Positions 1 to 64,000 of a stretch of 64,000 nucleotides of DNA are shown one piece after another. How positions within the stretch are numbered: the stretch's first letter is position 1; each line of letters starts with the position of its first letter. Location of the stretch: positions 62,001 to 126,000 of the forward strand of contig NZ_AUDS01000021.1 of assembly GCF_000425585.1 (NCBI RefSeq), written 5' to 3'. Below the pieces are notes generated by a model, which saw only the letters and a program-made list of their open reading frames with translations, did no database searches and was not told the DNA's origin. Source of the stretch: Terrimonas ferruginea DSM 30193. GTDB taxonomy: Bacteria > Bacteroidota > Bacteroidia > Chitinophagales > Chitinophagaceae. Position numbers and translations under genes: made by a program.

Positions 1-122
1 ATCTGCTCACCGAGGTCGAGGTGGTGTTTGTCCTGGCGGGCTTTGGTGATCTCGATCTCTTCGATGAGATCTTTGATCGGTTTTTCAAAGTCCAGGAATT
101 GTCTGTTGGCGTTACTGGGCAT
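1..122 (-). CDS. accA: AccA, acetyl-CoA carboxylase carboxyltransferase subunit alpha (5' end only)
   Basis: Only the first 40 codons lie in the window; the rest runs off the left edge. The reading starts at the ATG whose complement ends at 122 and gives MPSNANRQFLDFEKPI followed by a charged helix (EEIEITKARQDKHH). The FLDFEKPI start followed by a helix is the usual N-terminus of AccA, which with AccD makes the carboxyltransferase half of acetyl-CoA carboxylase for malonyl-CoA and fatty acid synthesis in the cytoplasm. The call rests on this short N-terminal match alone. It is divergent from the tRNA-Asp gene, with about 170 bases between them. Confidence 0.75.
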   Translation of the reverse strand, partial: MPSNANRQFLDFEKPIKDLIEEIEITKARQDKHHLDLGEQ

Positions 123-225
123 AACTTAATAGATAGTAAAATGAGCGGCTAAATTAACGGAAAAATCCAGAAAAGGGTTTAAATGCAAAAAGCTGAGGTT
201 GTGAAAGATAAATAATCTAAAAACT

Positions 226-257
226 TTTGGAGGAAATATTGTGTCGCCTTATCTTTG
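226..257 (+). promoter_or_regulatory. Bacteroidota-type promoter of tRNA-Asp (copy 1)
   Basis: TTTG at 226-229 and TATCTTTG at 250-257 fit the Bacteroidota -33 (TTTG) and -7 (TAnnTTTG) boxes with a 20-base spacer. The -7 box ends exactly 40 bases before the first base of the tRNA. The second tRNA-Asp gene has the same arrangement and the same distance. Confidence 0.7.
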
Positions 258-296
258 CCGTCCCTTAATGATTAACACTTGTGTTGATCAAGGTAA

Positions 297-370
297 GGAT
301 CGGTAGTTCAGTTGGTTAGAATGCCGCCCTGTCACGGCGGAGGTCGCGGGTTCGAGTCCCGTCCGGTCCG
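297..370 (+). tRNA. tRNA-Asp (anticodon GTC), copy 1
   Basis: This is a full 74-base cloverleaf. The acceptor strand GGATCGG pairs with CCGGTCC with one T-G pair. The D arm contains AGTTCAGTTGGTTAGA, the anticodon loop carries GTC at 331-333, and the T arm contains GGTTCGAGTCCC. The discriminator base is G and the 3' CCA is not encoded (CAG follows). The sequence is identical over the whole tRNA to the copy at 20389-20462. GTC reads aspartate codons and is a usual target for queuosine modification at its first base. Confidence 0.97.
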
Positions 371-375
371 CAGAA

Positions 376-400
376 AGCCCTCTTAATCAGAGGGCTTTTT
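376..400 (+). terminator. Intrinsic terminator of tRNA-Asp copy 1
   Basis: The stem AGCCCTCT / AGAGGGCT with loop TAATC is followed by a run of T. It lies five bases after the tRNA 3' end. It differs from the terminator shared by the second tRNA-Asp gene and the tRNA fragment at 733-780. Confidence 0.85.
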
Positions 401-464
401 TGTGCGCTGCCTGGTCAATATTTCATTTCTCTGATTTAAAGTCAAAAATTGAAGCGTTTACTGG

Positions 465-749
465 ATGAGTGGGTTTGTCTATATATTAAAAAGCGAAAAT
501 TCAGCACTGTATTACAAAGGAATTACAGAAGACTACCAACGACGACTGATCGAACATAATTCTGGGAAATCAACTTTTACAGCAAACCACATTCCATGGA
601 AACTTCTTTACGTGGAAGCACATCCAACTAAACGAGATGCTTTAATCCGCGAAAGAAAACTAAAGGGTTGTAAAAAAGAATATTTTGAATGGTTGGCAAG
701 TCAACCTACCAACATACTATTGATGCTGCCCGGTCACGGTCTCAGCTAA
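465..749 (+). CDS. GIY-YIG family nuclease whose 3' end enters a tRNA-Asp fragment
   Basis: This 94-residue protein has the GIY-YIG core of UvrC/URI-type nucleases: FVYILKSE near the N-terminus (the GIY-like first strand), YYKGIT (the YIG-like second), then R26/R27, HN at 31-32 and a KLLYVE strand with the conserved glutamate. Single-domain proteins of this kind are common in Bacteroidota and their substrates are mostly unknown. The last residues (LPGHGLS) are encoded by tRNA-Asp-like DNA. In another frame that same stretch reads PVTVSAKPRRVRVPSGP, which resembles a tail I recall from other annotated members, so this copy may carry a frameshift near its end. It sits just after an intact tRNA-Asp gene, which suggests a small mobile or formerly mobile module. 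Confidence 0.8.
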   Translation: MSGFVYILKSENSALYYKGITEDYQRRLIEHNSGKSTFTANHIPWKLLYVEAHPTKRDALIRERKLKGCKKEYFEWLASQPTNILLMLPGHGLS

Positions 750-780
750 GCCGAGACGGGTTCGAGTCCCGTCCGGTCCG
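733..780 (+). pseudogene. tRNA-Asp 3'-half remnant overlapping the GIY-YIG ORF
   Basis: GTCACGG at 733-739 matches the anticodon region of the intact tRNA-Asp (331-337). Positions 757-783 match its T arm, acceptor strand and first trailer bases (347-373) with no mismatch. Between the two matches there are 17 bases here against 9 in the real tRNA. There is no D arm or 5' acceptor strand, so it cannot be a working tRNA. The trailer that follows is almost identical to the one after the second tRNA-Asp gene. Confidence 0.8.
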
Positions 781-784
781 CAGG

Positions 785-813
785 AAGCTTCGAAGAAATT
801 CGAGGCTTTTTTG
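785..813 (+). terminator. tRNA-Asp-type terminator after the remnant
   Basis: AAGCTTCGAA, loop GAAA, TTCGAGGCTT and a T run. It differs from the terminator at 20467-20495 by a single base in the stem, so the remnant and its terminator were copied as one unit. Confidence 0.75.
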
Positions 814-870
814 TTTTTACATCCTTCGAGAATACCATGCGACATTCATAATCATTTAGTACATACGAAT

Positions 871-1140
871 GTTGTTCTTGAAGACACCATAACTATTAGA
901 AACGTTTATCCCAGGAGTCGCTTTTCATTTTTAAACGTAATGGCGGCGTGAGGTATAAATTAGCGCCCTTGTTCTTCTCCCGGCCAACAGGCAAGCGTCA
1001 GGTAGCTTTGACAGGTTAAGGTCAACTTCGTACATAACTCAAAGATGAGCAGGCCCGTTGGTCTGGAGACCAACGGTGGCGTGATATCGGATTGAGCGGT
1101 TTTATATCTTCCAAACAGTTGTGGTGAAGACACCAACAAC
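871..1140 (+). repeat. Palindromic interspersed element, copy 1 (MITE-like, non-coding)
   Basis: This stretch matches, in inverted orientation, the block at 7530-7786. Shared blocks include AACGTTTATC, GGAGTCGCTTT, AAACGTAATGGCGGCG, TAGCGCCCTTGTT and GGTCAACTTCGTACATAACTC (the last just over 20 bases long in both). The ends are imperfect inverted repeats: CACCATAACTATT at 885-897 and AACAGTTGTGGTG at 1114-1126. A second internal palindrome (10-base arms, CCGTTGGTCT) lies at 1055-1076. No conserved reading frame was found. It fills most of the gap between the GIY-YIG ORF and the next gene. Confidence 0.7.
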
Positions 1141-1165
1141 GACATGCTTCGCATCTAAAACACCA

Positions 1166-1222
1166 TTCACTATTCACTATTCACTATTCACCATTCACCA
1201 TTCACCATTCACTTATTGACTT
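1166..1222. repeat. Tandem 7-base repeat (ATTCACT/ATTCACC)
   Basis: About seven units of ATTCACT or ATTCACC in a row, ending in CTTATTGACTTATTG next to the stop codon of the following gene. Related units occur near 7803, 39230, 54130 and 54828, always between genes. They are too short and too direct to be a CRISPR array. Confidence 0.8.
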
Positions 1223-2087
1223 ATTGCCCTATCGCCTCCCTCACCACTCCCCACACCTTTCCTCTCTCCACCCCATACTTTGCCGCATACCTTGTTACAC
1301 GCACCATGATCTCTCCCATGCCTGCCGCCAGTTCAAGCGCCTGCCGCATGGCAAACCAGGGATGTGAGCGGTAATACGCAAATTGTTTTTTTCTCATCTG
1401 CCTTACCAGCGCCAGCCCTCTGGGATCCAGCAGATCCGACACATCCGGCGTCAATGCTATTTTTACTTTATCCAATATATTCAGTTTTACAAACCCTGCC
1501 TGCTCGTAAGCCGCTGCATGTGTCGCATATATGAGATCATTAAACGCTGTATCGTTCAATTCCGCCACCGGATTGCCGGCCAGCACATCTTCGATCGCTG
1601 TCTGCAGATTGACGAGCGTCCGGTCAAGCCATTGCTGCCCGTCCCTGCTCAAGGTTTCCCTGGTTTCTTCCCTGAACCGTTGCAGGTATTTGTGTCCGTA
1701 GTTTAAATAGTACGTGGGTGGAGCTATACGCCAGTTACCACTTTCAACACGTCTTTGCTGAAAGTCAAAATACCGCAGCAGGTAATAGTTATCCGAACCC
1801 GCCTTATTCCTGAAAGACACTGGCTGCGCCATATCGTATCGTTGTAAGTTATTCGTCGTGTCTACCAACACACCCAGGCTGAATTCATCAAAGTACAGCA
1901 TCGGGAGATATTTCCCGGAAACGCATGGCGTATCGGGTGTAGCCGCTTTAATAAATTGATTGGAAAAAAGCAGCAGGTTCTCCTTTGGTTTGTCCCGGGA
2001 TATGATGGTGGCTTCCGCTTTTTGTGCCCGAGCTGTTTTTGCCGCAATTAGCATACTCAGGAAGACAAACACAAAAGCATATCGCAT
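1221..2087 (-). CDS. Secreted protein of unknown function
   Basis: The chosen start gives MRYAFVFVFLSMLIAAKTARAQ, a clear Sec signal peptide; an upstream in-frame ATG adds 28 residues with no signal sense. The mature part (about 265 residues) is mixed alpha/beta, contains a Tyr/Arg-rich stretch (YYLNYGHKYLQRFREETRE) and a helical C-terminal half. I do not recognise the family. Its stop codon abuts a tandem repeat. The neighbour upstream on the same strand is an outer-membrane protein, which suggests but does not prove a shared envelope role. Confidence 0.6.
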   Translation of the reverse strand: MRYAFVFVFLSMLIAAKTARAQKAEATIISRDKPKENLLLFSNQFIKAATPDTPCVSGKYLPMLYFDEFSLGVLVDTTNNLQRYDMAQPVSFRNKAGSDNYYLLRYFDFQQRRVESGNWRIAPPTYYLNYGHKYLQRFREETRETLSRDGQQWLDRTLVNLQTAIEDVLAGNPVAELNDTAFNDLIYATHAAAYEQAGFVKLNILDKVKIALTPDVSDLLDPRGLALVRQMRKKQFAYYRSHPWFAMRQALELAAGMGEIMVRVTRYAAKYGVERGKVWGVVREAIGQ

Positions 2088-2185
2088 AAATAGTAGCCGC
2101 ACGGTGGTTCTTATCTTAGCGGCGGTATTGAAGATAGAACAAAAACATTTCAAGTTAATATGGCCCGGCACAATAAAGTTCTCCG

Positions 2186-3028
2186 CTACAATCGCACGGC
2201 AAAGCCTGCATAATATTGATGTTCCGCATTTTTCTGAAAGCCTTGTATGGAGCCGATATCTACCGCCAGGTTTTTCAGCACGCTCAATTGCAACGCCAGG
2301 TTGATGTAATTCTCCATCCGGTGTTCCCTTATTCCATACGTGGCGTAAGTTTCGATCATTCCTTTCAACGATTTTGTCAGTTGGTAATCTGCCGCCACAG
2401 ATTGCAATAGCTGCCAGTCGTATTCCCGATCATCCGCTACATAGTCCACTTCCTCCTGCACGCCCAGCGCCCATTTTTCAGAAAGCTTCCAGCGCATCGG
2501 AATGATCATTCCACCCTCGACCAGGTGATGCTCAAAGTGTTTATCCGTTGGCAGCTTGATATACGGAAGCGCGGCAACGGCAAACTTCCCATCATCATTA
2601 CCACAAAAGTTCTTTTTCAACCGGAGCGTTACGCTGCCACAGGCATCGTGCCCTTGCGGTGCGCTGCCCTCTTCCGTTTTCACCTCATGCCTGAACGTTT
2701 CCACGGCCACCTGGAAATCGATCGAATTCGTTAACCCGAGCTTGGCCGTAAGCGGCGCTACCAGCATCTGCCGGTTGCCCGAGCCGGCGTCGCGTGAACG
2801 TTTGAATTTGACCAGGTCTGCTTCGAACTGAAAATGCCCTGCATCGACAGTTACCGGAGATTCGGTAATGTCGGGGCGGTCGGTTTCCATTTCTTCTCGC
2901 ATCAGCGCCCCGGGAACCGGATGAAATACGGAAAAGCGGTTTTTTAAACGATCGGTGGAACTATCGCGTTGCGCCAGCGCAGGAGCAGAGCAGCAGGTTA
3001 GTATGAATAAGGCAGATAAAACTTTCAT
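2186..3028 (-). CDS. Outer-membrane protein, Phenol_MetA_deg-like transporter family
   Basis: The start at 3028 gives MKVLSALFILTCCSAPALAQ, a signal peptide; upstream in-frame codons are probably not used. The mature protein opens with ETDRPDITESPVTVDAGHFQFEAD, a hallmark of the family once named for the MetA pathway of phenol degradation. It then alternates hydrophobic strands of a beta barrel (LGLTNSIDFQVAVE, FAVAALPYIKLPTD, WALGVQEEVDYV) and ends in a terminal aromatic/Leu strand (YYAGFAVRL). It most likely makes an outer-membrane channel. The substrate is unknown. Confidence 0.75.
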   Translation of the reverse strand: MKVLSALFILTCCSAPALAQRDSSTDRLKNRFSVFHPVPGALMREEMETDRPDITESPVTVDAGHFQFEADLVKFKRSRDAGSGNRQMLVAPLTAKLGLTNSIDFQVAVETFRHEVKTEEGSAPQGHDACGSVTLRLKKNFCGNDDGKFAVAALPYIKLPTDKHFEHHLVEGGMIIPMRWKLSEKWALGVQEEVDYVADDREYDWQLLQSVAADYQLTKSLKGMIETYATYGIREHRMENYINLALQLSVLKNLAVDIGSIQGFQKNAEHQYYAGFAVRL

Positions 3029-3217
3029 GTGATCGCAATCGTTTTTACTTACACTGCAATTGCAATACCAGTTCGCTTCCACCACGCGCCAGGCGGCAAG
3101 CGTTTCCCGGACGCCACATATTTACCGGAAAAATCCCCCCTCGTCCAAATTCCTGCTTCGTGAAAAGATCAGCACTTTTGATCTTTCAAGATTTTACAAC
3201 CTAAACCACGCCTTATC

Positions 3218-3988
3218 ATGCTCACCGAAGCCAAAAAGCAAAAGCTTATCGAGAACATCAAACTCTACATTAAAAAATTTCTCTCCGACTCTATCACCGA
3301 CCTCGACGAAAGCGGCACCCGGATCATGATCAATCATTTCCTTACCGATGTGCTCGGCTACACGGCACTCGAGGAGGTACGCACAGAATACATGATCAAA
3401 GGCACGTATGCCGACTACATGATACAGATCAACGGTAAGCGGCATTTCCTGGTGGAAGTGAAAGCTTTTTCCCTGAACATCAATGAAAGCCACCTGCGGC
3501 AGGCAGTGAATTATGGCGCCAATGAAGGAGTGGATTGGGCATTGCTCACCAACGGCAAACAGTTCGATTTTTATAAAATCATTTTCGAAAAACCGATCCA
3601 GCACAAAAAAGTATTCACTGTCGACCTCACCGACTCTTCCAGCCTGAAAGCTGCTTACGACATTATCGAATACCTGGCTAAAGACAGCCTCCAAAAAGGC
3701 GGACTGGATGCATTATGGAATAAAGCACAGGCAATGACACCCATTTCCATTTCCAAACAACTGCTGTGCCCGGAAGTGGTGGCCATCGTACGCAAAAACG
3801 TCAATAAAGCCTATGAAATGAAATTCAATGACCAGCAGATCCAGGAGACTATTTTGAAGGTCATTGCAGAAAAGATCGACCTGAGCGGATTTAAAGTACC
3901 AAAGCTGGTTAAAAAAGAAAATACGCCGAAGAAGAACCCGCCGCCTGAAACCAATGTTATTACGTCTGTGGAGAATCCGGAAGTATAA
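3218..3988 (+). CDS. Orphan HsdR N-terminal-type nuclease domain protein
   Basis: The 256-residue protein matches the N-terminal nuclease domain of type I restriction HsdR subunits (HSDR_N_2-like). The PD-(D/E)XK signature is visible as D66 in TYADYM and E80-V-K82 in FLVEVKAF, followed by the usual LRQAVNYGANEGVDWALLTNG stretch. There is no helicase motor, methylase or specificity gene nearby. The C-terminal third is Lys/Pro-rich and probably disordered. Such stand-alone proteins are widespread; whether they act in restriction or repair is unknown. Confidence 0.75.
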   Translation: MLTEAKKQKLIENIKLYIKKFLSDSITDLDESGTRIMINHFLTDVLGYTALEEVRTEYMIKGTYADYMIQINGKRHFLVEVKAFSLNINESHLRQAVNYGANEGVDWALLTNGKQFDFYKIIFEKPIQHKKVFTVDLTDSSSLKAAYDIIEYLAKDSLQKGGLDALWNKAQAMTPISISKQLLCPEVVAIVRKNVNKAYEMKFNDQQIQETILKVIAEKIDLSGFKVPKLVKKENTPKKNPPPETNVITSVENPEV

Positions 3989-3994
3989 GTTTTC

Positions 3995-4300
3995 TTACAA
4001 TACCCCCCTTGAAGCCGCGACATAATTCAATATCTCAATCTGCGGCTCGCCGGTTAAGTTTTTATCGCGTTCCTGCTGGAATTGCAGAAAGGACGGCACC
4101 TTTAACAGTTCTTCCTGCATGGCTTTGTCCTGGTATTGCGAGAGATGCACAAAAGTGCAACCGTCATTTTTTTGAAAAATGGTGTAGAGAAACCGGCTGT
4201 TGTCCAGGTTTGTAAAATCCTGCAGGAAGGCTTCAATCAGTTGTTTGTTGACAGAAACATGTCCCTCGTGGATGGTGTAAGTCACTTTTACCGTAATCAT
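3995..4300 (-). CDS. Small ferredoxin-like-fold (antibiotic monooxygenase-like) protein
   Basis: 101 residues starting MITVKVTYTIHEGHV. The pattern of an N-terminal strand, a helix (QLIEAFLQDFTNL), a strand (RFLYTIFQKNDGCTFVHLSQY) and a second helix ending in FLQFQQERDKN fits the dimeric alpha/beta-barrel (ABM/Dabb) superfamily. It lies eight bases downstream of the PhyH-type gene on the same strand, so the two are probably co-transcribed. Its substrate cannot be read from the sequence. Confidence 0.6.
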   Translation of the reverse strand: MITVKVTYTIHEGHVSVNKQLIEAFLQDFTNLDNSRFLYTIFQKNDGCTFVHLSQYQDKAMQEELLKVPSFLQFQQERDKNLTGEPQIEILNYVAASRGVL

Positions 4301-4308
4301 AGGATTAT

Positions 4309-5259
4309 TTATAGCCGGTTAAAACTCAGGTATTGTACAAACCTGGGCAGGTCAGAGTGATTACAGCTTGCGGCATGCGGCAATGTCTGCAACCACAGCA
4401 CAACATCTCCTTTTTTGCCGGCGATGTATTCGGGCTTCAATGTTGTGCGCATCTGTTGATACGATTCAATTTCATCCGGATATTTTTGCTGCCAGTCGTT
4501 AAATTGTTTGTGAAATCCGGGAACGACTTTTAACGGACCTCTGTTTTCGGGCACGTCATTCAGGTAGATCAATCCCTGAATATAAGTCGGATCGGGTTTG
4601 CGGTAATTCATATCCCAGTGAAGCAGGTGATGTACGAATTTCCAATCATCTGTTTCAGGCGGATTGAAGCTTCCTTTGTCGGTTTGCGGAATAATTGCGT
4701 AGGTATTGTAGAGCTCTGCAAAAAGTTGTTTGATATTCGGATGCGAGCGTACCCGGTGCATGCTTTCGTGCTGGTATTGCTGCAACATTAATCCGTGCCA
4801 GTCGGTATGTCCTTTGTACCAGGTAGACGGATCCGCCAGATCGACTGCCAGGAAATCACAAATAAAGTCGGTAACGGCATCGCATAGCTGTGCTTCTACG
4901 AGACCACTTACCCTGATATAGCCCTGCTCCTGCCAGTGCAATAGTTGTTCATCGTTCAGCAGTTTTCGTTCAACCACCGCCGGGCCACCGGCCATTTCAC
5001 TTTGCTGCCATTCGCGGAAAGCCGCGGCCGACGCCTTTATTTGCTGCTCCCCTTTTGTGCGGATCATCCATTCCTGCAAATGCGCAATGTCCGTACAGTC
5101 GGCATAGATGAACTGATACGTTTCAAATCGTCCCAGACCATACATATCTATCCACACCGCTTCTGTTTTGCTGTAGTCCGCAGACACAGGAGGAGCAAGT
5201 CCTTCTTTCAGTAATTTATGGCGCTCGTAAAACACCGGGAGAAATGCACAGTCGATCAT
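4309..5259 (-). CDS. Phytanoyl-CoA dioxygenase (PhyH) family Fe(II)/2-oxoglutarate oxygenase
   Basis: The 316-residue protein carries the iron-binding triad H214-x-D216 (LLHWDMNY) and H295 (LPHAAS), with R306 placed to hold 2-oxoglutarate. The segment GLIYLNDVPENRGPLKVVPGFH is typical of the PhyH fold. The first 90 residues are an added domain not needed for the fold. PhyH members hydroxylate very different small molecules, so the substrate is open. The small monooxygenase-like gene follows directly. Confidence 0.8.
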   Translation of the reverse strand: MIDCAFLPVFYERHKLLKEGLAPPVSADYSKTEAVWIDMYGLGRFETYQFIYADCTDIAHLQEWMIRTKGEQQIKASAAAFREWQQSEMAGGPAVVERKLLNDEQLLHWQEQGYIRVSGLVEAQLCDAVTDFICDFLAVDLADPSTWYKGHTDWHGLMLQQYQHESMHRVRSHPNIKQLFAELYNTYAIIPQTDKGSFNPPETDDWKFVHHLLHWDMNYRKPDPTYIQGLIYLNDVPENRGPLKVVPGFHKQFNDWQQKYPDEIESYQQMRTTLKPEYIAGKKGDVVLWLQTLPHAASCNHSDLPRFVQYLSFNRL

Positions 5260-5288
5260 GAATCAGTTGTTATTTATCGGGTAATTTA

Positions 5289-5990
5289 CTACTGTTCTTC
5301 GTCTTCTTCTTCATCATCTTCATACGACACATAAGACCATTCCACATCTATTTCGTCCAGCAATTCATCAAAAGCGTGCTGATCGCTGGTGCCGATAAAA
5401 ACAGCGGTGCAATTTCCGCTTTCATCGAAAGATAGACTGATCACTTCACGGAAATCGTCGGTATACACTTTTTGTTTTTCCCAACTGATGTCCGGCACTT
5501 CGCTCCAACGTTGCTGTATCGCTTTTACCACTTCCGGATCAACCTCATCCAGGCAATTGGCATTGTATTTTAATCCACCCATTGTACCGTTGTAAACAGC
5601 CATGAGCAGGAAAAAATCCTCCACCGTGCTGGTTTCCCGGTGCCAGTCGGGTGTTTCTTCATCGCCATAATTACCCCAAACCGGCGGGCTATCCAATTGC
5701 AACTCATCTTTCTTTATACCCCAACTCACCACTCCCTGGTTTTCTTCATAGAAAACCAGATAATCATCTTCTGAATAACCGGCTTCACCATCCGGTTTCA
5801 GCAAACGGTTGTGCGAAGCATTGATGCGTTCATTTTTTCCCAGATGCAAATAATAATCGCGGAGCTTGCCCGGCAAGCGGACACCCAGATCGATTTCCAG
5901 GTTAATGATTTCCTCCTCGGAATAACCAAACGTTTCATCGGCTGGTAAATCGTACAGGGTGCGTATCTTTTGAATGTACATCATATTCAA
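5289..5990 (-). CDS. SMI1/KNR4 (SUKH) family protein
   Basis: The N-terminal half shows the SUKH pattern: YSEEEIINLEIDLGVRLPGKLRDYYLHLGKN, then DDYLVFYEENQGVVSWGI and a W-G segment. SUKH proteins are often immunity proteins against secreted nuclease toxins, but no toxin gene is next to this one. The tail is very acidic (EDDEEEDEEQ). The first ATG is used here; Met 3 or Met 4 is also possible. It is divergent from the glycolipid-binding-like gene. Confidence 0.8.
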   Translation of the reverse strand: MNMMYIQKIRTLYDLPADETFGYSEEEIINLEIDLGVRLPGKLRDYYLHLGKNERINASHNRLLKPDGEAGYSEDDYLVFYEENQGVVSWGIKKDELQLDSPPVWGNYGDEETPDWHRETSTVEDFFLLMAVYNGTMGGLKYNANCLDEVDPEVVKAIQQRWSEVPDISWEKQKVYTDDFREVISLSFDESGNCTAVFIGTSDQHAFDELLDEIDVEWSYVSYEDDEEEDEEQ

Positions 5991-6047
5991 ATTTCCACAT
6001 TTTCCGGCTTCTTTTCTGCGTTCGGGATTTAATTTTTAAATTAAAAA

Positions 6048-6623
6048 ATGGAAACAAACATTCTCTGGAGCGGTCGTGAATATTTTTCGCTGGAAAATTG
6101 CCTGATAAAATCGGGTAATCAGGGGAACCTGATTACGTCGGTCATTGTGGGTTATTATGAAGAAAAAATATATAAAGTCGATTACCGGATAGAGACGGAT
6201 GCGCACTGGCATACGCAAGTACTGGAAATTCATTGCTTCCACGATCACCATGTCTTTTCCAACTTATTACAGGCCGACGCACATGGAAGCTGGACCTGCA
6301 ACGGCATGCCGGTTCCGGAACTGGATGGTTGTATTGACGTGGATATACCTGTGACGCCATTGACCAATACCCTTCCGATCCGTCGTTTACAATTGCCGCA
6401 TAAAGAAACCAGGGAAATCAACGTGGTATACTGCGATGTACTGGCGCGGAATATCCGCCGTGTGGCGCAGCAATACACCTGCCTTTCAGACACCGCTTAT
6501 CACTATCAGAATGTACCGAATGATTTTGAAGCCACGATACAGACAGACCGGTCGGGATTTGTGGTGGACTATCCTGAGTTGTTTGTGCGGAAAGCTGTTT
6601 CAATTCGTTCACAGCAACTGTAA
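6048..6623 (+). CDS. Putative glycolipid-binding family protein (PF06475 type)
   Basis: 191 residues with the family signature: an N-terminal W-SGREYFSLENC, a YRIETDAHWHT strand, the core GSWTCNGMPVPELDGCIDVD, then TPLTNTLPIRRL and a QQYTCLSDTAYHYQN strand near the end. The fold is a double beta barrel; a Pseudomonas member was described as glycolipid-binding, but function in this phylum is not established. There is no signal peptide, so it is probably cytoplasmic. Confidence 0.75.
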   Translation: METNILWSGREYFSLENCLIKSGNQGNLITSVIVGYYEEKIYKVDYRIETDAHWHTQVLEIHCFHDHHVFSNLLQADAHGSWTCNGMPVPELDGCIDVDIPVTPLTNTLPIRRLQLPHKETREINVVYCDVLARNIRRVAQQYTCLSDTAYHYQNVPNDFEATIQTDRSGFVVDYPELFVRKAVSIRSQQL

Positions 6624-6671
6624 CTTTTTATTGTTGAATGCGTTTAACAGGTATAAAAATGTGCTGATAAA

Positions 6672-7508
6672 ATGACAAGATCACTATTTGTTGCGCTTCT
6701 GCTGGGCATTGGGCCTGTCCTTTGCTTTGCCCAAACCGTTCCCTACAATGAAAAGAAAATCTACAAGGACAAATTCGATAACGCAGTTCCGGTGTTGAAT
6801 GTGGCAACCTTTCATATGGGCTTTACCTCCGACGCCTCCTCCACCAACTTCGATGAGCACGACCGTAAAAACCAGGAAGAAATAAAGAAAGTGGCGAAAC
6901 TGCTGGCCGCTTTCAAACCTACCATCATCGTCATTGAAGATCTTCCTGCAAATGATTCTGCGCGGTTAGCGGACTTCCTCGATTACTGCAACAATCCGGC
7001 AAAAAAATATAAAGACCCCGACGAGCGGGAGTTACTTGCTTACGAAGTGGGCAGATTGAGCCATGCAAAAAAAATATACGGCGTGGATTTTAGAGAAGGT
7101 TACGACTATAATATTGGTGGCAAAATTTCCAATCCTGCCGACAAAACCACTGTTAGCCAGTACTGGAGCCTGCTCGACTATAACGAAAAGAAAAATCCTG
7201 AAGAAGGCATTCCTTTCTATGACTTGTTCAAATTGAACAATCATCCACAATACCTGGAAAGCCTCATCAACATCAACGCCGATTTGCTGACCTATATTTC
7301 CACGAAAGGAAAATCAGAAGGCGCCGATGAAGCAGCAAAATTCTATCATCGCAACCTGGTGATGTTCTCCAATCTTAATCAGATTCAGGTAACATCAACC
7401 GATCGTATATTCATCCTGATGGGCGGCACCCATACGGCCTTCTTCCAGGATTTTCTTAAGCGAAGCCCGAAATTCAACCTGGTGAATGTGTTTGATTATT
7501 TGAAGTAA
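6672..7508 (+). CDS. DUF5694-like secreted protein
   Basis: A signal peptide (MTRSLFVALLLGIGPVLCFAQ) is followed by VLNVATFHMGFTSDASSTNFDEHDRKNQEEI and KPTIIVIEDLP, then late motifs DRIFILMGGTHTAFFQDFL. This pattern of a conserved His near the start, an acidic E-D pair and a GGTH near the end is the DUF5694 pattern and resembles the TraB/TIKI metallohydrolase layout. That makes a periplasmic hydrolase plausible; this is inference. It is 48 bases after the preceding gene. Confidence 0.7.
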   Translation: MTRSLFVALLLGIGPVLCFAQTVPYNEKKIYKDKFDNAVPVLNVATFHMGFTSDASSTNFDEHDRKNQEEIKKVAKLLAAFKPTIIVIEDLPANDSARLADFLDYCNNPAKKYKDPDERELLAYEVGRLSHAKKIYGVDFREGYDYNIGGKISNPADKTTVSQYWSLLDYNEKKNPEEGIPFYDLFKLNNHPQYLESLININADLLTYISTKGKSEGADEAAKFYHRNLVMFSNLNQIQVTSTDRIFILMGGTHTAFFQDFLKRSPKFNLVNVFDYLK

Positions 7509-7529
7509 ATAGTCAATACGTTTCCGTTC

Positions 7530-7786
7530 CTGGTTCGTGAGGACACCATAATTGTCCGGAAGATTTTAAAACCTGTGAATCCGACATCAGGCCACCATTG
7601 GTCTCCCGCCCAACCGGCTTCCCATCCCTGAGTTATGTACGAAGTTGACCTTTTAAGCGCCCTTGTTGGTCTCCAGACCAACAAGGGCGCTACCTTATAC
7701 TTCTCGCCGCCATTACGTTTAGAAATGAAAGCGACTCCTTGCGATAAACGTTCCGAACAGTTGTGGTGAGCACAGGAATCCGGGCG
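7530..7786 (-). repeat. Palindromic interspersed element, copy 2 (MITE-like)
   Basis: Inverted copy of the element at 871-1140. The terminal inverted repeats are longer here: CACCATAATTGTCCGGAA at 544-561 of this kilobase (7544-7561) pairs with the complement of 7751-7768, 15 of 18 positions matching. In the centre, AGCGCCCTTGTTGGTCT at 7656-7672 and its exact complement at 7675-7691 make a 17-pair hairpin with two bases between. It fills nearly all of the gap between genes at 7509-7848; a few ATTCACC-type units follow near 7803. Confidence 0.75.
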
Positions 7787-7848
7787 GCAGCACCAAATTA
7801 ATTATTCACCATTCACATATTGACGATTAACGCCTTTTGAATTTTGAC

Positions 7849-8427
7849 TTAAAACTCCACATCATCCGCCAGGTTGCCTCCCTGTTCTTCTGCAAATCTC
7901 TTTGCATACTCCGCTTGTTTCTTCTGCTGGTAGTCGATAAAATGATGAATATTCCCGGTCTGGCCGCCGGCCATTTCCTGGTTTTGGACTTCCATCCACT
8001 TCATGGCTACGGTTTGAAAATCCCCCAATGAAATCCCATAGTTTTCCTGGATCCATTGTGCGCCGTCATATCCATATTCGTAGGCAGCCTGACGCGCGCC
8101 ATTCAGTTCTTCGTAGAAATAACGGTCGTCGCGCATTTTGTCGAGGTTGGCTTTTTCTTCGTCGCTCACCTGGGCCTGAAGGTCTTTTAACTTCGGATGA
8201 TTTTCCGCTTGTCCGAAATACTCACCAAAGGCCATCGTCAAGGCAAAGCTGCTGTCCTCCTGCATACGCGCCACCCACAAGGCAGACGCTTCTTCAAATA
8301 CAGCATGTTCGATGCCTAATTTTTTACAGATCTCTTTTACGTCCACGCCATTGGCCATTTTAGCCGACACCGCTGCGTAGTCATAAAGCGAAACGCCGTG
8401 AATCGGCTCTAACAATGGATTACTCAT
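7849..8427 (-). CDS. Unknown cytoplasmic protein (DUF6620-like), last gene of SPFH operon
   Basis: 192 residues, helical, no signal peptide. It starts MSNPLLEPIHGVSLYDYAA and contains FGEYFGQAENHP and a W-M-E-V-Q tail. It resembles the family I know as DUF6620, whose role is unknown. It follows the coiled-coil zinc-ribbon gene by 12 bases and is the last of four closely packed genes on this strand, so it most likely works with them. Confidence 0.65.
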   Translation of the reverse strand: MSNPLLEPIHGVSLYDYAAVSAKMANGVDVKEICKKLGIEHAVFEEASALWVARMQEDSSFALTMAFGEYFGQAENHPKLKDLQAQVSDEEKANLDKMRDDRYFYEELNGARQAAYEYGYDGAQWIQENYGISLGDFQTVAMKWMEVQNQEMAGGQTGNIHHFIDYQQKKQAEYAKRFAEEQGGNLADDVEF

Positions 8428-8439
8428 AGTTACTAATGC

Positions 8440-9375
8440 TTAAAGTTTATATTTTCTATAGTCGCTCAATAACCGGTTGTAGAATTTCTCATGTTCCTCG
8501 GTCAATGCAGGATTAATCTTGTTCCATTCGTCAAACATCGCACGCAAATAGGTTTGGTACAACGCAGGACGTTTGCGTTCAAGTTCCTCATGCAGTCTTC
8601 CCAATTCTTCGATGCGGCTGGTCTTTTCCCTGATGACCCGGTTGTCTTTTTCATGAATAAGACTCAATTGTATCTTGTGACGCTCGAGGTATAATTCCTG
8701 CGTTTTAGCAGGTATCGCATCATGTTCTTTCAAAAGGTGCGCAGTTCTTTGTTCGGCGAGACTGCGGCCAAGCTGCTCCAGCGTTTTTGCTTTGGAACTC
8801 GGCTCAAAGGTATTGCGGGTCTGACAGGCGGGACAAGTTATATAAGTGGTAGTGAAATAAATTTTTTCAATAACGAGAGGACTTCCGCATTGGATGCAGG
8901 CGAATTTATCCCTGATGGCTTCGTACTCGTCGAGTATCTGCTGGTATTTTGCTTCGTAGTTTTCGGAGTAAGTCGCCTCTACCTGGCCGCGGTAGTAATT
9001 CTTCAATTCATCCAGTTGGTTGTAGCGGTCGTAGCAATCGTTTCTGAAATCGTAATAAGCCGTGGATAATGCATGATCATTGGTGGTAAAGCGAAAATTG
9101 GTGATCTTCTCTTCTTTTACTTCCAGCGCTTTTTTCTGAATACTGTCCAGTTGTCCGAGTACGGCGGCTTTCATGCGGTGATAGGCGCGCTTGTATTCAT
9201 CTGTGTCGGTATTGTTCAATTCAGTTAATTCGGGAAGAGAGGCTTCTGCAAACTCCTTCATCTTTTGTTCCAGCTTTCCGATGAATGCAAAAAATCGTTC
9301 CCTGGTTTCTTCCATTTCCTTGATAGCGGCAGTGGCTTCGTTGTTTGTTGCCTGGTTGCTGAAAAGTCCAAACAT
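8440..9375 (-). CDS. Coiled-coil protein with central zinc ribbon
   Basis: 311 residues. Long helices at both ends (about 12-155 and 200-300) frame a four-cysteine zinc site: C160-IQ-C163 and C181-PA-C184. There is no membrane segment. Zinc-ribbon plus coiled-coil proteins are found beside SPFH/YdjI-like genes. It lies 2 bases after the small zinc-ribbon gene, so translation may be coupled. The function is unknown; a scaffold or adaptor for the membrane-associated SPFH protein is a guess. Confidence 0.7.
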   Translation of the reverse strand: MFGLFSNQATNNEATAAIKEMEETRERFFAFIGKLEQKMKEFAEASLPELTELNNTDTDEYKRAYHRMKAAVLGQLDSIQKKALEVKEEKITNFRFTTNDHALSTAYYDFRNDCYDRYNQLDELKNYYRGQVEATYSENYEAKYQQILDEYEAIRDKFACIQCGSPLVIEKIYFTTTYITCPACQTRNTFEPSSKAKTLEQLGRSLAEQRTAHLLKEHDAIPAKTQELYLERHKIQLSLIHEKDNRVIREKTSRIEELGRLHEELERKRPALYQTYLRAMFDEWNKINPALTEEHEKFYNRLLSDYRKYKL

Positions 9376-9377
9376 AG

Positions 9378-9629
9378 TCAGGTGTTTTGAGAATTATCTT
9401 CTTTTTTCAGGTTAATGCCATCGGTAAGTTTGATGGAAAGGAATTCGAATCCGCAGTAGGCGCAATGTGTGAGGCCATCTTGTTTTGCACGGCCGGCACC
9501 GCAATTGGGGCAGGCGCGCACATTTACTTTTGCCTCTTCTCCGGTAAACTCGCCGCCGTAATTTTTTTGTTCTTTCGCCTTTTGTTTCATCCGCTCCAAC
9601 AATGAAAGCGGTTTCTTTTCTGCTGACAT
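9378..9629 (-). CDS. Small zinc-ribbon protein
   Basis: 83 residues with C40-PN-C43 and C56-AY-C59, a rubredoxin-like zinc knuckle pair (CPNCG ... HCAYCG). A basic N-terminal helix (LLERMKQKAKEQKN) precedes it. It sits 5 bases after the SPFH gene and 2 bases before the coiled-coil zinc-ribbon gene. It could be an adaptor in a shared complex. Confidence 0.75.
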   Translation of the reverse strand: MSAEKKPLSLLERMKQKAKEQKNYGGEFTGEEAKVNVRACPNCGAGRAKQDGLTHCAYCGFEFLSIKLTDGINLKKEDNSQNT

Positions 9630-9634
9630 AGCCT

Positions 9635-10567
9635 TTATAGTTTATCGATGAGTTCTGCTTTTTTGGCTTTGTATTCCGTTTCATCAATAAGGCCGTTTTC
9701 AAAAAGCGATTTCAATTGCTGTAACCGGCCTGCAATATCATCTGGTGGTTTCTGCTGTGGCTGGTTTAGCAGGATACCCATGGCCATCGCATTGGTGGTG
9801 GCTTCGTTGATTGCCGTTCCTTTTTCACCGATTGCCTGCGCAGTATTGAAGCGTGTGTATTTCTCCATGTCACTCACCATGTTCATGTTGGTGATCTTGT
9901 CGTAATGCGCAGCCACTTCTTCCGGCAGCGTGACGCTGGTGATGGTAAACGTCAGCAGTTCGATCCCAAACTGTGCAAAGTATGGCCGGAGGAATGGTTC
10001 GATTTTCCTGCCCAGTTCGGTTACGTTACCGGCCACATCTGTTACGGAAATATTATGCTGCGCCAGTACTTCTCCGAATTTGGGCGCGATAAAATCCCGC
10101 AGTTCGTGTTGCAGTTCGAAGATGGTAAAGGTTTTATAAGAGCCGGCGTATTGCCTGAAAAAGGCGGCGATATCGTTGATGCGGATATCGAAGGTGCCGA
10201 AAGCGCGCACGCGCACCTGTCCGAATTCCGGATCGCGCATCATCACCGGCGCAGGCGTTCCCCATTTATTGTTGACGAACTGGCGGGTATTGATGAAATA
10301 AATATCTGCCTTGAAAGGGCTCTTGAATCCGTGTTTCCAGCCTTTGAGCCGGCTCAGGATGGGGATGTTTGCGGTTTGCAGCGTATGCAGGCCCGGCTGA
10401 AAAACGTCGGCAAGTTGTCCTTCATTAAGAAACACTGCCACCTGTGATTCACGGACGGTAAGTTTAGCACCGTTTTTAATTTCCTTGTCTTCATCTGCAT
10501 ATTTCCACATCAGCAGATTGGGATCGGGAGTAGTATCTTCTATGATCTCGATGAAGGGAGCATTCAT
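9635..10567 (-). CDS. SPFH/band-7 protein of YdjI type with C-terminal SHOCT motif
   Basis: The first gene of the operon. Residues about 20-230 form an SPFH (band 7) domain of the kind found in YdjI and virion core-like proteins: EIKNGAKLTVRESQVAVFLNEGQLADVFQPGLHTL, then FGTFDIRIND and FGIELLTFTITSVTLPEEV. There is no N-terminal membrane helix, unlike stomatins. The last 30 residues (LQQLKSLFENGLIDETEYKAKKAELI) are a SHOCT motif, which links proteins to larger assemblies. In Bacillus, YdjI recruits a PspA-like system to the membrane; a membrane-stress role here is inference. Confidence 0.8.
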   Translation of the reverse strand: MNAPFIEIIEDTTPDPNLLMWKYADEDKEIKNGAKLTVRESQVAVFLNEGQLADVFQPGLHTLQTANIPILSRLKGWKHGFKSPFKADIYFINTRQFVNNKWGTPAPVMMRDPEFGQVRVRAFGTFDIRINDIAAFFRQYAGSYKTFTIFELQHELRDFIAPKFGEVLAQHNISVTDVAGNVTELGRKIEPFLRPYFAQFGIELLTFTITSVTLPEEVAAHYDKITNMNMVSDMEKYTRFNTAQAIGEKGTAINEATTNAMAMGILLNQPQQKPPDDIAGRLQQLKSLFENGLIDETEYKAKKAELIDKL

Positions 10568-10827
10568 TAGCTGTACGGTTTACATGGTTGGCTGTTGATG
10601 ATCAGGAAAGGATCAAAAGGACAACAACGAACGTAATGCACTTTTTCAAATGCCATGGCAGCCGTTCCGGTATTGTCTTTTTGCGACAAGATCGAAGACA
10701 ATTTTAGTGCCACGCTTCAGATAACGTGTTGATTATTTGGTTAATTATCGCCGCAAAAGTGATTCGGGGCCGGGCGACTAAGGATTTACCATTGGTTTGG
10801 GTGAGAAGATTTTTGAGGAGCGCTTTT

Positions 10828-11616
10828 TTAATTAGCAGAAGGCTGATTACAATATTTTTTAAACCAATGTGTTTGATCTTCTTCAGGAATTTCGTCCCAT
10901 TCCATAATACCTGACTTTCTTTTTCCGTGAGCTGTGAGTCGAAATGGCATACCGTCATTGGAGTTATCAAAGCAAAATACCTGATAAGACAATCCGACTG
11001 CTTTGTTTAAAAGCGCCATCGATCGAAAATACCTGCTCTCAATTTTATCCTCTGGAACACTATGCCCTCCTTCCTTTACACGCAGAGCAACACGATACTT
11101 GTTAATATCTGGAGAATCCGTCGACACGAAATAAAGATAAACTTTGTATCCAGCATCTGTCGCCTCACGCATTATATCCAAATTAGATTCATGGGAAAAA
11201 ACGGTTTCAAAAGAAAAACGCCTTTTTAATCGTAGCATCTGGCTTCGTAAAAATCGGGCTATAATCTGGGCAGTTCTATCAATCAGTTTAATATCCAGAA
11301 GGAACAGCTTAAAGCCATCTATCACAAATCCCGATGCAAAATCATTTAAAGATTTCGCGTCAGCCATGAGTCCTGAATCACGCGCAAATGTGACAAGTTG
11401 GAACGCGTTTGGTTTTATCGAGTACGACAAAAAAGAAAAACGCCCGTTTCTGAGCGCTTTTGCAATATCATCTGCATTAATATAATATCCGAAATCGATT
11501 TGCTTGCCATTTTCCTCCTTTGCTTTAATATCTGTGATAACAGTGCTTTTACCTGACCCGTTTGGCCCTGCAAATACCCGCATCCGTAACTGAGGTTGTT
11601 TGAAAAAATTCTCCAT
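10828..11616 (-). CDS. Zeta-toxin-like P-loop kinase
   Basis: 262 residues. The Walker A motif GPNGSGKS is at residues 17-24. D/E residues in YYINADDIAKAL, the RFSFETVFSHESNLDIM segment and the basic RVKEGGHSVPEDKIESRYFRS stretch are the pattern of the zeta-toxin/COG4185 group (predicted ABC-type ATPase-like kinases). Zeta toxins phosphorylate UDP-N-acetylglucosamine; the COG4185 branch is less well characterised. The small basic gene directly upstream is a candidate antitoxin. The three genes from bestrophin to this one are on the same strand. Confidence 0.75.
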   Translation of the reverse strand: MENFFKQPQLRMRVFAGPNGSGKSTVITDIKAKEENGKQIDFGYYINADDIAKALRNGRFSFLSYSIKPNAFQLVTFARDSGLMADAKSLNDFASGFVIDGFKLFLLDIKLIDRTAQIIARFLRSQMLRLKRRFSFETVFSHESNLDIMREATDAGYKVYLYFVSTDSPDINKYRVALRVKEGGHSVPEDKIESRYFRSMALLNKAVGLSYQVFCFDNSNDGMPFRLTAHGKRKSGIMEWDEIPEEDQTHWFKKYCNQPSAN

Positions 11617-11631
11617 TTACTAGCGCTTGGG

Positions 11632-11883
11632 TTAAACCAATTTTGACAGTTTCTCTACTCTGCCATCCTTAAATTTTTTCACAACCCAACCGCCTTCGGA
11701 TACCACTACATATCCCATTACCTCCATAGCATTTTTTGCAGCCCGACGCCCAGCAGCTTTTGCTGTAGCCACAACCATTCTTTTGGTCAAATACGCATAG
11801 CCGTCAGACGTTGTATACTTATCGATATTTGAAGATTTATTCTTCCGCATAGCCAAATTTACAACTTTTCCTATCGCTGGCAT
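11632..11883 (-). CDS. Small basic protein, putative antitoxin of the zeta-like toxin
   Basis: 83 residues from the first ATG, 72 from the next. It is rich in Lys, Arg and Ala (KRMVVATAKAAGRRAAKNAM) and ends in the beta-strand pair WVVKKFKDGRVEKLSKL. It is 15 bases upstream of the toxin gene on the same strand and 18 bases after the bestrophin gene. Small proteins in this place usually neutralise COG4185-type toxins. No DNA-binding motif was recognised. Confidence 0.55.
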   Translation of the reverse strand: MPAIGKVVNLAMRKNKSSNIDKYTTSDGYAYLTKRMVVATAKAAGRRAAKNAMEVMGYVVVSEGGWVVKKFKDGRVEKLSKLV

Positions 11884-11901
11884 TCATAAAAAAGTTAATC
11901 C

Positions 11902-12789
11902 TCACATCATATAATAACTACCACCCGCTACCATTTTCGGCGGTACCTCCTGCCCTGTCATCTCCAGCATATTTCGTTCGATGGTGGCCGACAACGTAGT
12001 CATCGGCGTATCGGTCGGTTTGTTTTCAAACGGATCCTGCATCAGGATGGATGTCTGCTCGATGGCAATGAACAATACCGGTATCAGGGTCACCAAAAAC
12101 ATTTCAACAAAAACGTTATTATCATCCAGGCCAAAAGGCAATATGGTCATCAATACATAGATCAGGAAATGTATTAGCAAACTATACGACCGGGGAAATA
12201 CGGTGCTCTTGATGCGTTCGCAGCGTCCCATGGCATCGGTCAATCGCTGAATGGTGCTGTCGAGCTGCACCTGCCTGTTGGCATCCATGGCATACTTTGT
12301 GGTGATCGCAGACAATTCTTCCGCATGACGTGTAAGCAGCAGGTTGGGGATGTTTTCACCGGCAATACCCTGTTTAGCACAATAGTCTTTCACCCTGTCC
12401 GTCATTTCCAATTTGCGGAGCGTATTCGCTAAGGCATAACACCACATCGCCTGCCGCTCTACAAAACTTTGTATGATATATTGCTTTTGTTCGTCCGCCG
12501 GAAGGAACTGTTGCAATTGCCGGATCAATGTCCGGCTGTCGTTGACAATCGCGCCCCATACCACGCGTGCTTCCCACCAACGCTCATACGACTGCGAGGT
12601 GCGGAAAGCCAGTAACAGGGAAAGTAAAGTGCCGACCAAAGCCGAAAGGGCGAACGGGATGGTAATGTTGGAGAAAAAAGAAATATGGTCCAATATACCG
12701 ACCACTATGGCGTAACATAAAATGGCGGCGGCGTCCCAAATGATGAGTTTTAGAAAATAAACGATCGAGATCCTTTTTTTGATGAGCAT
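11902..12789 (-). CDS. Bestrophin-family (UPF0187) anion channel-like membrane protein
   Basis: 295 residues with the bestrophin pattern: an N-terminal amphipathic segment, two helices around residues 10-65 (AILCYAIVVGIL; ALSALVGTLLSLLLAFRTSQSYERWWEARVVWGAIVNDSR), then a long cytoplasmic helical part and two more helices (LLIHFLIYVLMTILPFGL; VEMFLVTLIPVLFIAIEQ). The FRTSQSYERWWEAR block and the DPFENKPTDTPM block are diagnostic. Bacterial members form pentameric ion channels. Confidence 0.9.
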   Translation of the reverse strand: MLIKKRISIVYFLKLIIWDAAAILCYAIVVGILDHISFFSNITIPFALSALVGTLLSLLLAFRTSQSYERWWEARVVWGAIVNDSRTLIRQLQQFLPADEQKQYIIQSFVERQAMWCYALANTLRKLEMTDRVKDYCAKQGIAGENIPNLLLTRHAEELSAITTKYAMDANRQVQLDSTIQRLTDAMGRCERIKSTVFPRSYSLLIHFLIYVLMTILPFGLDDNNVFVEMFLVTLIPVLFIAIEQTSILMQDPFENKPTDTPMTTLSATIERNMLEMTGQEVPPKMVAGGSYYMM

Positions 12790-12918
12790 ATATACGACAG
12801 GTGGTTTGAATGTCTATACTCAATTTACGCAACCCGTATGCCAATTCAAATTCAAAAGTAAAAAGTCAAAATTCAAAAGGCAAAAATCTTAATGGTCAAT
12901 GGTGAGTCCTTTTATTCC

Positions 12919-12942
12919 CTGGTTCGTGTATACACGAACCAG
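12919..12942. repeat. 24-base perfect palindrome
   Basis: CTGGTTCGTGTA followed at once by its exact complement. The first ten bases also occur at 7530-7539, at the left edge of element copy 2, so it may be a joined remnant of that element's ends. The region 12790-13080 around it has no supported gene; it also holds short AATTCAAAA-type repeats near 12845. Confidence 0.7.
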
Positions 12943-13080
12943 GCTGTTGGACTTCACTGGCTTAAAACTTATTACTGAAGGCGACCCGTTCACTTTTCCA
13001 TACGGAATTAAAGTGGCAGAACGCCTGAGGTCAAAACTAAAAAGGCCAATCAGCAGGGAGTTCGCCGCTGACCTCCCTCC

Positions 13081-13857
13081 TTACCTGCTATCTGACTGCA
13101 GGAAGTCCTTCACTATTTTTGCCGTAAAGGCTATCATTTCCTGGTCGACATCATCGGATTCAAGTGATCCTATGCAGGCACCATGCGTGCCGGGCATGAT
13201 CACCAATTGCGAACCTGGTATCAGCTCAGCCATTTTCAAAGCATGCCCGTTCTTTATCACGTCCAGGTTGTTGTTGATGATCAATGCCGGTGAGTCGATC
13301 TGCGCCAGCAATTCATCGGGGATGTCTTTGAAATGTATCATCCGCTGCCGGTCTTTTTCGAATACATTTTCCAGCGCTTGCTGATCCGGGTTAACCGCCA
13401 GGAATGCATTTCTTAAAGATTCGGGCATTACTTCCAGCGTGACGTTGGCCATTCCTTCGAAAAAACCATCCGGTAAACCCGATCGCTTGTAACAACCTGC
13501 GGCCAGTACCAGTTTGCCGGCTACCGAGGGATGACGGATGGCTATCTGCATCGCCGTAGTAGCTCCATTGCTAAAACCAAATATGGCAGCGCGTCCGATA
13601 CCGAGCGATTGCAACAAACCCGCCACATCATCGGCATCTTGCTCAAAACTCTCCGGCTGATCGCGGTCGCTGGTCCTGCCGTGTGCCTGCAATTCCATCG
13701 CGATAGTTGTAAAGTTGGGGGAAAGCAGGGGAAGTATCCGTCCCCAGGTACTGTCTATTGTAGAACCACCACCGTGAATCAGTACCAGCGGTTGTCCTTT
13801 ACCTTGCTTTTCATAATACATGCGGATGCCCGCTATTTCTTTATAGCCTGTTTCCAT
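13081..13857 (-). CDS. Alpha/beta hydrolase
   Basis: 258 residues starting METGYKEIAGIRMYYEKQGKGQPLVLIHGGGST. The HGGG oxyanion block, the nucleophile elbow GFSNGA, an acidic residue after LIINNNLDVI and a late His (PGTHGAC) give a complete triad of the alpha/beta-hydrolase fold (about 258 residues is typical). There is no signal peptide. The substrate is unknown; many such proteins are esterases or C-C hydrolases. Confidence 0.85.
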   Translation of the reverse strand: METGYKEIAGIRMYYEKQGKGQPLVLIHGGGSTIDSTWGRILPLLSPNFTTIAMELQAHGRTSDRDQPESFEQDADDVAGLLQSLGIGRAAIFGFSNGATTAMQIAIRHPSVAGKLVLAAGCYKRSGLPDGFFEGMANVTLEVMPESLRNAFLAVNPDQQALENVFEKDRQRMIHFKDIPDELLAQIDSPALIINNNLDVIKNGHALKMAELIPGSQLVIMPGTHGACIGSLESDDVDQEMIAFTAKIVKDFLQSDSR

Positions 13858-14131
13858 AAATTAAAAGTCAGCATTAAAAATTCAAACACCGAAGATTAGT
13901 ACAATACCTCTGTACAATAATATAAAAACCAGACGAAGTCTTAAAGCCCGGATACGGACAGGCCAAAAATCCCGACCGGCAACGCCGGGGAACTTTTATC
14001 TTTAGATTTGAGCAACCGGTAATTGTTGGTGTGGGTGTCTTTATTGTGGATGCAGTGAGAAGAACACCAGAGCGGCGAAACATTACAGGTTGTGAACTTT
14101 TTGAATTTTTACTTTTGAATTTTGACTTATT

Positions 14132-14503
14132 ATGGCATTCACCTCTATCGACACCTATATCGCTTCATGCGCAGCGGAACATAAAGAAGGACTTGAACAA
14201 ATGCGCCAGATCATCCGCAAAGCCGCACCCAAGGCGGAAGAGGTGATCAGCTATGCCATGCCCACATTCCGCCTCAACGACAGAAACCTGGTCCATTTCG
14301 CGGCCAATAAAAATCATATCGGTCTCTATCCCGGGCCGGGTGTTATCGAGGAGTTTGCTGCCGAAACCACCGCTTACAATGGTTCCAAGGGATCCATCCA
14401 TTTTCCTTACGACAAAGCGCTTCCCAAAACGCTGATCACCCGCATGGTGAAGGCGGGGATCCGGCGCAATGAAGAGCTGGCCGCCAAACGTGCGAAAAAA
14501 TAA
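14132..14503 (+). CDS. DUF1801 family (YdhG-like) protein
   Basis: 123 residues with SIDTYIASCAAEHKEGLEQMRQIIRKAAPKAEEVISYAMPTF, the standard opening of DUF1801 proteins, then HFAANKNHIGLYPGP and FPYDKALPKTLITRMVK. Members have the YjbR/frataxin-like fold; one has been called an iron chaperone, but this is not general. It converges with the MBL-rhodanese gene, four bases between stops. Confidence 0.85.
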   Translation: MAFTSIDTYIASCAAEHKEGLEQMRQIIRKAAPKAEEVISYAMPTFRLNDRNLVHFAANKNHIGLYPGPGVIEEFAAETTAYNGSKGSIHFPYDKALPKTLITRMVKAGIRRNEELAAKRAKK

Positions 14504-14507
14504 CGTC

Positions 14508-15920
14508 TTATAGCATGCTCGTAGGGCAGGCATAGGCCGACAGCCTGAACCGGCCACTTGCTTTTATCGCGTTCAATCCGCCTTGCACATCGACCAGGTT
14601 GTTGTATCCGCGTGCTTTCATCAGCGAAATAAAAATCATCGAACGATAACCTCCGGCGCAATAAACATAGCAGGTTTTGTGGCGATCAATAACATTTACC
14701 GCATCGTTGATATAGTCAAGCGGGCTGTTTTGGGCACCGATCACATGTTCACTTTCGTATTCACTTTTTTTCCGCACATCAAGCAGTCCTGCATCTGCAG
14801 GCAATTCAGTGGCTGGCACCGAAGCGATATGTTCAATCGGTTTACCTGCCCTTTTCCAGGAATCAAATCCTCCCTGTAAAAAGCCTGTTACGTGATCCAG
14901 CCCTACCCGGCTTAACCTTATCACCACTTCTTCTTCCGTGCCGGGTTCCGCCACAATTAATAGTGGCTGATTTATATCCGGGATCACTGTGCCGGCCCAG
15001 GGAGCAAATGATCCATCCAACCCGATGCTGATGGACCCTGCGATGAATCCACACGCAAATGTCTGCGCCGCACGCGTGTCAATTATCCATGCTTTCGTAT
15101 CACGGGCTGCTGCTTCAAATGCGTCGGGTGATAAAGCCCGCAATGCTCTTTGCCTGACTGCCTCGCTATTTTCATAACCGCGGATATTCATCAACACATT
15201 GGAAGGAAAATAAGCCGGCGGTTCGGTCAATCCGCTGGTTACTTCTTTGATGAACGCTTCTTTGGTCATATCGGGACGTAAGGCATAGTTCGTTTGTTTC
15301 TGATGTCCCAGGGTATCGCTGGTTTCACGGCTCATATTTTTTCCGCAGGCACTGCCGGCGCCATGCGCCGGATAAACGATCACGTCGTCCGGCAGGGTCA
15401 TGATCTTGTTGCGCAGTGAATCATACAACAATCCCGCAAGCCTATCCTGCGTCAGTTCGGCTTTTAGTTTTTGTGCAAGATCGGGACGGCCAACATCTCC
15501 TATGAACAAGGTGTCGCCGCTGAACAAGGCCACTTCTTTACCCTTCTCATCGATAAGGAGATAGCAGGTACTTTCCATGGTATGTCCGGGTGTATGCAAT
15601 ACACGGATCCTGCTTTTTCCCAATGATAACTCCTCGTTGTCTTTTGCGGCATAAAAAGGAAAGGCAGGTGCCGCTCCCGGACCGTACACGATCGTGGCGC
15701 CTGTCTGGGCTGCAAGGTCAAGATGACCGGAAACAAAATCTGCATGAAAATGCGTTTCCAATACATAGCGGATGCGGGCATTGTTCCGCGCAGCCATCTC
15801 CACATAAGTGGCTGTTTCGCGTAATGGATCGATAATGGCGGCTTCTCCGTCGCTTTCGATGTAATAAGCGCCCTGGGCCAGGCAGCCCGTGTAGATCTGC
15901 TCTATCTTCATCGCATTCAT
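14508..15920 (-). CDS. MBL-fold hydrolase with two rhodanese domains (persulfide dioxygenase-like), cassette 1
   Basis: The metallo-beta-lactamase domain (about residues 4-255) has THFHADFVSGH, HTPGHT, SGDTLFIGDVGRPDL and PAHGAGSACG, as in ETHE1/BlrP-type persulfide dioxygenases. Two rhodanese domains follow. The first (around IDTRAAQTFACGFIAGS) lacks a loop cysteine; the second has the active-site loop CAGGYRS. Such fusions oxidise or transfer sulfane sulfur from persulfides. It is the last gene of a set with TauE/SafE and thioredoxin. Starts at 15920 or 15911 (MKIEQIYTG) are both possible. A second, distinct homologue is at 30201-31619. Confidence 0.88.
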   Translation of the reverse strand: MNAMKIEQIYTGCLAQGAYYIESDGEAAIIDPLRETATYVEMAARNNARIRYVLETHFHADFVSGHLDLAAQTGATIVYGPGAAPAFPFYAAKDNEELSLGKSRIRVLHTPGHTMESTCYLLIDEKGKEVALFSGDTLFIGDVGRPDLAQKLKAELTQDRLAGLLYDSLRNKIMTLPDDVIVYPAHGAGSACGKNMSRETSDTLGHQKQTNYALRPDMTKEAFIKEVTSGLTEPPAYFPSNVLMNIRGYENSEAVRQRALRALSPDAFEAAARDTKAWIIDTRAAQTFACGFIAGSISIGLDGSFAPWAGTVIPDINQPLLIVAEPGTEEEVVIRLSRVGLDHVTGFLQGGFDSWKRAGKPIEHIASVPATELPADAGLLDVRKKSEYESEHVIGAQNSPLDYINDAVNVIDRHKTCYVYCAGGYRSMIFISLMKARGYNNLVDVQGGLNAIKASGRFRLSAYACPTSML

Positions 15921-15991
15921 TTTAATCAGCAAAAATGCGGGAGATATACGGGGCTGCCCATGACGTTGATCACGCTGCGGGCTAAATTTTC

Positions 15992-16789
15992 TCAGTTGGA
16001 AAAAACGAGTTCGCGGAGAAGGATGTAAATTCCCATGGCCAGTACGAACCAGCCGAATGCCTGGCGCAATCTGCGTGCGGGGACATGTTGCGCAATGGCA
16101 TTTCCGGTAAATACGCCAACGATGGCAATACCGGTAATGGTTAATAAAAGGGTCCAGTCGACGTGGTGCCGTGCGGGATCGACAAAAAAACCGATCAGTG
16201 ATTTAACGGCAATGATGAGCAGGGAAGTGCCGATGGCCGTACGCACGGATAATTTTCCCAGCAACACCAATACGGGAATGATCAGGAAGCCGCCTCCTGC
16301 GCCTACCATGCCGGTCAATGTACCCTCGGCCACTCCGGCCAGCATCAACAGGAAATCAGGTGCGGGTAAATCGGTAGGCAAAGCTTCTGCGGGGCGTGTA
16401 TTGCGGATCATCGATATCGACGCGATCACCATCAATATGGCGAAAACGATCAGCAACAATAATGGTTTGGTAACAATGAAATCACCTATCGATGTGATCT
16501 GGTAGGGAACAGCCGGCAATAACCACACGCGGGCGGCAAAAACCGCCGCCAATGAAGGCAGGCCAAAGAAAAATGCAGTGCGGAGATTGACCTGTGCAGC
16601 ACGATACTTCGGATAAACACCGGCCAGACTTGTAGCGCCAACAATAAACAGGGAATAAGCCGTTGCGGTGACCGGCTCCACATTAAAAAGATAAACCAGT
16701 ACGGGAACGGTCAGAATAGAGCCTCCGCCGCCGATAAGTCCCAGCGAAATGCCAATGAAAAGCGCGCCTGCATAGCCAATCCATTCCAT
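15992..16789 (-). CDS. TauE/SafE-family sulfur anion permease, cassette 1
   Basis: 265 residues, about eight membrane helices. It opens FIGISLGLIGGGGSILTVPVLVYLF and repeats the motif at about 155 (TGMVGAGGGFLIIPVLVLLG), the two-fold repeat of the TauE/SafE family. These proteins export sulfite or organosulfonates or move thiosulfate. It lies 55 bases after the thioredoxin gene and 70 bases before the MBL-rhodanese gene. The paralogue at 29243-30034 shares the GISLGLIGGGGSILTVPVLV block. Confidence 0.9.
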   Translation of the reverse strand: MEWIGYAGALFIGISLGLIGGGGSILTVPVLVYLFNVEPVTATAYSLFIVGATSLAGVYPKYRAAQVNLRTAFFFGLPSLAAVFAARVWLLPAVPYQITSIGDFIVTKPLLLLIVFAILMVIASISMIRNTRPAEALPTDLPAPDFLLMLAGVAEGTLTGMVGAGGGFLIIPVLVLLGKLSVRTAIGTSLLIIAVKSLIGFFVDPARHHVDWTLLLTITGIAIVGVFTGNAIAQHVPARRLRQAFGWFVLAMGIYILLRELVFSN

Positions 16790-16844
16790 ATCCCGCGCAA
16801 TGTAGTTTATTACCGGGAAAAAATTAACGAGTGTTCGGTTTGAA

Positions 16845-17216
16845 TCAGCTTTTCGTTTCCTGTGTCAGCAGTTTTTCTTCTATTACCTGCTTGAAAATAT
16901 GTTTGGGAAATGCGCCGGGTTGCATCATCGGATCGGCCCCTACGGGAATGAATAAAAATGTGGGAATACTGCGGATACCGAATACTGCTGACAGTTCCTG
17001 TTCTGCCTCCGTATCAACTTTGTAAATAACCAGGCGGCCTTCGTATTCTTTCGCCAGTTCTTCGAGTACCGGTGCTATCTGTTTGCAGGGGCCGCACCAA
17101 TCGGCATAAAAATCGACGATGGCGGGCAGCGGCCCGTCGTATTGCCAATCTTTATCGGTCGTGTAATCGAATATCTTTTCTTTGAATGCCGCTGTATCCA
17201 GTTTAATCGTATTCAT
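16845..17216 (-). CDS. Thioredoxin
   Basis: The start MNTIKLDTAAF gives a 123-residue thioredoxin; a longer in-frame start adds 12 residues with no homology. The active site is W40-C-G-P-C44 in VDFYADWCGPCKQ, and the cis-proline segment SIPTFLF follows. There is no signal peptide, so it acts in the cytoplasm. As first gene of the MBL-rhodanese/TauE set it probably reduces persulfides or regenerates the rhodanese partner. Confidence 0.92.
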   Translation of the reverse strand: MNTIKLDTAAFKEKIFDYTTDKDWQYDGPLPAIVDFYADWCGPCKQIAPVLEELAKEYEGRLVIYKVDTEAEQELSAVFGIRSIPTFLFIPVGADPMMQPGAFPKHIFKQVIEEKLLTQETKS

Positions 17217-17391
17217 AAGGAAATGATTGATGAATAAAAAATGTTCAGGCAATGCAGGGCTACCACAAATTCAGTATTGTCATCGCTCATTTACCACCTT
17301 AATTTTATCCGGAACGATACGGTAGTCTTCTTTTCATTTTCTTTGCTCACACTGCCGCTAAAAATTACGGGTGGCATTTTTATGCCGCCCA

Positions 17392-19308
17392 TTATTCTTT
17401 GACACTGATGGTAAAAGGCGATGCGGGTAATCCCTGATCATTAACCAGGTTGGCACCTGCCGGATTGTCGGCCCACGCATAACGTACCGTAACCGGAAGT
17501 GAAATAGCCGGATGCCACACTTCCAATTGCTTTCCCCTGATGCTTGTTTCGGCCACGACAAAACGGCCATCTGCGCCTGCTACGGTAACATAACCAACAA
17601 TCTTGCCATCCGTGGTGCGTAGTCCTTTTCCGGCACGGTCAAAATTCACCCATAAATGATTTCCTTTCCGGGTAACGGATAGCGGCAATGGTCCGCTGCT
17701 GAGCAGTTTCTTTTCTCCATAGGCTACCCTGCGTGCTTCGAGTGCCAGCCGCTCTCCCACTTCGCGTTTGCGTAGCGGGTGAATATCATTCCATTCACCC
17801 AGATCGATGGCCACGGCCATGCCGGTATTCGGTATTTCAAGTGTTTCCAACTGTGACTGTCTTGTTGCGGCCCAATTGCTTTCAGAGGGCGCGGGTTTTG
17901 CCTCCATGTAATTCGCAAGTTGCACAAACAGGAACGGCATGGCGGGTTCGTTTCTGCGCCGGCGCCATTCAGCGATCAGGGTCTTCATCAATTCGCGGTA
18001 CTCCGCGGGTTTGCCCGTATTGGCTTCACCCTGGTACCAGATCACTCCTTTTGCGGCGTATCGCTCGAGTGGTGCGATCATGCCATTATACAGTCCACCC
18101 GGCTTCCAGCGGACAAAAACCTGCGGCGCTATGGGTTGCATCTCTGCGCCTCTGCGGTATTGCCAATAACCACGCAACTGCAGACTATCGCCATCGAGTA
18201 CCAATGCATACGGTTTATCGGGAATCCAGCCACCTTTGGCACCTGAATTAATGATGCGTACCGTAATGGTATTCCATCCTTCCTTCAATAAACCCTGCGG
18301 CAGTTCATAGCGGCGAGGCGGATACTGGTAACCGGTGGTGCCAGCGAAACGGCCATTGACAAAAACAGAATCCGCATCGACGATGCGTCCCAAGATCAAA
18401 CGGGCCGGTTTGTTCGCCTGAGCGGCGGATAAATAAAGTTGTTTCCTGAACCAGGTAGATCCGTTTCCCTTCCAGGGAAAATACCCCGGTACCTCTATGG
18501 AATCGGCCCAGGGCGTTGTGCTCCATTCATTTTGCCACTGCCCTTTTATACCGGGGTCAGCAGCATACAACAAAGCGCTCCATTCACGTTGGTTAGCAGT
18601 ATTGGCTGTTTCAACGGCATCGATGAGGCTATCGTTTTTGAAACGTTGTAATTCTTCGTACGGCTTGGGAAAAGCTTTGAGTTCGGTTTCGCTGATCCAT
18701 GCCTCTGCCGGAGAGCCGCCGAGTGCGGTATTGATCAATCCTATGGGAACACGATAACGTTTATACAAATCGGCGGCAAAGAAAAAACCAACGGCGGTGA
18801 ATGCATTCAATGAGGGACCCTGTGCTTTTTGCCAACTGCCACCGGCCAGATCCTCTTCCGGTTTTTTAAAATTATAGCGGTCGGGCACTTCGAACTGTCT
18901 GATAGCGGGATTCGCCAACTGCGCAGGCAAGGAACCATAAAAATCCTGCACACGATACAGCGGCAACTCCATGTTGGACTGGCCGGCGCAAATCCATACA
19001 TCGCCGAACAAAACGTCTTTCACCACTATGTTATTGGTACCGGAAAAAGACAACTCAAAAGGTCCACCGGCGGGTTGGGCAGGAAGGGTTAACATCCATT
19101 TACCATCCTTACCGGTGATGGCGGTATAAGTAGTCTTTTTGAAAACGAGTGATACCTTTTCGCCGGGGGAAGCATAGCCCCAAAGCCGGGCTGGTTTATC
19201 TCGCTGGAGGATCATGCCGTCGCTGATCAGGCAGGGTAGCCGGATCTGGGCGGAAGTCTGCAGGAAGGCTGTCAGCAGGGTAAGAAAAAGGGCAAGCCGG
19301 TTAAACAT
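17392..19308 (-). CDS. Sialate O-acetylesterase
   Basis: A signal peptide (MFNRLALFLTLLTAFLQTSAQ) precedes a 617-residue mature enzyme. The SGNH/SASA esterase domain has the nucleophile S111 in AGQSNMEL, INTALGGSPAEAWIS (oxyanion glycine), GVIWYQGEANTG (Asn) and the DIHP pair near residue 530. An inserted galactose-binding-like module lies at about 260-390 (WFRKQLYLSAAQANKPARL). It removes 9-O-acetyl groups from sialic acids or acetyl groups from plant glycans. No sialidase is nearby. Confidence 0.9.
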   Translation of the reverse strand: MFNRLALFLTLLTAFLQTSAQIRLPCLISDGMILQRDKPARLWGYASPGEKVSLVFKKTTYTAITGKDGKWMLTLPAQPAGGPFELSFSGTNNIVVKDVLFGDVWICAGQSNMELPLYRVQDFYGSLPAQLANPAIRQFEVPDRYNFKKPEEDLAGGSWQKAQGPSLNAFTAVGFFFAADLYKRYRVPIGLINTALGGSPAEAWISETELKAFPKPYEELQRFKNDSLIDAVETANTANQREWSALLYAADPGIKGQWQNEWSTTPWADSIEVPGYFPWKGNGSTWFRKQLYLSAAQANKPARLILGRIVDADSVFVNGRFAGTTGYQYPPRRYELPQGLLKEGWNTITVRIINSGAKGGWIPDKPYALVLDGDSLQLRGYWQYRRGAEMQPIAPQVFVRWKPGGLYNGMIAPLERYAAKGVIWYQGEANTGKPAEYRELMKTLIAEWRRRRNEPAMPFLFVQLANYMEAKPAPSESNWAATRQSQLETLEIPNTGMAVAIDLGEWNDIHPLRKREVGERLALEARRVAYGEKKLLSSGPLPLSVTRKGNHLWVNFDRAGKGLRTTDGKIVGYVTVAGADGRFVVAETSIRGKQLEVWHPAISLPVTVRYAWADNPAGANLVNDQGLPASPFTISVKE

Positions 19309-19344
19309 AACTGATTCAGGTTTAATTATGCAATCGGTTTAAAT

Positions 19345-20250
19345 CTACGGCTTTTTTCTGGTTTGAAAAGAGTGGGACTTCAAGAAACAGGCAGCCAGTT
19401 CCTGCCAGGAGCCGGCCTCGAAGCCGGGATGGATCCTTTTGGCAATAAGGTCGTAAACGGCCGCAGCAGAATATCCGTGCGTGCGTAAATACTGTATAGA
19501 AATGGAACCTGCGGATTTTGACAACTTCTCTCCTTCGCTGTTGAGCAAAAGCGGATGATGAAAAAAGGAAACATGCTGCAACGGATGATCGGGCATCAGG
19601 GACGATAAAAAAGACTGCGCCAGCGTGGAATCGAGCAGGTCTTGTCCGCGAACGATGAGATCGGTTTGGTAGAAAGTATCGTCGGCGAGGCTGCTGAGTT
19701 GATAAGCGGCTTTGCCGTCGCGGCGGCGGACAATGAAATCGGTCATGGCTACCGGTAAGGTGGCGGTGGTCAATGAGCCATCGATATTGTGGAAACTGAC
19801 AACGGGTTGATCACCCGTAACAATACGCCAGGCTACATTGGGCGCATCGGGATCGAGATTTTTATGGCGGCAGGTACCGGGATAGGCTTCATAACCGGCC
19901 AGTTGCTTGCGTGAGCAATTGCAGGCGAAGAGCAGGTGTCGATCGCGGAGAGATTGCAGGCGTTGGTGGTAAAGCGGTTCGCGAAGCAACTGCGAAAAAT
20001 GGTTCTGAAAATCGCCGGCATCGCGCGGGCCTTCGTCGTAAGGAATACTGAGGAATGCCAGCGTATCGAAAACATCCTGCAGGTAACTTGTTTGAACGCG
20101 TTCGTGATCGAGATCATCGATACGGAGAAAAATGGAGGCGTTGGTATGTCGCGCCAATGCGGCGGTGAGGGCGAAAGAAAAAATGTTGCCCAGGTGCAGG
20201 AAGCCGCTGGGTGTGGGCGCGATGCGGGTGCGGGCGAAGTTGTTTTGTAT
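19345..20250 (-). CDS. gluQ: GluQ, glutamyl-queuosine tRNA(Asp) synthetase; no normal start codon
   Basis: The reading frame shows R-I-A-P-T-P-S-G-F-L-H-L-G-N (the HIGH-type motif), then LRIDDLDHERV, the zinc site FACNCSRKQLAGYEAYPGTC and GEKLSKSAGS (KMSKS type). There is no anticodon-binding domain, as expected for GluQ-RS, which attaches glutamate to queuosine in tRNA-Asp. The frame is open from a stop near 20343, but holds no ATG, GTG or TTG before the catalytic motif. A start at the ATA of 20248-20250 would give 301 residues, the usual length. The TTG at 20157 lies inside the catalytic domain and cannot be the start. The gene is divergent from a tRNA-Asp gene. Confidence 0.85.
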   Translation of the reverse strand: MQNNFARTRIAPTPSGFLHLGNIFSFALTAALARHTNASIFLRIDDLDHERVQTSYLQDVFDTLAFLSIPYDEGPRDAGDFQNHFSQLLREPLYHQRLQSLRDRHLLFACNCSRKQLAGYEAYPGTCRHKNLDPDAPNVAWRIVTGDQPVVSFHNIDGSLTTATLPVAMTDFIVRRRDGKAAYQLSSLADDTFYQTDLIVRGQDLLDSTLAQSFLSSLMPDHPLQHVSFFHHPLLLNSEGEKLSKSAGSISIQYLRTHGYSAAAVYDLIAKRIHPGFEAGSWQELAACFLKSHSFQTRKKP

Positions 20251-20319
20251 GGTGGATGGAAATGCCAGGATGCAAAAATCGGGAAGGAAGAAATGGGAAA
20301 ATAAAAAACGCAGATTTTT

Positions 20320-20349
20320 TTTGTGGGGAAAGCTTTGTCCCTATATTTG
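20320..20349 (+). promoter_or_regulatory. Promoter of tRNA-Asp copy 2
   Basis: TTTG at 20320-20323 and TATATTTG at 20342-20349, 18 bases apart. The -7 box ends exactly 40 bases before the tRNA, as in copy 1. Confidence 0.75.
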
Positions 20350-20388
20350 CCGCCTGAAAACGCAAACAATCATTGAGTTGTACGTTTT

Positions 20389-20462
20389 GGATCGGTAGTT
20401 CAGTTGGTTAGAATGCCGCCCTGTCACGGCGGAGGTCGCGGGTTCGAGTCCCGTCCGGTCCG
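20389..20462 (+). tRNA. tRNA-Asp (anticodon GTC), copy 2
   Basis: Identical over all 74 bases to the copy at 297-370, including the GTC anticodon, and again without encoded CCA. It lies divergent to gluQ, whose product acts on this tRNA. Its trailer matches the remnant at 733-816, not the trailer of copy 1. Confidence 0.97.
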
Positions 20463-20466
20463 CAGG

Positions 20467-20495
20467 AAGCTTCGAAGAAATTCGGGGCTTTTTTG
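20467..20495 (+). terminator. Terminator of tRNA-Asp copy 2
   Basis: AAGCTTCGAA, loop GAAA, TTCGGGGCTT then T run. Nearly identical to the one at 785-813. Confidence 0.85.
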
Positions 20496-20496
20496 T

Positions 20497-20820
20497 TTTT
20501 GGCACAACAACAATGGCGAACCCATTCCATTTCTGACGGCCCACTTCAACAAACCGAAGATCTGTAACTTTAAAATCGAAGCAGGATTATATCCTTTTTT
20601 AAACCGCTGGGGTTGCGCCTGCTTTTGAGCAGGTGGAAAGTACTACACACGAAAGCAAGAATATATATATCAACCATGCCAGACATGCCATTTGATTTTA
20701 TTAAAATACATTTCTCTGACAGATGATAACAAGAACGAAATACTGGATTCAAGCAAGTCCTCTCCGTCATCACGCAATTACCAGGCGGTTCTTTATTGTA
20801 CTAAAAGTTCCGCAAGGAAA
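20497..20820. other. Gap without supported gene
   Basis: About 320 bases, AT-rich toward 20640-20720. The short reading frames on both strands show no family features. Nothing else recognised. Confidence 0.6.
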
Positions 20821-21513
20821 TCATAAACGCTCCACAACATTCCGATACCCTCTTCCAATAGGAATAGATACCCCCTGCACTTCAACCGATTCCGCTGTGT
20901 AGGATTCCAGTTTATTAACTGAAATGATAAATGAACGATGAATCCGTTTGAAAATAGCCCCTGGCAAAAGATCCTCTATTTCATGCGTACTCATCCTTGA
21001 TATAAGTTCCTTTTTTTCAGTAACTACTTTTATATACTCGCGCTGACTTTCAACATACAAAATCTCAGAGAACAAAACCCTGACTTTTTTCTTTTGCACA
21101 GTGAGAAATAAGTAATCCCTGGCGTTACTCTTTTCAGGGGCAAGCCGGCTATTGTCATAAGCCAATTTAACCTTGTTGATGGCCATTAAGAAGCGCTCAA
21201 ATTCTATAGGCTTCAGGAGATAGTCCGTTACATTCAGGTCAAATGCTTCTACGGCATACTGGTGATAAGCAGTCGTAATAATAACGGCTGGTTTGGGGGA
21301 GAGGGTATTCAGAAAAGCCATCCCTTTTAGTTTAGGCAGGTGAATATCCAAAAAAATCAATTGTACGTCATTGGTGCGCAACCAGTCCGTCGCCAGTATG
21401 GCATCTTTAAAACGGCCTTCCAATTGCAAAAAAGGCACTTGCGCAACATAATCCGCCAGTACTTTAACGGCCAGCGGTTCATCTTCTATTATTATGCATT
21501 TTATTTCAGGCAT
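20821..21513 (-). CDS. LytTR-family response regulator
   Basis: 230 residues. A receiver domain (CIIIEDEPLAVKVL; phosphoacceptor Asp in LIFLDIHLPKLKG; conserved Thr in IITTAY; Lys in YLLKPIEFERF) is joined to a LytTR DNA-binding domain (LFLTVQKKKVRVLFSEILYVESQREYIKVVT ... FKRIHRSFIISVNKLES). It overlaps the histidine kinase gene by eight bases, so the pair is translationally coupled. Confidence 0.93.
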   Translation of the reverse strand: MPEIKCIIIEDEPLAVKVLADYVAQVPFLQLEGRFKDAILATDWLRTNDVQLIFLDIHLPKLKGMAFLNTLSPKPAVIITTAYHQYAVEAFDLNVTDYLLKPIEFERFLMAINKVKLAYDNSRLAPEKSNARDYLFLTVQKKKVRVLFSEILYVESQREYIKVVTEKKELISRMSTHEIEDLLPGAIFKRIHRSFIISVNKLESYTAESVEVQGVSIPIGRGYRNVVERL

Positions 21514-22549
21514 TGCTTGTCAGGTTGATTCTTAGTGTTGATATAAATACCGCGTTCTCCCGCCCCACGGACAAATCATAATCTTTATAAAGCAGTGCTA
21601 ACTGCCTGCGTAAATTAGAAAGTCCGATATTTTCCTTCATTGGCTGTGCGATTGCCGTTTCTTCTATTGAGTTTTTTACGGTAAACATTAATTGCCCTTG
21701 TTTTACAGTAAGATAAACTGCTACGAATGGCTTATTTCTCGTTTCTGAAACCCCGTGCTTAAAGGCATTTTCCACCAATGGAATGAGCAGCAAAGGCGGC
21801 AAAACTTGTTTTAAATTCTCCACATCGGCCTCGACCATAATAAGCAGCGACTCGTCGTAACGGAGCTTTTCCAGCGCTATATAATCATCAATTATCCGCA
21901 ATTCTTCCTCTATGGATATCAAACCTCCGCCGGTTTCATACAGCATAAAACGAAGAATTTTAGATAGCCGCAAAATCGATTCAGGAGCCAGGTCGTTTTT
22001 ATCTCTTGCTAATGAATAAATATTATTAAGTGTATTAAAAAGAAAATGAGGATTGGTCTGGGCTTTCAGATAGTTTAGTTCAGCTTCTTTTTTTTCAATT
22101 CTCAATTGATTGTTTTTTTCTCTAAGCCGAATGTTGTTGTATATATTCCGCACTATTGCAAAAAAAACAACGCAGGCAACGCTGAATTGGGAATGGACCG
22201 CCACCCCCTTCAAAAAAGACAGCCCGGGTGTATAATCCGCGTAAATGCCTGATTGTATCCATAACCAGCGCCAACCATACAATCCGAAGGAATAAAAAAA
22301 GATAACGGCAAACAGGAAGAAAAACGCCCGTTGATTATTTTTACACGGCCACTTGAATAACCGTAGAATTTTCTCAAACAGCATGCAGTTAAGTACGGTA
22401 AGATAGCTCACCAATATTATACTGTTGATCGCTCTGCGAATAAAAGTCTCCCGGTATCCCAAAAATTCACCAACGGAATACAACATCAAAAACCCCAAAC
22501 CCGTAAGTAGGTAAAAATTCAGCCGCCTGCTATCTAAGTTCCTTTTCAT
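21506..22549 (-). CDS. LytS-type sensor histidine kinase
   Basis: 347 residues. Four membrane helices lie in the first 140 residues (FYLLTGLGFLMLYSVG; SIILVSYLTVLNCMLF; FFFLFAVIFFYSFGLYGW; FSVACVVFFAIVRNI). A coiled-coil linker leads to the His_kinase domain with LKAQTNPHFLFNTLNNI (the phosphorylated His) and a C-terminal ATP-binding part (PPLLLIPLVENAFKHG; NIGLSNLRRQLALLY). No extra sensor domain is seen, so the membrane part probably senses the signal. Confidence 0.92.
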   Translation of the reverse strand: MKRNLDSRRLNFYLLTGLGFLMLYSVGEFLGYRETFIRRAINSIILVSYLTVLNCMLFEKILRLFKWPCKNNQRAFFFLFAVIFFYSFGLYGWRWLWIQSGIYADYTPGLSFLKGVAVHSQFSVACVVFFAIVRNIYNNIRLREKNNQLRIEKKEAELNYLKAQTNPHFLFNTLNNIYSLARDKNDLAPESILRLSKILRFMLYETGGGLISIEEELRIIDDYIALEKLRYDESLLIMVEADVENLKQVLPPLLLIPLVENAFKHGVSETRNKPFVAVYLTVKQGQLMFTVKNSIEETAIAQPMKENIGLSNLRRQLALLYKDYDLSVGRENAVFISTLRINLTSNA

Positions 22550-22798
22550 TGTCCGATTTACGTTTAAAAATACCCAAAACGGTTCATTTGATTAAAACCG
22601 CCTACGAACGTCACTTTATCGTCAACAGACTGCACAATTATGTAAAGCAACCGCGTTGTAAAACAGCATACCCGCCTTTACTGCCCTGCTTCATTGACGA
22701 AATCCCGCTTTTTATTTATGAAGAATCGCCTTTCATTGACAAAGCAATTTCGGGGGATAATTATTTGTTCAAATTTGTATCGGACCCGTTTTTCTGTC

Positions 22799-23638
22799 AT
22801 GCATTCTTTTACAATCAATACAGGCAACCACCAGGCTATCAGCTGCAGTCTATATGAGGCGCCGGCTGCAGACAAAATCATGATTATTGTGTCTGCCGCC
22901 GGGGTGGTGCAATCCTTTTATAAAAAGATTGCTGAATTCTTTCGGCATAACAACATCTCATCCATTACGTTTGATTATACAGGTATTGGCCAATCCCTGC
23001 ATGTAAATATCGAGGCGGAAAGCTGTTCCCTCACAAGTTGGGGAAGCAGGGATTTGGAAGCGGTGATTAACCATACCATTACAACTTTCCCAAATCATAA
23101 GATCATTCTCCTGGGGCATAGTATCGGCGGCCAATTAATCGGTTTGGCGCCCTCTTCTTACATGGCAGATAAGATCATTCTTGTTGCAGTACAGTCCGGC
23201 TATTGGCGATTCTGGAAAGGATTTGCGAAAATAAAGATGTGGGTAAATTGGCATTTGCTGGTTCCCGCTCTGACAAAGGGATTCGGTTATCTGCCATCTA
23301 AGAAAATCAGCCGGTTAGAAAACCTGCCGGGAAATGTTGCGCAGGAATGGGCTAAGTGGTGCAGGAACCGAAACTATTTATTCTCCTGCTTCGCGCACAA
23401 CAATCTCTATTTTGACAAACTAAAATGTAACATCACTTCTATAAGTATGGATGATGATTTTTTTGCGCCCCCAAAATCAGTGGAGTGGCTTACTGCCCAA
23501 TTTACCAATGCCGGTATCAAAAGACTCCGTTTCTCCCCCGGAAATTTTAATGCCTTGAAAATCGGGCATTTTTCATTGTTTACCGAAAAGTTCAGGAACA
23601 CTATCTGGAATATTCTGTTGAACGAAGCAGAGGATTAA
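22799..23638 (+). CDS. Alpha/beta hydrolase (COG4757-like)
   Basis: The start MHSFTINTGNHQAIS is chosen over an upstream in-frame ATG because the fold begins there. IMIIVSAAGVVQSFYKKIA, SITFDYTGIGQS and the nucleophile elbow LLGHSIGGQ show the fold; a late His (KIGHFSLF) completes the triad. This pattern fits COG4757 predicted hydrolases. It is divergent from the two-component pair and may be its target. Confidence 0.8.
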   Translation: MHSFTINTGNHQAISCSLYEAPAADKIMIIVSAAGVVQSFYKKIAEFFRHNNISSITFDYTGIGQSLHVNIEAESCSLTSWGSRDLEAVINHTITTFPNHKIILLGHSIGGQLIGLAPSSYMADKIILVAVQSGYWRFWKGFAKIKMWVNWHLLVPALTKGFGYLPSKKISRLENLPGNVAQEWAKWCRNRNYLFSCFAHNNLYFDKLKCNITSISMDDDFFAPPKSVEWLTAQFTNAGIKRLRFSPGNFNALKIGHFSLFTEKFRNTIWNILLNEAED

Positions 23639-23728
23639 AAGAAAAGCCGACCGCCTGATTCCTGGAAAACAACCAGCGCCCTAAATAATACAACAACCGA
23701 TTGCCGCTATGGCTTTCAATAAAAAAAG

Positions 23729-24433
23729 ATGAACACAGCTAAAAATACAGCAGGAGCAGCAGGTCTCATTTACCTGGTTGTAGTCATTACGGGCATGTTC
23801 AGCCTGGCTTATATACCTAAACAACTTATTGACTGGAACAACAGCACGGTAACATTCAACAACATTACCACATCGCCTTCGTTATTCCGGATTGGCATTT
23901 ATTGCAGCATCGTGTGTTATGTGGCTTTTACCTTTTTGCTGCTTTTGCTGTATAAACTTTTAAGACCTGTTAATGAGTCACATGCAAGGGCAATGCTGAT
24001 ATTGGCTTTATTAAGTGTGCCCATATCGTTTAACAATTTGCAACATCAGTATGCAGTGCTGACGATTACCGGGAAAGAATCCATCTTGCAAACTATTCCT
24101 GTGGAAGATTTACAGGCAAAACTAATGTTGTCGCTACAGCAGTATAATGACGGGATATTGCTGGCAACAGTGTTTTGGGGACTTTGGCTTTTCCCTTTTG
24201 GATTGCTGGTTTACCGGTCAGGTTTTATGCCGAAATTTTCAGGCATTTTATTAATGCTGGGTTGTCTGGGTTATTTGGTAAATTTTTCGGGCAACACCTT
24301 GTTTGCCAACTACCCGCAAACCGGAATAGGAAAATATATGAGAATACTGCCCGCAGTGGCGGAAATCACCACCTGCGGCTGGCTATTGTTTTTGGGATTA
24401 AAATCAAAGAAAAATGAAAAGCAGAAAATATAA
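23729..24433 (+). CDS. DUF4386 membrane protein
   Basis: 234 residues, six or so membrane helices, starting MNTAKNTAGAAGLIYLVVVITGMFSL and containing the FRIGIYCSIVCYVAFTFLLLLLYKLLRPV segment and FWGLWLFPFGLLVYRSGFMPKFSGILLMLGCLGYL, which define DUF4386. The role is unknown. The next gene overlaps it by 20 bases. Confidence 0.85.
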   Translation: MNTAKNTAGAAGLIYLVVVITGMFSLAYIPKQLIDWNNSTVTFNNITTSPSLFRIGIYCSIVCYVAFTFLLLLLYKLLRPVNESHARAMLILALLSVPISFNNLQHQYAVLTITGKESILQTIPVEDLQAKLMLSLQQYNDGILLATVFWGLWLFPFGLLVYRSGFMPKFSGILLMLGCLGYLVNFSGNTLFANYPQTGIGKYMRILPAVAEITTCGWLLFLGLKSKKNEKQKI

Positions 24434-24833
24434 TTACGAAGACAGTAAGATCAACATCAAATTGAAACTCGCTGCCCTTTGGACGACCGTCATGTTTCTT
24501 TACATTTACGGCGATTATTTTGAATTGTACGTACCGGGAAAAGTTGCGGGCCTCCTGCATGGACAAAATTTATTGAATACCCCCTACACCCTGCTGCTTG
24601 CATCAATTATCCTTACGATTCCATCCCTGATGATTTTTCTTTCCCTCATAATAAAGCCAACATGGAACAGGGTCTCGAACATTGTTGTGGCTGCTTTCTT
24701 TACCTTATTCACATTATTTGTAGGCGCTTCCTCTTTTTCTGAGTGGAGAATATTTTATGTCATGTTATCCTTTTTGGAAAGCACCATTACAGCAACTATT
24801 GTGTGGCTGGCCTTGCGCTGGCCGAAAATTTAA
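24414..24833 (+). CDS. DUF6326-like membrane protein
   Basis: 139 residues with four predicted membrane helices (LAALWTTVMFLYIYGDYFELY; TLLLASIILTIPSLMIFLSLI; IVVAAFFTLFTLFVGA; FYVMLSFLESTITATIVWLAL). The YGDYFELYVPG segment is typical of DUF6326 as I recall it. It overlaps the DUF4386 gene by 20 bases, so the two are co-translated. Confidence 0.7.
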   Translation: MKSRKYNYEDSKINIKLKLAALWTTVMFLYIYGDYFELYVPGKVAGLLHGQNLLNTPYTLLLASIILTIPSLMIFLSLIIKPTWNRVSNIVVAAFFTLFTLFVGASSFSEWRIFYVMLSFLESTITATIVWLALRWPKI

Positions 24834-24925
24834 GTACAGATGATAGTAACAAATGACTAACGACTGTGAAACGTCAATTGATTGGTATGTTACTCCCTTT
24901 TTATATAAAAAATTAAACGCTAAAA

Positions 24926-25303
24926 ATGAAACCGCCTTATAACTCTCTTTTTATGGCCTTGCTTATTTCACTGGTGAGTGCCTGCAATAAACCGGGATCA
25001 ACTAATGACAATAACTACCCCAAACAGGTAAGTATCACCTATAAGGTTAGCAGTACATCAGCCAATAGCCTGGCGTCAGTGACCTACGATAACGAAACCG
25101 GAGGACAGACTACGGTTAACAATCCTGCATTACCGTTTATGAAAACCATCACAAAAACCGTAAACAAAAACAATATTATAACATTGGGATATTTTGTCAA
25201 TCCTGCTCAAACAGTGAAACTGGAGATATTAATCGATAACCAGTTGGTTAAATCGCAGGTGTATACATCGCCCAACTCTGCCATGTCATATACGTTTCCT
25301 TAA
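24926..25303 (+). CDS. Small lipoprotein of unknown function
   Basis: 125 residues. The N-terminus MKPPYNSLFMALLISLVSAC ends in a lipobox cysteine, so it is an SPII lipoprotein. The mature part is Ser/Thr/Asn-rich beta structure (VSITYKVSSTSANSLASVTYDNETGG) resembling small MmpS-like domains. It converges with the ABC ATPase gene. Confidence 0.65.
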   Translation: MKPPYNSLFMALLISLVSACNKPGSTNDNNYPKQVSITYKVSSTSANSLASVTYDNETGGQTTVNNPALPFMKTITKTVNKNNIITLGYFVNPAQTVKLEILIDNQLVKSQVYTSPNSAMSYTFP

Positions 25304-25321
25304 CCCCTCCCTTTCAAACAT

Positions 25322-26005
25322 TCAGGCTTTGCTTACAATGCGGCCATCCTCCATTTCTATAATGCGATGCGTCCGGTGGGCGAATTCATTATCGTGTGTT
25401 ACGATCAATAGCGATTGATGATAGACCTCGGCCAGTTCCCTGAATATATCGAAAACCATTTCGCTGTTTTTCTTATCGAGGTTGCCGGTTGGCTCATCTC
25501 CCATGATAATTAATGGATCGTTGATCAGCGCCCGGGCAATTGCCACCCGTTGCTTCTGCCCTCCCGACAACTGATTTGGTCTTTTAAGCGCTTCCTTTTC
25601 TATGCCCAGTATTTTGAGTTTTTCGTAAGCAATACTTTCTATCTCCTTTGTTGTGCGTTTGCTTAATTTTTCGCCGGGTAACATAACATTCCTGAGTACA
25701 GAAAATTCATTGAGCAGGTAATGGAATTGAAAGACGAACCCAATCTTTTCATTTCTTACCCTGGCAAGTTCCGACTCTTTCTTGTGCCGCATACTAATCC
25801 CATCAATTTTCAAATCACCCTCATAGTCCGTATCCATCGTGGAAAGAATATAAAGCAACGTGGACTTGCCACAGCCCGACTTTCCAATGATGGACGTAAA
25901 TTCTCCCCTGGACAAAGAAAATTCAACATCGGTCAAAACCTTCACTTTCACAGGATCATGAAAGTATTTATTGATGTGAACAGCTTCCAGTACGGTATCA
26001 GTCAT
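25322..26005 (-). CDS. ABC transporter ATP-binding protein (MacB/LolD type)
   Basis: 227 residues. Walker A is GKSGCGKST, the Q-loop is [12 protein letters not shown], the signature is LSGGQKQR and Walker B is [11 protein letters not shown] followed by the H-loop VTHD. The length and the [19 protein letters not shown] stretch fit MacB/LolD-type ATPases. One base separates it from the permease gene. Third gene of an adaptor-permease-ATPase operon. Confidence 0.94.
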
Positions 26006-26006
26006 A

Positions 26007-27266
26007 TTATTTTCCGCGTATAATGATGACAGGATCTATTTTGCTGGCTTTGCGAGCCGGGAAATATCCCGCTAAATAAGTAGTGACGATTGAAAAAACT
26101 CCTCCGATAACATAGAAGGTTGGACTATAGTTGATGGGATATGTTTTGACGGTCGGCAAGGATGCTGTTTCGAACGGCACTTGTCCGATAATGGCAGAAA
26201 GTACAAATCCGAATAACAAGCCAAGCAAGCCACCGAAAAAGCCAATGGTAAGTGCAATAGTTACAAAGACCCACTTTACGTCTCCGCCTGAAAAGCCGGT
26301 GGCTTTCAGAATCGCAATACCATCCATCTTTTCATAGATCATCATGTTGAGTATGTTGTAAATACCAAAACCCGCCACAATAAGCAAGGTAATGCCTACT
26401 GCATACGAAATAAGGGTCCGGATGAAGCTGCCGGTTTCAAACTGTGAATTCGCAGTCTGGATGTCGGTCGCTTCGACCGAAAAGAGTTGGTTATATTCTT
26501 TCGCCATAGCCGGAGCCAGCAACAGGTCATGCAGTTTCACCTGGATATCCGTTATGTAGCTATTGGATTCCCCCAGTATTTTTTGCGCAGTAGCGAGGGA
26601 GGTATAGCTTTGTACTTTATCGATATCCAGGATTCCTGATTGAAAGAAACCCACCACTTTAAGTTGCACATGATCTCCCTTCGCAGTAGTTATCTGAATA
26701 ATGTCACCAAGGTCAACCAGCATCGTTTCAGCAGCACCAATCCCCAAGATAATGCTGTTGGGAATGTTTTGAAGATCCATATAGTTACCAGCCACGACAT
26801 AGTTTTGAAAAGAGAATAACCGGTTTTCCGCTCCAACGTCTATACCATTGATGATCCCGTTCAGATTAATCGTGCCAATATTGTAAAATACCTGTACCAC
26901 TACTTTAGGAGCTACCCCCGACACACGGCTATCCTTCTTTATCGCATCAATGATGGCGCCGCTATTGCGTATCTGTGGTTTTTCATTAGCGGGCTTAACC
27001 GAGCTAATGAAGTTGTACTGCCGGATGCCCTTTGAATAGAGTGCGATCGGCTGATGCTCCGACTGCTTTATTTCGTTATAAAGCCGGATATGCGGTGTAC
27101 GGTTAAGGATAAGCCCATCCAGCAGATCATTCAGGCCAGACATGAAACTGAGCAGTGCAATAAACATAGTGATGCTGAATGTTACACCAATAGCAGCCAC
27201 TAATGTTTGTTTCAAACGGGCTGCTAATAATGACATGGCGACATCGCCGATCAGTTTCAGATTCAT
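26007..27266 (-). CDS. FtsX-like ABC permease (MacB/LolC type)
   Basis: 419 residues. The N-terminal membrane helix (LVAAIGVTFSITMFIALLSF), a large periplasmic domain of about 250 residues and three C-terminal helices (SYAVGITLLIVAGFGIYNILNMMIYEKMDGIAILKATGFSGGDV; WVFVTIALTIGFFGGLLGLLFGFVL; YVIGGVFSIVTTYLAGYFPARKASKIDP) match the MacB/LolC layout. It exports or extracts its cargo using force from the ATPase. It overlaps the adaptor gene by four bases. Confidence 0.93.
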   Translation of the reverse strand: MNLKLIGDVAMSLLAARLKQTLVAAIGVTFSITMFIALLSFMSGLNDLLDGLILNRTPHIRLYNEIKQSEHQPIALYSKGIRQYNFISSVKPANEKPQIRNSGAIIDAIKKDSRVSGVAPKVVVQVFYNIGTINLNGIINGIDVGAENRLFSFQNYVVAGNYMDLQNIPNSIILGIGAAETMLVDLGDIIQITTAKGDHVQLKVVGFFQSGILDIDKVQSYTSLATAQKILGESNSYITDIQVKLHDLLLAPAMAKEYNQLFSVEATDIQTANSQFETGSFIRTLISYAVGITLLIVAGFGIYNILNMMIYEKMDGIAILKATGFSGGDVKWVFVTIALTIGFFGGLLGLLFGFVLSAIIGQVPFETASLPTVKTYPINYSPTFYVIGGVFSIVTTYLAGYFPARKASKIDPVIIIRGK

Positions 27267-28342
27267 TTCGCTGGTATGATTAGATCATCGTTTGCCGTAA
27301 CGCCGGAAAGTATTTCTACCATCTTATAATCCTTTAATCCTGTTTTCACCACTATTTTTTCACCATTGCTTTTTACCAGCGTGGAATCGTTAAGAAATGC
27401 ATTTCTCGGTACAAGTAACGCTCGCTCTTTTTTGTCAATGACAATGTTGGCTTCAAAGCTGATGAACGGATAGAGTTGAGCCGGCGGAGTTTCAAAGGTC
27501 GCTTCCACTAAAAAAGTCTTGCTGCTTTCATTCATCATCGGTAAAATAGCAGACACCCTCGCCTTGAAGACCTGGTCTTTGTAACTATCCATCGTTACCA
27601 ATACCAGTAAGTTCTTCCTGATTTTAAAAATATCGTACTCATCGACCTGCATTTCCAGGATGAACTGATCATTTTTGCCGATTAAAGCCAGCGGCGTTTG
27701 CAGGCTCACAGCCTCGCCTTTTTTCTTGTAGATTTTGTACAACACTCCCTTAATCTTACTCCGCAGGGTAAAATCACTGGCCTGCTGTTGAGCCACCTGC
27801 AGGTTCTTCCCGGACTGTGACGCGGTGAATTTTATTTGCCGCTCTAAATCATGGTACTTACTCACCGCAGAGAGATAAGCCGTTCTGGAACTTTCGTAGG
27901 CCAGTGTTCTTTGCTCCAACTCATTCCTGGTGCCTATATTCTGATCCCACAAATTTTTTTGCCGGTTTAAAAGAAGTAAATCATTTTTCATCTTGTTTTC
28001 CTGCAGGTCAATAGTCTGCCGCGCATCAGACAACTTATCCTGATTGGAAGCCACATCGGCATACCGGGCGGTAAGTACCGCATTTTCTTTGTTCAATTGC
28101 TGCACTTCATTAGCGACAGAAAGAATGGGAGTACCAACGTTCAACGTATCCCCTTCCTTCAGATAGATTTCCTGTATAACGCCATTTACCGTAGTGAATG
28201 CCTCGTACTGCTGATTGCTCTTTACTACACCGGATGCATATACCGACTCTGAAATCGCAGAAAAAAAAGGTTTCACTTTCTCCTGTTTCCCTTTGCAGCC
28301 GGCCAGGAATATAAGTAGTAGTATGAGTGTGTATCTGCTCAT
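27263..28342 (-). CDS. HlyD-family periplasmic adaptor lipoprotein
   Basis: The start MSRYTLILLLIFLAGC gives a lipobox; a longer frame start is less likely. It has a short biotinyl-lipoyl-like part (YEAFTTVNGVIQEIYLKEGDTLNVGTPILSV), a long alpha hairpin (about 75-190) and a beta-barrel part. It should link the inner-membrane permease to an outer-membrane channel, which is not encoded here. It is the first gene of the three-gene operon. Confidence 0.9.
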   Translation of the reverse strand: MSRYTLILLLIFLAGCKGKQEKVKPFFSAISESVYASGVVKSNQQYEAFTTVNGVIQEIYLKEGDTLNVGTPILSVANEVQQLNKENAVLTARYADVASNQDKLSDARQTIDLQENKMKNDLLLLNRQKNLWDQNIGTRNELEQRTLAYESSRTAYLSAVSKYHDLERQIKFTASQSGKNLQVAQQQASDFTLRSKIKGVLYKIYKKKGEAVSLQTPLALIGKNDQFILEMQVDEYDIFKIRKNLLVLVTMDSYKDQVFKARVSAILPMMNESSKTFLVEATFETPPAQLYPFISFEANIVIDKKERALLVPRNAFLNDSTLVKSNGEKIVVKTGLKDYKMVEILSGVTANDDLIIPAK

Positions 28343-28523
28343 AGTTAATTTGTAGTAGGTGATTCCGACAGGTAAAAAGTCACCTGCACTTGAGAGGTTC
28401 ACGTTCAATAGAGGCTTTGCTTCGATTTGACGGTTAAAATGTACCGATTAACCGGCGCGACAGGCCATTAACAAAGTTACTGCAGGGGGAGTGTTTCGAA
28501 ATGACTACCATCACTATGGCTCA

Positions 28524-28553
28524 TGACACCTGTCAATTAAACCTGTAATTTTG
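28524..28553 (+). promoter_or_regulatory. Promoter with possible operator upstream of the Crp/Fnr gene
   Basis: TAATTTTG at 28546-28553 fits the -7 box TAnnTTTG; the start codon is five bases further on, so the mRNA leader is very short. Upstream is the inverted repeat TGACA-CC-TGTCA (28524-28535), placed where the -33 box would lie. It could be an autoregulatory site. No clear TTTG box is seen. Confidence 0.4.
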
Positions 28554-28558
28554 CTTAC

Positions 28559-29182
28559 ATGGAAACGCTCAACGATATAGCCGAGTTCAAATCATCCCCT
28601 GATCTGGTTGAAAAGTTATACAAGTATGGTATACACAAGACCTATCCGGCCGGGAGCATTATCCTTAACGAAAATGCACCTATCCGCTCTATCCCCATAG
28701 TAATGAAAGGAACGCTGAAAGTTATCAGGATGGAAGACGATGGCCGCGAGATTCTACTGTATTATATTAAAGCTGGCGAAAGTTGCATCATGTCTTTTCT
28801 CGGCGGTCTGCACAACGAAACGAGCAAAGTGAAAGCTGAAGTGGATGAAGATGCAGAAATCCTTTTTCTTCCCGTAGAGAAGGTTCCCGAATTCATCAAG
28901 GAATATCCCGGGTGGCTGGATTACATCTTTCGTTTATACCACAAACGTTTCGAAGAATTACTTGAGATCGTGAATGCCATCGCCTTTAAAAAAGTTGACG
29001 AACGTCTCCTGAACCTGCTTAAAAAGAAGTCGGAAATCCTCGCTTCAAACACACTGCCGGTGACACATGAGCAATTGGCCAATGAACTGGGTACCGCACG
29101 GGTCGTAGTCTCCCGGCTTCTGAAACAATTGGAAGAAAACGGTATTGTCCGGCTCGGACGAAATAAAATCACCCTTGTGTAA
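28559..29182 (+). CDS. Crp/Fnr-family transcription regulator
   Basis: 207 residues. The cyclic-nucleotide-binding-like barrel (YKYGIHKTYPAGSIILNENAPIRSIPIVMKGTLKVIRMEDDGREILLYYIKAGESCIMSFLGG) is followed by a dimer helix and a winged helix (VTHEQLANELGTARVVVSRLLKQLEENGIVRLG). The barrel has one Cys (SCIMS) and no Fnr-type cysteine cluster, so sensing of an iron-sulfur signal is not supported. It heads the sulfur gene set and probably controls it. Confidence 0.9.
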   Translation: METLNDIAEFKSSPDLVEKLYKYGIHKTYPAGSIILNENAPIRSIPIVMKGTLKVIRMEDDGREILLYYIKAGESCIMSFLGGLHNETSKVKAEVDEDAEILFLPVEKVPEFIKEYPGWLDYIFRLYHKRFEELLEIVNAIAFKKVDERLLNLLKKKSEILASNTLPVTHEQLANELGTARVVVSRLLKQLEENGIVRLGRNKITLV

Positions 29183-29242
29183 CTATAGTTACTGTACTGC
29201 CCTTTGAATTAAATGACCTTTACGGCGTTAATTCAAAGATCA

Positions 29243-30034
29243 ATGATTATCTCCGGCTACCTGGCGTCTATTCTTATCGGCATTTCTTTGGGGCTTATCG
29301 GCGGCGGCGGCAGTATCCTTACTGTGCCGGTACTTGTTTATTTATTTAGTCTGGACGCCGTTCTCGCTACTACTTATTCTCTTTTTATCGTCGGCAGTAC
29401 GAGCGTTGCCGGCTCCGTCTCCTATTTCCTAAAAGGTCTGGTAAATCTTAAAATGGCCGTTTTTTTCGGCCTGCCTTCCATTGTGGCGGTTTTGCTTACC
29501 CGCAGGTTTATCCTTCCGGCCATTCCATCACATATACTGACGCTTGGAGGCTTTACGTTAACCAGGAGCATATTGCTGATGTTACTTTTTGCCGTACTCA
29601 TGATCCTTGCCTCCTGGAGTATGATAAAAAAAGATGGCAGGAAGGCTTCTGTATCCGCAAACAGGTCGCCGGTTGCTTTAGCAGGATTGCAGGGAACCAT
29701 AACGGGACTAATAACAGGGCTTATCGGCGCCGGCGGTGGCTTTCTGATCATTCCAGCCCTGGTCAATATCCTGAAACTACCTATGAAAACAGCCGTCGGC
29801 ACCTCGCTGTTCATCATTGCCCTTAATTCTCTTACAGGTTTTTTCTTTTCACTGGGGCATCAGCGGGTACAGTGGCCATTTCTACTGACAATTACGGCTA
29901 TCGCTACAGGAGGTATACTGATTGGCAGCCTTCTCGCGGCAAAAATCGATGGCCGGAAACTGAAGCCCGCATTCGGCTGGTTCGTTTTGGTGATGGGCCT
30001 GTATATTATTGCGAAAGAAACTCTATTAAAATAA
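29243..30034 (+). CDS. TauE/SafE-family sulfur anion permease, cassette 2
   Basis: The start MIISGYLASILIGISLGLIGGGGS lines up with the paralogue of cassette 1; an upstream frame start is less likely. There are eight membrane helices and the two-fold motif is repeated at LIGAGGGFLIIPALVNIL. It shares GISLGLIGGGGSILTVPVLV with the protein at 15992-16789 but has a diverged middle. It is co-directional with the MBL-rhodanese gene. Confidence 0.9.
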   Translation: MIISGYLASILIGISLGLIGGGGSILTVPVLVYLFSLDAVLATTYSLFIVGSTSVAGSVSYFLKGLVNLKMAVFFGLPSIVAVLLTRRFILPAIPSHILTLGGFTLTRSILLMLLFAVLMILASWSMIKKDGRKASVSANRSPVALAGLQGTITGLITGLIGAGGGFLIIPALVNILKLPMKTAVGTSLFIIALNSLTGFFFSLGHQRVQWPFLLTITAIATGGILIGSLLAAKIDGRKLKPAFGWFVLVMGLYIIAKETLLK

Positions 30035-30200
30035 TCCTCCTATTATCATGGAAGCAGGTTCTTCATTATATAAATCTTCGGCTTGTGTAACAAAAGTAGC
30101 TGTACGGGGAGTTTATCCATCGATCTTCGCACTAACCGGCTGTCCAAATAAACAATTGCAATACGGAATAAAAATCATCATCACTGATAAAAAAATAAGA

Positions 30201-31619
30201 ATGTTTTTTCAACACATCTACGACAAGAGTTTAGCACAGGGCAGCTATTTCATAGGCTGCCAGAAAACAGGAGAAGCTATTGTTATCGACGCGCAAAGAG
30301 ACATTGACATTTATCTTGATATCGCGCGGCAAAATAACCTCCGCATTACGCACATAACAGAAACCCATATCCACGCCGACTTTCTTTGCGGCTCCAGAGA
30401 GCTGGCTGCCGTAACCGGAGCAACGATGTACCTGTCAGACGAAGGTGGCAAAGACTGGCAATACCAATTTGCGCACAAAGGTCTAACAGACGGAAGCATC
30501 ATCCGCGTTGGCAACCTTACCCTTAAAGTGATGCATACACCTGGTCACACACCGGAAAGCATCAGCTTCCTGCTGACCGACCACTCCGCTACCGATCAAC
30601 CCGTAATGGTCTTTACAGGCGACTTCGTTTTTGTTGGTGACATCGGCCGTCCCGACTTGTTGGAAAAAGCAGCGGGCATCATGGGTACCAAGGAAGCTGG
30701 CGCCAAACAAATGTTTCAGTCGCTGAAGAAATTTGCGGCCCTCCCCGGGTATGTTCAGGTCTGGCCGGCACACGGCGCAGGCTCCGCCTGTGGCAAAGCG
30801 CTTGGTGCTGTGGCCAGTTCAACCGTTGGCTATGAAAAAATAAGAAACTGGGCATTCCGGTACGGCGAAGACGAGCAGTCTTTTGCCGATTACCTGCTGG
30901 CCGATCAACCGGAACCACCGAAGTATTTTGCCATGATGAAACATCTCAACAAAGTAGAAAGACCCCTGCTGACAGCCGTGCCGAAGCATCCTAAACTAAG
31001 CAAAGAACAATTCCTTTCTGCATACGAAAAAGGCATCAAAGTAATTGATACGCGTGATAAAAAAGCATTTGCCAACGGCTTTATTCCCGGCAGCCTGAAT
31101 ATTCAGGGCAACAACTCCTTTTCCACCTGGTGCGGCTGGCTGCTGAACTACCAGGAACAGTTCATGCTCGTTGCCGATGATACGCAAATGGAAGACCTCA
31201 CGAGAAAACTGATGCGCATCGGTTTAGATAATATTTACGGCTACGTTTCAGATGTACAGGAATTGGGACTGGATTTGCAAAGAGCCAACCTGATCGACAT
31301 AACTGAATTCGCTTCCTGTATAGGAAAGAAAGATGTACAGATTGTGGACGTGCGTGGAGCAACAGAATACGAAGCGGAGCATATTGAAGGAGCAGACAAC
31401 GTATTCGCCGGCACGCTAACTGACAATCTGTATAAAATAGACCGCGACAAACAAGTAGTCATCCATTGCCAGGCTGGCGACCGATCCGCTATAGCCTATT
31501 CCATCCTTTCCAGAAATGGTTTTAAGAACGTACAAAACTTTTCCGGTGGAATGAAGGAATGGAAAGAGGCAGGTGGCGCGACCCTATCATGTACAGAAGA
31601 AACCTGCATTAACGCTTAA
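30201..31619 (+). CDS. MBL-fold hydrolase with two rhodanese domains, cassette 2
   Basis: The start MFFQHIYDKSLAQGSYFIG matches the family; 51 upstream in-frame codons have no homology. The metal motif THIHADFLCGSRE (H56, H58, D60), HTPGHTPES, TGDFVFVGDIGRPDL and PAHGAGSACGKALG are present. Two rhodanese domains follow; only the second has a catalytic-loop cysteine (HCQAGDRS). It should oxidise or pass on persulfide sulfur. The homologue in cassette 1 has a different spacer after the metal site (FVSGH). Confidence 0.9.
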   Translation: MFFQHIYDKSLAQGSYFIGCQKTGEAIVIDAQRDIDIYLDIARQNNLRITHITETHIHADFLCGSRELAAVTGATMYLSDEGGKDWQYQFAHKGLTDGSIIRVGNLTLKVMHTPGHTPESISFLLTDHSATDQPVMVFTGDFVFVGDIGRPDLLEKAAGIMGTKEAGAKQMFQSLKKFAALPGYVQVWPAHGAGSACGKALGAVASSTVGYEKIRNWAFRYGEDEQSFADYLLADQPEPPKYFAMMKHLNKVERPLLTAVPKHPKLSKEQFLSAYEKGIKVIDTRDKKAFANGFIPGSLNIQGNNSFSTWCGWLLNYQEQFMLVADDTQMEDLTRKLMRIGLDNIYGYVSDVQELGLDLQRANLIDITEFASCIGKKDVQIVDVRGATEYEAEHIEGADNVFAGTLTDNLYKIDRDKQVVIHCQAGDRSAIAYSILSRNGFKNVQNFSGGMKEWKEAGGATLSCTEETCINA

Positions 31620-31635
31620 AATTAAACTAATCATT

Positions 31636-31950
31636 ATGGGACTTTTCTCAGCATTATTCGGAAATAAAGATCAGGCGCAGTTATCAGCTACCGTCAGTAA
31701 AGACGCCTTTCTGGTAGACGTACGCACGCCAGGTGAATTTGCCTCGGGTACTGTACCGGGCGCAGTAAACATCCCGTTAGATACACTGCCAACGCAGCTC
31801 GCAAAATTCAATGGCAAGAAGACAATTGTTGTTTTCTGCAGAAGTGGCAACCGGAGTGCACAGGCAAAAAACATCCTGGTGCAAAACGGTTTCAAAAATG
31901 TAATCAACGGTGGCACCTGGAAGGATGTCAATGCCATTGTAAACGGATAA
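31636..31950 (+). CDS. Single-domain rhodanese sulfurtransferase
   Basis: 104 residues from the ATG at 31636; a longer overlapping frame is not supported. MGLFSALFGNKDQAQ is followed by the rhodanese core (FLVDVRTPGEFASGTVPGAVNIPL) and the active-site loop FCRSGNRS. The gene is 16 bases after the MBL-rhodanese stop. It can move sulfane sulfur between the permease, the persulfide dioxygenase-like enzyme and cellular thiols. Confidence 0.92.
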   Translation: MGLFSALFGNKDQAQLSATVSKDAFLVDVRTPGEFASGTVPGAVNIPLDTLPTQLAKFNGKKTIVVFCRSGNRSAQAKNILVQNGFKNVINGGTWKDVNAIVNG

Positions 31951-31992
31951 TCCTGCAGGGGAAGTATTCATCAACTGACAAAGAATAGTATT

Positions 31993-32202
31993 ATGAAAAA
32001 AAACATGGGCACGACAGACAAGAGCATCCGCATTTTAGCGGCTGTGGTGATGGTGGTCTTGTACTATACCAACATCCTCTCCGGGATGGCAGCCATCGTA
32101 CCGGGCATACTGGCCATTGTTTTTTTGCTAACGTCGCTGATCAGCTTCTGCCCTTTATACCTGCCGTTTGGGATTAATACCCGCAAAAGAAAAAACAAAT
32201 GA
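31993..32202 (+). CDS. DUF2892 membrane protein (YgaP-tail type)
   Basis: 69 residues: MKKNMGTTDKSIRILAAVVMVVLYY and two membrane helices ending in FCPLYLPFGINT. This matches DUF2892, the membrane part of the E. coli rhodanese YgaP. Placed next to a single rhodanese, the pair may do together what YgaP does as a fusion. Confidence 0.88.
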   Translation: MKKNMGTTDKSIRILAAVVMVVLYYTNILSGMAAIVPGILAIVFLLTSLISFCPLYLPFGINTRKRKNK

Positions 32203-32441
32203 GAAACAGGATTTTGAGCGGATGGCATTTTATGCGCGTTTTACGGCTGGTAGCGGGAGTGTTGGTTGCAGTACAGGGCCTTCATACACATGAATGGATT
32301 ATTGTTATCGCAGGTGGCCTGTTTGCCTTGATGTCTATATTCAACACAGGATGCTGTGGCCCAGCCGGATGCAGGGTACCTCCCTTCGCGAACCGTAAAA
32401 CAGAAACGACTAACGATCCGTCCCTAAAGAAAGACGGCTAA
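32199..32441 (+). CDS. Small membrane protein with GCCGPAGC motif
   Basis: 80 residues overlapping the DUF2892 gene by four bases. Two membrane helices ([15 protein letters not shown] and [17 protein letters not shown]) lead to [10 protein letters not shown], a three-cysteine motif at the membrane edge. The tail is hydrophilic. I do not know a function. Conserved adjacent cysteines in this sulfur operon suggest binding or relay of sulfane sulfur. Confidence 0.75.
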
Positions 32442-32482
32442 CCTTACCAGCCTGACTTTTCGCAATTAGCAAAAAAATAAAG

Positions 32483-33046
32483 ATGATTGAATTCCTGAAA
32501 CAACCCTGGCCCTGGTATGTTGCCGGACCTCTAATCGGGCTGACCGTTCCCGCGCTTTTACTATTGGGCAATAAGTCATTTGGCATTAGCTCGTCGCTCC
32601 GGCATATCTGTGCCGCTTGTATGCCCGCCAACATTCCTTTCTTCCAATACAACTGGAAAAAAGAAATATGGAACCTCGTTTTTGTTTCGGGTATACTGCT
32701 GGGAGGAATCATTGCGGTCAACCTGCTGCCAAACACCGGCCCCATACAGGTGAACCCTCACTTAACGGCGGACCTGGCCCGGTATGGAATTACCAACTTC
32801 AGTAATCTTGTTCCGCAGGATGTAATAAGTTGGCCCGCGTTATTTTCCGCGAGAGGATTTATTATGATGGTTGGCGGTGGCTTCCTCGTAGGCTTCGGCA
32901 CACGCTATGCCGGTGGTTGTACCAGCGGCCATGCCATTATGGGTTTGTCGAATCTGCAATGGCCTTCACTGGTTGCAACTATCTGCTTTATGGCCGGCGG
33001 TTTTGTGATGGCCAACCTGATACTGCCTTTTATACTTTCTCTATGA
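32483..33046 (+). CDS. YeeE/YedE-family thiosulfate transporter half (N part)
   Basis: 187 residues, about five membrane helices. Conserved Cys positions are in RHICAACMP and GGCTSGHAI, the thiosulfate-handling motifs of YeeE. The family is often one long protein; here it is two genes. The second half is 20 bases downstream. Confidence 0.88.
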
Positions 33047-33066
33047 CCTGTTAAAACAAACAACAA

Positions 33067-33567
33067 ATGCGAACGGATGTAAATAAGGCTACCGATTTTG
33101 ACGTGCGGTTGCAGGATGCGATCTGTGTAAATGAAAGCCACCTGCAACATAAATGGTATCACAACCTGAAATACCTGATCACCGGTATTTTATTCGGTAT
33201 TGTATTCGTAAAAGCAGAGATCATCAGCTGGTTCAGAATCCAGGAAATGTTCCGCCTGCAATCATTCCATATGTATGGTGTAATTGGCAGCGCCGTCGTC
33301 ACCGGTATGCTCTCCGTGTGGCTGATCAAAAAATTTAACCTCAAAACGATCTATGGTGAGGTTATAGAATTTCATCCTAAAAAATTCAACAAGGGACAAA
33401 TCTATGGCGGATTGATATTCGGCCTGGGCTGGGCACTTACAGGTGCTTGCCCCGGCCCCTTGTTTGCGCAGATAGGCACGGGTGCAACTGTTGTTATCAT
33501 TACCCTGTTAAGTGCCATTGCCGGAACCTGGGTATATGGCTTATTAAGAGAAAGATTACCCCACTAG
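33067..33567 (+). CDS. YeeE/YedE-family thiosulfate transporter half (C part)
   Basis: 166 residues with four membrane helices and the motif GLGWALTGACPGPLFAQIGTG carrying the conserved cysteine of the second repeat. It starts 20 bases after the first half and should pair with it. It ends the sulfur gene set. Confidence 0.85.
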   Translation: MRTDVNKATDFDVRLQDAICVNESHLQHKWYHNLKYLITGILFGIVFVKAEIISWFRIQEMFRLQSFHMYGVIGSAVVTGMLSVWLIKKFNLKTIYGEVIEFHPKKFNKGQIYGGLIFGLGWALTGACPGPLFAQIGTGATVVIITLLSAIAGTWVYGLLRERLPH

Positions 33568-34050
33568 CAATATACCTGGCAATTATCGAGATGAATTATC
33601 CCTTTGCGGAAAATACAACTCCTCCTTCCCCATATGCCTGCCTCCTGGAAAGAAACCTGAGCTTGGTTGTTTTCGATCAACTTTATTGCCTGGTTCGATA
33701 AGAATCAGTGGCGGCAATGACACCCCTCATTTCTGCCACGTTTTTTATCCAGTATCATTGGTGTTTAATAAGCGCTCATGAAAAGGGAGGAACTTTTGCT
33801 GCCGGTCAAGCAAGTGAAAGAAGGGTTTACCAGCTTACCTGCCATCCTGCGCCAATTACCGAAAGAAGCTGTACAAAAGCAATCACGCACAAAAAAGATA
33901 AAGGATATCCAGGGGGCGCAAAAAGTTGACCTGGCAAACATTCGGCAACCCATTCCTTTATTTTATACGGACCCGATATTTTTTGCCAAAGAAAACGATC
34001 CATTATAGTGCCAGTGCTAAAGAAGTGTAGAGGCAAGGCAATGTATTATG
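33568..34050. other. Gap with one doubtful reading frame
   Basis: A 76-codon frame at 33778-34008 starts MKREELLLPVKQVKEGF and is Lys-rich, but shows no family features and no clear start signal. Nothing else recognised in these 480 bases. Confidence 0.4.
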
Positions 34051-34632
34051 CTATCGGTATGCCGTTCTCTCCTTCCACGCCTCGTACAGGCCTTTTACAT
34101 CCGTCTTCCATCGTGGCAACACCAACACCATAAGGATTTCCTCCGCCAGATCAACAGCCGTTATCATCACCGCTGCGTAAAACATACCATAGGGCCGGTA
34201 ATCAAGAAAAAATAGCAGCAGAAAGAAAATGCCCTGGGCAATCGCTGCCAGTTTAGCCATGCGCGTATGAAAACTCGTCATTTTCCTGTACCTGATCAGT
34301 GCGAGAATCGCCTGTAGTAAAAACATACCACCCAAGACGGCAATCCAGATCATTTGTTCGCTCATAAACACCGGATAAAACTGCACCGCGCCTGTTACTG
34401 CGGCGGCTATCGTGAGGTCGTCTGCCAGCGAATCAAGCCTGGCGCCAGCACTGCTGTCCACATGGTATTTGCGGGAGAAGAATCCATCTACCGCATCTGT
34501 AAGAAAGCTCAGTACCAACAGCCAGCGAAACAGGTTGAAATAATTATTCACCACCAGCATTACGAGCACTGGTGCCATTATCAGCCGGTAAACCGTTACT
34601 GCATTGACGATATAATAACTGCGCTTATGCAT
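34051..34632 (-). CDS. CDP-alcohol phosphatidyltransferase family protein
   Basis: The start MHKRSYYIVNAVTVYRLIMAPVLVML fits members such as PgsA; 17 upstream codons are in frame but unlike the family. The catalytic motif is DAVDGFFSRKYHVDSSAGARLDSLADD: D-x2-D-G-x2-(A/S)-R-x8-G-x3-D-x3-D. It has about five membrane helices. It transfers a phosphatidyl group from CDP-diacylglycerol to an alcohol; the acceptor cannot be told from the sequence. Confidence 0.88.
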   Translation of the reverse strand: MHKRSYYIVNAVTVYRLIMAPVLVMLVVNNYFNLFRWLLVLSFLTDAVDGFFSRKYHVDSSAGARLDSLADDLTIAAAVTGAVQFYPVFMSEQMIWIAVLGGMFLLQAILALIRYRKMTSFHTRMAKLAAIAQGIFFLLLFFLDYRPYGMFYAAVMITAVDLAEEILMVLVLPRWKTDVKGLYEAWKERTAYR

Positions 34633-34881
34633 ACAAATGTCCCACACCGCCTTGCTCCTGGTCGCCGGCAGAGGTGGTGACATATAGTTACTTGTTATTA
34701 TCGTCCCGGTCTATGAGGCTTATCAGCTTCCGGCATGATTTCCGACACAAGAATACATATTGATAGGAACCTCCCACCCTTCCATGAGGCAAATCAGTTA
34801 TTGCCGTGACCACTCTCAAAAAAAGACGGCAGGATCCGATCTATCTTACAACTCCTTTCACACAACAACAATGCTAAGTAA

Positions 34882-35028
34882 ATGACCGACAGGGAAACCA
34901 TAATAAATGTGTTGGCATTCGTTATCACCATTTTCGGGTTCGTAGCGGTGGTAGTAAAAGCGGGCAGCAACGTAATCCGTTACCTGCTGATCAAACTCTA
35001 TAAGCTCATGTTTCCGAACAAAAACTAA
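34882..35028 (+). CDS. Very small single-helix membrane protein
   Basis: A 48-codon frame with one membrane helix (INVLAFVITIFGFVAVVVKAG) and a basic tail (LYKLMFPNKN). It stands alone in the gap between the phosphatidyltransferase and the AraC gene; the flanking 34633-34881 and 35029-35223 hold nothing I recognise. It may be real because the frame has a clean membrane topology, but there is no homology evidence. Confidence 0.35.
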   Translation: MTDRETIINVLAFVITIFGFVAVVVKAGSNVIRYLLIKLYKLMFPNKN

Positions 35029-35223
35029 AGCTTCAGGTACCAGCTTGAACATCCTCAGTCTTTTAATAAGTTATTCAAAACTAAAACCAAACAAAGCCCA
35101 TTGGATTTCCGGCAGGCCTTCAATTAATGTCTTCCATACAGCACCGCTTGTTACCAGCCTTTTCAAAAGATTAACGATAAGCTTCATCCTCTGTAATCAT
35201 TCATTGTTCTAATTTTACAGGGT

Positions 35224-36084
35224 ATGCAGCAAACAGCCTCCTTTCTTTACCAACTCCGGCAAAACGATAAACTGCCGATCAGGATCGTATCGCCGGAGTA
35301 TGGCCACTTAACACCCACCGAGGCTGCCAACTATGTTATTCCTCAACACGCCCAACACTACCTCTTCTTATTTATGCTGGATGGCCGTAGCCGGCACATT
35401 GTAGATTTGCAACAGTACGAGGCCGCTACCGATGAACTGATCTTCACCATGCCCCACCAGGTCCATGAGCAACCTGTTTTTGGAACAAGCGCTGATTTTA
35501 TCAAACTGGGGTTCGATGAAAGCTGTTTGTCCCTGCTGCCGAAACAATATCCCTTTCTGATCAACCCGCTGAATTATCAGAAAGTCAGCTTTGAACCCGC
35601 TGCCGCCCTGCGGTTAAAAGCTGTCTTCGCCATACTGCTCGATCTCTTAAAGCACTGGCAGACCGAACCCGAACTTATTCTGGCGCATCTAAACAGCCTG
35701 CTTACCGAAATCAATACCGCTTATTTTAAAGCACAGCACAGCCTGCCCGATGGCAAACTCTCAAGGCTTATCGCCTTTAAGAACCTTGTAGAACACAACC
35801 TGACCAATCTCCCAACGATCAACACCATCGCTCAACAGCTGGGCATCAATACCAATGGGCTCTACCAACTCGTTAAAAACCATTCCGGGCTTTCTCCCAA
35901 AGAATTCATCAACGGCCGGCTGATACTCGAAGCAAAACGGCGTATCTGCTACGAAGAACGCTGCTCTGTCAAGGATCTGGCTTATGGGCTGGGCTTTAAC
36001 GATCCGGAATATTTTTCCCGCCTCTTTAAAAAGCTCACCGGGCAAACGATCGCCCAGTTCTCCAAAGATTTGTCAGGCAATTAA
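35224..36084 (+). CDS. AraC-family transcription regulator (1)
   Basis: 286 residues. An N-terminal cupin-like half (EYGHLTPTEAANYVIPQHAQHYLFLFMLDG) precedes a two-helix-turn-helix AraC domain (FKNLVEHNLTNLPTINTIAQQLGINTNGLYQLVKNHSGLSPKEFINGRLILEAKRRI ... VKDLAYGLGFNDPEYFSRLFKKLTGQT). It lies 66 bases upstream of the epimerase gene and may control it. Confidence 0.88.
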   Translation: MQQTASFLYQLRQNDKLPIRIVSPEYGHLTPTEAANYVIPQHAQHYLFLFMLDGRSRHIVDLQQYEAATDELIFTMPHQVHEQPVFGTSADFIKLGFDESCLSLLPKQYPFLINPLNYQKVSFEPAAALRLKAVFAILLDLLKHWQTEPELILAHLNSLLTEINTAYFKAQHSLPDGKLSRLIAFKNLVEHNLTNLPTINTIAQQLGINTNGLYQLVKNHSGLSPKEFINGRLILEAKRRICYEERCSVKDLAYGLGFNDPEYFSRLFKKLTGQTIAQFSKDLSGN

Positions 36085-36150
36085 TTCGATTTGTCCGGCT
36101 TGTTCCCGTATGCCTTTCTGAGCTTTGGTAAACATTAAAAGTTTAGCATT

Positions 36151-36981
36151 ATGCAGGAAAAATCACGAACAATATTGGTGACCGGGGGAAACGGTTTGGT
36201 TGGCACACGATTGTTGCCCCGGTTGATGAAGGCAGGTTGGCAATGTCGCGTTCTTGTACGCGGTAACAGGGAAATGCCCGAAGGGGTGATCCCCGTCGCG
36301 GGAGACCTGTTCGACCCGTCATCGCTAACCGACGCAGTGGAGGGGGTTTCAGCCATCATTCATTTGGCGGCAGTATTCCGCTCACCTGATAAGGACCTGA
36401 TCTGGAAGAGTAATCTGGATGGCACTTGTAATCTGATTGCAGCAGCGAAAGTACATGCCCCTGATGCGCGCTTTATTTTTTCGAGTACCAGCCATGTCTA
36501 TAATATAAACAATCCGCACCCGGGGCGAGAGGACGATGAAGTGACTCCACAACATGCTTATCCGGCCAGCAAAGTGGCCGCCGAACATGAATTGAGGAAA
36601 AGCGGGTTGACCTGGTCGATATTGCGGTTCCCTTTTGTTTACGGTGATGGCGACGGGCACCTTGAAGCACTGCCACAGCATGTTGTTGCGGCCAACTTTC
36701 ATCCCGCCATGAGAATGAGCACCATTCATCACCGCGATATCTATACTGCCATCGGTCTTGCCCTTGACGGGGTCATGGATAAACGCACAGTCAACATAGC
36801 CGACGAAGCTCCGACGTCTTTGTACGAGTTGTTGAAACTCGTGGGCCATACGATGGCATCTTCATCTGAACCGCTTGTCAATCCCTGGTATCTTCATGCT
36901 GATAGTTCACTTGCCCGAAGTCTTGGGTTTCAACCACAGATAAGAACCGTTCACCAGGCCGCACAAGAGGAGTTGTTGTGA
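36151..36981 (+). CDS. NAD-dependent epimerase/dehydratase family protein
   Basis: 276 residues. The nucleotide-binding motif TGGNGLVG is at residues 11-18; the catalytic pair Y137-xxx-K141 (YPASK) follows a Ser region (FSSTSHVYN). It is an extended short-chain dehydrogenase, somewhat short for sugar epimerases. It lies between two AraC regulators. The substrate is not known. Confidence 0.85.
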   Translation: MQEKSRTILVTGGNGLVGTRLLPRLMKAGWQCRVLVRGNREMPEGVIPVAGDLFDPSSLTDAVEGVSAIIHLAAVFRSPDKDLIWKSNLDGTCNLIAAAKVHAPDARFIFSSTSHVYNINNPHPGREDDEVTPQHAYPASKVAAEHELRKSGLTWSILRFPFVYGDGDGHLEALPQHVVAANFHPAMRMSTIHHRDIYTAIGLALDGVMDKRTVNIADEAPTSLYELLKLVGHTMASSSEPLVNPWYLHADSSLARSLGFQPQIRTVHQAAQEELL

Positions 36982-37107
36982 AAAAGCAGCAGTATTCTTT
37001 CTCTTTGCCTCTCATTCACCTTTTTTCCGGCTTCCCCCGCTGCAATAAAGCCCTGATCCTGCTCGTATATGGGAGATCTTTTTGTTTTCATACATTTAAG
37101 TCCTGTC

Positions 37108-38094
37108 ATGCAACTCATCATCTCCAACCAACATAACGAAATCATTTCTTCCGGGCACACCGATAGCCCGCTGACGGCATCTGTTTACAAGGAATTCGCT
37201 TACCAGAGTTCCGAACCCTTCTGGCAGAGCACCGCCAGGGAAATACACTATCCGGGTACGCATATCGCCATGCATGAGGTCGACGTCCTTCAGTCCGTCA
37301 ACGTTCAAACACTGGATGCGCCGCAAATGGTGAGTTTATTTTTTGTAGAAAATGGTTCGCTGGTTTCAAAGGCCGGTAACCAAACCAGCTACTGGCAGAT
37401 TTCTTCGCTTCAGCACAACCTGCTTTACAGCGCCTACTCTACCGATGCCACATTTTTTGAGCAACAAAAAAATCTGCGTCTTAACATCATCAGCTTCACA
37501 CCGAAAAGATTTGCAGAACTCACCGAAGGTGCGGGCAAAATAACGGATCATGTGAACAACCAGATCGCCAAAGGAAACAGTTCAAGCCTGAGCGAACAAC
37601 GCAATCTCCGGATCAATCTGTCCATGATGCGGCTGTTCCGCGACCTCAAAGACAACTCCTTCCACCCTTCTGCCAGGAAATTACATGTGGAGTCCAAAGT
37701 GTTGGAATTACTTGCCCTGCAGTGCAATCAACTCGCACAAGAAACCGACCAAACGAACAGTTACAAGCTTACCCCCCGCGACATACAAAAACTGAATGAG
37801 GTACGTGATTATCTCCTTCATGATATCGCCTGTTCACCAGGTCTTTCCGAATTATCCCGGCATTCCGGTTTGAATATGTTCAAACTGAAATCAGGGTTCA
37901 AACAATTGTTTAACCAGACCATTTTTGGTTTTCTGCGCGAACGCCGTCTGGAACATGCAATGGATCAGTTAAAAAACCGGGATAAAGCCTTAACAGATAT
38001 TGCCTACGAATCAGGATTTGCCAGCCTCGCCCATTTCAGTGATGCCTTTCGTAAGAAATACGGTTCACCGCCCGGAAAATGGCGAAACCATTGA
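37108..38094 (+). CDS. AraC-family transcription regulator (2)
   Basis: The start MQLIISNQHNEIISSG is preferred over one 13 codons earlier. The C-terminal AraC domain shows KLNEVRDYLLHDIACSPGLSELSRHSGLNMFKLKSGFKQLFNQTIFGFLRERRLEHA and IAYESGFASLAHFSDAFRKKYGSPPGKW. The N-terminal half differs from regulator 1. The DUF6268-like gene downstream may be its target. Confidence 0.88.
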   Translation: MQLIISNQHNEIISSGHTDSPLTASVYKEFAYQSSEPFWQSTAREIHYPGTHIAMHEVDVLQSVNVQTLDAPQMVSLFFVENGSLVSKAGNQTSYWQISSLQHNLLYSAYSTDATFFEQQKNLRLNIISFTPKRFAELTEGAGKITDHVNNQIAKGNSSSLSEQRNLRINLSMMRLFRDLKDNSFHPSARKLHVESKVLELLALQCNQLAQETDQTNSYKLTPRDIQKLNEVRDYLLHDIACSPGLSELSRHSGLNMFKLKSGFKQLFNQTIFGFLRERRLEHAMDQLKNRDKALTDIAYESGFASLAHFSDAFRKKYGSPPGKWRNH

Positions 38095-38171
38095 TTTTCA
38101 TCTTTTGAAAATCTTACTGCTTTATCTGAAAATCCGCCTTCACGGCTTCAGGGAGATTTGCTCTAAAAAAA

Positions 38172-39107
38172 ATGGCAATACCCAAAAAAGGCCGCATGGT
38201 GCTTCTGCTCTCCGCTCTTTACGGCGTGATTCCCGCAGCAGCTCAGCAACCCGAGATCAAACTGGACATCTATCATAGCCCGGCTTCAAAATACCAGGCA
38301 CCGCCCGATAGCAGTAAAAAAAAAGGAAAAAGCAGTCAGCAGGAAATAAATCTCTCCGGTAAGCTGCCCCTCTTTCTACGCATAGATACATCCTCCGGTA
38401 AAATCCGCAACCTGGGCGCTTCAGGGCATTTGCGATACACTCACTTTAATAACACGGATTATACCCGTCAAATCCTGCCGGTCAATCTTTTCGCATCCGC
38501 ATTGGGAATAAATTATTATTCCACATTGAAACGCAACTGGGCGTATACTTTGTTTATCAACGCGGGAGTCAACACCGATTTCCGCGAAGTTGATTTCAAC
38601 GATGTATTTCTCACCGGCGGGGTGGTCTTTCTGAAACAATTCTCCAAAAGTTTCCGGCTCGGCGTTGGTGTTATTGTGCATAACCAGTTTGGCACACCAA
38701 TGGTCTGGCCGGCGTTAACAGCCGATTGGAAATTCGGCCGCAAATTCAAGCTTGACATCCGCGTGCCGGACGAAGCGCAAGGCATTGCGTATAAAATAGG
38801 CATCGCTTATCAACTGAAAAAACAACTGACCGCAGAATTTGCCTTTCGTCCGCAGGCCGTTTCGTACGACGTTACCACTACGCGCGCCATCCCTAACCGG
38901 TTGATGAATTACTGGCAACTTCCTTTTGAACTCAACCTGCAACAACAACACGGGCGCATCGGCTGGACAGGTGGAGCCGGCTTTACTGCGCTGCGAAGTT
39001 TTGCTTACAGCGAAAAGAAATTAGAGAAAATGTTTACCAGTTACCCTTATCATGGACTCGGCAGCAATTGGTTTGTTCATGCGGGTATAAACTGGCAGTT
39101 GAAGTAA
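38172..39107 (+). CDS. DUF6268-like outer-membrane protein
   Basis: 311 residues. A signal peptide (MAIPKKGRMVLLLSALYGVIPAAAQ) is followed by a linker and repeated amphipathic strands (LPVNLFASALGINYYSTLKRNWAYTLFINAGVNTD; FGRKFKLDIRVPDEAQ; GLGSNWFVHAGINWQL at the end). The order and the terminal strand resemble DUF6268. A strong terminator follows. Confidence 0.7.
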   Translation: MAIPKKGRMVLLLSALYGVIPAAAQQPEIKLDIYHSPASKYQAPPDSSKKKGKSSQQEINLSGKLPLFLRIDTSSGKIRNLGASGHLRYTHFNNTDYTRQILPVNLFASALGINYYSTLKRNWAYTLFINAGVNTDFREVDFNDVFLTGGVVFLKQFSKSFRLGVGVIVHNQFGTPMVWPALTADWKFGRKFKLDIRVPDEAQGIAYKIGIAYQLKKQLTAEFAFRPQAVSYDVTTTRAIPNRLMNYWQLPFELNLQQQHGRIGWTGGAGFTALRSFAYSEKKLEKMFTSYPYHGLGSNWFVHAGINWQLK

Positions 39108-39108
39108 A

Positions 39109-39151
39109 TTATTTACCGGGGAATGGTTTTGGACTATTCCCCGGTAAATAA
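39109..39151 (+). terminator. Strong intrinsic terminator
   Basis: A 16-pair perfect stem (TTATTTACCGGGGAAT at 39109-39124 and its complement at 39136-39151) with an 11-base loop, right after the DUF6268-like stop. The rest of the gap to 39346 holds TTATTGACTTATTGGC-type tandem units near 39230-39265. Confidence 0.8.
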
Positions 39152-39346
39152 GTGTTGGCTTTTTAGCGGTTGGTTCGCTCCTTCGAGCACCTCAGGCATC
39201 TCCTTCGGGAACCTCGGCGAGCACCCCCATTCACTTATTGACTTATTGGCTTATTGACTTATTGACTTTCCCCCCTTTCGTCACGTGATTTTCCCATCGC
39301 CACACGGCTAACTCTTCTTAACTTGCACCGCTTAAGATTGTTTCAA

Positions 39347-41140
39347 ATGACGCAGGAGAGAAAGTTAACAGACGAACAAAAGGCTATTATCCAATCCACC
39401 GGAGACATCCGGATCAACGCCGTGGCCGGCTCCGGCAAAACCACCACGCTGATCGAATACGCCGCGTCCAGACCCGCCGGATCCAAAATCCTTTACCTGG
39501 CTTTCAACAAATCCGTCAAACTGGAAGCGCAACGGAAATTTGCGGCAAAAAATCTTACCAACGTAAAGGTCGAGACCGCCCATTCGCTGGCCTACAAACA
39601 TATTTTCCGAAGCAATCATTATTCCCTGAAAGCCAGCGGCTATAAAATGCACGAAATCGTGGAGCTGCTCGGCCTGCGTGGCAACGGAGAAAAACATACC
39701 GAATACATCATTGCTAATCATATCAGCAAGTTCATCAGCTATTTCTGCAACAGCGACAAAGCCAAAGTGCAGGAACTGAATTATCTCGACACCGTTAACG
39801 ATCCAAACGCCCAATCTTTTGTCCATTCGTTTTATAAATATATCGAAGACGGCACCCGCCTGTTCTTAAGCAAAATGGACAAGGGAGAAATCGAAATCAC
39901 CCATGATTTTTACCTGAAAAAATTCCAATTGTCCAGGCCGGTATTGCCTTATGACTATATACTTTTTGATGAAGGACAGGATGCATCGGGCGCCATGCTG
40001 AGCGTTTTTTTAAACCAAAAAGCTGTTAAGGTGATCGTCGGCGACACCCACCAGCAAATCTATGGCTGGCGGTATGCGGTCAATTCGCTGGAGAAAACGG
40101 ATTTTCAAACATTGCACCTTTCCGCCAGCTTCCGCTTTCAGCAACCCATCGCCAACCTCGCCAACGAATTACTCAAATGGAAAAAACATTTGAAAAAATA
40201 TACGCCTGTTCTTATCAGGGGTAAAGGTTCTTCCACCGCAGAAAAATCAAAAGCAACCATCGCCCGGACCAATCTCGGACTCTTGCTGAGCGCCATTGAT
40301 TTCATCACGGATAATCCAAAGACCAAACATTTATACTTCGAAGGCAATATCAACTCCTACACTTATGCGGATGATGGCGCCTCTCTTTACGATGTGCTGA
40401 GCCTTTACAACAACAATCACGACCGCGTACGCGACAAGCTGATCAAGTCGATGCATGACCTCGATGACCTGGAAGACTACGTGGAAAAAACGGAAGACGT
40501 GCAGTTGGGCATGATGGCCGGCATCGTAAAAGAATACGGCAACGAAATCCCGGCCATTTTAAAACGGCTTAAGGACCTGCATACCGGCGACGACAGCCGT
40601 GACAACGCGGAGATGATTTTCTCCACCGTACACCGGGCAAAAGGAATGGAATACGATGTAGTGTACCTCGCCGGTGATTTTATCAAAGAAGCCGACCTCG
40701 AAAGAGCGAAGAACGGTCAAAAAGAAAATACTGATACGTCGAAACTAAACGAAGAAATAAACCTGCTGTATGTAGCCGTCACCCGTACGAAAAACATCCT
40801 TCATATTCCCGAGGCATTATTACCGGAGAACTTCCCGTCTTCTGCATTGATAAAAGTTATCAAGACAGAGGACAAACGGCAGGAAAATGCTTTTACAGAC
40901 CACAAAACAAAACGGTCAGGCGCGGGAAATATTAAACAGATTAAGGAGAAAGCATACACCGTTGCCAAACAAAGAGAGATATCCAGGGATGCCTACAAAC
41001 CCTGGACTTCCGACCAGGACGAAGAGCTCCGGTATCTATACGAAAGTGATAATCCGATCAGCGCCATAGCGGATCATTTCGGCAGAACCAAAGGCGCCAT
41101 TATTTCACGCCTGAAGAAACTGAATTATTTTACAGAATAA
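39347..41140 (+). CDS. UvrD-like superfamily 1 helicase with C-terminal DNA-binding motif
   Basis: 597 residues from the ATG at 39347. The helicase motifs are NAVAGSGKTTTLIEY (Walker A), LFDEGQDASGAM (motif II), VGDTHQQIYGWR (motif III), VHRAKGMEYDVVYLAGD and INLLYVAVTRTKN (VI). The protein is short and the 1B/2B domains are reduced, as in the F-box helicase (FBH1)-like branch. The last 45 residues (PWTSDQDEELRYLYESDNPISAIADHFGRTKGAIISRLKKL) look like a SANT/GcrA-type helix-turn-helix. It stands alone as a likely repair or recombination helicase. Confidence 0.9.
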   Translation: MTQERKLTDEQKAIIQSTGDIRINAVAGSGKTTTLIEYAASRPAGSKILYLAFNKSVKLEAQRKFAAKNLTNVKVETAHSLAYKHIFRSNHYSLKASGYKMHEIVELLGLRGNGEKHTEYIIANHISKFISYFCNSDKAKVQELNYLDTVNDPNAQSFVHSFYKYIEDGTRLFLSKMDKGEIEITHDFYLKKFQLSRPVLPYDYILFDEGQDASGAMLSVFLNQKAVKVIVGDTHQQIYGWRYAVNSLEKTDFQTLHLSASFRFQQPIANLANELLKWKKHLKKYTPVLIRGKGSSTAEKSKATIARTNLGLLLSAIDFITDNPKTKHLYFEGNINSYTYADDGASLYDVLSLYNNNHDRVRDKLIKSMHDLDDLEDYVEKTEDVQLGMMAGIVKEYGNEIPAILKRLKDLHTGDDSRDNAEMIFSTVHRAKGMEYDVVYLAGDFIKEADLERAKNGQKENTDTSKLNEEINLLYVAVTRTKNILHIPEALLPENFPSSALIKVIKTEDKRQENAFTDHKTKRSGAGNIKQIKEKAYTVAKQREISRDAYKPWTSDQDEELRYLYESDNPISAIADHFGRTKGAIISRLKKLNYFTE

Positions 41141-41153
41141 TGCGAAGCGTTCA

Positions 41154-41975
41154 TTAAAACAATGAATAACCGCAATGTTTGCAGAAAAGCGCATCACTGT
41201 CGTGGCCTTCGAGGCTGCAATTGGGGCAGGATTCGGGTAATTCTTTCTTTTTCCTGGCGGCCATCGCGATATCGTGCGTGATAATGCCCGTAGGCACGGC
41301 GATAATCGCATAACCCGTCAGCATCACGATGGACGCCACAAATTTTCCGAGCGGCGTTATCGGGGATATATCGCCATAGCCAACCGTGGTAATTGTAACG
41401 ATAGCCCAGTAAATACTTTCCGGAATGCTGCTGAATCCATTCTCCCTTTTCTCCACCAGGTACATGATGGAACCCAGGATCACCGTTATCGTCAATACGG
41501 TGAGCAAAAAGATCGAAATCTTTCTCAAGCTGCCTTTCAATGCCTGTTTCAGAAACTGGATTTCCGTCAGGAAGTGCCCAAGCTTGAATATGCGGAACAC
41601 CCTGAGCAAACGCAGGGCACGAAACACCAGCAGTGATTGTGCGCCGGCAAAGAAAATCCCGAGATAAGAAGGAATCAGCGCTATGAGATCAATGATGCCG
41701 AGGAAACTGAAGACATACCGCCAGGGCTTGCGGATGCTGATCAGCCGTAAAATATATTCAACGGTAAATAAAATGGAAAACACCCACTCGGCGATCAGGA
41801 ATTCTCTTCCATAACGCTGGTGCAAGCTTTCGACGCTATCAAGCATGACCACGATAATGCTTGTAAAAATGGCTACAAGAAGTGAGAGGTCAAAAGCTTT
41901 GCCGGCGGGCGTGTTGGATTCGTAAATAACTTCATGCAAGCGGAACCGCCAGTCTTTTTGCGTTGTTGTCTCCAT
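41154..41975 (-). CDS. Voltage-gated-type potassium channel with zinc-ribbon tail
   Basis: 273 residues. Six membrane helices with an S4-like segment (RALRLLRVFRIFKLGHFL) and the selectivity filter TITTVGYGDISP match ion-transport channels of the Kv/KvAP kind. After the last helix the tail is short and ends in CPNCSLEGHDSDALFCKHCG, two CxxC pairs of a zinc ribbon. Confidence 0.92.
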   Translation of the reverse strand: METTTQKDWRFRLHEVIYESNTPAGKAFDLSLLVAIFTSIIVVMLDSVESLHQRYGREFLIAEWVFSILFTVEYILRLISIRKPWRYVFSFLGIIDLIALIPSYLGIFFAGAQSLLVFRALRLLRVFRIFKLGHFLTEIQFLKQALKGSLRKISIFLLTVLTITVILGSIMYLVEKRENGFSSIPESIYWAIVTITTVGYGDISPITPLGKFVASIVMLTGYAIIAVPTGIITHDIAMAARKKKELPESCPNCSLEGHDSDALFCKHCGYSLF

Positions 41976-42014
41976 AGTTATGCAGATGGCTTATTCATCC
42001 AAATGTAAGCCTTC

Positions 42015-42455
42015 TTATTTCTTGTTTTTGCCCAGTGCGTCAATCGTCAATGCTGCCACTACTCCTCCCAGCAGATACCAGCCTACGGTCATAGCCTGCG
42101 TTTTACTGGTTTTATTCACCGGTTCATCGTCGAGGCCCAGCGGTTTGGTCAGCGTCAGCGCGCCGATACCTGCAGCGGCTCCCATCATCACACCGCGACG
42201 TAACAAGTGCTTGCGGCTACCGCAACCGATCAGGCTGTAGTAAATGGTATTGGCTGCGATATCCGAAGCCAGCGTGGCATTGAACAATGCTTTTCCTTCC
42301 GGCGGTGTTTGGCCTGCCGCCAGCATTGTTTCCGAAAGTGCTTCCTCCCCGATCTTGTCGATCTGCGGGGCATCAGGATCCACTTTTTTTACCAACTGAT
42401 GAATGAGATTAAGCGCTATTGCACCCGCAAGACCGCCTATTAAACTTTTGAGCAT
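42015..42455 (-). CDS. Small membrane protein of unknown function
   Basis: 146 residues with about three hydrophobic segments (LIGGLAGAIALNLIHQLV; GVMMGAAAGIGALTLTKPLGL; AMTVGWYLLGGVVAALTIDAL). Gly/Ala-rich, as in glycine-zipper membrane proteins. It ends nine bases after the short-chain dehydrogenase stop on the same strand, so the two are probably co-transcribed. Confidence 0.7.
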   Translation of the reverse strand: MLKSLIGGLAGAIALNLIHQLVKKVDPDAPQIDKIGEEALSETMLAAGQTPPEGKALFNATLASDIAANTIYYSLIGCGSRKHLLRRGVMMGAAAGIGALTLTKPLGLDDEPVNKTSKTQAMTVGWYLLGGVVAALTIDALGKNKK

Positions 42456-42464
42456 GCTATTTAT

Positions 42465-43493
42465 TTAATATTGATTGTATTTTTCTGCTGCCTTGTCTGA
42501 GATGGTACCGATCATACCATGCGTAAGCCTCGTTTCAGCTTCCCATCCTTTTTTAACAGCGGTATTTTCACTTCGTGGCAACAACGCATTCATGAGCTTT
42601 GCAATCGTTCCCATTGCTCCGGGAAAAATCCCCTGTACGGCGCTCACAAATTTTGCCGTGAAGGTGAGTACGATCTCGCTGCGGCCAGCCTCGATCCCTT
42701 TTACAATTTGCCGGGCAGCCTGATCCGCATTTTGTGAAACCAAGGGAAATGAACCCGCCAATTTAAACCAACCGTATTCGACCTCATGATTTCCTTTGAC
42801 GGTAATATTGCGTGGACTTCCGGTGCGCATTAAGTTCGGTATCACAGTAGTGACTTTTATCCTGTCCTTTGCAAGCTCCGCTGCCAGTCCTTGCGACAAA
42901 CCGACCATGGCAAATTTGCTTACGCTGTAAGGCAACATATGCGGCACCGCAAATTTTCCGCCGATAGAGCAGATATTCACGATATGTCCCTGTCGCTGAT
43001 TTTTGAAAATGGGCAGGGCCGCTTTAATCGTATGAAGTGAAGACCAGACGTTGGCCTCCATTGCATCTTTGAAATCATCTACGTCCATCACATTCTGCGG
43101 GCCAACCATCATTACGCCTGCATTGTTGATCAGCATATCAATTCGTCCTAAGCGAAGTATGCTTTGTTGAAATAATGCCGCCACTTGGTTTTCATCCCGC
43201 ACATCGGCGACCATGGTAAATACGGGACAACCCCTGGCCTCCAATTCCTGGCGGGCCTGCTCCAACTGGTCTGCGGTACGCGAGCACAAAACGAGCGACG
43301 CACCTTTTGATGCAAGTTCGCGTGCCAAGGCGAGTCCTAATCCGCGGGCACCGCCGGTTATCAGCACTACTTTGTTACGCAAACTGATCTTCATCAGTTG
43401 CCGGTAAATTTTATGGGAAATAAATGCCAATGCCAGCACCAGACCGATTGACCTGCCGGCATTCGACGGCCCGGAGGGATTGCTATTACGCAT
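42465..43493 (-). CDS. Short-chain dehydrogenase/reductase with N-terminal membrane anchor
   Basis: 342 residues. A hydrophobic segment (SIGLVLALAFISHKIYRQL) precedes the NAD(P)-binding motif ITGGARGLGLALAREL. NNAGVM, the catalytic Ser in NICSIGGKF and Y-SVSK in PYSVSKFAMVGLSQGLAAEL complete the classical SDR set. The membrane anchor suggests work on lipids. It is 17 bases after the PNPOx-like gene. Confidence 0.88.
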   Translation of the reverse strand: MRNSNPSGPSNAGRSIGLVLALAFISHKIYRQLMKISLRNKVVLITGGARGLGLALARELASKGASLVLCSRTADQLEQARQELEARGCPVFTMVADVRDENQVAALFQQSILRLGRIDMLINNAGVMMVGPQNVMDVDDFKDAMEANVWSSLHTIKAALPIFKNQRQGHIVNICSIGGKFAVPHMLPYSVSKFAMVGLSQGLAAELAKDRIKVTTVIPNLMRTGSPRNITVKGNHEVEYGWFKLAGSFPLVSQNADQAARQIVKGIEAGRSEIVLTFTAKFVSAVQGIFPGAMGTIAKLMNALLPRSENTAVKKGWEAETRLTHGMIGTISDKAAEKYNQY

Positions 43494-43510
43494 AAGGAGT
43501 ATATTGACGG

Positions 43511-44017
43511 TTATACATTCAATTCTCCTTCCCTGCCGATATCCAGTTTCTTACCTGTTACGGCACTGGCGGCCACTTTCAGCAGGGTAACCAGTTTGCT
43601 GGTTTTATTATCCCAATAGTGCGCATCATCTACCTGCACCTTCATCACACGGATACGCGGATCTTCTTTGCCTTTTTCAAACCAGGCTTCTACAAATTTG
43701 TTCCAGTACTTTTCGATACGGGCTTTATCCTGTGAAACGGTTGCCACACCGTTGAGGCTTAAAAAGCTGTAATCACTTACCTGGGAAAATAAAATGCTGA
43801 CCTTGTTATCTTGCTTTAAGTGTTTGAAAGTGTCACTTTCCGAAGAAAAAAGGTACCAGATATTCCCCTCTTCGTCCACTTCCTGGCGGCTCATGGGCAC
43901 GGCATGTACGTACGGCTGATCAGTAGGATAAGTACATAAAATGCCGACATCGATCTTGTTGACCAGGTCTTTAAGTTTTTCACGGGCTTCGTCGTTGTGC
44001 AGGTTTTCAGTGCTCAT
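43511..44017 (-). CDS. Pyridoxamine 5'-phosphate oxidase-like (general stress) protein
   Basis: 168 residues: KLKDLVNKIDVGILCTYPTDQPYVHAVPMSRQEVDEEGNIWYLFSSESDTFKHLKQDNKVSILFSQ is the split-barrel FMN-binding fold of general stress protein 26. It probably binds a flavin; the reaction is not known. It leads a set with the short-chain dehydrogenase and the small membrane protein. Confidence 0.87.
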   Translation of the reverse strand: MSTENLHNDEAREKLKDLVNKIDVGILCTYPTDQPYVHAVPMSRQEVDEEGNIWYLFSSESDTFKHLKQDNKVSILFSQVSDYSFLSLNGVATVSQDKARIEKYWNKFVEAWFEKGKEDPRIRVMKVQVDDAHYWDNKTSKLVTLLKVAASAVTGKKLDIGREGELNV

Positions 44018-44166
44018 AGTTTTATTTTTATGGTTAGCAACAGTAGAAATACAACCAAACCCAATGCCAATAAAAAATGCCGCAAATGCCCCACATTTTT
44101 TCGCATTGCCCCACCTTGTTTGGCAGGTTTATGGCTGATCTTTGAGTCTGATTAAAACTCCAGATC

Positions 44167-44553
44167 ATGCATTCAAAAAAAATATGGGCCAACTTCCCGG
44201 TAAGTGACCTGCAACGCACCACCAGGTTTTACAAACAACTCGGTTTTAAATCAAATGGCTCGTCCGATCAACTGACCAGTTTCTTCTTTGGTGATGATGA
44301 TTTCATTATCCATTTTTTCCTGAAAGACATACTCGAGCCGGCGATGAAAGGACCAGTAGTTGATGCAAAAGCCGGCAATGAAATTATTTTTACGCTTTCA
44401 GCAGGTACCAGGGCCGAAGTGGATGCCTGGGAAAAAGAAATACGGGAAGCCGGAGGCACCATCATTTCCCAACCGGAAGTATTCGGCGACAACTATTATG
44501 GTTTTGTATTTGCCGATCCCGACGGTCACCGGTACAATGTTTTCCAGATGTGA
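44167..44553 (+). CDS. VOC (glyoxalase/bleomycin resistance) family protein
   Basis: 128 residues: IWANFPVSDLQRTTRFYKQLGFKSNG, then GDNYYGFVFADPDGHRYNVFQM. This is the duplicated beta-alpha-beta-beta-beta fold of the vicinal oxygen chelate family. The metal-binding residues are only partly conserved, so a binding or enzymatic role cannot be decided. It is divergent from the PNPOx-like gene. Confidence 0.87.
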   Translation: MHSKKIWANFPVSDLQRTTRFYKQLGFKSNGSSDQLTSFFFGDDDFIIHFFLKDILEPAMKGPVVDAKAGNEIIFTLSAGTRAEVDAWEKEIREAGGTIISQPEVFGDNYYGFVFADPDGHRYNVFQM

Positions 44554-44576
44554 TAAATTTATTTTTCCCAATAAAA

Positions 44577-44602
44577 AAATCCCACCATCACTGGTGGGAT
44601 TT
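44577..44602. terminator. Bidirectional terminator between VOC gene and T9SS cargo
   Basis: AAATCCCACCA / TGGTGGGATTT with a short loop, flanked by A run on one side and T run on the other. It serves both converging genes. Confidence 0.85.
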
Positions 44603-44625
44603 AGTTTTTCATATATGTTATGCCT

Positions 44626-47600
44626 TTATTGTTTTACAAAACGCGTAACGGCAGACCCGTGTTCGCTTGTTAATTTGAACATATAATACCCCGCAGGCAG
44701 GTTGCTGATATTTACAGGGAGGCTGTTGCTTCCGGTTCCGATAGCAATTGTCTGCTGCCCCATGGTTTGTCCATTCATGTTAATAATACTTACAGTAACG
44801 GTGCTTCTTACGGGAGAAGTAATAGAAAGTGTGATTTCGTTTCTGGCAGGATTTGGATACACACTGCTGATAGTGAGTCTGGCAGCTTGCTTACCTTTTA
44901 TCTGGATCACATTGCTGAATTTACTTCTGCCATCACGATCTACCTGGCGCAGCCGGTAGTACTGCACCGTACCGGCAGGATTTCCATCGGTATAGCTGTA
45001 ATCCAGGTTGATGCCACTGTTGCCATTGGAAGCACGTGAATTCACAAAACCAAGCACGGTATAATCTGTTCCGTTTTGAGAACGCTGTACTTCAAATCCC
45101 TGGTTGTTTTGTTCGCTTGCAGTAGTCCAGTAAAGTTGATTGACATCGCCGGTTTGTTCACCGGAGAAAGACAACAGGTTAACCGGAAGCAAGACTGCAA
45201 ATGTGCCGCCGATACCGAATTCGGAGAATCCGGACATGCCGGTTCTGGAGAGAATCGGTGCCGCATTGCTACCGCTGCCGGTTACATGCGTACCATCGAA
45301 TACCCATGGAGCAGAAGTATTTGTTCTTTTCGTCAGTACCAGTTGTGTGACATCCGTTACGTCGGCAATGCCTGTTGCGGTGAAGGTTCCGGTATAAGTA
45401 CCGCCGGTTAATCCGTCGTCGGCCAATACACGCCAGTAGCCGTCATTAGAAGTATTGGTGATGGTGATGGCTCCTTCTGTCAATGGAAGGCCGTTGCTGC
45501 CACCGGGGCTGGATACCCATTGTGTGGTGAGCGAACCACCGGCGGAGGGGGCGGCCGTAAAGTTGATGGAAGCATTACGCTTTGCCGTGGCAATACCTAC
45601 CGGAAAATCAAAGTTGCCGGTAGCGGTGCCGATCCAACGTTTGAAGCGGCCGACGATCGTACCACTCGTGTAAGTATAAGTACCAAGTGCTGCAGCGGAA
45701 GTTCCTAAAGTAAGCAGGTTGCTCCCGGTGGTAATATTTCCCCCTCCCATTACCAGTGTATTGGTGGTGATGTCGCCACCATTTATGATAACACCGTTTG
45801 GATTGCCGACATTGAATACATTCAATGTGCGTGAGGGCGGTACTTCCGGACCGGTTGTTCTGGTGGTCAGTTCGGGCGCGTAGATTAAATTCACACCACC
45901 GGTTCCCGGATTGAAGACAGGGGGCACATCAAAACCGGTAACGGTTGAAGTCACACCTGCTACACCCAATTGAACAGTTCCGGTAGTAGTACCACCGTTG
46001 CCGATGGTGAGTTTGTTGGCATTGGTAACACCGCCGCTGAAATTATTAAAACGTAATGTCACGATCTGGTTTACGGCAGGGTCAATTACAACGCCTGCGG
46101 TATTATCTACTTCAAATGCAGTAAGAGGTGCGGTAACAACGCCTGAACCCGAGTACGTTACAGGACCTGAACCCGTGAGAAAATAGAAACGCGTGCTGGC
46201 AGCAGTACCTGTTAAGGTGCCATTATTAGTAAAAGGCGAACCTATTACCAGGCAAACCTGTCCGTTAATCACCAGTGTAGCGCCAGGGGTAATGGTAGTC
46301 GATCCCTGCAGGTTGATCTGGGCACCTGCTGTGGCTGTTTTGGAGTTTGTTGTATTGTCCACTACGAGGCTGGGTATATTACCGCGTATGCGGAAATTGA
46401 AATTGGTAGCGGTCGCGGCCGTTCCCGCGGTTAACGTGCCGCCCGTATAATTGAATGCGGCAGTACTGACGATCCAATCGACAGGGGTAGCGCCGGTGCA
46501 AGCCTGTACCATGTTGATATTACCGCCACTCATGGTAAAAGTAGCGGATGCGGGTATGGTAAAAGAACCATTCGTTGTGCCGCTTCCGGAGTTGCCGACT
46601 GTAGCCACATTCACCACGCCACCGCTTTGGGTATAGCTGATGGCGGTAGAAGGATTCAACCTGCCGGCAATATTAAGCGTTCCTCCTGCAATGTTAAAGG
46701 CTGCCCCTGCTGCGCCGGTGACCGTGTGCGCGTTGGTGGTACCGATATTCCAGGTTCCGCTGCTTACCCGCATAAGGCCGTTGTTGACAGCATTACCTGC
46801 CTGGGCGGCGATAGTAAAGTTGGGATTATTCAACCATACACCACTTGTGGCGGGAATGGTATAAGCGGCCGCACTGAAGACACGGCCGGTGTAAGTAAAG
46901 GTGCCGGAAATTTTAAACGTACCATTGGTAAGCACAAGGAAACCGCCTGTCACATCATCGATCACACTTCCTCTCACGGAGAAACTGGAAGGATTCAGTT
47001 CAAGAACAGGTACGTTGGTGGTGCCTTTATTGATAGTGATCTGACGGATATCGGTGACACTACCTGTACCGCCAAACGTATTGTCATTGGTACCGGTAAA
47101 AGTGATGGTCGCAGCGGCAGCATCGGTAGCCGTGCTGAAATCCAGCGTACCGTTATTGGTAAGGTTGCCTCCAACAGACAGGTTATGGGTTGTAACAGTA
47201 CCAGTGGTTGCCGATTGCAACAGACCGCCTGCGGCTACTGTAACGTTGTTGTAAACAGTAAGTGCCCTTGCTGTGGCAGCCTCAAACTGAAGCGTACCGG
47301 AAGCGCCTCCGCCCACGGTAAGGTCATAGGCATTGCCGGCAATATCTATCGTTACTACATCGCCATTTACGATGATCACTTTATCGTTGGATGTGGGAAT
47401 CGCGCCACCGGTCCAGGTGCTTGCGGCGCTCCAGAGACCTCCGCCTGTTCCGTTGGACGTAATCGTAGGTGCGGCAGGCGTCGCCTGGGTACCGCTCAAC
47501 ACAGTACTCAGTGCGCCCTCCGTTACGGCGTAAACCCTCCATTGATAAGAGGTATTCTCAAACAGGCCGGCTTGTACTGAAGACACGGAATTAGCGGCCA

Positions 47601-48501
47601 CTTGGTTTACAAAACTGTAATTGATTCCATCGGTTGACCGGTAAATAACGTAACCAACTTCATTGGAGGCGTTGTCAGTCCAGTTCAGTGTCATACCCGT
47701 AGGCGCGACAGCCGTGAAGGACAATGCCGATGCACCGGTTGGAACAGGTGGTGTAAAGCTGAATGTTCTTCTTGAGCCATCAGCAGCGGAGGTTAATGCA
47801 GGAACGGCACCGGCAGTATACAGGTTATTAACGGGACTGGCGCTGCCGCTGTTATAGGTTGGTGCGGGTGTGCCACTTTGTGCAGCGGTAACCGAACCTA
47901 CCGTACCAATCGCATTACCCGAAGAAAAGCCTATTTGTGGTGATGATGAATTGGCATCCGCCGCACCCGCAGCACTCATATTCACGCTGCCGTAAATAAA
48001 CTCAATCACGCCCGATGTTTCATACAGGTTTACCTGGTAAGTGACGTTGGCTGTACCGCCCGCATTAAAGTCGGCCTGCATATTGAGCCATTCGACGATC
48101 AGTTTCCTGTTAGGAGATGTGCCGGTTACCCGGTAGTGCACCTTGCCGGAACTGTGGGTACGTTGATCGGTACCGTAAGCTGTAATCAATGCCTGCGCGT
48201 TCTGTGCCAGCGGGTCATACAGCGTACTACCGACAGCCGTGGCACCTAACCGCAAGGTTCCGTTGCTGTTAACACTGAATTGCGTGTAACGTATACCCTG
48301 GAAAAAAAATTCGAACCCGATGTTGGTAATGGCCGAAGCAGCATCATCCTGATCGGCGGCGATCAGTTGCGTAGTTCCGGTTGCCATGTTGGTGAGAGAG
48401 CCTGTGGTAGTCGTTGCGTAGCTGTAATTAGCTACATTCTGACCAATAACGGTGGTGGCTGCCAGGCATAGCACAGCCAGGAAGAGGTAGACTTTTCTCA
48501 T
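44626..48501 (-). CDS. Giant secreted protein with T9SS sorting domain
   Basis: 1291 residues. A signal peptide (MRKVYLFLAVLCLAATTVIGQ) is followed by a beta-rich domain, a fibronectin type III domain (about 255-345: LSFTAVAPTGMTLNWTDNASNEVGYVIYRS), a G8-like segment (GLWSAASTWTGGAIPTSNDKVIIVNG) and hundreds of residues of low-complexity Gly/Thr/Asn repeats (TGTxxxTxxGT) that fit a beta helix. The tail (VYPNPARNEITLSI ... ISNLPAGYYMFKLTS) is a type A T9SS sorting domain, so the protein is sent through the outer membrane and anchored or released. It is probably an adhesin or surface layer-like protein. Confidence 0.92.
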   Translation of the reverse strand: MRKVYLFLAVLCLAATTVIGQNVANYSYATTTTGSLTNMATGTTQLIAADQDDAASAITNIGFEFFFQGIRYTQFSVNSNGTLRLGATAVGSTLYDPLAQNAQALITAYGTDQRTHSSGKVHYRVTGTSPNRKLIVEWLNMQADFNAGGTANVTYQVNLYETSGVIEFIYGSVNMSAAGAADANSSSPQIGFSSGNAIGTVGSVTAAQSGTPAPTYNSGSASPVNNLYTAGAVPALTSAADGSRRTFSFTPPVPTGASALSFTAVAPTGMTLNWTDNASNEVGYVIYRSTDGINYSFVNQVAANSVSSVQAGLFENTSYQWRVYAVTEGALSTVLSGTQATPAAPTITSNGTGGGLWSAASTWTGGAIPTSNDKVIIVNGDVVTIDIAGNAYDLTVGGGASGTLQFEAATARALTVYNNVTVAAGGLLQSATTGTVTTHNLSVGGNLTNNGTLDFSTATDAAAATITFTGTNDNTFGGTGSVTDIRQITINKGTTNVPVLELNPSSFSVRGSVIDDVTGGFLVLTNGTFKISGTFTYTGRVFSAAAYTIPATSGVWLNNPNFTIAAQAGNAVNNGLMRVSSGTWNIGTTNAHTVTGAAGAAFNIAGGTLNIAGRLNPSTAISYTQSGGVVNVATVGNSGSGTTNGSFTIPASATFTMSGGNINMVQACTGATPVDWIVSTAAFNYTGGTLTAGTAATATNFNFRIRGNIPSLVVDNTTNSKTATAGAQINLQGSTTITPGATLVINGQVCLVIGSPFTNNGTLTGTAASTRFYFLTGSGPVTYSGSGVVTAPLTAFEVDNTAGVVIDPAVNQIVTLRFNNFSGGVTNANKLTIGNGGTTTGTVQLGVAGVTSTVTGFDVPPVFNPGTGGVNLIYAPELTTRTTGPEVPPSRTLNVFNVGNPNGVIINGGDITTNTLVMGGGNITTGSNLLTLGTSAAALGTYTYTSGTIVGRFKRWIGTATGNFDFPVGIATAKRNASINFTAAPSAGGSLTTQWVSSPGGSNGLPLTEGAITITNTSNDGYWRVLADDGLTGGTYTGTFTATGIADVTDVTQLVLTKRTNTSAPWVFDGTHVTGSGSNAAPILSRTGMSGFSEFGIGGTFAVLLPVNLLSFSGEQTGDVNQLYWTTASEQNNQGFEVQRSQNGTDYTVLGFVNSRASNGNSGINLDYSYTDGNPAGTVQYYRLRQVDRDGRSKFSNVIQIKGKQAARLTISSVYPNPARNEITLSITSPVRSTVTVSIINMNGQTMGQQTIAIGTGSNSLPVNISNLPAGYYMFKLTSEHGSAVTRFVKQ

Positions 48502-48598
48502 AATAGTGCAGTAGTGGTGGTTGTTAAAGTGAACCTAAGTTATGCAAGAATTGAGAGAAAACCATTAGTCCGAAAAAAAAATATTTGATCATGCCTCC

Positions 48599-49723
48599 TC
48601 ACCTGGCCAATCCTCTGTCAAAAGACTTTGGTAACTCCTGGAGTTTAATCGCGGGGACATACATCTTCGCGATAGTCTGCGCCATGTAGGGATACATATC
48701 GGCGTAATTGCTCAGCACAATGATGGTCAACTTGTCTTCAGGGAAACGGATAACGTCCGCCAAACCTGGACCGCCGCTGTGACCGGTCATTACATGGCCT
48801 TCGTTATCCTGTATTGTCCAGCCGAGTTGTGTAAAGCCCCCCTTGACAGTTGTGCTGCGCGTGATCTGCTCCTGGATAGTTTTATTAATAAAGACTTCCC
48901 GGTCCAATGCAATTGCCCATTTCACTGCATCGCTGACAGATAAAAACATTCCCCCGGCACAATATGAGGCAGGCGAATAAAATCCTTTAAAGATGAGCGG
49001 ACCGTTCTTTCCTTTGGTAAAGTTCTGCGACTTATTTGCTACCGGCAACATCGTTTGATAGGGATGACTCCTCACCTCCACATCAAAACCACTGCTGGCC
49101 ATGCCCAGCGGGGTAAACAACTCTTCTTTAAAAACCTGTTCGATGGGTTTACCTCCTATTTTCTCCAGTATATATTGCAGTACAAAATAATCGCCGTTCT
49201 GGTACATTTGTTTTGTGCCGGGCTCAAATACCAGGGTCGAGTCTTTCAATTGCTGAACCAGCGTGTCCAGTGGCAGTACGCGCACACCGGTTGCGGCCAC
49301 GGTGCCGAGGTAACCGCCCAGCGTCGATGGCCAGCGAATGCCCCCCTCATGGGCCAGCAGGTGTTTGATTTTTATGGGCTCCCATATAGCCGGTACAACT
49401 GAAATATATCGATTGATCCCGTCTTCAAGATCCAGTTTTTTCTCCTGTATCCATTTCATCACGAGTGTTGAGGTAAAAAGCTTGCTGACGGACGCGATCT
49501 GAAAAGTTGTGCTGGTGGTTACCGGAAGATTGTATTCGATATTGGCTATTCCGTAAGTATTGCTGTGCAGTACTTTGCCGTTTTTTACCACTGCCACGGC
49601 CACCCCGGGTATACCGAGTTCCTGCATTTCTTTTTTTATATAGCGGTCAATTTCAGGATTTGTTTTTTGCGCAAGGCAAAAGAAGGGAAACAGTAGCGTA
49701 AGCAACAATAATTTAAAATTCAT
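48599..49723 (-). CDS. Class C beta-lactamase-type serine hydrolase
   Basis: 374 residues with a signal peptide (MNFKLLLLTLLFPFFCLAQ). The catalytic S78-V-S-K81 motif is in FQIASVSKLFTS, the YxN-type site is YQNGDY and the third motif is HSGGPG. This is the beta-lactamase/DD-peptidase (EstB-like) family. It may be an esterase or peptidase; antibiotic resistance is not implied. Confidence 0.9.
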   Translation of the reverse strand: MNFKLLLLTLLFPFFCLAQKTNPEIDRYIKKEMQELGIPGVAVAVVKNGKVLHSNTYGIANIEYNLPVTTSTTFQIASVSKLFTSTLVMKWIQEKKLDLEDGINRYISVVPAIWEPIKIKHLLAHEGGIRWPSTLGGYLGTVAATGVRVLPLDTLVQQLKDSTLVFEPGTKQMYQNGDYFVLQYILEKIGGKPIEQVFKEELFTPLGMASSGFDVEVRSHPYQTMLPVANKSQNFTKGKNGPLIFKGFYSPASYCAGGMFLSVSDAVKWAIALDREVFINKTIQEQITRSTTVKGGFTQLGWTIQDNEGHVMTGHSGGPGLADVIRFPEDKLTIIVLSNYADMYPYMAQTIAKMYVPAIKLQELPKSFDRGLAR

Positions 49724-49878
49724 TGTAAAAAAAATTTGCTGTTAAAAATTCATTTACAATGTTTTAATACCCGATGCCCCAAAAATAGTATCATACGCCT
49801 GAATAGCATTACCGCTCATGGATTTTTTTATTTGCTGATATTTTCGTCAACTGAACAATAGCCAGCTGTACCATCCAT

Positions 49879-49906
49879 AAAAAAACTGTCCCGGAACCGG
49901 GACAGT
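49879..49906 (-). terminator. Terminator downstream of small lipoprotein
   Basis: Ten-pair stem ACTGTCCCGG / CCGGGACAGT with two bases between, followed on the minus strand by a T run (the A run at 49879-49885). Confidence 0.8.
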
Positions 49907-49928
49907 CATTATTAAAACTAAGGAAAGA

Positions 49929-50315
49929 TTATCTGTTGCAATCCGCCGTCCAGGTAGCTCCATCTTTTGCGTAACCGATGGTTAATTTGCTGGCGGTGAT
50001 ACGGATGATTTTGGTCACGTCTTCGTCAATGGAAACAACCGTGTTGTCGCCATCCTTTCTAAAGCGTACGCCTGTCAGATCAGGTATACCATCCGAAAAA
50101 ACAAAATTATAATCGCTTCCGACCTTCACGACAGTCACCTTGCCATTGTCGTTGGATTTGGATTCGGATCCATTCTGGTAGGTCACACGGCCGTTGTAAG
50201 TACCAACAAATACGTCGTTGTCGGCGGGGTCGTCATTTTTGCTGCACGACACGAATACCATACCGGCCATTAATACTACAGCCACGATAGAGAAATACTT
50301 AAGGAAATTTTTCAT
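49929..50315 (-). CDS. Small lipoprotein of unknown function
   Basis: 128 residues. MKNFLKYFSIVAVVLMAGMVFVSC ends in a lipobox cysteine. The mature part is a beta-barrel-like domain with one Cys at the end (WTADCNR). It lies beside CsbD-like and outer-membrane genes, which suggests envelope stress, but no motif proves it. Confidence 0.75.
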   Translation of the reverse strand: MKNFLKYFSIVAVVLMAGMVFVSCSKNDDPADNDVFVGTYNGRVTYQNGSESKSNDNGKVTVVKVGSDYNFVFSDGIPDLTGVRFRKDGDNTVVSIDEDVTKIIRITASKLTIGYAKDGATWTADCNR

Positions 50316-50347
50316 AAGTTAACTTTTAAAAAAATGTTTAATTGAGA

Positions 50348-50539
50348 TTAAAGTTTGTCGATCCATTCTTTTACCTGTTCTTTGGTCTTACCAGTCTTCT
50401 GCTGCAAACGGCCGAGCAGTTCATCTTCTTTGCCTTCTTCGTTCAGCAGATCATCATCTGTCAGATCAGCATACTGTTGCTTGATCTTGCCTTTTAATTC
50501 GTTCCAGGTTCCTTTTAATTTTAATTTCCAGCTTTCCAT
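50348..50539 (-). CDS. CsbD family stress protein
   Basis: 63 residues: WKLKLKGTWNELKGKIKQQYADLTDDDL ... LGRLQQKTGKTKEQVKEWIDK. This is the CsbD fold, a small four-helix bundle induced by stress in many bacteria. It is 32 bases after the preceding gene on the same strand. Confidence 0.92.
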   Translation of the reverse strand: MESWKLKLKGTWNELKGKIKQQYADLTDDDLLNEEGKEDELLGRLQQKTGKTKEQVKEWIDKL

Positions 50540-50558
50540 TTGGGTTGTTTTTAGGTTA

Positions 50559-51032
50559 TTAATTGTTTTCGCTCATTTTTTTCCGGTTGAGGATATAACG
50601 GATACTTACTGCTCCATTCAGTGGAGAAAAATTCTTTTCTCCACTGAAATAATAAGTTGGCATCCAGTCCGCCTGCAGATTGATGGGCGCTCTCAGGATT
50701 CTCCAGTCGACACCTATGACACCGGAGGCACCCAGGCTCTTGCGTTTAAAATGATAGCCGGGTCCAAGACCGATCAACGCAGAGAATTTATCGCCCAGCA
50801 AGGGTGCATGTTTTTCAAACAGCGCATTGACAAAAACGCCTGGCTTTTCTTCTGAAAGAAAATCATTTCCCAATACGCTTTCAAAGGCGAAATTCTTTCC
50901 GAAAAACTTTTTGTACGTGATACCGAAGGATCCGCCGCCGCGCAAACCGAGCATGGACTCACGCGGAGTATACTGCGCGTTTACTTGTGTAGTCAGTAAT
51001 AAAAAGATGGCTGCAATAAGTGCTTTGTTCAT
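50559..51032 (-). CDS. Small outer-membrane barrel-like protein
   Basis: 157 residues. The signal peptide is MNKALIAAIFLLLTTQVNAQ. The mature part has alternating strands (LGLRGGGSFGITYKKFF; GVFVNALFEKH; ALIGLGPGYHF; GVIGVDWRILRAPINLQADWMPTYYF) and ends with a short strand (AVSIRYIL). It is the first of three closely spaced genes (with CsbD and the lipoprotein). Confidence 0.75.
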   Translation of the reverse strand: MNKALIAAIFLLLTTQVNAQYTPRESMLGLRGGGSFGITYKKFFGKNFAFESVLGNDFLSEEKPGVFVNALFEKHAPLLGDKFSALIGLGPGYHFKRKSLGASGVIGVDWRILRAPINLQADWMPTYYFSGEKNFSPLNGAVSIRYILNRKKMSENN

Positions 51033-51096
51033 AGATGCTATTATATCAGGTGAATAAAAAAAGGTGACAGGAAAAGTGGGTCAGGCAGAAACAGGG

Positions 51097-51726
51097 TTAT
51101 TTATTACGGCCTAATTTGAGAAAGATACCGACATCGAATGTCCAGAACTTGTCGGTTGGTTTGGCATCAATACCGGTTGTTACACCCGGCACACTGATTT
51201 CGTCCTGGTTGCCGGAGCCGAACAGGATGTTATAGCCGGCCTGACCAAATAAACCGATCGCGCCCAATTCAACATTTAATCCGGCCCGCGGTGCCGCACC
51301 GAAATATGTTTTTTTATTGGAAGTGTTGTGATAGGAACTACTGCCGTTATCCTCTACAACAGAATAAACGTGTTGGGTAAAATATGCCCCAACGTCCGCT
51401 CCTAAATAAGGACGCAAAGCGGTTTCACCGAAGTAATAATCAACCGATCCCGTAACAGGTACGATCGTATTGCCTCTCGACACACGGTAGTCCGTACCGT
51501 TAATGGTCGATTTCTCAGTCTTCATGTCCTTTGGATAAACCCTGGCACCCACGCCCAGCGCCAGTTTATCTCCCAACAAAAACTTAAGATGGCCACCACC
51601 GCCCCATTGCGAGCTACCTGTTCCCTCGAGGCGGGAACCGTGTAAGCCTATTTGTATTTGAGCGTGTGATACACTGGTGAGAACTGAAAAAAAGAGAGTG
51701 AGTCCCAAAAAATGAAGTCGTTTCAT
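51097..51726 (-). CDS. Outer-membrane beta-barrel protein
   Basis: 209 residues. Signal peptide MKRLHFLGLTLFFSVLTSVSHAQ. Gly-rich strands (GGGGHLKFLLGDKLALGVGARVYP; VDYYFGETALRPYLGADVGAYF; GAAPRAGLNVELGAIGLFGQAGYNILF) and a terminal FDVGIFLKLGRNK define a small porin-like barrel. The role is unknown. Confidence 0.85.
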   Translation of the reverse strand: MKRLHFLGLTLFFSVLTSVSHAQIQIGLHGSRLEGTGSSQWGGGGHLKFLLGDKLALGVGARVYPKDMKTEKSTINGTDYRVSRGNTIVPVTGSVDYYFGETALRPYLGADVGAYFTQHVYSVVEDNGSSSYHNTSNKKTYFGAAPRAGLNVELGAIGLFGQAGYNILFGSGNQDEISVPGVTTGIDAKPTDKFWTFDVGIFLKLGRNK

Positions 51727-51864
51727 ACGAATGTTTTTTTAATAGATTAACGATACATTTTTGGTCACGGAGGGTATCGCTATCCATAAAAAAACTGTGC
51801 CAATTATCAAGCGCCTTTGTGTAATGATCAATGCAGAATGCGGCATTCTTTTAAGCAAACGTTT

Positions 51865-52010
51865 GCGAAAGAGTTTTAAGTATTAAGTAGTAAGTTATAG
51901 GTATTAGGCTTACACCGAATATCGTCAATACTTTACTTGAAGATAAGTAGCTATGATTTATCACATTGCTGACTTATAACTTACTACTTATTACTTACTA
52001 CTACTTCTTA
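51865..52010. repeat. AT-rich simple repeats (AAGTATTAAGTAGTAAG type)
   Basis: Units of AGTA and TTAAGTA occur at 51880-51910 and, on the other strand, TTACTACTTATTAC at 51965-52005. Similar units lie at 54737-54785. They sit next to the stop codon of the long secreted protein. Confidence 0.7.
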
Positions 52011-53939
52011 CAACCTCTCAATCTTAACATTTCCTAAATAATAGAAATTATTATTCCCTCCGCCATTCTCCCCTCCCTCAAACTTTATCCCTTTGATTTT
52101 ATAAGAACCGGGTATAGCTTTCCTGCATTCATAGATTTCGCTTCCATTCGCCAGCAATTGAAGACTTTCTCCTCTTTTGACTATTTGAATATTTACCTTA
52201 TTCGCCGGTTTATCATTTGAAAAACCCGGTATTTTGTAATATGGATAATCAATTTTATTTGCCTGGTTACACGCGCCACTGTTATATCCTTCGCCCAGCC
52301 AGTAATCCGCACTGAAAAACCCTTCGTTGCCATTAGAACCGGGTTGCAATACGGCTATCGATGACTCTTCTTTTTCTCCGACCAATTTTATCCATAACGG
52401 TTTGGCATAATAGGGAAACCCCTTCTCCACCGCCAGTTCGAAACTGAGGCTGAAATTATCGGGTAAGAAACTTGACTTAAGTTTTGGAGATACACTGTTT
52501 GACGCCAGTTCCAGCCACTTGCCATTTCCCGCGATTTCCTTCACTTTTGCTTTGCTCCCGCTGCTAAAGTAAACGTCACTGTTCCAATCGGGCGAATAAC
52601 TATTGACCGCAGCGGTGGAAAAATCGTCGAAGAATAAAACATTGGCATTCTTCAATGCCGCCTCTTTTTGTCTGGATGCAGGCAGGGATTGGGTTTCTGA
52701 CGGTGAGGCTGCCATAGGCGAACGAAGCGGCTTATAAGGAACGATCACTTTTTCGTTACCGAAAAAATAATCATGCACATATTTGAAGTTGAAATTGTTC
52801 AAAATACTCTCCATCATGTGTACATAGGCATCTTTGTTGGACATATTTAATGACCAGTAAATGGCTATCCATTGCGGGTTGTCTGTTTTACAAGCTTCCA
52901 TCGCACTTTTTTTCACACGCAGGACCGGAAAACTCGACCAGCCTTTTTTGGTCTCCAGCGGACTCCAGATTCCTTTGTCCGCCGCATGAATGCTGTAAAA
53001 TCCGATATCGGTCATGGGGTTGACATAAGCATCTTCATTCATGCGGTTCTTATACTGCTGCCGTATCAGGGCAAGATTTTTTTGTGCCCGTTCCAACGCA
53101 CCGGCCGGTGTCTTGTTGTTATAATAATCGTTGTGTTCGTAGTAGGTTTTGCAAAGCCATGGAAGATTTTTTTCCAACCGGTCAAAAAACTCACTGAACT
53201 TGATACCTTCAAATGGCAGGGGCTGGTTGTTTTTGGTGATGATGACCACATAGGTTCCTTTACCACCGATCAGGTCCAATTCCTGCGGAATCACAAAATG
53301 CAGGTACGGCCGGAGATTGGGATGTTTATCAAAATTGAGGTAAGACGACTTGTCTGCCGAAAGCGGATACTCTTCGGCACTTAGCTCGCCGGGAATATAC
53401 CGCGGCATGATAAAGAAATTTTCATCCGGCGTTGAAATGCAGTTGATGGCTGTGGTAAGATATTCCAGTTGATTGGCCGAGATAAGCCAGTTTTCCCGGT
53501 CGGCATGATTGGCATTCTCCACGAATGTATTGTCGGGTTTCTTTACGACGGGCCAGTACATATAGGAAAAAGCGCCGTACAACTGTGGAATCGCCTGATC
53601 ATAATAAAAAGTAGTGGAACCGGGATGCCGGTTTGGGTCAGGATTTCTGTTTTGAAAATACTTAGCAATGCCCAAACATCCTCTTGGTGTATAACTGGCC
53701 TGCGTCCACTGAATGAATTTGCGGGAATTATCGATCTGCCGTGCGGTGTAATTCCTGCCGTTGAGCGTTTTGCCGGTGACCTTAACATTCGGATCAGACA
53801 AACCACCTTTCCATCCGAGGTACAATCCTTCGGTCTCCGCAAAACCAAGTGTTTTACCAACCGGCAGGCTCTGAATAGTACGCTGTGCATATCCTGCGAT
53901 GGATACCAGGATCAACAGTAACAGGAATATTTTTTTCAT
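52008..53939 (-). CDS. Large secreted protein of unknown function
   Basis: 643 residues with signal peptide MKKIFLLLLILVSIAGYAQ. The first 400 residues (TEGLYLGWKGGLSDP; SMNPRG-like CLGIAKYFQNRNPDPNR) have no family I know; several Trp/Tyr segments suggest an enzyme or carbohydrate-active fold. Residues about 450-640 (NVLFFDDFSTAAVNSYSPDWNSD ... FEGGENGGGNNNFYYLGNVKIERL) look like a lectin/LamG-like jelly roll that often follows such starts. No T9SS tail is present. Confidence 0.6.
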   Translation of the reverse strand: MKKIFLLLLILVSIAGYAQRTIQSLPVGKTLGFAETEGLYLGWKGGLSDPNVKVTGKTLNGRNYTARQIDNSRKFIQWTQASYTPRGCLGIAKYFQNRNPDPNRHPGSTTFYYDQAIPQLYGAFSYMYWPVVKKPDNTFVENANHADRENWLISANQLEYLTTAINCISTPDENFFIMPRYIPGELSAEEYPLSADKSSYLNFDKHPNLRPYLHFVIPQELDLIGGKGTYVVIITKNNQPLPFEGIKFSEFFDRLEKNLPWLCKTYYEHNDYYNNKTPAGALERAQKNLALIRQQYKNRMNEDAYVNPMTDIGFYSIHAADKGIWSPLETKKGWSSFPVLRVKKSAMEACKTDNPQWIAIYWSLNMSNKDAYVHMMESILNNFNFKYVHDYFFGNEKVIVPYKPLRSPMAASPSETQSLPASRQKEAALKNANVLFFDDFSTAAVNSYSPDWNSDVYFSSGSKAKVKEIAGNGKWLELASNSVSPKLKSSFLPDNFSLSFELAVEKGFPYYAKPLWIKLVGEKEESSIAVLQPGSNGNEGFFSADYWLGEGYNSGACNQANKIDYPYYKIPGFSNDKPANKVNIQIVKRGESLQLLANGSEIYECRKAIPGSYKIKGIKFEGGENGGGNNNFYYLGNVKIERL

Positions 53940-53997
53940 GCCCTAAATTTCCCTGCTACAGCGCGAATAGCGCCCCCCTGAAACAGTGATTTTTAAA

Positions 53998-54180
53998 AGG
54001 TGGAAGGAATAAGGTTGAAGGTGGAAGGAATAAGGTTGAAGGTGTAAGGCCCGAAACTTCGGGCCGAAACTTCGGGCCGAAGCTTCGGCCTAAGGCGTAG
54101 GATGCAAGGCGTAAGGTTAATAACTGTAAGCCTATTCACGATTGACGATTCACGATTGACGATTCACGATTGACGATTCA
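53998..54180. repeat. Composite tandem repeats
   Basis: Three layers: GGTGGAAGGAATAAGGTTGAA repeated about twice (54000-54040), GGGCCGAAACTTC repeated two to three times (about 54046-54090) and ATTCACG-ATTGACG units (54130-54180). All lie between genes. One TTG of the last set forms the -33 box of the next gene. Confidence 0.8.
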
Positions 54181-54201
54181 CGATTCCCTCCCCTAACTTT
54201 G
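54170..54201 (+). promoter_or_regulatory. Promoter built partly from tandem repeats
   Basis: TTG at 54170-54172 and TAACTTTG at 54194-54201, 21 bases apart. The start codon follows after only four bases, so the mRNA would be leaderless or have a very short leader. Confidence 0.5.
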
Positions 54202-54205
54202 CAGC

Positions 54206-54727
54206 ATGCGCTTCGACACCCAACCCATATTAGAAAATCAGCGATTTGTGCTCTTTCCTTTACAGCAAAATGATTTCGCTGCCTTGTATGCCGTTGCCTC
54301 CGACCCCAAAGTATGGGAACAGCATCCGAACCATGACCGCTGGCAGGAAGATGTATTCCGTGTGTTTTTCGACGGCGCCATGGAAAGTAACGGCGCTTTC
54401 AAAGTAGTGGACAAGGATTCAAACGAAGTGATCGGCGGAACACGCTTTTATGATTACGATCCGGAGACCGACAGCATATTCGTTGGTTATACTTTTTACG
54501 CTACCAAATGCTGGGGCAAGGGCATCAACAGCTCTGTCAAGGAATTGATGTTTGACTACGCTTTCCGATTCATCACTACTATCCGCCTGCACGTTGGCGC
54601 TAACAATATCCGTTCTCAGATAGCAGTTGCCCGCCTGGGTGCAACAAAAACGGGAGAGCAGAATATGGCCGCTCCCGGAGAAACGCCGAGGATAAATTTT
54701 CTATACGAGATTGATAAGGAGACCTGA
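54206..54727 (+). CDS. GNAT-family N-acetyltransferase
   Basis: 173 residues: RFVLFPLQQNDFAALYAVASDPKVWEQHP, then GGTRFYDYDPETDSIFVGYTFYATKCWGKGINSSVKELMFDYAF (acetyl-CoA loop) and RLHVGANNIRSQIAVARLGATKTGE. This is the RimJ/RimL-type GNAT fold. The protein target is unknown. The promoter upstream allows a leaderless mRNA. Confidence 0.92.
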   Translation: MRFDTQPILENQRFVLFPLQQNDFAALYAVASDPKVWEQHPNHDRWQEDVFRVFFDGAMESNGAFKVVDKDSNEVIGGTRFYDYDPETDSIFVGYTFYATKCWGKGINSSVKELMFDYAFRFITTIRLHVGANNIRSQIAVARLGATKTGEQNMAAPGETPRINFLYEIDKET

Positions 54728-54736
54728 AAAAATGGC

Positions 54737-54790
54737 CGTATTAAGTATTGAGTATTAAGTAGTAAGTATTAAGTAGTAAGTAAAACAGCC
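54737..54790. repeat. Tandem AGTATTAAGTAGTA repeat
   Basis: AGTATTAAGTAGTAAG units in a row, like those at 51880-51910. Confidence 0.7.
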
Positions 54791-54847
54791 TGAGTAAGAG
54801 GCAGGTCGCCGCAAGTGCATATCCATTCACCTATTCACCATTGACCC

Positions 54848-56122
54848 TCACCTTGTCTTCTTCAGCTTCACCGTTGCTTTATCGCCGTTCTTTTTAATCG
54901 TCACCACTTCCTGCACCGTGGCTTTGGCAGATACAGCTATATCATGGGAAACCGTATTCGCCGATGTGCCCTGAAACATGCCGTTGATATAAGTGTCTGT
55001 ATAACCCACCACTTCGGTTTGCGTGGCCTGATGGACGTATTCAAATTCCGTATAAAGCAGGTATTCTCCCGGCTGCAGGTTCACAAATTCGAAATGGCCC
55101 TCGTCATCGTAAACACCCGTCACTTTCATACAATCCGCCACATCTTTGGGCAGGGGAATGGCCCGGCCTGTTTTCCTGGATTTCTTGTTCAGCTTCAGCC
55201 ATTCTTTAAAGTAAGCAGTATAAGGAATCAGCACAACTGAAGTGCCTTTAGACGCATACTGCCGCTTGTTTATATTCAATACGGCTATGCCTTTTATAGG
55301 GGCCTGGTTATCGCGTGCAAATACCTGGCCGGTAACAACGCTGTTACCGGTCGTGATCATCTTCATGGTGGCGTTCTTGTCAAATGTGGCTGTAAAAGGG
55401 TTGTAGTCCGTTTCTTTATCGATGAGCTGAAATTGTTTTCCGCCGGCGACCAAATCTATTTTCCAGATACGGCGGTTGTCCTTGTCGATATAGTAGTCAT
55501 AGGTATCACCTGTTGCCTCTTCCAGCACACTCACCTGCCATACTTTGTGACTTCCTGTGACGGGGCTTTCGTAAGTATTGCTTCTTACTTCCACCACTTT
55601 CACCTTTTTTACATTGTTGTTATTGCCATGTTTGTAGTCATATACAGCAAAATCGGTTTTGTAACCTGACGCCAGCGGCAGCATTCCCAGCAAATAGGGA
55701 TAGGTATAACTATCGACAAAACTATTCACCACCGGCTCGGTCACCTGATGACGTTGCCTCGTTTTTTTATCGAGGTAATAACCCCTCACTTCTGTTCCAT
55801 AATGCAATGCATATTCGCGTTCTTTATTGTGCGATGCACGATAAATAGGCATCAGTGTTTTCCAATCTGATATAGACGTATCGACCCATTTATCATTAGT
55901 CCCGATAAAAGCAAGCATCGTGTGCACCACCAATTGATTATTATGCTGGCTGACATCTATGCGGAAAGAGCAGATTTCTATTTTGCCCCCATTCTGCAAA
56001 TAATAATAAGCCATTTCAGACCGGCCAGAGCGATGCCATTTTTTATCGAAGAGACTTCCCGGAGCCTGTGCAAGCAGAGATTGGGAAAAGAGGACAGTCA
56101 ATAGTAGAAGAAGATACCGCAT
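54848..56122 (-). CDS. Secreted protein with DUF3108-like and carboxypeptidase-regulatory-like parts
   Basis: 424 residues with signal peptide MRYLLLLLTVLFSQSLLAQ. The middle (GYYLDKKTRQRHQVTEPVVNSFVDSYTYPYLLGMLPLASGYKTDFAVYDYKHG ... HKVWQVSVLEEATGDTYDYYIDKDNRRIWKIDLV) resembles DUF3108-type periplasmic domains. From about residue 265 there is a carboxypeptidase-regulatory-like fold (GQVFARDNQAPIKGIAVLNI ... FVNLQPGEYLLYTEF). The role is unknown. Confidence 0.65.
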   Translation of the reverse strand: MRYLLLLLTVLFSQSLLAQAPGSLFDKKWHRSGRSEMAYYYLQNGGKIEICSFRIDVSQHNNQLVVHTMLAFIGTNDKWVDTSISDWKTLMPIYRASHNKEREYALHYGTEVRGYYLDKKTRQRHQVTEPVVNSFVDSYTYPYLLGMLPLASGYKTDFAVYDYKHGNNNNVKKVKVVEVRSNTYESPVTGSHKVWQVSVLEEATGDTYDYYIDKDNRRIWKIDLVAGGKQFQLIDKETDYNPFTATFDKNATMKMITTGNSVVTGQVFARDNQAPIKGIAVLNINKRQYASKGTSVVLIPYTAYFKEWLKLNKKSRKTGRAIPLPKDVADCMKVTGVYDDEGHFEFVNLQPGEYLLYTEFEYVHQATQTEVVGYTDTYINGMFQGTSANTVSHDIAVSAKATVQEVVTIKKNGDKATVKLKKTR

Positions 56123-56369
56123 ATCGTTCCGGATTTTTAGCCAAGAAATAAACGCAACAAATTTAGCGGCAATACGGGCTTACCCAGCGCCATCATCTAT
56201 CAACGACAGGAATCAGTCTACCGAAAACCGGCAATTACTAACTGAAAGAGCTTTTGCTTTATAAAAAAATAATAAGTCTGCCGCCGGGGCCCCTCAATTG
56301 TTATTGCTTTGCAAAAAAGAGCCAGGTCATTGGGCAGTTCAATTCTTTGATCTATATTGACCACAGCAA

Positions 56370-56753
56370 ATGAAAACACTGGCCGCCACCTTTTTGCTGA
56401 CCGTTTATCTTCTCGCTTCTACAGAGGCGGGGCAACTATTGAAATTTCCGGCCATTTACCATCATTTTACAGAACACCGTAAAACAGAACCGGCTACGGG
56501 CTTTTTTTCTTTCCTGGCAATGCATTACTGGAATAATCACGCCCACCATGGCAAGCATTCTTCCAAACACCAGCATCTTCCGTTTAAGAATAGTAGACAT
56601 TTACCTGTAATGGCCACGGCCGCACCGGCCTTTCTTCCTTCGAGAATTGCCGACACACCGGAACCGGTGATTGTAGTTAATCCCCCCACCTGCCACACGG
56701 ATCTTCACGCAGGTACAATAAGGGATATTTTCCAGCCTCCGCGTCTTTCCTGA
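56370..56753 (+). CDS. His-rich exported protein, first gene of ApbE/DUF4266 cluster
   Basis: 127 residues with a membrane or signal segment (LAATFLLTVYLLASTEAGQLL) and a His-rich stretch (HYWNNHAHHGKHSSKHQH at about 52-69). The AGQLLKFPAIYHHFTEHRK segment is a recurring opening of small Bacteroidota proteins that sit near metal transport genes. It probably binds a metal in the periplasm, by inference from composition. It lies 84 bases upstream of the thioredoxin-like gene. Confidence 0.65.
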   Translation: MKTLAATFLLTVYLLASTEAGQLLKFPAIYHHFTEHRKTEPATGFFSFLAMHYWNNHAHHGKHSSKHQHLPFKNSRHLPVMATAAPAFLPSRIADTPEPVIVVNPPTCHTDLHAGTIRDIFQPPRLS

Positions 56754-56837
56754 ACTATGCTACTTCCGACTGCTTAGGCAGTAATAACTGATCAGTGATT
56801 TTATTCACCGGTCATTACCCTTATTTAATACCTCAAC

Positions 56838-57275
56838 ATGAGAACGATCATTTGTGCCTGCCTCCTCTGGGCTTTGCCGGCGTGGAGTCAGTCTGTCGCT
56901 TTCAGCGACATTATGAATAATGCCTTAAAGGAAAATAAACCAGTAGTCATCAGTTTCTCCGGATCGGACTGGTGCCTGCCGTGTATGCGTATGCACAAGG
57001 AAATTTTCGATACGGACCGGTTCAGGCAGGCCACCACCAGCTTTGGATTTTACAATGCCGATTTCCCGCGCCGTAAGAAGAATATGGTGCCAGATGCTGT
57101 ACGTGCCGTCAATGACTCGCTGGCCGCACGTTTTAATCCTGAAGGAAAATTTCCGTTTACGGTGGTAATCAGCCCCGGCGGAAAACTCATCCATTCCTGG
57201 GAAGGATTTCCTGATTCAGGCATTGAGTCATTTTATACAACACTTCAAACCATCCGGAATGATTACGGAAAATGA
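56838..57275 (+). CDS. Periplasmic thioredoxin-like protein with WCLPC motif
   Basis: 145 residues. A signal peptide (MRTIICACLLWALPAWSQ) is followed by a thioredoxin fold: PVVISFSGSDWCLPCMRMHKEIF with W45-C-L-P-C49, and a late FPFTVVISPGG strand with the cis-proline. It likely keeps cysteines reduced in the periplasm, such as those of the DUF4266 tail. The ApbE start overlaps its 3' end by 17 bases. Confidence 0.88.
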   Translation: MRTIICACLLWALPAWSQSVAFSDIMNNALKENKPVVISFSGSDWCLPCMRMHKEIFDTDRFRQATTSFGFYNADFPRRKKNMVPDAVRAVNDSLAARFNPEGKFPFTVVISPGGKLIHSWEGFPDSGIESFYTTLQTIRNDYGK

Positions 57276-58209
57276 CCTGCATGTAAGCGCCGAATATAAA
57301 AAGACGGCAAGATTGATGGGCAATCAATTTGAGATTACGGTTGTGTCCGGAGAAAAGGAATATGCCATGCAGCAAATAGCAACGGCGATTGCGGAAATAC
57401 AAAGAATAGAAAGCCTTTTGTCCACGTTCCGCGAAGACAGCCAGACCAATGCGATCAACAGGATGGCCGGCGTTGCACCCGTTAAAGTTGACCGTGAAGT
57501 GTTTGAACTGATCAGTCGCGCGCAACGGATCTCAGGTCTTACGCAGGGAGCTTTTGACCTGAGTTACGGGTCGGTAGACAAACGGCTCTGGAATTTCGAC
57601 ACGCACATGACCAGTCTTCCGGATAAGGAAACAGCCCTGGCCAGGGTAAAGCTGATTAACTACCGCAACATTGAACTCGATGAGGCATCCTGCTCCGTAT
57701 TCCTGCGGGAGAAAGGCATGCGGATAGGATTTGGTGGCATTGGGAAAGGCTATGCAGCCGATAAAGCGCGGCAGTTATTGATTGCGCAGGGCGTTGCTTC
57801 CGGCATCGTCAATGCCTCCGGCGACCTCACTGCCTGGGGCACGCAGGCAAACGGAGAGTCCTGGACGGTAGGCATCGCCCATCCCGACCATGCCGCCACC
57901 CCATTTTCCTACCTGAAAGTTTCCGGCATGGCCATGGCCACATCAGGCAACTATGAAAAGTTCGTCCTCATCAATGGCCGGAAATATTCCCACACCATCA
58001 ATCCGCGCACCGGCCTGCCCGTCACCGGCATCAAGAGCGTAACGGTATTCAGCCCTTATGCAGAGTTGTCCGACGCAATGGCCACCCCTTTGTCGATCAT
58101 GGGCGTAAGGGCCTCCATCGAATTGGTGAACCAGGTGCCCGAACTAGCTTGTATTCTTATCGACGACGATAACCATCTCTATTCATCCAACAACATTCAC
58201 CTGACATGA
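57259..58209 (+). CDS. apbE: ApbE, FAD:protein FMN transferase
   Basis: 316 residues from the ATG at 57259; an earlier in-frame ATG at 57223 is possible. Family motifs: RLMGNQFEITVV, FGGIGKGYAADKA, NASGDLTAWG and GNYEKFVLINGRKYSHTINPRTGLPV, and AELSDAMATPLSIMG. ApbE transfers FMN from FAD to Ser or Thr of target proteins. Unlike most members I see no signal peptide or lipobox, so it may act in the cytoplasm. The next gene overlaps it by four bases. Confidence 0.93.
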   Translation: MITENDLHVSAEYKKTARLMGNQFEITVVSGEKEYAMQQIATAIAEIQRIESLLSTFREDSQTNAINRMAGVAPVKVDREVFELISRAQRISGLTQGAFDLSYGSVDKRLWNFDTHMTSLPDKETALARVKLINYRNIELDEASCSVFLREKGMRIGFGGIGKGYAADKARQLLIAQGVASGIVNASGDLTAWGTQANGESWTVGIAHPDHAATPFSYLKVSGMAMATSGNYEKFVLINGRKYSHTINPRTGLPVTGIKSVTVFSPYAELSDAMATPLSIMGVRASIELVNQVPELACILIDDDNHLYSSNNIHLT

Positions 58210-58433
58210 AAACACACCTTAACAAGTACGTCCTGTTTGTCGCAGGCTCGCTCCTGCTCACGCTGGCCGCCTGTACAACCGTAAAAGAGTACCAAAAAAA
58301 CAAACTCAACGACGCCGAAATGTCACTCGGCAACCGGAAAGCAGAAAAGACCGAACTCAATTTCCAGTCGTACCGCGAAGGTTCTTCGGGAGCCAACGGC
58401 GGTAAGAACGGCGGAGGCTGTGGCTGTAATTAA
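58206..58433 (+). CDS. DUF4266 lipoprotein with Gly/Cys tail
   Basis: 75 residues. KYVLFVAGSLLLTLAAC ends in lipobox C23. The mature part is 52 residues and has SYREGSSGANGG at 55-66 and ends in GGGCGCN (69-75). The Y-REG(S/A)-SG and terminal GGGCGCN blocks define DUF4266 as I know it. The tail could bind a metal or carry a modification; the SSGA stretch looks like the known ApbE target pattern (D-x-x-S/T-G-A-T), but the acceptor Thr/Ser position is Asn here. The gene sits between ApbE and DUF3570 genes. Confidence 0.85.
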   Translation: MKTHLNKYVLFVAGSLLLTLAACTTVKEYQKNKLNDAEMSLGNRKAEKTELNFQSYREGSSGANGGKNGGGCGCN

Positions 58434-58458
58434 GACGATCATTTTAAAACTACTCTAG

Positions 58459-59652
58459 ATGAAACGTATTTTCTTAAGTGCTATAGCCCTGATGAGCCTG
58501 CTGAACCTGCGGGCGCAATCGACCGGCGACAGCACCGGATTCAAATCACGTAAACTTAAAATAGACGAGATCAACCTGGTGTCCAGTTATTATAGCCAGA
58601 GTGGTGAACATGCGGCCGTAACTGGTGGCATCGGCTCACAAAAACTCAGCGACATTGCCAACACACTGGACATAAAACTCATCAGTTATGACAAGAAGCT
58701 CCGCAAGCATACATTTGATGCGGAAGTTGGCATCGACCATTATACCTCCGCCTCTTCGGACCGCATCGATCTGAAAGCAAATTCCTCCGCCTCGCATTCG
58801 GATACGCGAATTTATCCTTCGCTCAACTGGACCATGGAAAACAACCGGAAAGGAAACGGAATCGGTGCAGGCCTTTCCTACTCGAGTGAATTCGATTATC
58901 AATCCCTGGGCGTTTCGGGCAGCTTTTCCAAAAAGACCCACGACCGCAATGGTGAATTTAATATACGCTTGCAGGCATTGTTTGACCAGGTATCCGACAT
59001 CAAACCTGTAGAATTGCGTACCGGAGGCAACAGCGGGGAGGACGAAAGTTATCCCAAACAAAACCGTCGTACACTGGCCGCTGCGCTCAGTTGGTCGCAG
59101 ATCGTAAATGAGCGGCTGCAGGTGGCATTGATGGCGGATGTGGTGCAGCAATCCGGTTTTCTCAGCCTGCCTTTTTACCGTGTATATTTTAACGACGCCT
59201 CCGTACACCAGGAGTATTTACCGGACACCCGGTTTAAATTGCCGGTGGGAATAAGAGCCAGTTATTTTATGGGCGACAAGGTGATCCTGCGTGGTTATTA
59301 TCGTTACTACGCCGACAGTTGGGGCGTGCGTTCGCATACCGCCAACCTGGAAGTACCGGTGAAGCTGAATCCTTTCGTATCAGTTGCGCCCTTCTATCGC
59401 TTCTATTCGCAGACAGGAACACGTTATTTCGCTCCCTACGGCGTTCATACTGCTGCTAATGACTATTACACGAGCAACTACGATCTGTCAACCTTTCAAA
59501 GTCATTTTGTGGGTGCTGGTATCCGCTGGACGCCGCTTAAAGGCATTGCAGGCATTCAGAAATTGTCGATGGCCGAAATTCGTTACGGGCATTACACAAA
59601 AAATATTGCCATGAATGCAAACATCGTGACGCTGAATCTCCGTTTTCGCTGA
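58459..59652 (+). CDS. DUF3570 outer-membrane protein
   Basis: 397 residues with signal peptide MKRIFLSAIALMSLLNLRAQ. It contains DEINLVSSYYSQSGEHAAVTGGIGSQKLSDIANTLDIKL and the later YGVHTAANDYYTSNYDLSTFQSHFVGAGIRWTPLKG, which define DUF3570. About 18 amphipathic strands point to an outer-membrane barrel, and it ends in a terminal strand (NIVTLNLRFR). It is 25 bases after the DUF4266 gene and most likely works with it. Confidence 0.9.
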   Translation: MKRIFLSAIALMSLLNLRAQSTGDSTGFKSRKLKIDEINLVSSYYSQSGEHAAVTGGIGSQKLSDIANTLDIKLISYDKKLRKHTFDAEVGIDHYTSASSDRIDLKANSSASHSDTRIYPSLNWTMENNRKGNGIGAGLSYSSEFDYQSLGVSGSFSKKTHDRNGEFNIRLQALFDQVSDIKPVELRTGGNSGEDESYPKQNRRTLAAALSWSQIVNERLQVALMADVVQQSGFLSLPFYRVYFNDASVHQEYLPDTRFKLPVGIRASYFMGDKVILRGYYRYYADSWGVRSHTANLEVPVKLNPFVSVAPFYRFYSQTGTRYFAPYGVHTAANDYYTSNYDLSTFQSHFVGAGIRWTPLKGIAGIQKLSMAEIRYGHYTKNIAMNANIVTLNLRFR

Positions 59653-59670
59653 TACATAGTTCAGCTAACA

Positions 59671-59701
59671 AAAATCCCCGGCTGCAAAAGCCGGGGATTT
59701 T
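59671..59701. terminator. Bidirectional terminator closing the ApbE cluster
   Basis: AAAATCCCCGGC / GCCGGGGATTTT, 12 pairs, loop TGCAAAA. It stops the ApbE/DUF3570 set and the converging barrel gene. Confidence 0.92.
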
Positions 59702-59726
59702 ATTAATAAGGTTATTCAGGCGTTGG

Positions 59727-60299
59727 TTATTTTCCGCCCAGGGCGAAGAATATGCCTACCTGGATCACGCTGTTTTTGAAATCGGGATCGAAATCGGCAT
59801 TGGAGTCGAAGTCGCCTACTTTAGACAGACCCGCCATATAACGGGCACCAATACCAAAACCACCGGCAGACTGGAAACCAAGACCGGCACCAACAGAGAG
59901 GTCAAGATTTTTAGCGAAACTGCGGAAGGTCTGGTCAGGGATGTCTTCAGAAATTTTGAAGCCCACCTGCGGGCCTGCTTCTACATAAAATCCACCGGGT
60001 GAACGGAATTTCACCATCACCGGTACCGTAACATAGGTAAGGCGGAAGCTGGTATCAGCATCTTTGAGTTTCGCACCGGCTGTAGAAACCAGGGCTTCCG
60101 GTTGCAGAGAAATCGCACCCAGCCGGAAATTCATAAAACCGCCGGCATGAAAGCCAACCAGCGCCTGCTTATCCAGATTATCAAAACGGCCGCCGCTGAA
60201 ATTGGTAATGTTCAAACCAGCTTTAAGGCCGCCCGTGATCTGCGCAGAAGCTGCTTGAGAAAGGGCAACAATCAACGCAACAAATAAGGTTTTTTTCAT
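59727..60299 (-). CDS. Outer-membrane beta-barrel (porin family) protein
   Basis: 190 residues from the ATG complement at 60297-60299. Signal peptide MKKTLFVALIVALSQAASAQ. TGGLKAGLNITNFSGG, GFHAGGFMNFRLGAISLQPEALVS, GFYVEAGPQVGFKIS and GIGARYMAGLSKVG are the strands of the OMP_b-brl_2 type. A -7-like box CAAAAATA (60318-60325) lies upstream on the same strand. Confidence 0.9.
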   Translation of the reverse strand: MKKTLFVALIVALSQAASAQITGGLKAGLNITNFSGGRFDNLDKQALVGFHAGGFMNFRLGAISLQPEALVSTAGAKLKDADTSFRLTYVTVPVMVKFRSPGGFYVEAGPQVGFKISEDIPDQTFRSFAKNLDLSVGAGLGFQSAGGFGIGARYMAGLSKVGDFDSNADFDPDFKNSVIQVGIFFALGGK

Positions 60300-60317
60300 A
60301 AAAAACAATTTAGTTTG

Positions 60318-60325
60318 CAAAAATA
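60318..60325 (-). promoter_or_regulatory. -7 box of the barrel gene
   Basis: TATTTTTG on the minus strand fits TAnnTTTG, 19 bases before the start codon. No clear -33 box was found. Confidence 0.45.
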
Positions 60326-60363
60326 GATGATTCCTGATTAATCGCTTTTTGTCTAATTACCTG

Positions 60364-61680
60364 ATGATGAAAAATATACTGTTGTTTGGCGCGGGCAAAT
60401 CCGCAACCGTTCTGATCGATTATTTACTCAACAATGCTGCCAAAGAGCAACGGCATTTGTACGTGGTTGACGCCAATTACGAACTGGCCGCTTCCAAGAT
60501 CGGCAACTCCCCACACGGTACACCGCTGTCATTTGACATAGCCGACGCGGATGCGAGAGCAGGTTATGTAGCCAAATCATCGCTCGTCATTTCCATGTTG
60601 CCTGCCGCGCTTCACAGCCTGGTGGCGACGGAATGCCTTGCGCAGGGTAAACATCTCCTCACCGCTTCCTATGTGGATCCCGGCATCCGGGCGCACGCAG
60701 AGGACATCGCCGCCAAAGACCTCATTTTCCTTTGCGAAATGGGACTGGACCCCGGTATCGACCACATGAGCGCCATGCAGCTCATTTCGGACATCCGCAA
60801 CCAGGGAGGTACCATCCATTCGTTCCTGTCACATTGCGGCGGCCTGGTGGCGCCCGAAAGCGACGACAATCCCTGGCATTATAAGATCAGCTGGAACCCG
60901 CGCAACATCGTACTCGCGGGCAAAGCAGGCGCCGTATACCGCGAAAACGGCCAGGAAGCGCATACGGGCTACCACGATCTTTTTGCCAACCGCAGGCAAG
61001 TGCCCGTTGCCGGCCAGGGCAATTGGGGCTGGTACGCCAACCGCGATTCACTCAGCTATGCGCCGCTTTACGGCCTCGAAGACGCGTCCACTTTTATCCG
61101 CACCACTTTGCGCCATCCCGATTTCATGGAAGGCTGGGAGCAGATTATCGGGCTGGGCCTCACAGCCGAAACACCCGTTTATACCACCGATGGCCGTTCG
61201 TTGCAGGAGCTGTTTCAGCATCACCTGAACGAGCATGGACTGTCAGATACGTATCAACAACTGACAGCGGACGCGCAGTCCGTTGTGGCAAGGCAATTGG
61301 CTTTTTTGGCTTTCGATACGCCGTTGCCGCTTTCCCGTCCGCAATACAGCCCGGCAGATTTGCTGCAGGAAGTGCTGGAAACCAAACTCGCACTGCAACC
61401 GGCCGACAAAGACATGATCATCATGTTGCACGAAATCGGTTACGAACTGTCGGGTGAGAAAAAGGAAGTACGCAGTTGCCTCGTGGTAAAAGGTGAAGAT
61501 CATTTGCGGACTGCCATGGCCAAAACCGTTGGCCTGCCATTGGGCATCGCCGCCAAACTGATCCTTAACGGAACGCTGACTGTACGCGGGCTGCACATTC
61601 CGGTGATAAAAGAGATTTATGAACCCGTACTCAAAGAACTGGCCACACTCGGTGTGGCGTTTACGGAAGAGCACGTTTAA
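60364..61680 (+). CDS. Saccharopine dehydrogenase-like enzyme
   Basis: 438 residues from the ATG pair at 60364. ILLFGAGKSATVLIDYLL is the NAD(P)-binding motif; CEMGLDPGIDHMSAMQLI and CGGLVAPESDDNPWHYKISWNPRNIVLAGK are hallmarks of the saccharopine reductase-like (LYS9) family. It may act in lysine breakdown or in synthesis of a related amino acid. The stop codon overlaps the next, converging gene by four bases. Confidence 0.9.
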   Translation: MMKNILLFGAGKSATVLIDYLLNNAAKEQRHLYVVDANYELAASKIGNSPHGTPLSFDIADADARAGYVAKSSLVISMLPAALHSLVATECLAQGKHLLTASYVDPGIRAHAEDIAAKDLIFLCEMGLDPGIDHMSAMQLISDIRNQGGTIHSFLSHCGGLVAPESDDNPWHYKISWNPRNIVLAGKAGAVYRENGQEAHTGYHDLFANRRQVPVAGQGNWGWYANRDSLSYAPLYGLEDASTFIRTTLRHPDFMEGWEQIIGLGLTAETPVYTTDGRSLQELFQHHLNEHGLSDTYQQLTADAQSVVARQLAFLAFDTPLPLSRPQYSPADLLQEVLETKLALQPADKDMIIMLHEIGYELSGEKKEVRSCLVVKGEDHLRTAMAKTVGLPLGIAAKLILNGTLTVRGLHIPVIKEIYEPVLKELATLGVAFTEEHV

Positions 61681-62999
61681 GGTTTCACTTCAATTATTTT
61701 CTCCGCTAATTTTTTGTACGCGATATCGCGGTACACGATTGTGTATTTACCCGGACGTAAATACAAAGCATAATAGCCGTTGTCGGCTGCTGCAAATGTC
61801 TGATCCGCGGGCACCAACTGATCGACAATAGCTGGTTGATATTCGTCTTCATAGTAGGCCTGCACCATAAACATGTAGCGTTCGCCCGGTGCGATGAGCG
61901 TTTTTTTGCGAACATCGCCCATCTTCAGCCAGGTTGGTCTTCCGTCTTCGTAAACACTTGCCGGATGTACAACCTGTATATCGTAGCCGGTTTCATCCAT
62001 CAGTTTAAAGGGTTGCTGTTTCTGCAACAGCAGCACCGGCTCCTGTATGGCTAATCGTTTGGTTAATTGCGCATGAAAATAGGCACCTTCGGCAAATGTG
62101 CTGCCCTCTGTCATGAGCGTCTGATCGATGGTCAGTGGATCGATATTGCTCAGTTTTTTAAAAGCCAGAGCCATTGGCACATAATCTTCACCCACTGGAT
62201 CTTCAGCTATATGACCATATCCTGCCAGCACGATCATGCGGGCACTGCTGTCTTTTTTGATGACCTGGTATAAATGCGATGCCTGTGCCGAATCTCTTTG
62301 TGAGGGAGTATGACCGGCAGCAGTAGTATCCTCATAGGGCACGAGCGTGTATCCTTTCTCCAATGCATGACGCACGAGTTCTCCGCCTATCGGTTCGTTG
62401 GTATAGTGACCTGTAAAAACATTCAATTCCGTTGGTTGGAAACCCGCCGCATGACGCAATGTTTCCATGGCGAGGTAGCGATAGCCTTCCTCATATAATT
62501 TATCAAGCAATGAATAAACGAATGCGCGGTGTTGCGGTTTGTCAAATGCTTCGTTGATCATCAGCACGCGCTCCCGCATGGCCCGACCGGTAACATAGGC
62601 CGTTGCCTCCATCGATTGCACCCGTTTGAGCTGATCGATGTAACGATCGATCTGTCTCTTCTTTGCTTCACTTACGGGACGATAGGATTTTTGTCCATAG
62701 CTGAGTGCAGCGCTGTAATCACCTGCCATGGAAAGAAACTGGGCAAGGAATTGTTCGAAGTTGCGGTCGCCCATTTGTGTACGCCAGCGTTGTTCGAATG
62801 CAAAAGCCTGGTAAAGCGGATACAGGTAATGACTGGCCGAACCAAGCACCAGGGTGAGATGCCTGCGGGCCGAATCAGCCGCTACAGGTGGATAAGTACT
62901 TACATAACGCCGCAGGTTCTGCAAACGTGCCGGCTCCTGCGCAACCGCTTGCTGACAGGTGATCGTAACGATCAGTAAAACGCTGAATATTCGTTTCAT
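61677..62999 (-). CDS. Secreted TIKI/erythromycin-esterase-like protein
   Basis: 440 residues with signal peptide MKRIFSVLLIVTITCQQAVAQ. RVLMINEAFDKPQHRAFVYSLLDKLYEEGYRYLAMETLRHAAG and ARMIVLAGYGHIAEDP follow the E-x-H-like and G-x-G-H pattern of the EreA/ChaN/TIKI fold, but the first His position reads F (NEAFDKPQHR). The last 100 residues are a beta domain (YYALYLRPGKYTIVYRD). Function unknown. Confidence 0.65.
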   Translation of the reverse strand: MKRIFSVLLIVTITCQQAVAQEPARLQNLRRYVSTYPPVAADSARRHLTLVLGSASHYLYPLYQAFAFEQRWRTQMGDRNFEQFLAQFLSMAGDYSAALSYGQKSYRPVSEAKKRQIDRYIDQLKRVQSMEATAYVTGRAMRERVLMINEAFDKPQHRAFVYSLLDKLYEEGYRYLAMETLRHAAGFQPTELNVFTGHYTNEPIGGELVRHALEKGYTLVPYEDTTAAGHTPSQRDSAQASHLYQVIKKDSSARMIVLAGYGHIAEDPVGEDYVPMALAFKKLSNIDPLTIDQTLMTEGSTFAEGAYFHAQLTKRLAIQEPVLLLQKQQPFKLMDETGYDIQVVHPASVYEDGRPTWLKMGDVRKKTLIAPGERYMFMVQAYYEDEYQPAIVDQLVPADQTFAAADNGYYALYLRPGKYTIVYRDIAYKKLAEKIIEVKP

Positions 63000-63050
63000 C
63001 AGGTTGCAATGATACGGGGTCCGGTGTTACCAAAAGCCTAAAATTGCCTG

Positions 63051-64000
63051 TCAGACAATGTTCAGCGGCTGGAAGTCTTTATACAATACCAGCCGGGTTT
63101 CCGCCGGTTCTTTCTGGAACCAGTTTCGCAGAATGCCCGCATACAAAGCACGGAAGTCATGTTGCATGCCCACATTGTCTTTTACGTTGGCCTGCTCCGG
63201 TATATCGGGGCTGGTGCCCATCACGCCCGGTTTTACTTTGTTGCCAAACAGGATCACGGGTGCGCCGGCGCCATGGTCGGTACCGCCGCTGGCGTTGGAT
63301 TTAATCCTTCTTCCGAACTCAGAAAAGGTCATGCCCAGTACGCGATCGCCCACGCCGAGTCCGTTGATGTCTTCCATGAAAGCGCCGATTGCTTCGGACA
63401 GGCGGCCCAGCAAACGGGCATGATTACCGCTGGTGGTATCACCCTGTTCGGTTTGTCTTGAATGCGTATCGAAACCGCCCATGCTCACCATGTACACTTT
63501 TGTTTTCAATCCGCCTGCGATCAATCGTGCAACGATCTTCAACTGATCGGCCAATGGGTTTTTACCGGCGGCAGGATATTTATCGGATTGTTGTTTCACT
63601 TTCAATGCAGCCTGTTTGATCACGCCTGCATACTGATCCGTTTTCATAGACATCTGCCGGATATAAGCGAGCTGATCGCCTGCACGGGATGGTGACTGGG
63701 CAAAGGGCTCACTTTTTAGCAACGCATAAAAACTGGTAGGATTACTGATGGCCATGCCCATGGTAGTAAGCGGCCCCTGCAATGCGGGCGATACAATGCC
63801 GCCGATCTGAATCGCGAGCGGGTCGGTCATTTTGCTGCTGGGATAATCGGCCGGAAATCCCGGATAAGACTCGTCGAGATAGCGGCCGGCCCATCCACTT
63901 TCCAGTACCTGGTCGCTGTCGGCGCCGGTGAGCCAGATATCGGTGGCGCGGAAATGTGAGAAATTGGGTTTGGGATAACTCACCGCCTGCACGATAGAAA
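63051..64000 (-). CDS. DUF1501 family protein (3' part, gene runs off the window)
   Basis: The open frame continues past the right edge; the visible N-terminal side reads S-I-V-Q-A-V-S-Y-P-K-P-N-F-S-H-F-R-A-T-D-I-W, the middle of a DUF1501 protein. GGFDTHSRQTEQGDT, MTFSEFGRRIKSNASGGTDHGAGAPV and the C-terminal YAGILRNWF are the family marks. DUF1501 proteins resemble sulfatases/alkaline phosphatases and often pair with a DUF1800 gene, not seen here. No start codon is in the window. Confidence 0.92.
   Translation of the reverse strand, partial: SIVQAVSYPKPNFSHFRATDIWLTGADSDQVLESGWAGRYLDESYPGFPADYPSSKMTDPLAIQIGGIVSPALQGPLTTMGMAISNPTSFYALLKSEPFAQSPSRAGDQLAYIRQMSMKTDQYAGVIKQAALKVKQQSDKYPAAGKNPLADQLKIVARLIAGGLKTKVYMVSMGGFDTHSRQTEQGDTTSGNHARLLGRLSEAIGAFMEDINGLGVGDRVLGMTFSEFGRRIKSNASGGTDHGAGAPVILFGNKVKPGVMGTSPDIPEQANVKDNVGMQHDFRALYAGILRNWFQKEPAETRLVLYKDFQPLNIV

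Follow-up and report, generated by a model that had tools for sequence, protein, structure and literature searches.

The five genes at positions 56370-59652 on the forward strand of the window (the whole stretch of 64,000 nucleotides of Terrimonas ferruginea DNA that was analysed) are best read as a Bacteroidota variant of the known, little-studied DUF3570/DUF4266/thioredoxin/ApbE flavinylation system, i.e. a flavin core with a metal-linked role. We assign this reading a probability of roughly 0.6. An earlier note on this DNA had suggested that the set might be an undescribed system. However, Meheust et al. 2021 (PMC8238504) already described the combination of ApbE, PF13899, DUF4266 and DUF3570 as their 'DsbD system'.

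An ORF check recovered five co-directional reading frames with gaps of +84, -17, -4 and +25 nucleotides; the overlaps of 17 and 4 bases and the strong terminator described in the note are all present. The first gene (56370..56753) encodes a small leader protein of 127 amino acids without a significant Pfam family. It is followed by a thioredoxin-like protein (PF13899, Thioredoxin_7; 56838..57275, 145 amino acids, 32.5 bits at a cut-off of 27) with WCLPC at residues 45-49, by the FAD:protein FMN transferase ApbE (PF02424; 57259..58209, 316 amino acids from the ATG, 265 bits, 1e-78), by a DUF4266 lipoprotein (PF14086; 58206..58433, 75-residue precursor, 66.1 bits, 5e-18) and by DUF3570 (PF12094; 58459..59652, 397 amino acids, 96.8 bits). 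All four Pfam matches exceed their cut-offs and lie in this one cluster. The intrinsic terminator at the operon end (59671..59701, forward strand) has a 13-bp stem of -23.9 kcal/mol with a z of -6.1; the simple terminator scan does not contain this entry. Judging by its sequence, the WCLPC protein is periplasmic, with a hydrophobic N-terminus resembling a signal peptide. Here and below, hydropathy was the sole basis for calling signal peptides.

The acceptor of the flavin is indicated by previous work, in which a DUF3570 protein was shown experimentally to be flavinylated by its ApbE (Meheust et al. 2021, PMC8238504). Genome-wide profile searches of T. ferruginea found one ApbE, one DUF3570, one DUF4266 and one DsbD_TM protein, and none of FMN_bind, DUF2271 or NQR2_RnfD_RnfE. 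Since these three other tested substrate families are missing from the genome, DUF3570 is the only ApbE substrate of known type that was found. The earlier statement that no known ApbE target lies nearby overlooks DUF3570, itself an acceptor family by experiment.

According to the available part of a 2025 review (PMC12052999), ApbE targets carry the motif D-x-x-[S/T]-G-A-[S/T], the last residue of which is modified. DUF3570 of the window has two homologous sites, both on the forward strand: D93-H-Y-T-S-A-S99 (58735..58755), in which D93, S97, A98 and S99 are invariant in 56/56 alignment rows, and S109-S-A-S112 (58783..58794), in which A111 and S112 are invariant in the same 56 rows and the motif Asp is missing. 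In both sites, TSAS and SSAS, the alanine and the acceptor serine are kept and the second letter is serine instead of glycine. This is the rule among the 122 DUF3570 relatives: the strict motif [S/T]GA[S/T] occurs in 2/122 at site 1 and in 15/122 at site 2, the relaxed form [ST][GS]A[ST] in 118 and 117, respectively. The duplicates L097 and L132 were retained in these motif counts and dropped from the neighbour, signal, hairpin, leader-family and metal-context counts. For another substrate, the available part of the review reports that a glycine-to-alanine change in the motif lost about half of the flavinylation and that loss of the Asp had minor effects only (PMC12052999).

DUF3570 is predicted to be an outer-membrane barrel, in line with the earlier note. 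The AlphaFold model has 16 strands (pLDDT 81.9, pTM 0.77), and all 50 PDB entries listed per structure search are outer-membrane barrels; by sequence, no PDB relative was found up to E 1. Taking the strand order of the model, the loop lengths and the usual rule that the N and C termini are periplasmic, we infer that both flavin sites lie in one loop, predicted to be extracellular, an arrangement that seems new. The model gives this loop little confidence, with a pLDDT of about 55 over residues 101-110.

The ApbE of the window carries TSG, SHTINPRTG and SDAMAT. Its longest frame begins at TTG 57223, and hydropathy reveals no hydrophobic N-terminus from the earliest ATG, GTG or TTG start; the sequence thus gives no hint of an exported ApbE. 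A recognisable signal is likewise absent from ApbE in 94/111 DUF3570 clusters, the other 17 having a hydrophobic stretch before the domain. The signal-less enzymes are clustered in the tree, 91 of the 94 falling on one side of a branch with an SH-aLRT of 92, and three changes are needed overall. In one relative (L036) thioredoxin and ApbE are fused into a single signal-bearing polypeptide. A programmed frameshift exporting ApbE as such a fusion was considered and rejected, since the 104 clusters compared do not share one frame of ApbE relative to the thioredoxin gene: it is +1 in 62 and +2 in 21, open into the thioredoxin gene in both groups, and not open in the remaining 21. With an enzyme lacking a recognisable signal and an acceptor that has one, ApbE appears to stay inside the cell and the flavin is therefore probably attached before export, a point that also seems new. 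Two routes come into question: transport of an already flavinylated chain by Sec, or exit of the enzyme from the cell along an unknown path.

The DUF4266 precursor has the lipobox LAAC, cysteines at 23, 72 and 74 and the end GGGCGCN, and hence a C-terminal CXC (C72-G-C74); a GGCxC tail is found in all 119 DUF4266 proteins. The note had cast this lipoprotein as the ApbE substrate, with FMN on a serine of SSGAN and the thioredoxin reducing CGC. Its gene does follow apbE directly, with a 4-base overlap, and SSGA resembles the ApbE motif. However, the acceptor, which the available text of the review places at the final motif residue (PMC12052999), would be Asn here, [ST]GA[ST] occurs in only 1/119 DUF4266 proteins (L118), and DUF3570 is already an acceptor family by experiment (PMC8238504). 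We therefore consider flavinylation of DUF4266 highly improbable. The further idea that the WCLPC thioredoxin could feed the CXC is supported, and DUF4266 is a probable thiol relay. Peptide modification, also proposed, found no support, as the five genes include no maturase of a recognised kind; a RiPP-like reading of GGGCGCN was dropped on the same ground.

The leader belongs to an unnamed Bacteroidota family whose architecture resembles that of CutF-like nascent-chain metal sensors. In the alignment of 48 members, the window copy included, H32, H36, H52-Y53 and L70-P-F are invariant; the three histidines are carried by predicted helices 26-39 and 45-54 of a model with a mean pLDDT of 67. The description 'His-rich' suits the window copy and fails as a family rule: its His, Lys and His at three positions are Asp in 42, 45 and 44 of the 48 members. 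The window protein ends in FQPPRLS. Two adjacent prolines within the last 15 residues are found in 46/48 members, compared to 3/694 labelled neighbours and 5/304 unlabelled ORFs, and [WF]xPP[KR] is kept in 44/48 despite a variable preceding stretch. The N-terminus is hydrophobic in the window and in 26/26 leaders of DUF3570 loci by hydropathy. Searches against Pfam, NCBIfam and PDB sequences gave nothing significant, and DUF2946 is absent among the Pfam matches up to E 1 of 19 members.

The genomic position of the leader provides a link to metals. In 20/20 sampled relatives without a DUF3570 cluster it immediately precedes a gene for a CzcA-like pump; these loci were hand-picked, mostly from high-scoring matches, among 101 genomes with the leader, and none belongs to the 60 genomes in which one of the searches found DUF4266. 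It immediately precedes the thioredoxin gene in 21/105 clusters, 17 of them in Weeksellaceae. Outside this family, the DUF3570 operon begins with the leader in four genomes, that of the window among them. The connection of a flavinylation operon to metal-handling genes through the leader appears to be new. The regular position before CzcA-like pumps also offers a testable handle on which metal is concerned and whether control is translational.

The 84-nucleotide gap between leader and thioredoxin genes (56754..56837, forward strand) contains two stems; one of them, at offset 15 from the stop, is a hairpin of 5 bp (ACTGC/GCAGT). General folding strength was rejected as a measure: the mean z after 26 leaders, -1.91, is little unlike the controls (-1.62 after DUF3570, -1.77 after the pump adaptor), and for this reason a position-specific hairpin count was used. 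Hairpins of at least 7 Watson-Crick pairs follow the stop in 14/26 leaders of DUF3570 loci, compared to 1.1 expected. All 14 are from Weeksellaceae, and the window hairpin, with 5 pairs, is below the threshold. The count is also raised after VIT1 (7/35, 1.9 expected) and after DUF3570 (18/120, 5.0 expected), where terminators would have this effect. It is near expectation after the thioredoxin (1/116), ApbE (4/115), DUF4266 (3/117), RND (0/19), adaptor (1/22), RR (1/36) and HK (1/21) genes.

By analogy, we tentatively propose that the leader is a CutF-type metal sensor which sets how strongly the operon is translated according to the metal in the envelope, a possibility to which we give somewhat less than even odds. 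A plainer reading, in which it is an ordinary periplasmic metal-binding protein (buffer or chaperone) without a role in translation, strikes us as rather unlikely. The three invariant histidines on two predicted helices would suit such a protein, as would the post-stop hairpin in just 1/22 leader-pump loci and the case of CzcI, CutF-like and encoded before czcCBA, yet reportedly lacking the proline motif in the available part of the CutF-like survey (PMC9973294). Against it stand the conserved [WF]xPP[KR] end and the hairpins right after the stop in DUF3570 loci.

Of 296 genomes of the phylum, 83 have DUF4266 and 86 have DUF3570, which is present in every one of the 83; the lists were compared by eye, and 46/83 genomes are from one family (f17). 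The order thioredoxin-ApbE-DUF4266-DUF3570 recurs in 102/118 clusters. DUF4266, DUF3570 and ApbE thus co-occur more than by chance, as an envelope redox system of the kind envisaged in the note would have it. The clusters comprise 39 of 40 stretches, hand-picked from phylum matches with one adjoining stretch (L069) left out, and 80 further loci that are the best matches, among the candidates listed, to an alignment with DUF3570 of the window at its head; because of this sampling the 118-cluster counts are biased to near relatives. Their neighbours include VIT1 in 33, an RND pump in 22 and a P-type ATPase in 15 clusters; 51 clusters have one or more of these. Together with the CzcA-like pumps headed by the leader family, this supports the metal link suspected earlier. 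Neither the leader nor any metal gene sought was present in the stretch examined for 62/118 clusters, and 20/118 stretches are shorter than 12 kb. Genes for Rieske, cytochrome b561 and haem-binding proteins also lie near clusters of relatives.

From these parts we infer a path and a direction for the electrons, with a metal as their acceptor. ApbE would move FMN from FAD onto DUF3570 at S99 and S112, and would probably do so in the cytosol ahead of Sec export. The barrel would then enter the outer membrane carrying the two flavins in a single loop of its predicted outer face. Electrons would pass from the cytosol through the single DsbD_TM protein found in the genome, which sits on another contig (C13) and not beside the cluster, to the periplasmic WCLPC thioredoxin, on to the DUF4266 lipoprotein with its CGC tail and from there to the flavins. 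The final acceptor would be extracellular or luminal, most likely a transition-metal ion, and the small exported leader may tune how much of the operon is translated to the metal present in the envelope. In its boldest form, a nascent-chain metal sensor switches on a surface flavin wire, with cytosolic ApbE loading the barrel before Sec and the outward flavin loop, fed by DsbD, thioredoxin and CXC lipoprotein, changing the redox state of metal at the cell surface; this full scheme is speculative and, taken as a whole, unlikely. Flavin attachment before export and a surface flavin-bearing barrel would both be new, to our knowledge. A barrel with covalent flavin would be a cytochrome-free electron route across the outer membrane.

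The same flavin system might instead serve to assimilate iron, or some reduction other than metal detoxification, with leader and pump neighbours reflecting lineage-specific co-location. Among the neighbour families counted, VIT1 occurs most often, Meheust et al. suggested iron assimilation from 25 VIT1 clusters (PMC8238504), and most leader-headed clusters come from Weeksellaceae. However, co-location in one lineage fits poorly with the leader-headed operons in the four genomes outside this family, or a leader family that otherwise heads CzcA-like pump genes, and we rate this explanation at about one chance in a few.

Less probable still is that the system acts on oxidised proteins of the envelope, repairing or reducing their methionine sulfoxide or disulfides, and does not deliver electrons to metal. 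Thiol repair in the envelope typically uses DsbD, thioredoxin and CXC parts, and the Rieske, cytochrome b561 and haem-binding neighbours indicate general redox wiring. On the other hand, no MsrA/B or peroxiredoxin is found among 13 annotated neighbour proteins, a small part of the neighbours, and repair leaves the flavinylated barrel and the metal genes unexplained.

The leader compares most closely with the CutF-like proteins of Ozturk et al. 2023 (mBio, PMC9973294), defined in the available part of that survey by fewer than 150 amino acids, an N-terminal signal, a Cys/His metal motif, PP in the last 15 residues beside a positive charge and a same-strand gene at most 1000 nucleotides downstream. 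The leader has 127 amino acids, a hydrophobic N-terminus, FQPPRLS and 84 nucleotides to the thioredoxin gene. In the same part, Bacteroidota make up 19% of the list (40% normalised) and RND genes are frequent neighbours (PMC9973294). CutF itself is DUF2946, of which the leader, without a match, is not counted as a member, and has a metal-dependent pause in translation and a translation-gating stem-loop before the next gene, whereas the window hairpin is short, with 5 pairs. The conserved ligands of the leader are His only, and the His-only CutF-like clusters 14 and 17 precede HupE/UreJ rather than RND or thioredoxin genes (PMC9973294, available part). CzcI of Cupriavidus is likewise small, encoded before the CzcCBA pump and a suggested metal-sensing regulator, but reportedly lacks the C-terminal proline motif; the likeness is by description in the available text, not by sequence (PMC9973294). 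No downstream flavinylation operon is named in the available part of the survey (PMC9973294), whereas the leader of the window has one.

A cytosolic ApbE without a signal peptide, as in the window, is described for Klebsiella in the available part of the 2025 review, although its substrate is a soluble fumarate reductase and not a predicted outer-membrane barrel with a signal-like N-terminus (PMC12052999). DUF3570 is not mentioned in that part. In the open-licence PMC literature, searches for DUF4266, DUF3570 and PF12094 each returned the same single paper, and among the papers listed no later work on the DUF3570/DUF4266 flavinylation system was found. In the main text of PMC8238504 the words 'Rieske', 'RND', 'copper' and 'histidine' are all absent, and 'outer membrane' occurs once, in connection with siderophore transporters. 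Meheust et al. 2021 (eLife 10:e66878, PMC8238504) list 316 clusters of the DsbD-system type without a local DsbD. The DsbD/DUF3570 clusters of that study have the same ApbE, DUF3570, PF13899 thioredoxin-like protein and DUF4266 with C-terminal CXC as the window, which differs from them by its leader gene, an ApbE without a recognisable signal, serine for glycine in the flavin motif and the predicted barrel topology.

The operon (positions 56370-59652, plus strand) consists of five co-directional genes encoding a small leader protein, a WCLPC thioredoxin (Trx), ApbE, DUF4266 and DUF3570, spaced by +84, -17, -4 and +25 bases and followed by a 13-bp terminator (z -6.1); Pfam matches four of the five (Thioredoxin_7, ApbE, DUF4266, DUF3570). 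The five-gene unit proposed in an earlier note is real and conserved, and the note's guess at the class of system was good. With a probability of about 0.97 the operon is a member of the known DUF3570/DUF4266 flavinylation cluster type. Its core, then taken for possibly undescribed, has been in print since 2021: Meheust et al. (PMC8238504) describe "DsbD systems" in which ApbE and DUF3570 occur together with a thioredoxin-like protein (PF13899) and a DUF4266 whose C-terminus bears CXC, count 316 four-gene clusters without a local DsbD, report flavinylation of Chlorobium luteolum DUF3570 at two sites by co-expression, and term the function uncertain, with VIT1 as an iron hint. A full-text search of open-licence PMC papers found nothing on DUF4266/DUF3570 beyond this study. 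Three points added here seem new: a leader associated with metal genes, an ApbE that shows no signal, and where the flavin sites fall on the predicted barrel. Outside the operon, Pfam assigns two flanking minus-strand genes to a DUF3108 protein (54848-56122) and a small outer-membrane beta-barrel protein (59727-60320).

Co-occurrence, proposed as a check in that note, was examined in 296 genomes of the phylum: 83 encode DUF4266 and 86 encode DUF3570 (lists compared by eye), and all 83 DUF4266 genomes carry DUF3570, the three extra being G213, G225 and G276. A single family (f17) supplies 46 of the 83, so there are fewer independent events than this count. Within the family sample DUF4266 occurs in 60 of 195 genomes and was not found in G298, the sole genome listed there as the same genus. 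The best 80 matches to the DUF3570 alignment carry Bacteroidota names, and Chitinophagaceae are among the rows nearest the window ApbE. The gene order Trx-ApbE-DUF4266-DUF3570 is kept in 102 of 118 distinct clusters. Three loci (L133, L139, L147) have Trx, DUF4266 and DUF3570 with intact flavin sites and no ApbE in the stretch, which may be encoded elsewhere in the genome; two others (L146, L152) carry a tandem DUF3570 pair. The host genome (4.69 Mb, 30 contigs) encodes one each of ApbE, DUF4266, DUF3570 and DsbD_TM and has no match to FMN_bind, DUF2271 or NQR2_RnfD_RnfE, so that DUF3570 is the single ApbE substrate of known type found. The target thought to be missing nearby is the final gene that the note itself lists.

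Two putative flavin sites lie in DUF3570, DHYTSAS at residues 93-99 (site 1) and SSAS at 109-112 (site 2), and on sequence grounds FMN on S99 and S112 is likely. D93, S97, A98, S99, A111 and S112 are invariant in 56/56 rows, and the relaxed motif [ST][GS]A[ST] is kept in 118 (site 1) and 117 (site 2) of 122 DUF3570 proteins; the strict form with G occurs in 2 and 15, respectively. The site 1 exceptions are ASAS (three) and TVPA (one). DUF3570 of three loci from one genus (L042, L043, L048) combines ASAS with SSPS or STPS, the acceptor serines being kept and the rest altered. According to the review PMC12052999, ApbE modifies the final residue of D-x-x-[S/T]-G-A-[S/T]; replacing the G by A in one substrate left about half of the flavinylation, and replacing the Asp in one substrate had minor effects. 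The former counts against full flavin occupancy of the window sites, unless the cognate ApbE accepts Ser, and the latter bears on site 2, which has no Asp. The window leader, Trx and DUF4266 contain no match to the relaxed motif. DUF4266, previously put forward as the acceptor, is very probably the wrong protein: its look-alike motif ends in Asn at the acceptor position, and the strict motif occurs in 1 of 119 relatives (at locus L118). Its CXC tail is kept in 119/119 proteins, and electrons would pass from DsbD via Trx and DUF4266 to the flavin, a path whose direction is assumed and which we slightly favour on sequence grounds.

An AlphaFold2 model of DUF3570 built from 56 relatives has 16 long strands (pLDDT 81.9, pTM 0.77). 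The PDB matches listed, 50 each from Foldseek and VIA-align, are all outer-membrane barrels. The former lists porins, AlgE and FadL (TM-scores ~0.3-0.46); the latter aligns 282 residues with the BamA model (Z 21.3, rmsd 4.0) and 272 with CymA (Z 18.2, rmsd 4.1). Both sites fall between strands 3 and 4 (residues 97-113), in a loop predicted to be an outer one if both termini are periplasmic; under that topology the loops comprise 105 residues outside versus 40 inside, as expected. Since confidence in the site loop is low (pLDDT ~55 for residues 101-110), it may be either surface-exposed or folded into the lumen.

Read from the earliest ATG, GTG or TTG start of its frame, the window ApbE reaches its catalytic domain without any hydrophobic stretch; its TSG, SHTINPRTG and SDAMAT should correspond to the catalytic Ser, His and Asp, by the spacing reported in PMC12052999. 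Such a stretch is absent from 94 of 111 ApbEs, a set from which proteins <290 aa and two duplicates were removed. Judged by this crude hydropathy rule, signal-like N-termini occur in 119/120 DUF3570, 113/115 Trx and 113/117 DUF4266 proteins; the rule is biased towards calling signals, as 8 of 36 response regulators, expected to have none, scored positive. A quick-method ApbE tree has a branch (SH-aLRT 92, not starred) that sets 91 signal-less rows on one side; 3 changes of the signal label are needed, versus 16.1 in shuffles. A Trx-ApbE frameshift fusion was rejected as not conserved; one relative's locus (L036:4503-5933) holds a true fusion ORF with a hydrophobic, signal-like N-terminal region. 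On the simplest reading FMN would be transferred to DUF3570 in the cytosol before Sec export, and the sequences tip the balance a little towards this order. Cytosolic ApbEs are known for soluble or fused fumarate reductases (PMC12052999, in the part available). The portion of PMC8238504 at hand contains no discussion of signal-less ApbE; its clusters could include them, because a signal was required in just one of four target genes.

The neighbourhoods suggest that the role of the operon is probably metal-related. The leader has no significant match in Pfam, NCBIfam or PDB sequences; 101 of the 195 genomes in the family sample encode it, the host once. Genomes with the leader were also sampled from outside the DUF4266 set of that sample, and in 20/20 of these it lies directly 5' of an RND pump (1439-1469 residues) and adaptor. 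DFGxx[IV]DGAV, a motif typical of divalent-cation (CzcA-like) pumps, is present in all 20 of these pumps and in 7 of 16 pump pieces >500 aa at DUF3570 loci, many of them cut by the stretch end; one pump beside a DUF3570 cluster (L035) falls just within the CusA/CzcA family (706 versus the NCBIfam cut-off of 701 bits). Directly 5' of Trx, the leader heads 21 of 105 DUF3570 clusters with room upstream, 17 of them in Weeksellaceae and four, including the window, elsewhere. Anywhere in the 118 stretches we find VIT1 (33), RND (22), P-type ATPases (15, nearest to Ca-type models), Rieske (14) and cytochrome b561 (10); 56 stretches contain the leader or a sought metal gene and 62 neither. A Rieske gene lies directly 5' of Trx in 11 clusters, never with the leader at that place (L042, L044, L047, L053, L054, L062, L063, L068, L142, L150, L153); its product is a small [2Fe-2S] protein, one member (L044) being confirmed as PF00355. 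In L061, L062 and L067 the leader has a different place, 3' of DUF3570, with a sensor kinase on one side and an RND pump on the other. A Haem_bd (PF14376) protein is encoded between pump adaptor and leader at L084:3257-3724, and L085 and L087 have similarly sized ORFs in the same position. Four leader-pump loci (L191, L195, L196, L202) share the element GTACAAG(A/T)GTGCGACGCAA between leader and pump, which was not found in the window at <=2 mismatches.

H32, H36 and H52 are invariant in 48 leaders, and the last 15 residues include [WF]xPP[KR] in 44 and PP in 46, compared with PP in 3/694 labelled neighbours and 5/304 unlabelled ORFs; the two leaders that lack PP come from short ORFs (80 and 120 aa). 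The invariant histidines and FQPPR are kept in the window leader, which looks His-rich because H, K and H replace positions that are mostly Asp in relatives, so that the earlier description as His-rich holds for this copy and does not extend to the family. Of 26 leaders at DUF3570 loci, 14, all Weeksellaceae, are followed by a hairpin of >=7 Watson-Crick pairs that starts 5-22 bases past the stop, against an expectation of 1.1 in shuffles; the window has 5 pairs, and before pumps the count is 1 of 22 loci. The arms vary between species with pairing kept, which is support rather than proof as the loci are related. The architecture of the protein resembles that of the CutF-like nascent-chain metal sensors of Ozturk et al. 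2023 (PMC9973294), and we tentatively suggest from sequence that the leader could be a translational metal sensor. In a test reported in that paper, the proline-rich end of CutF alone was not a strong stalling sequence; Cys/His motifs are present in the CutF-like clusters. The leader fits the gathering rules stated there (<150 aa in length, a signal, PP close to the C-terminus, a nearby gene on the same strand). Given the Bacteroidota share of that list (19%, 40% after normalising) and its frequent RND neighbours, the family may already be among the clusters; against this, the two His-only clusters described precede HupE/UreJ genes.
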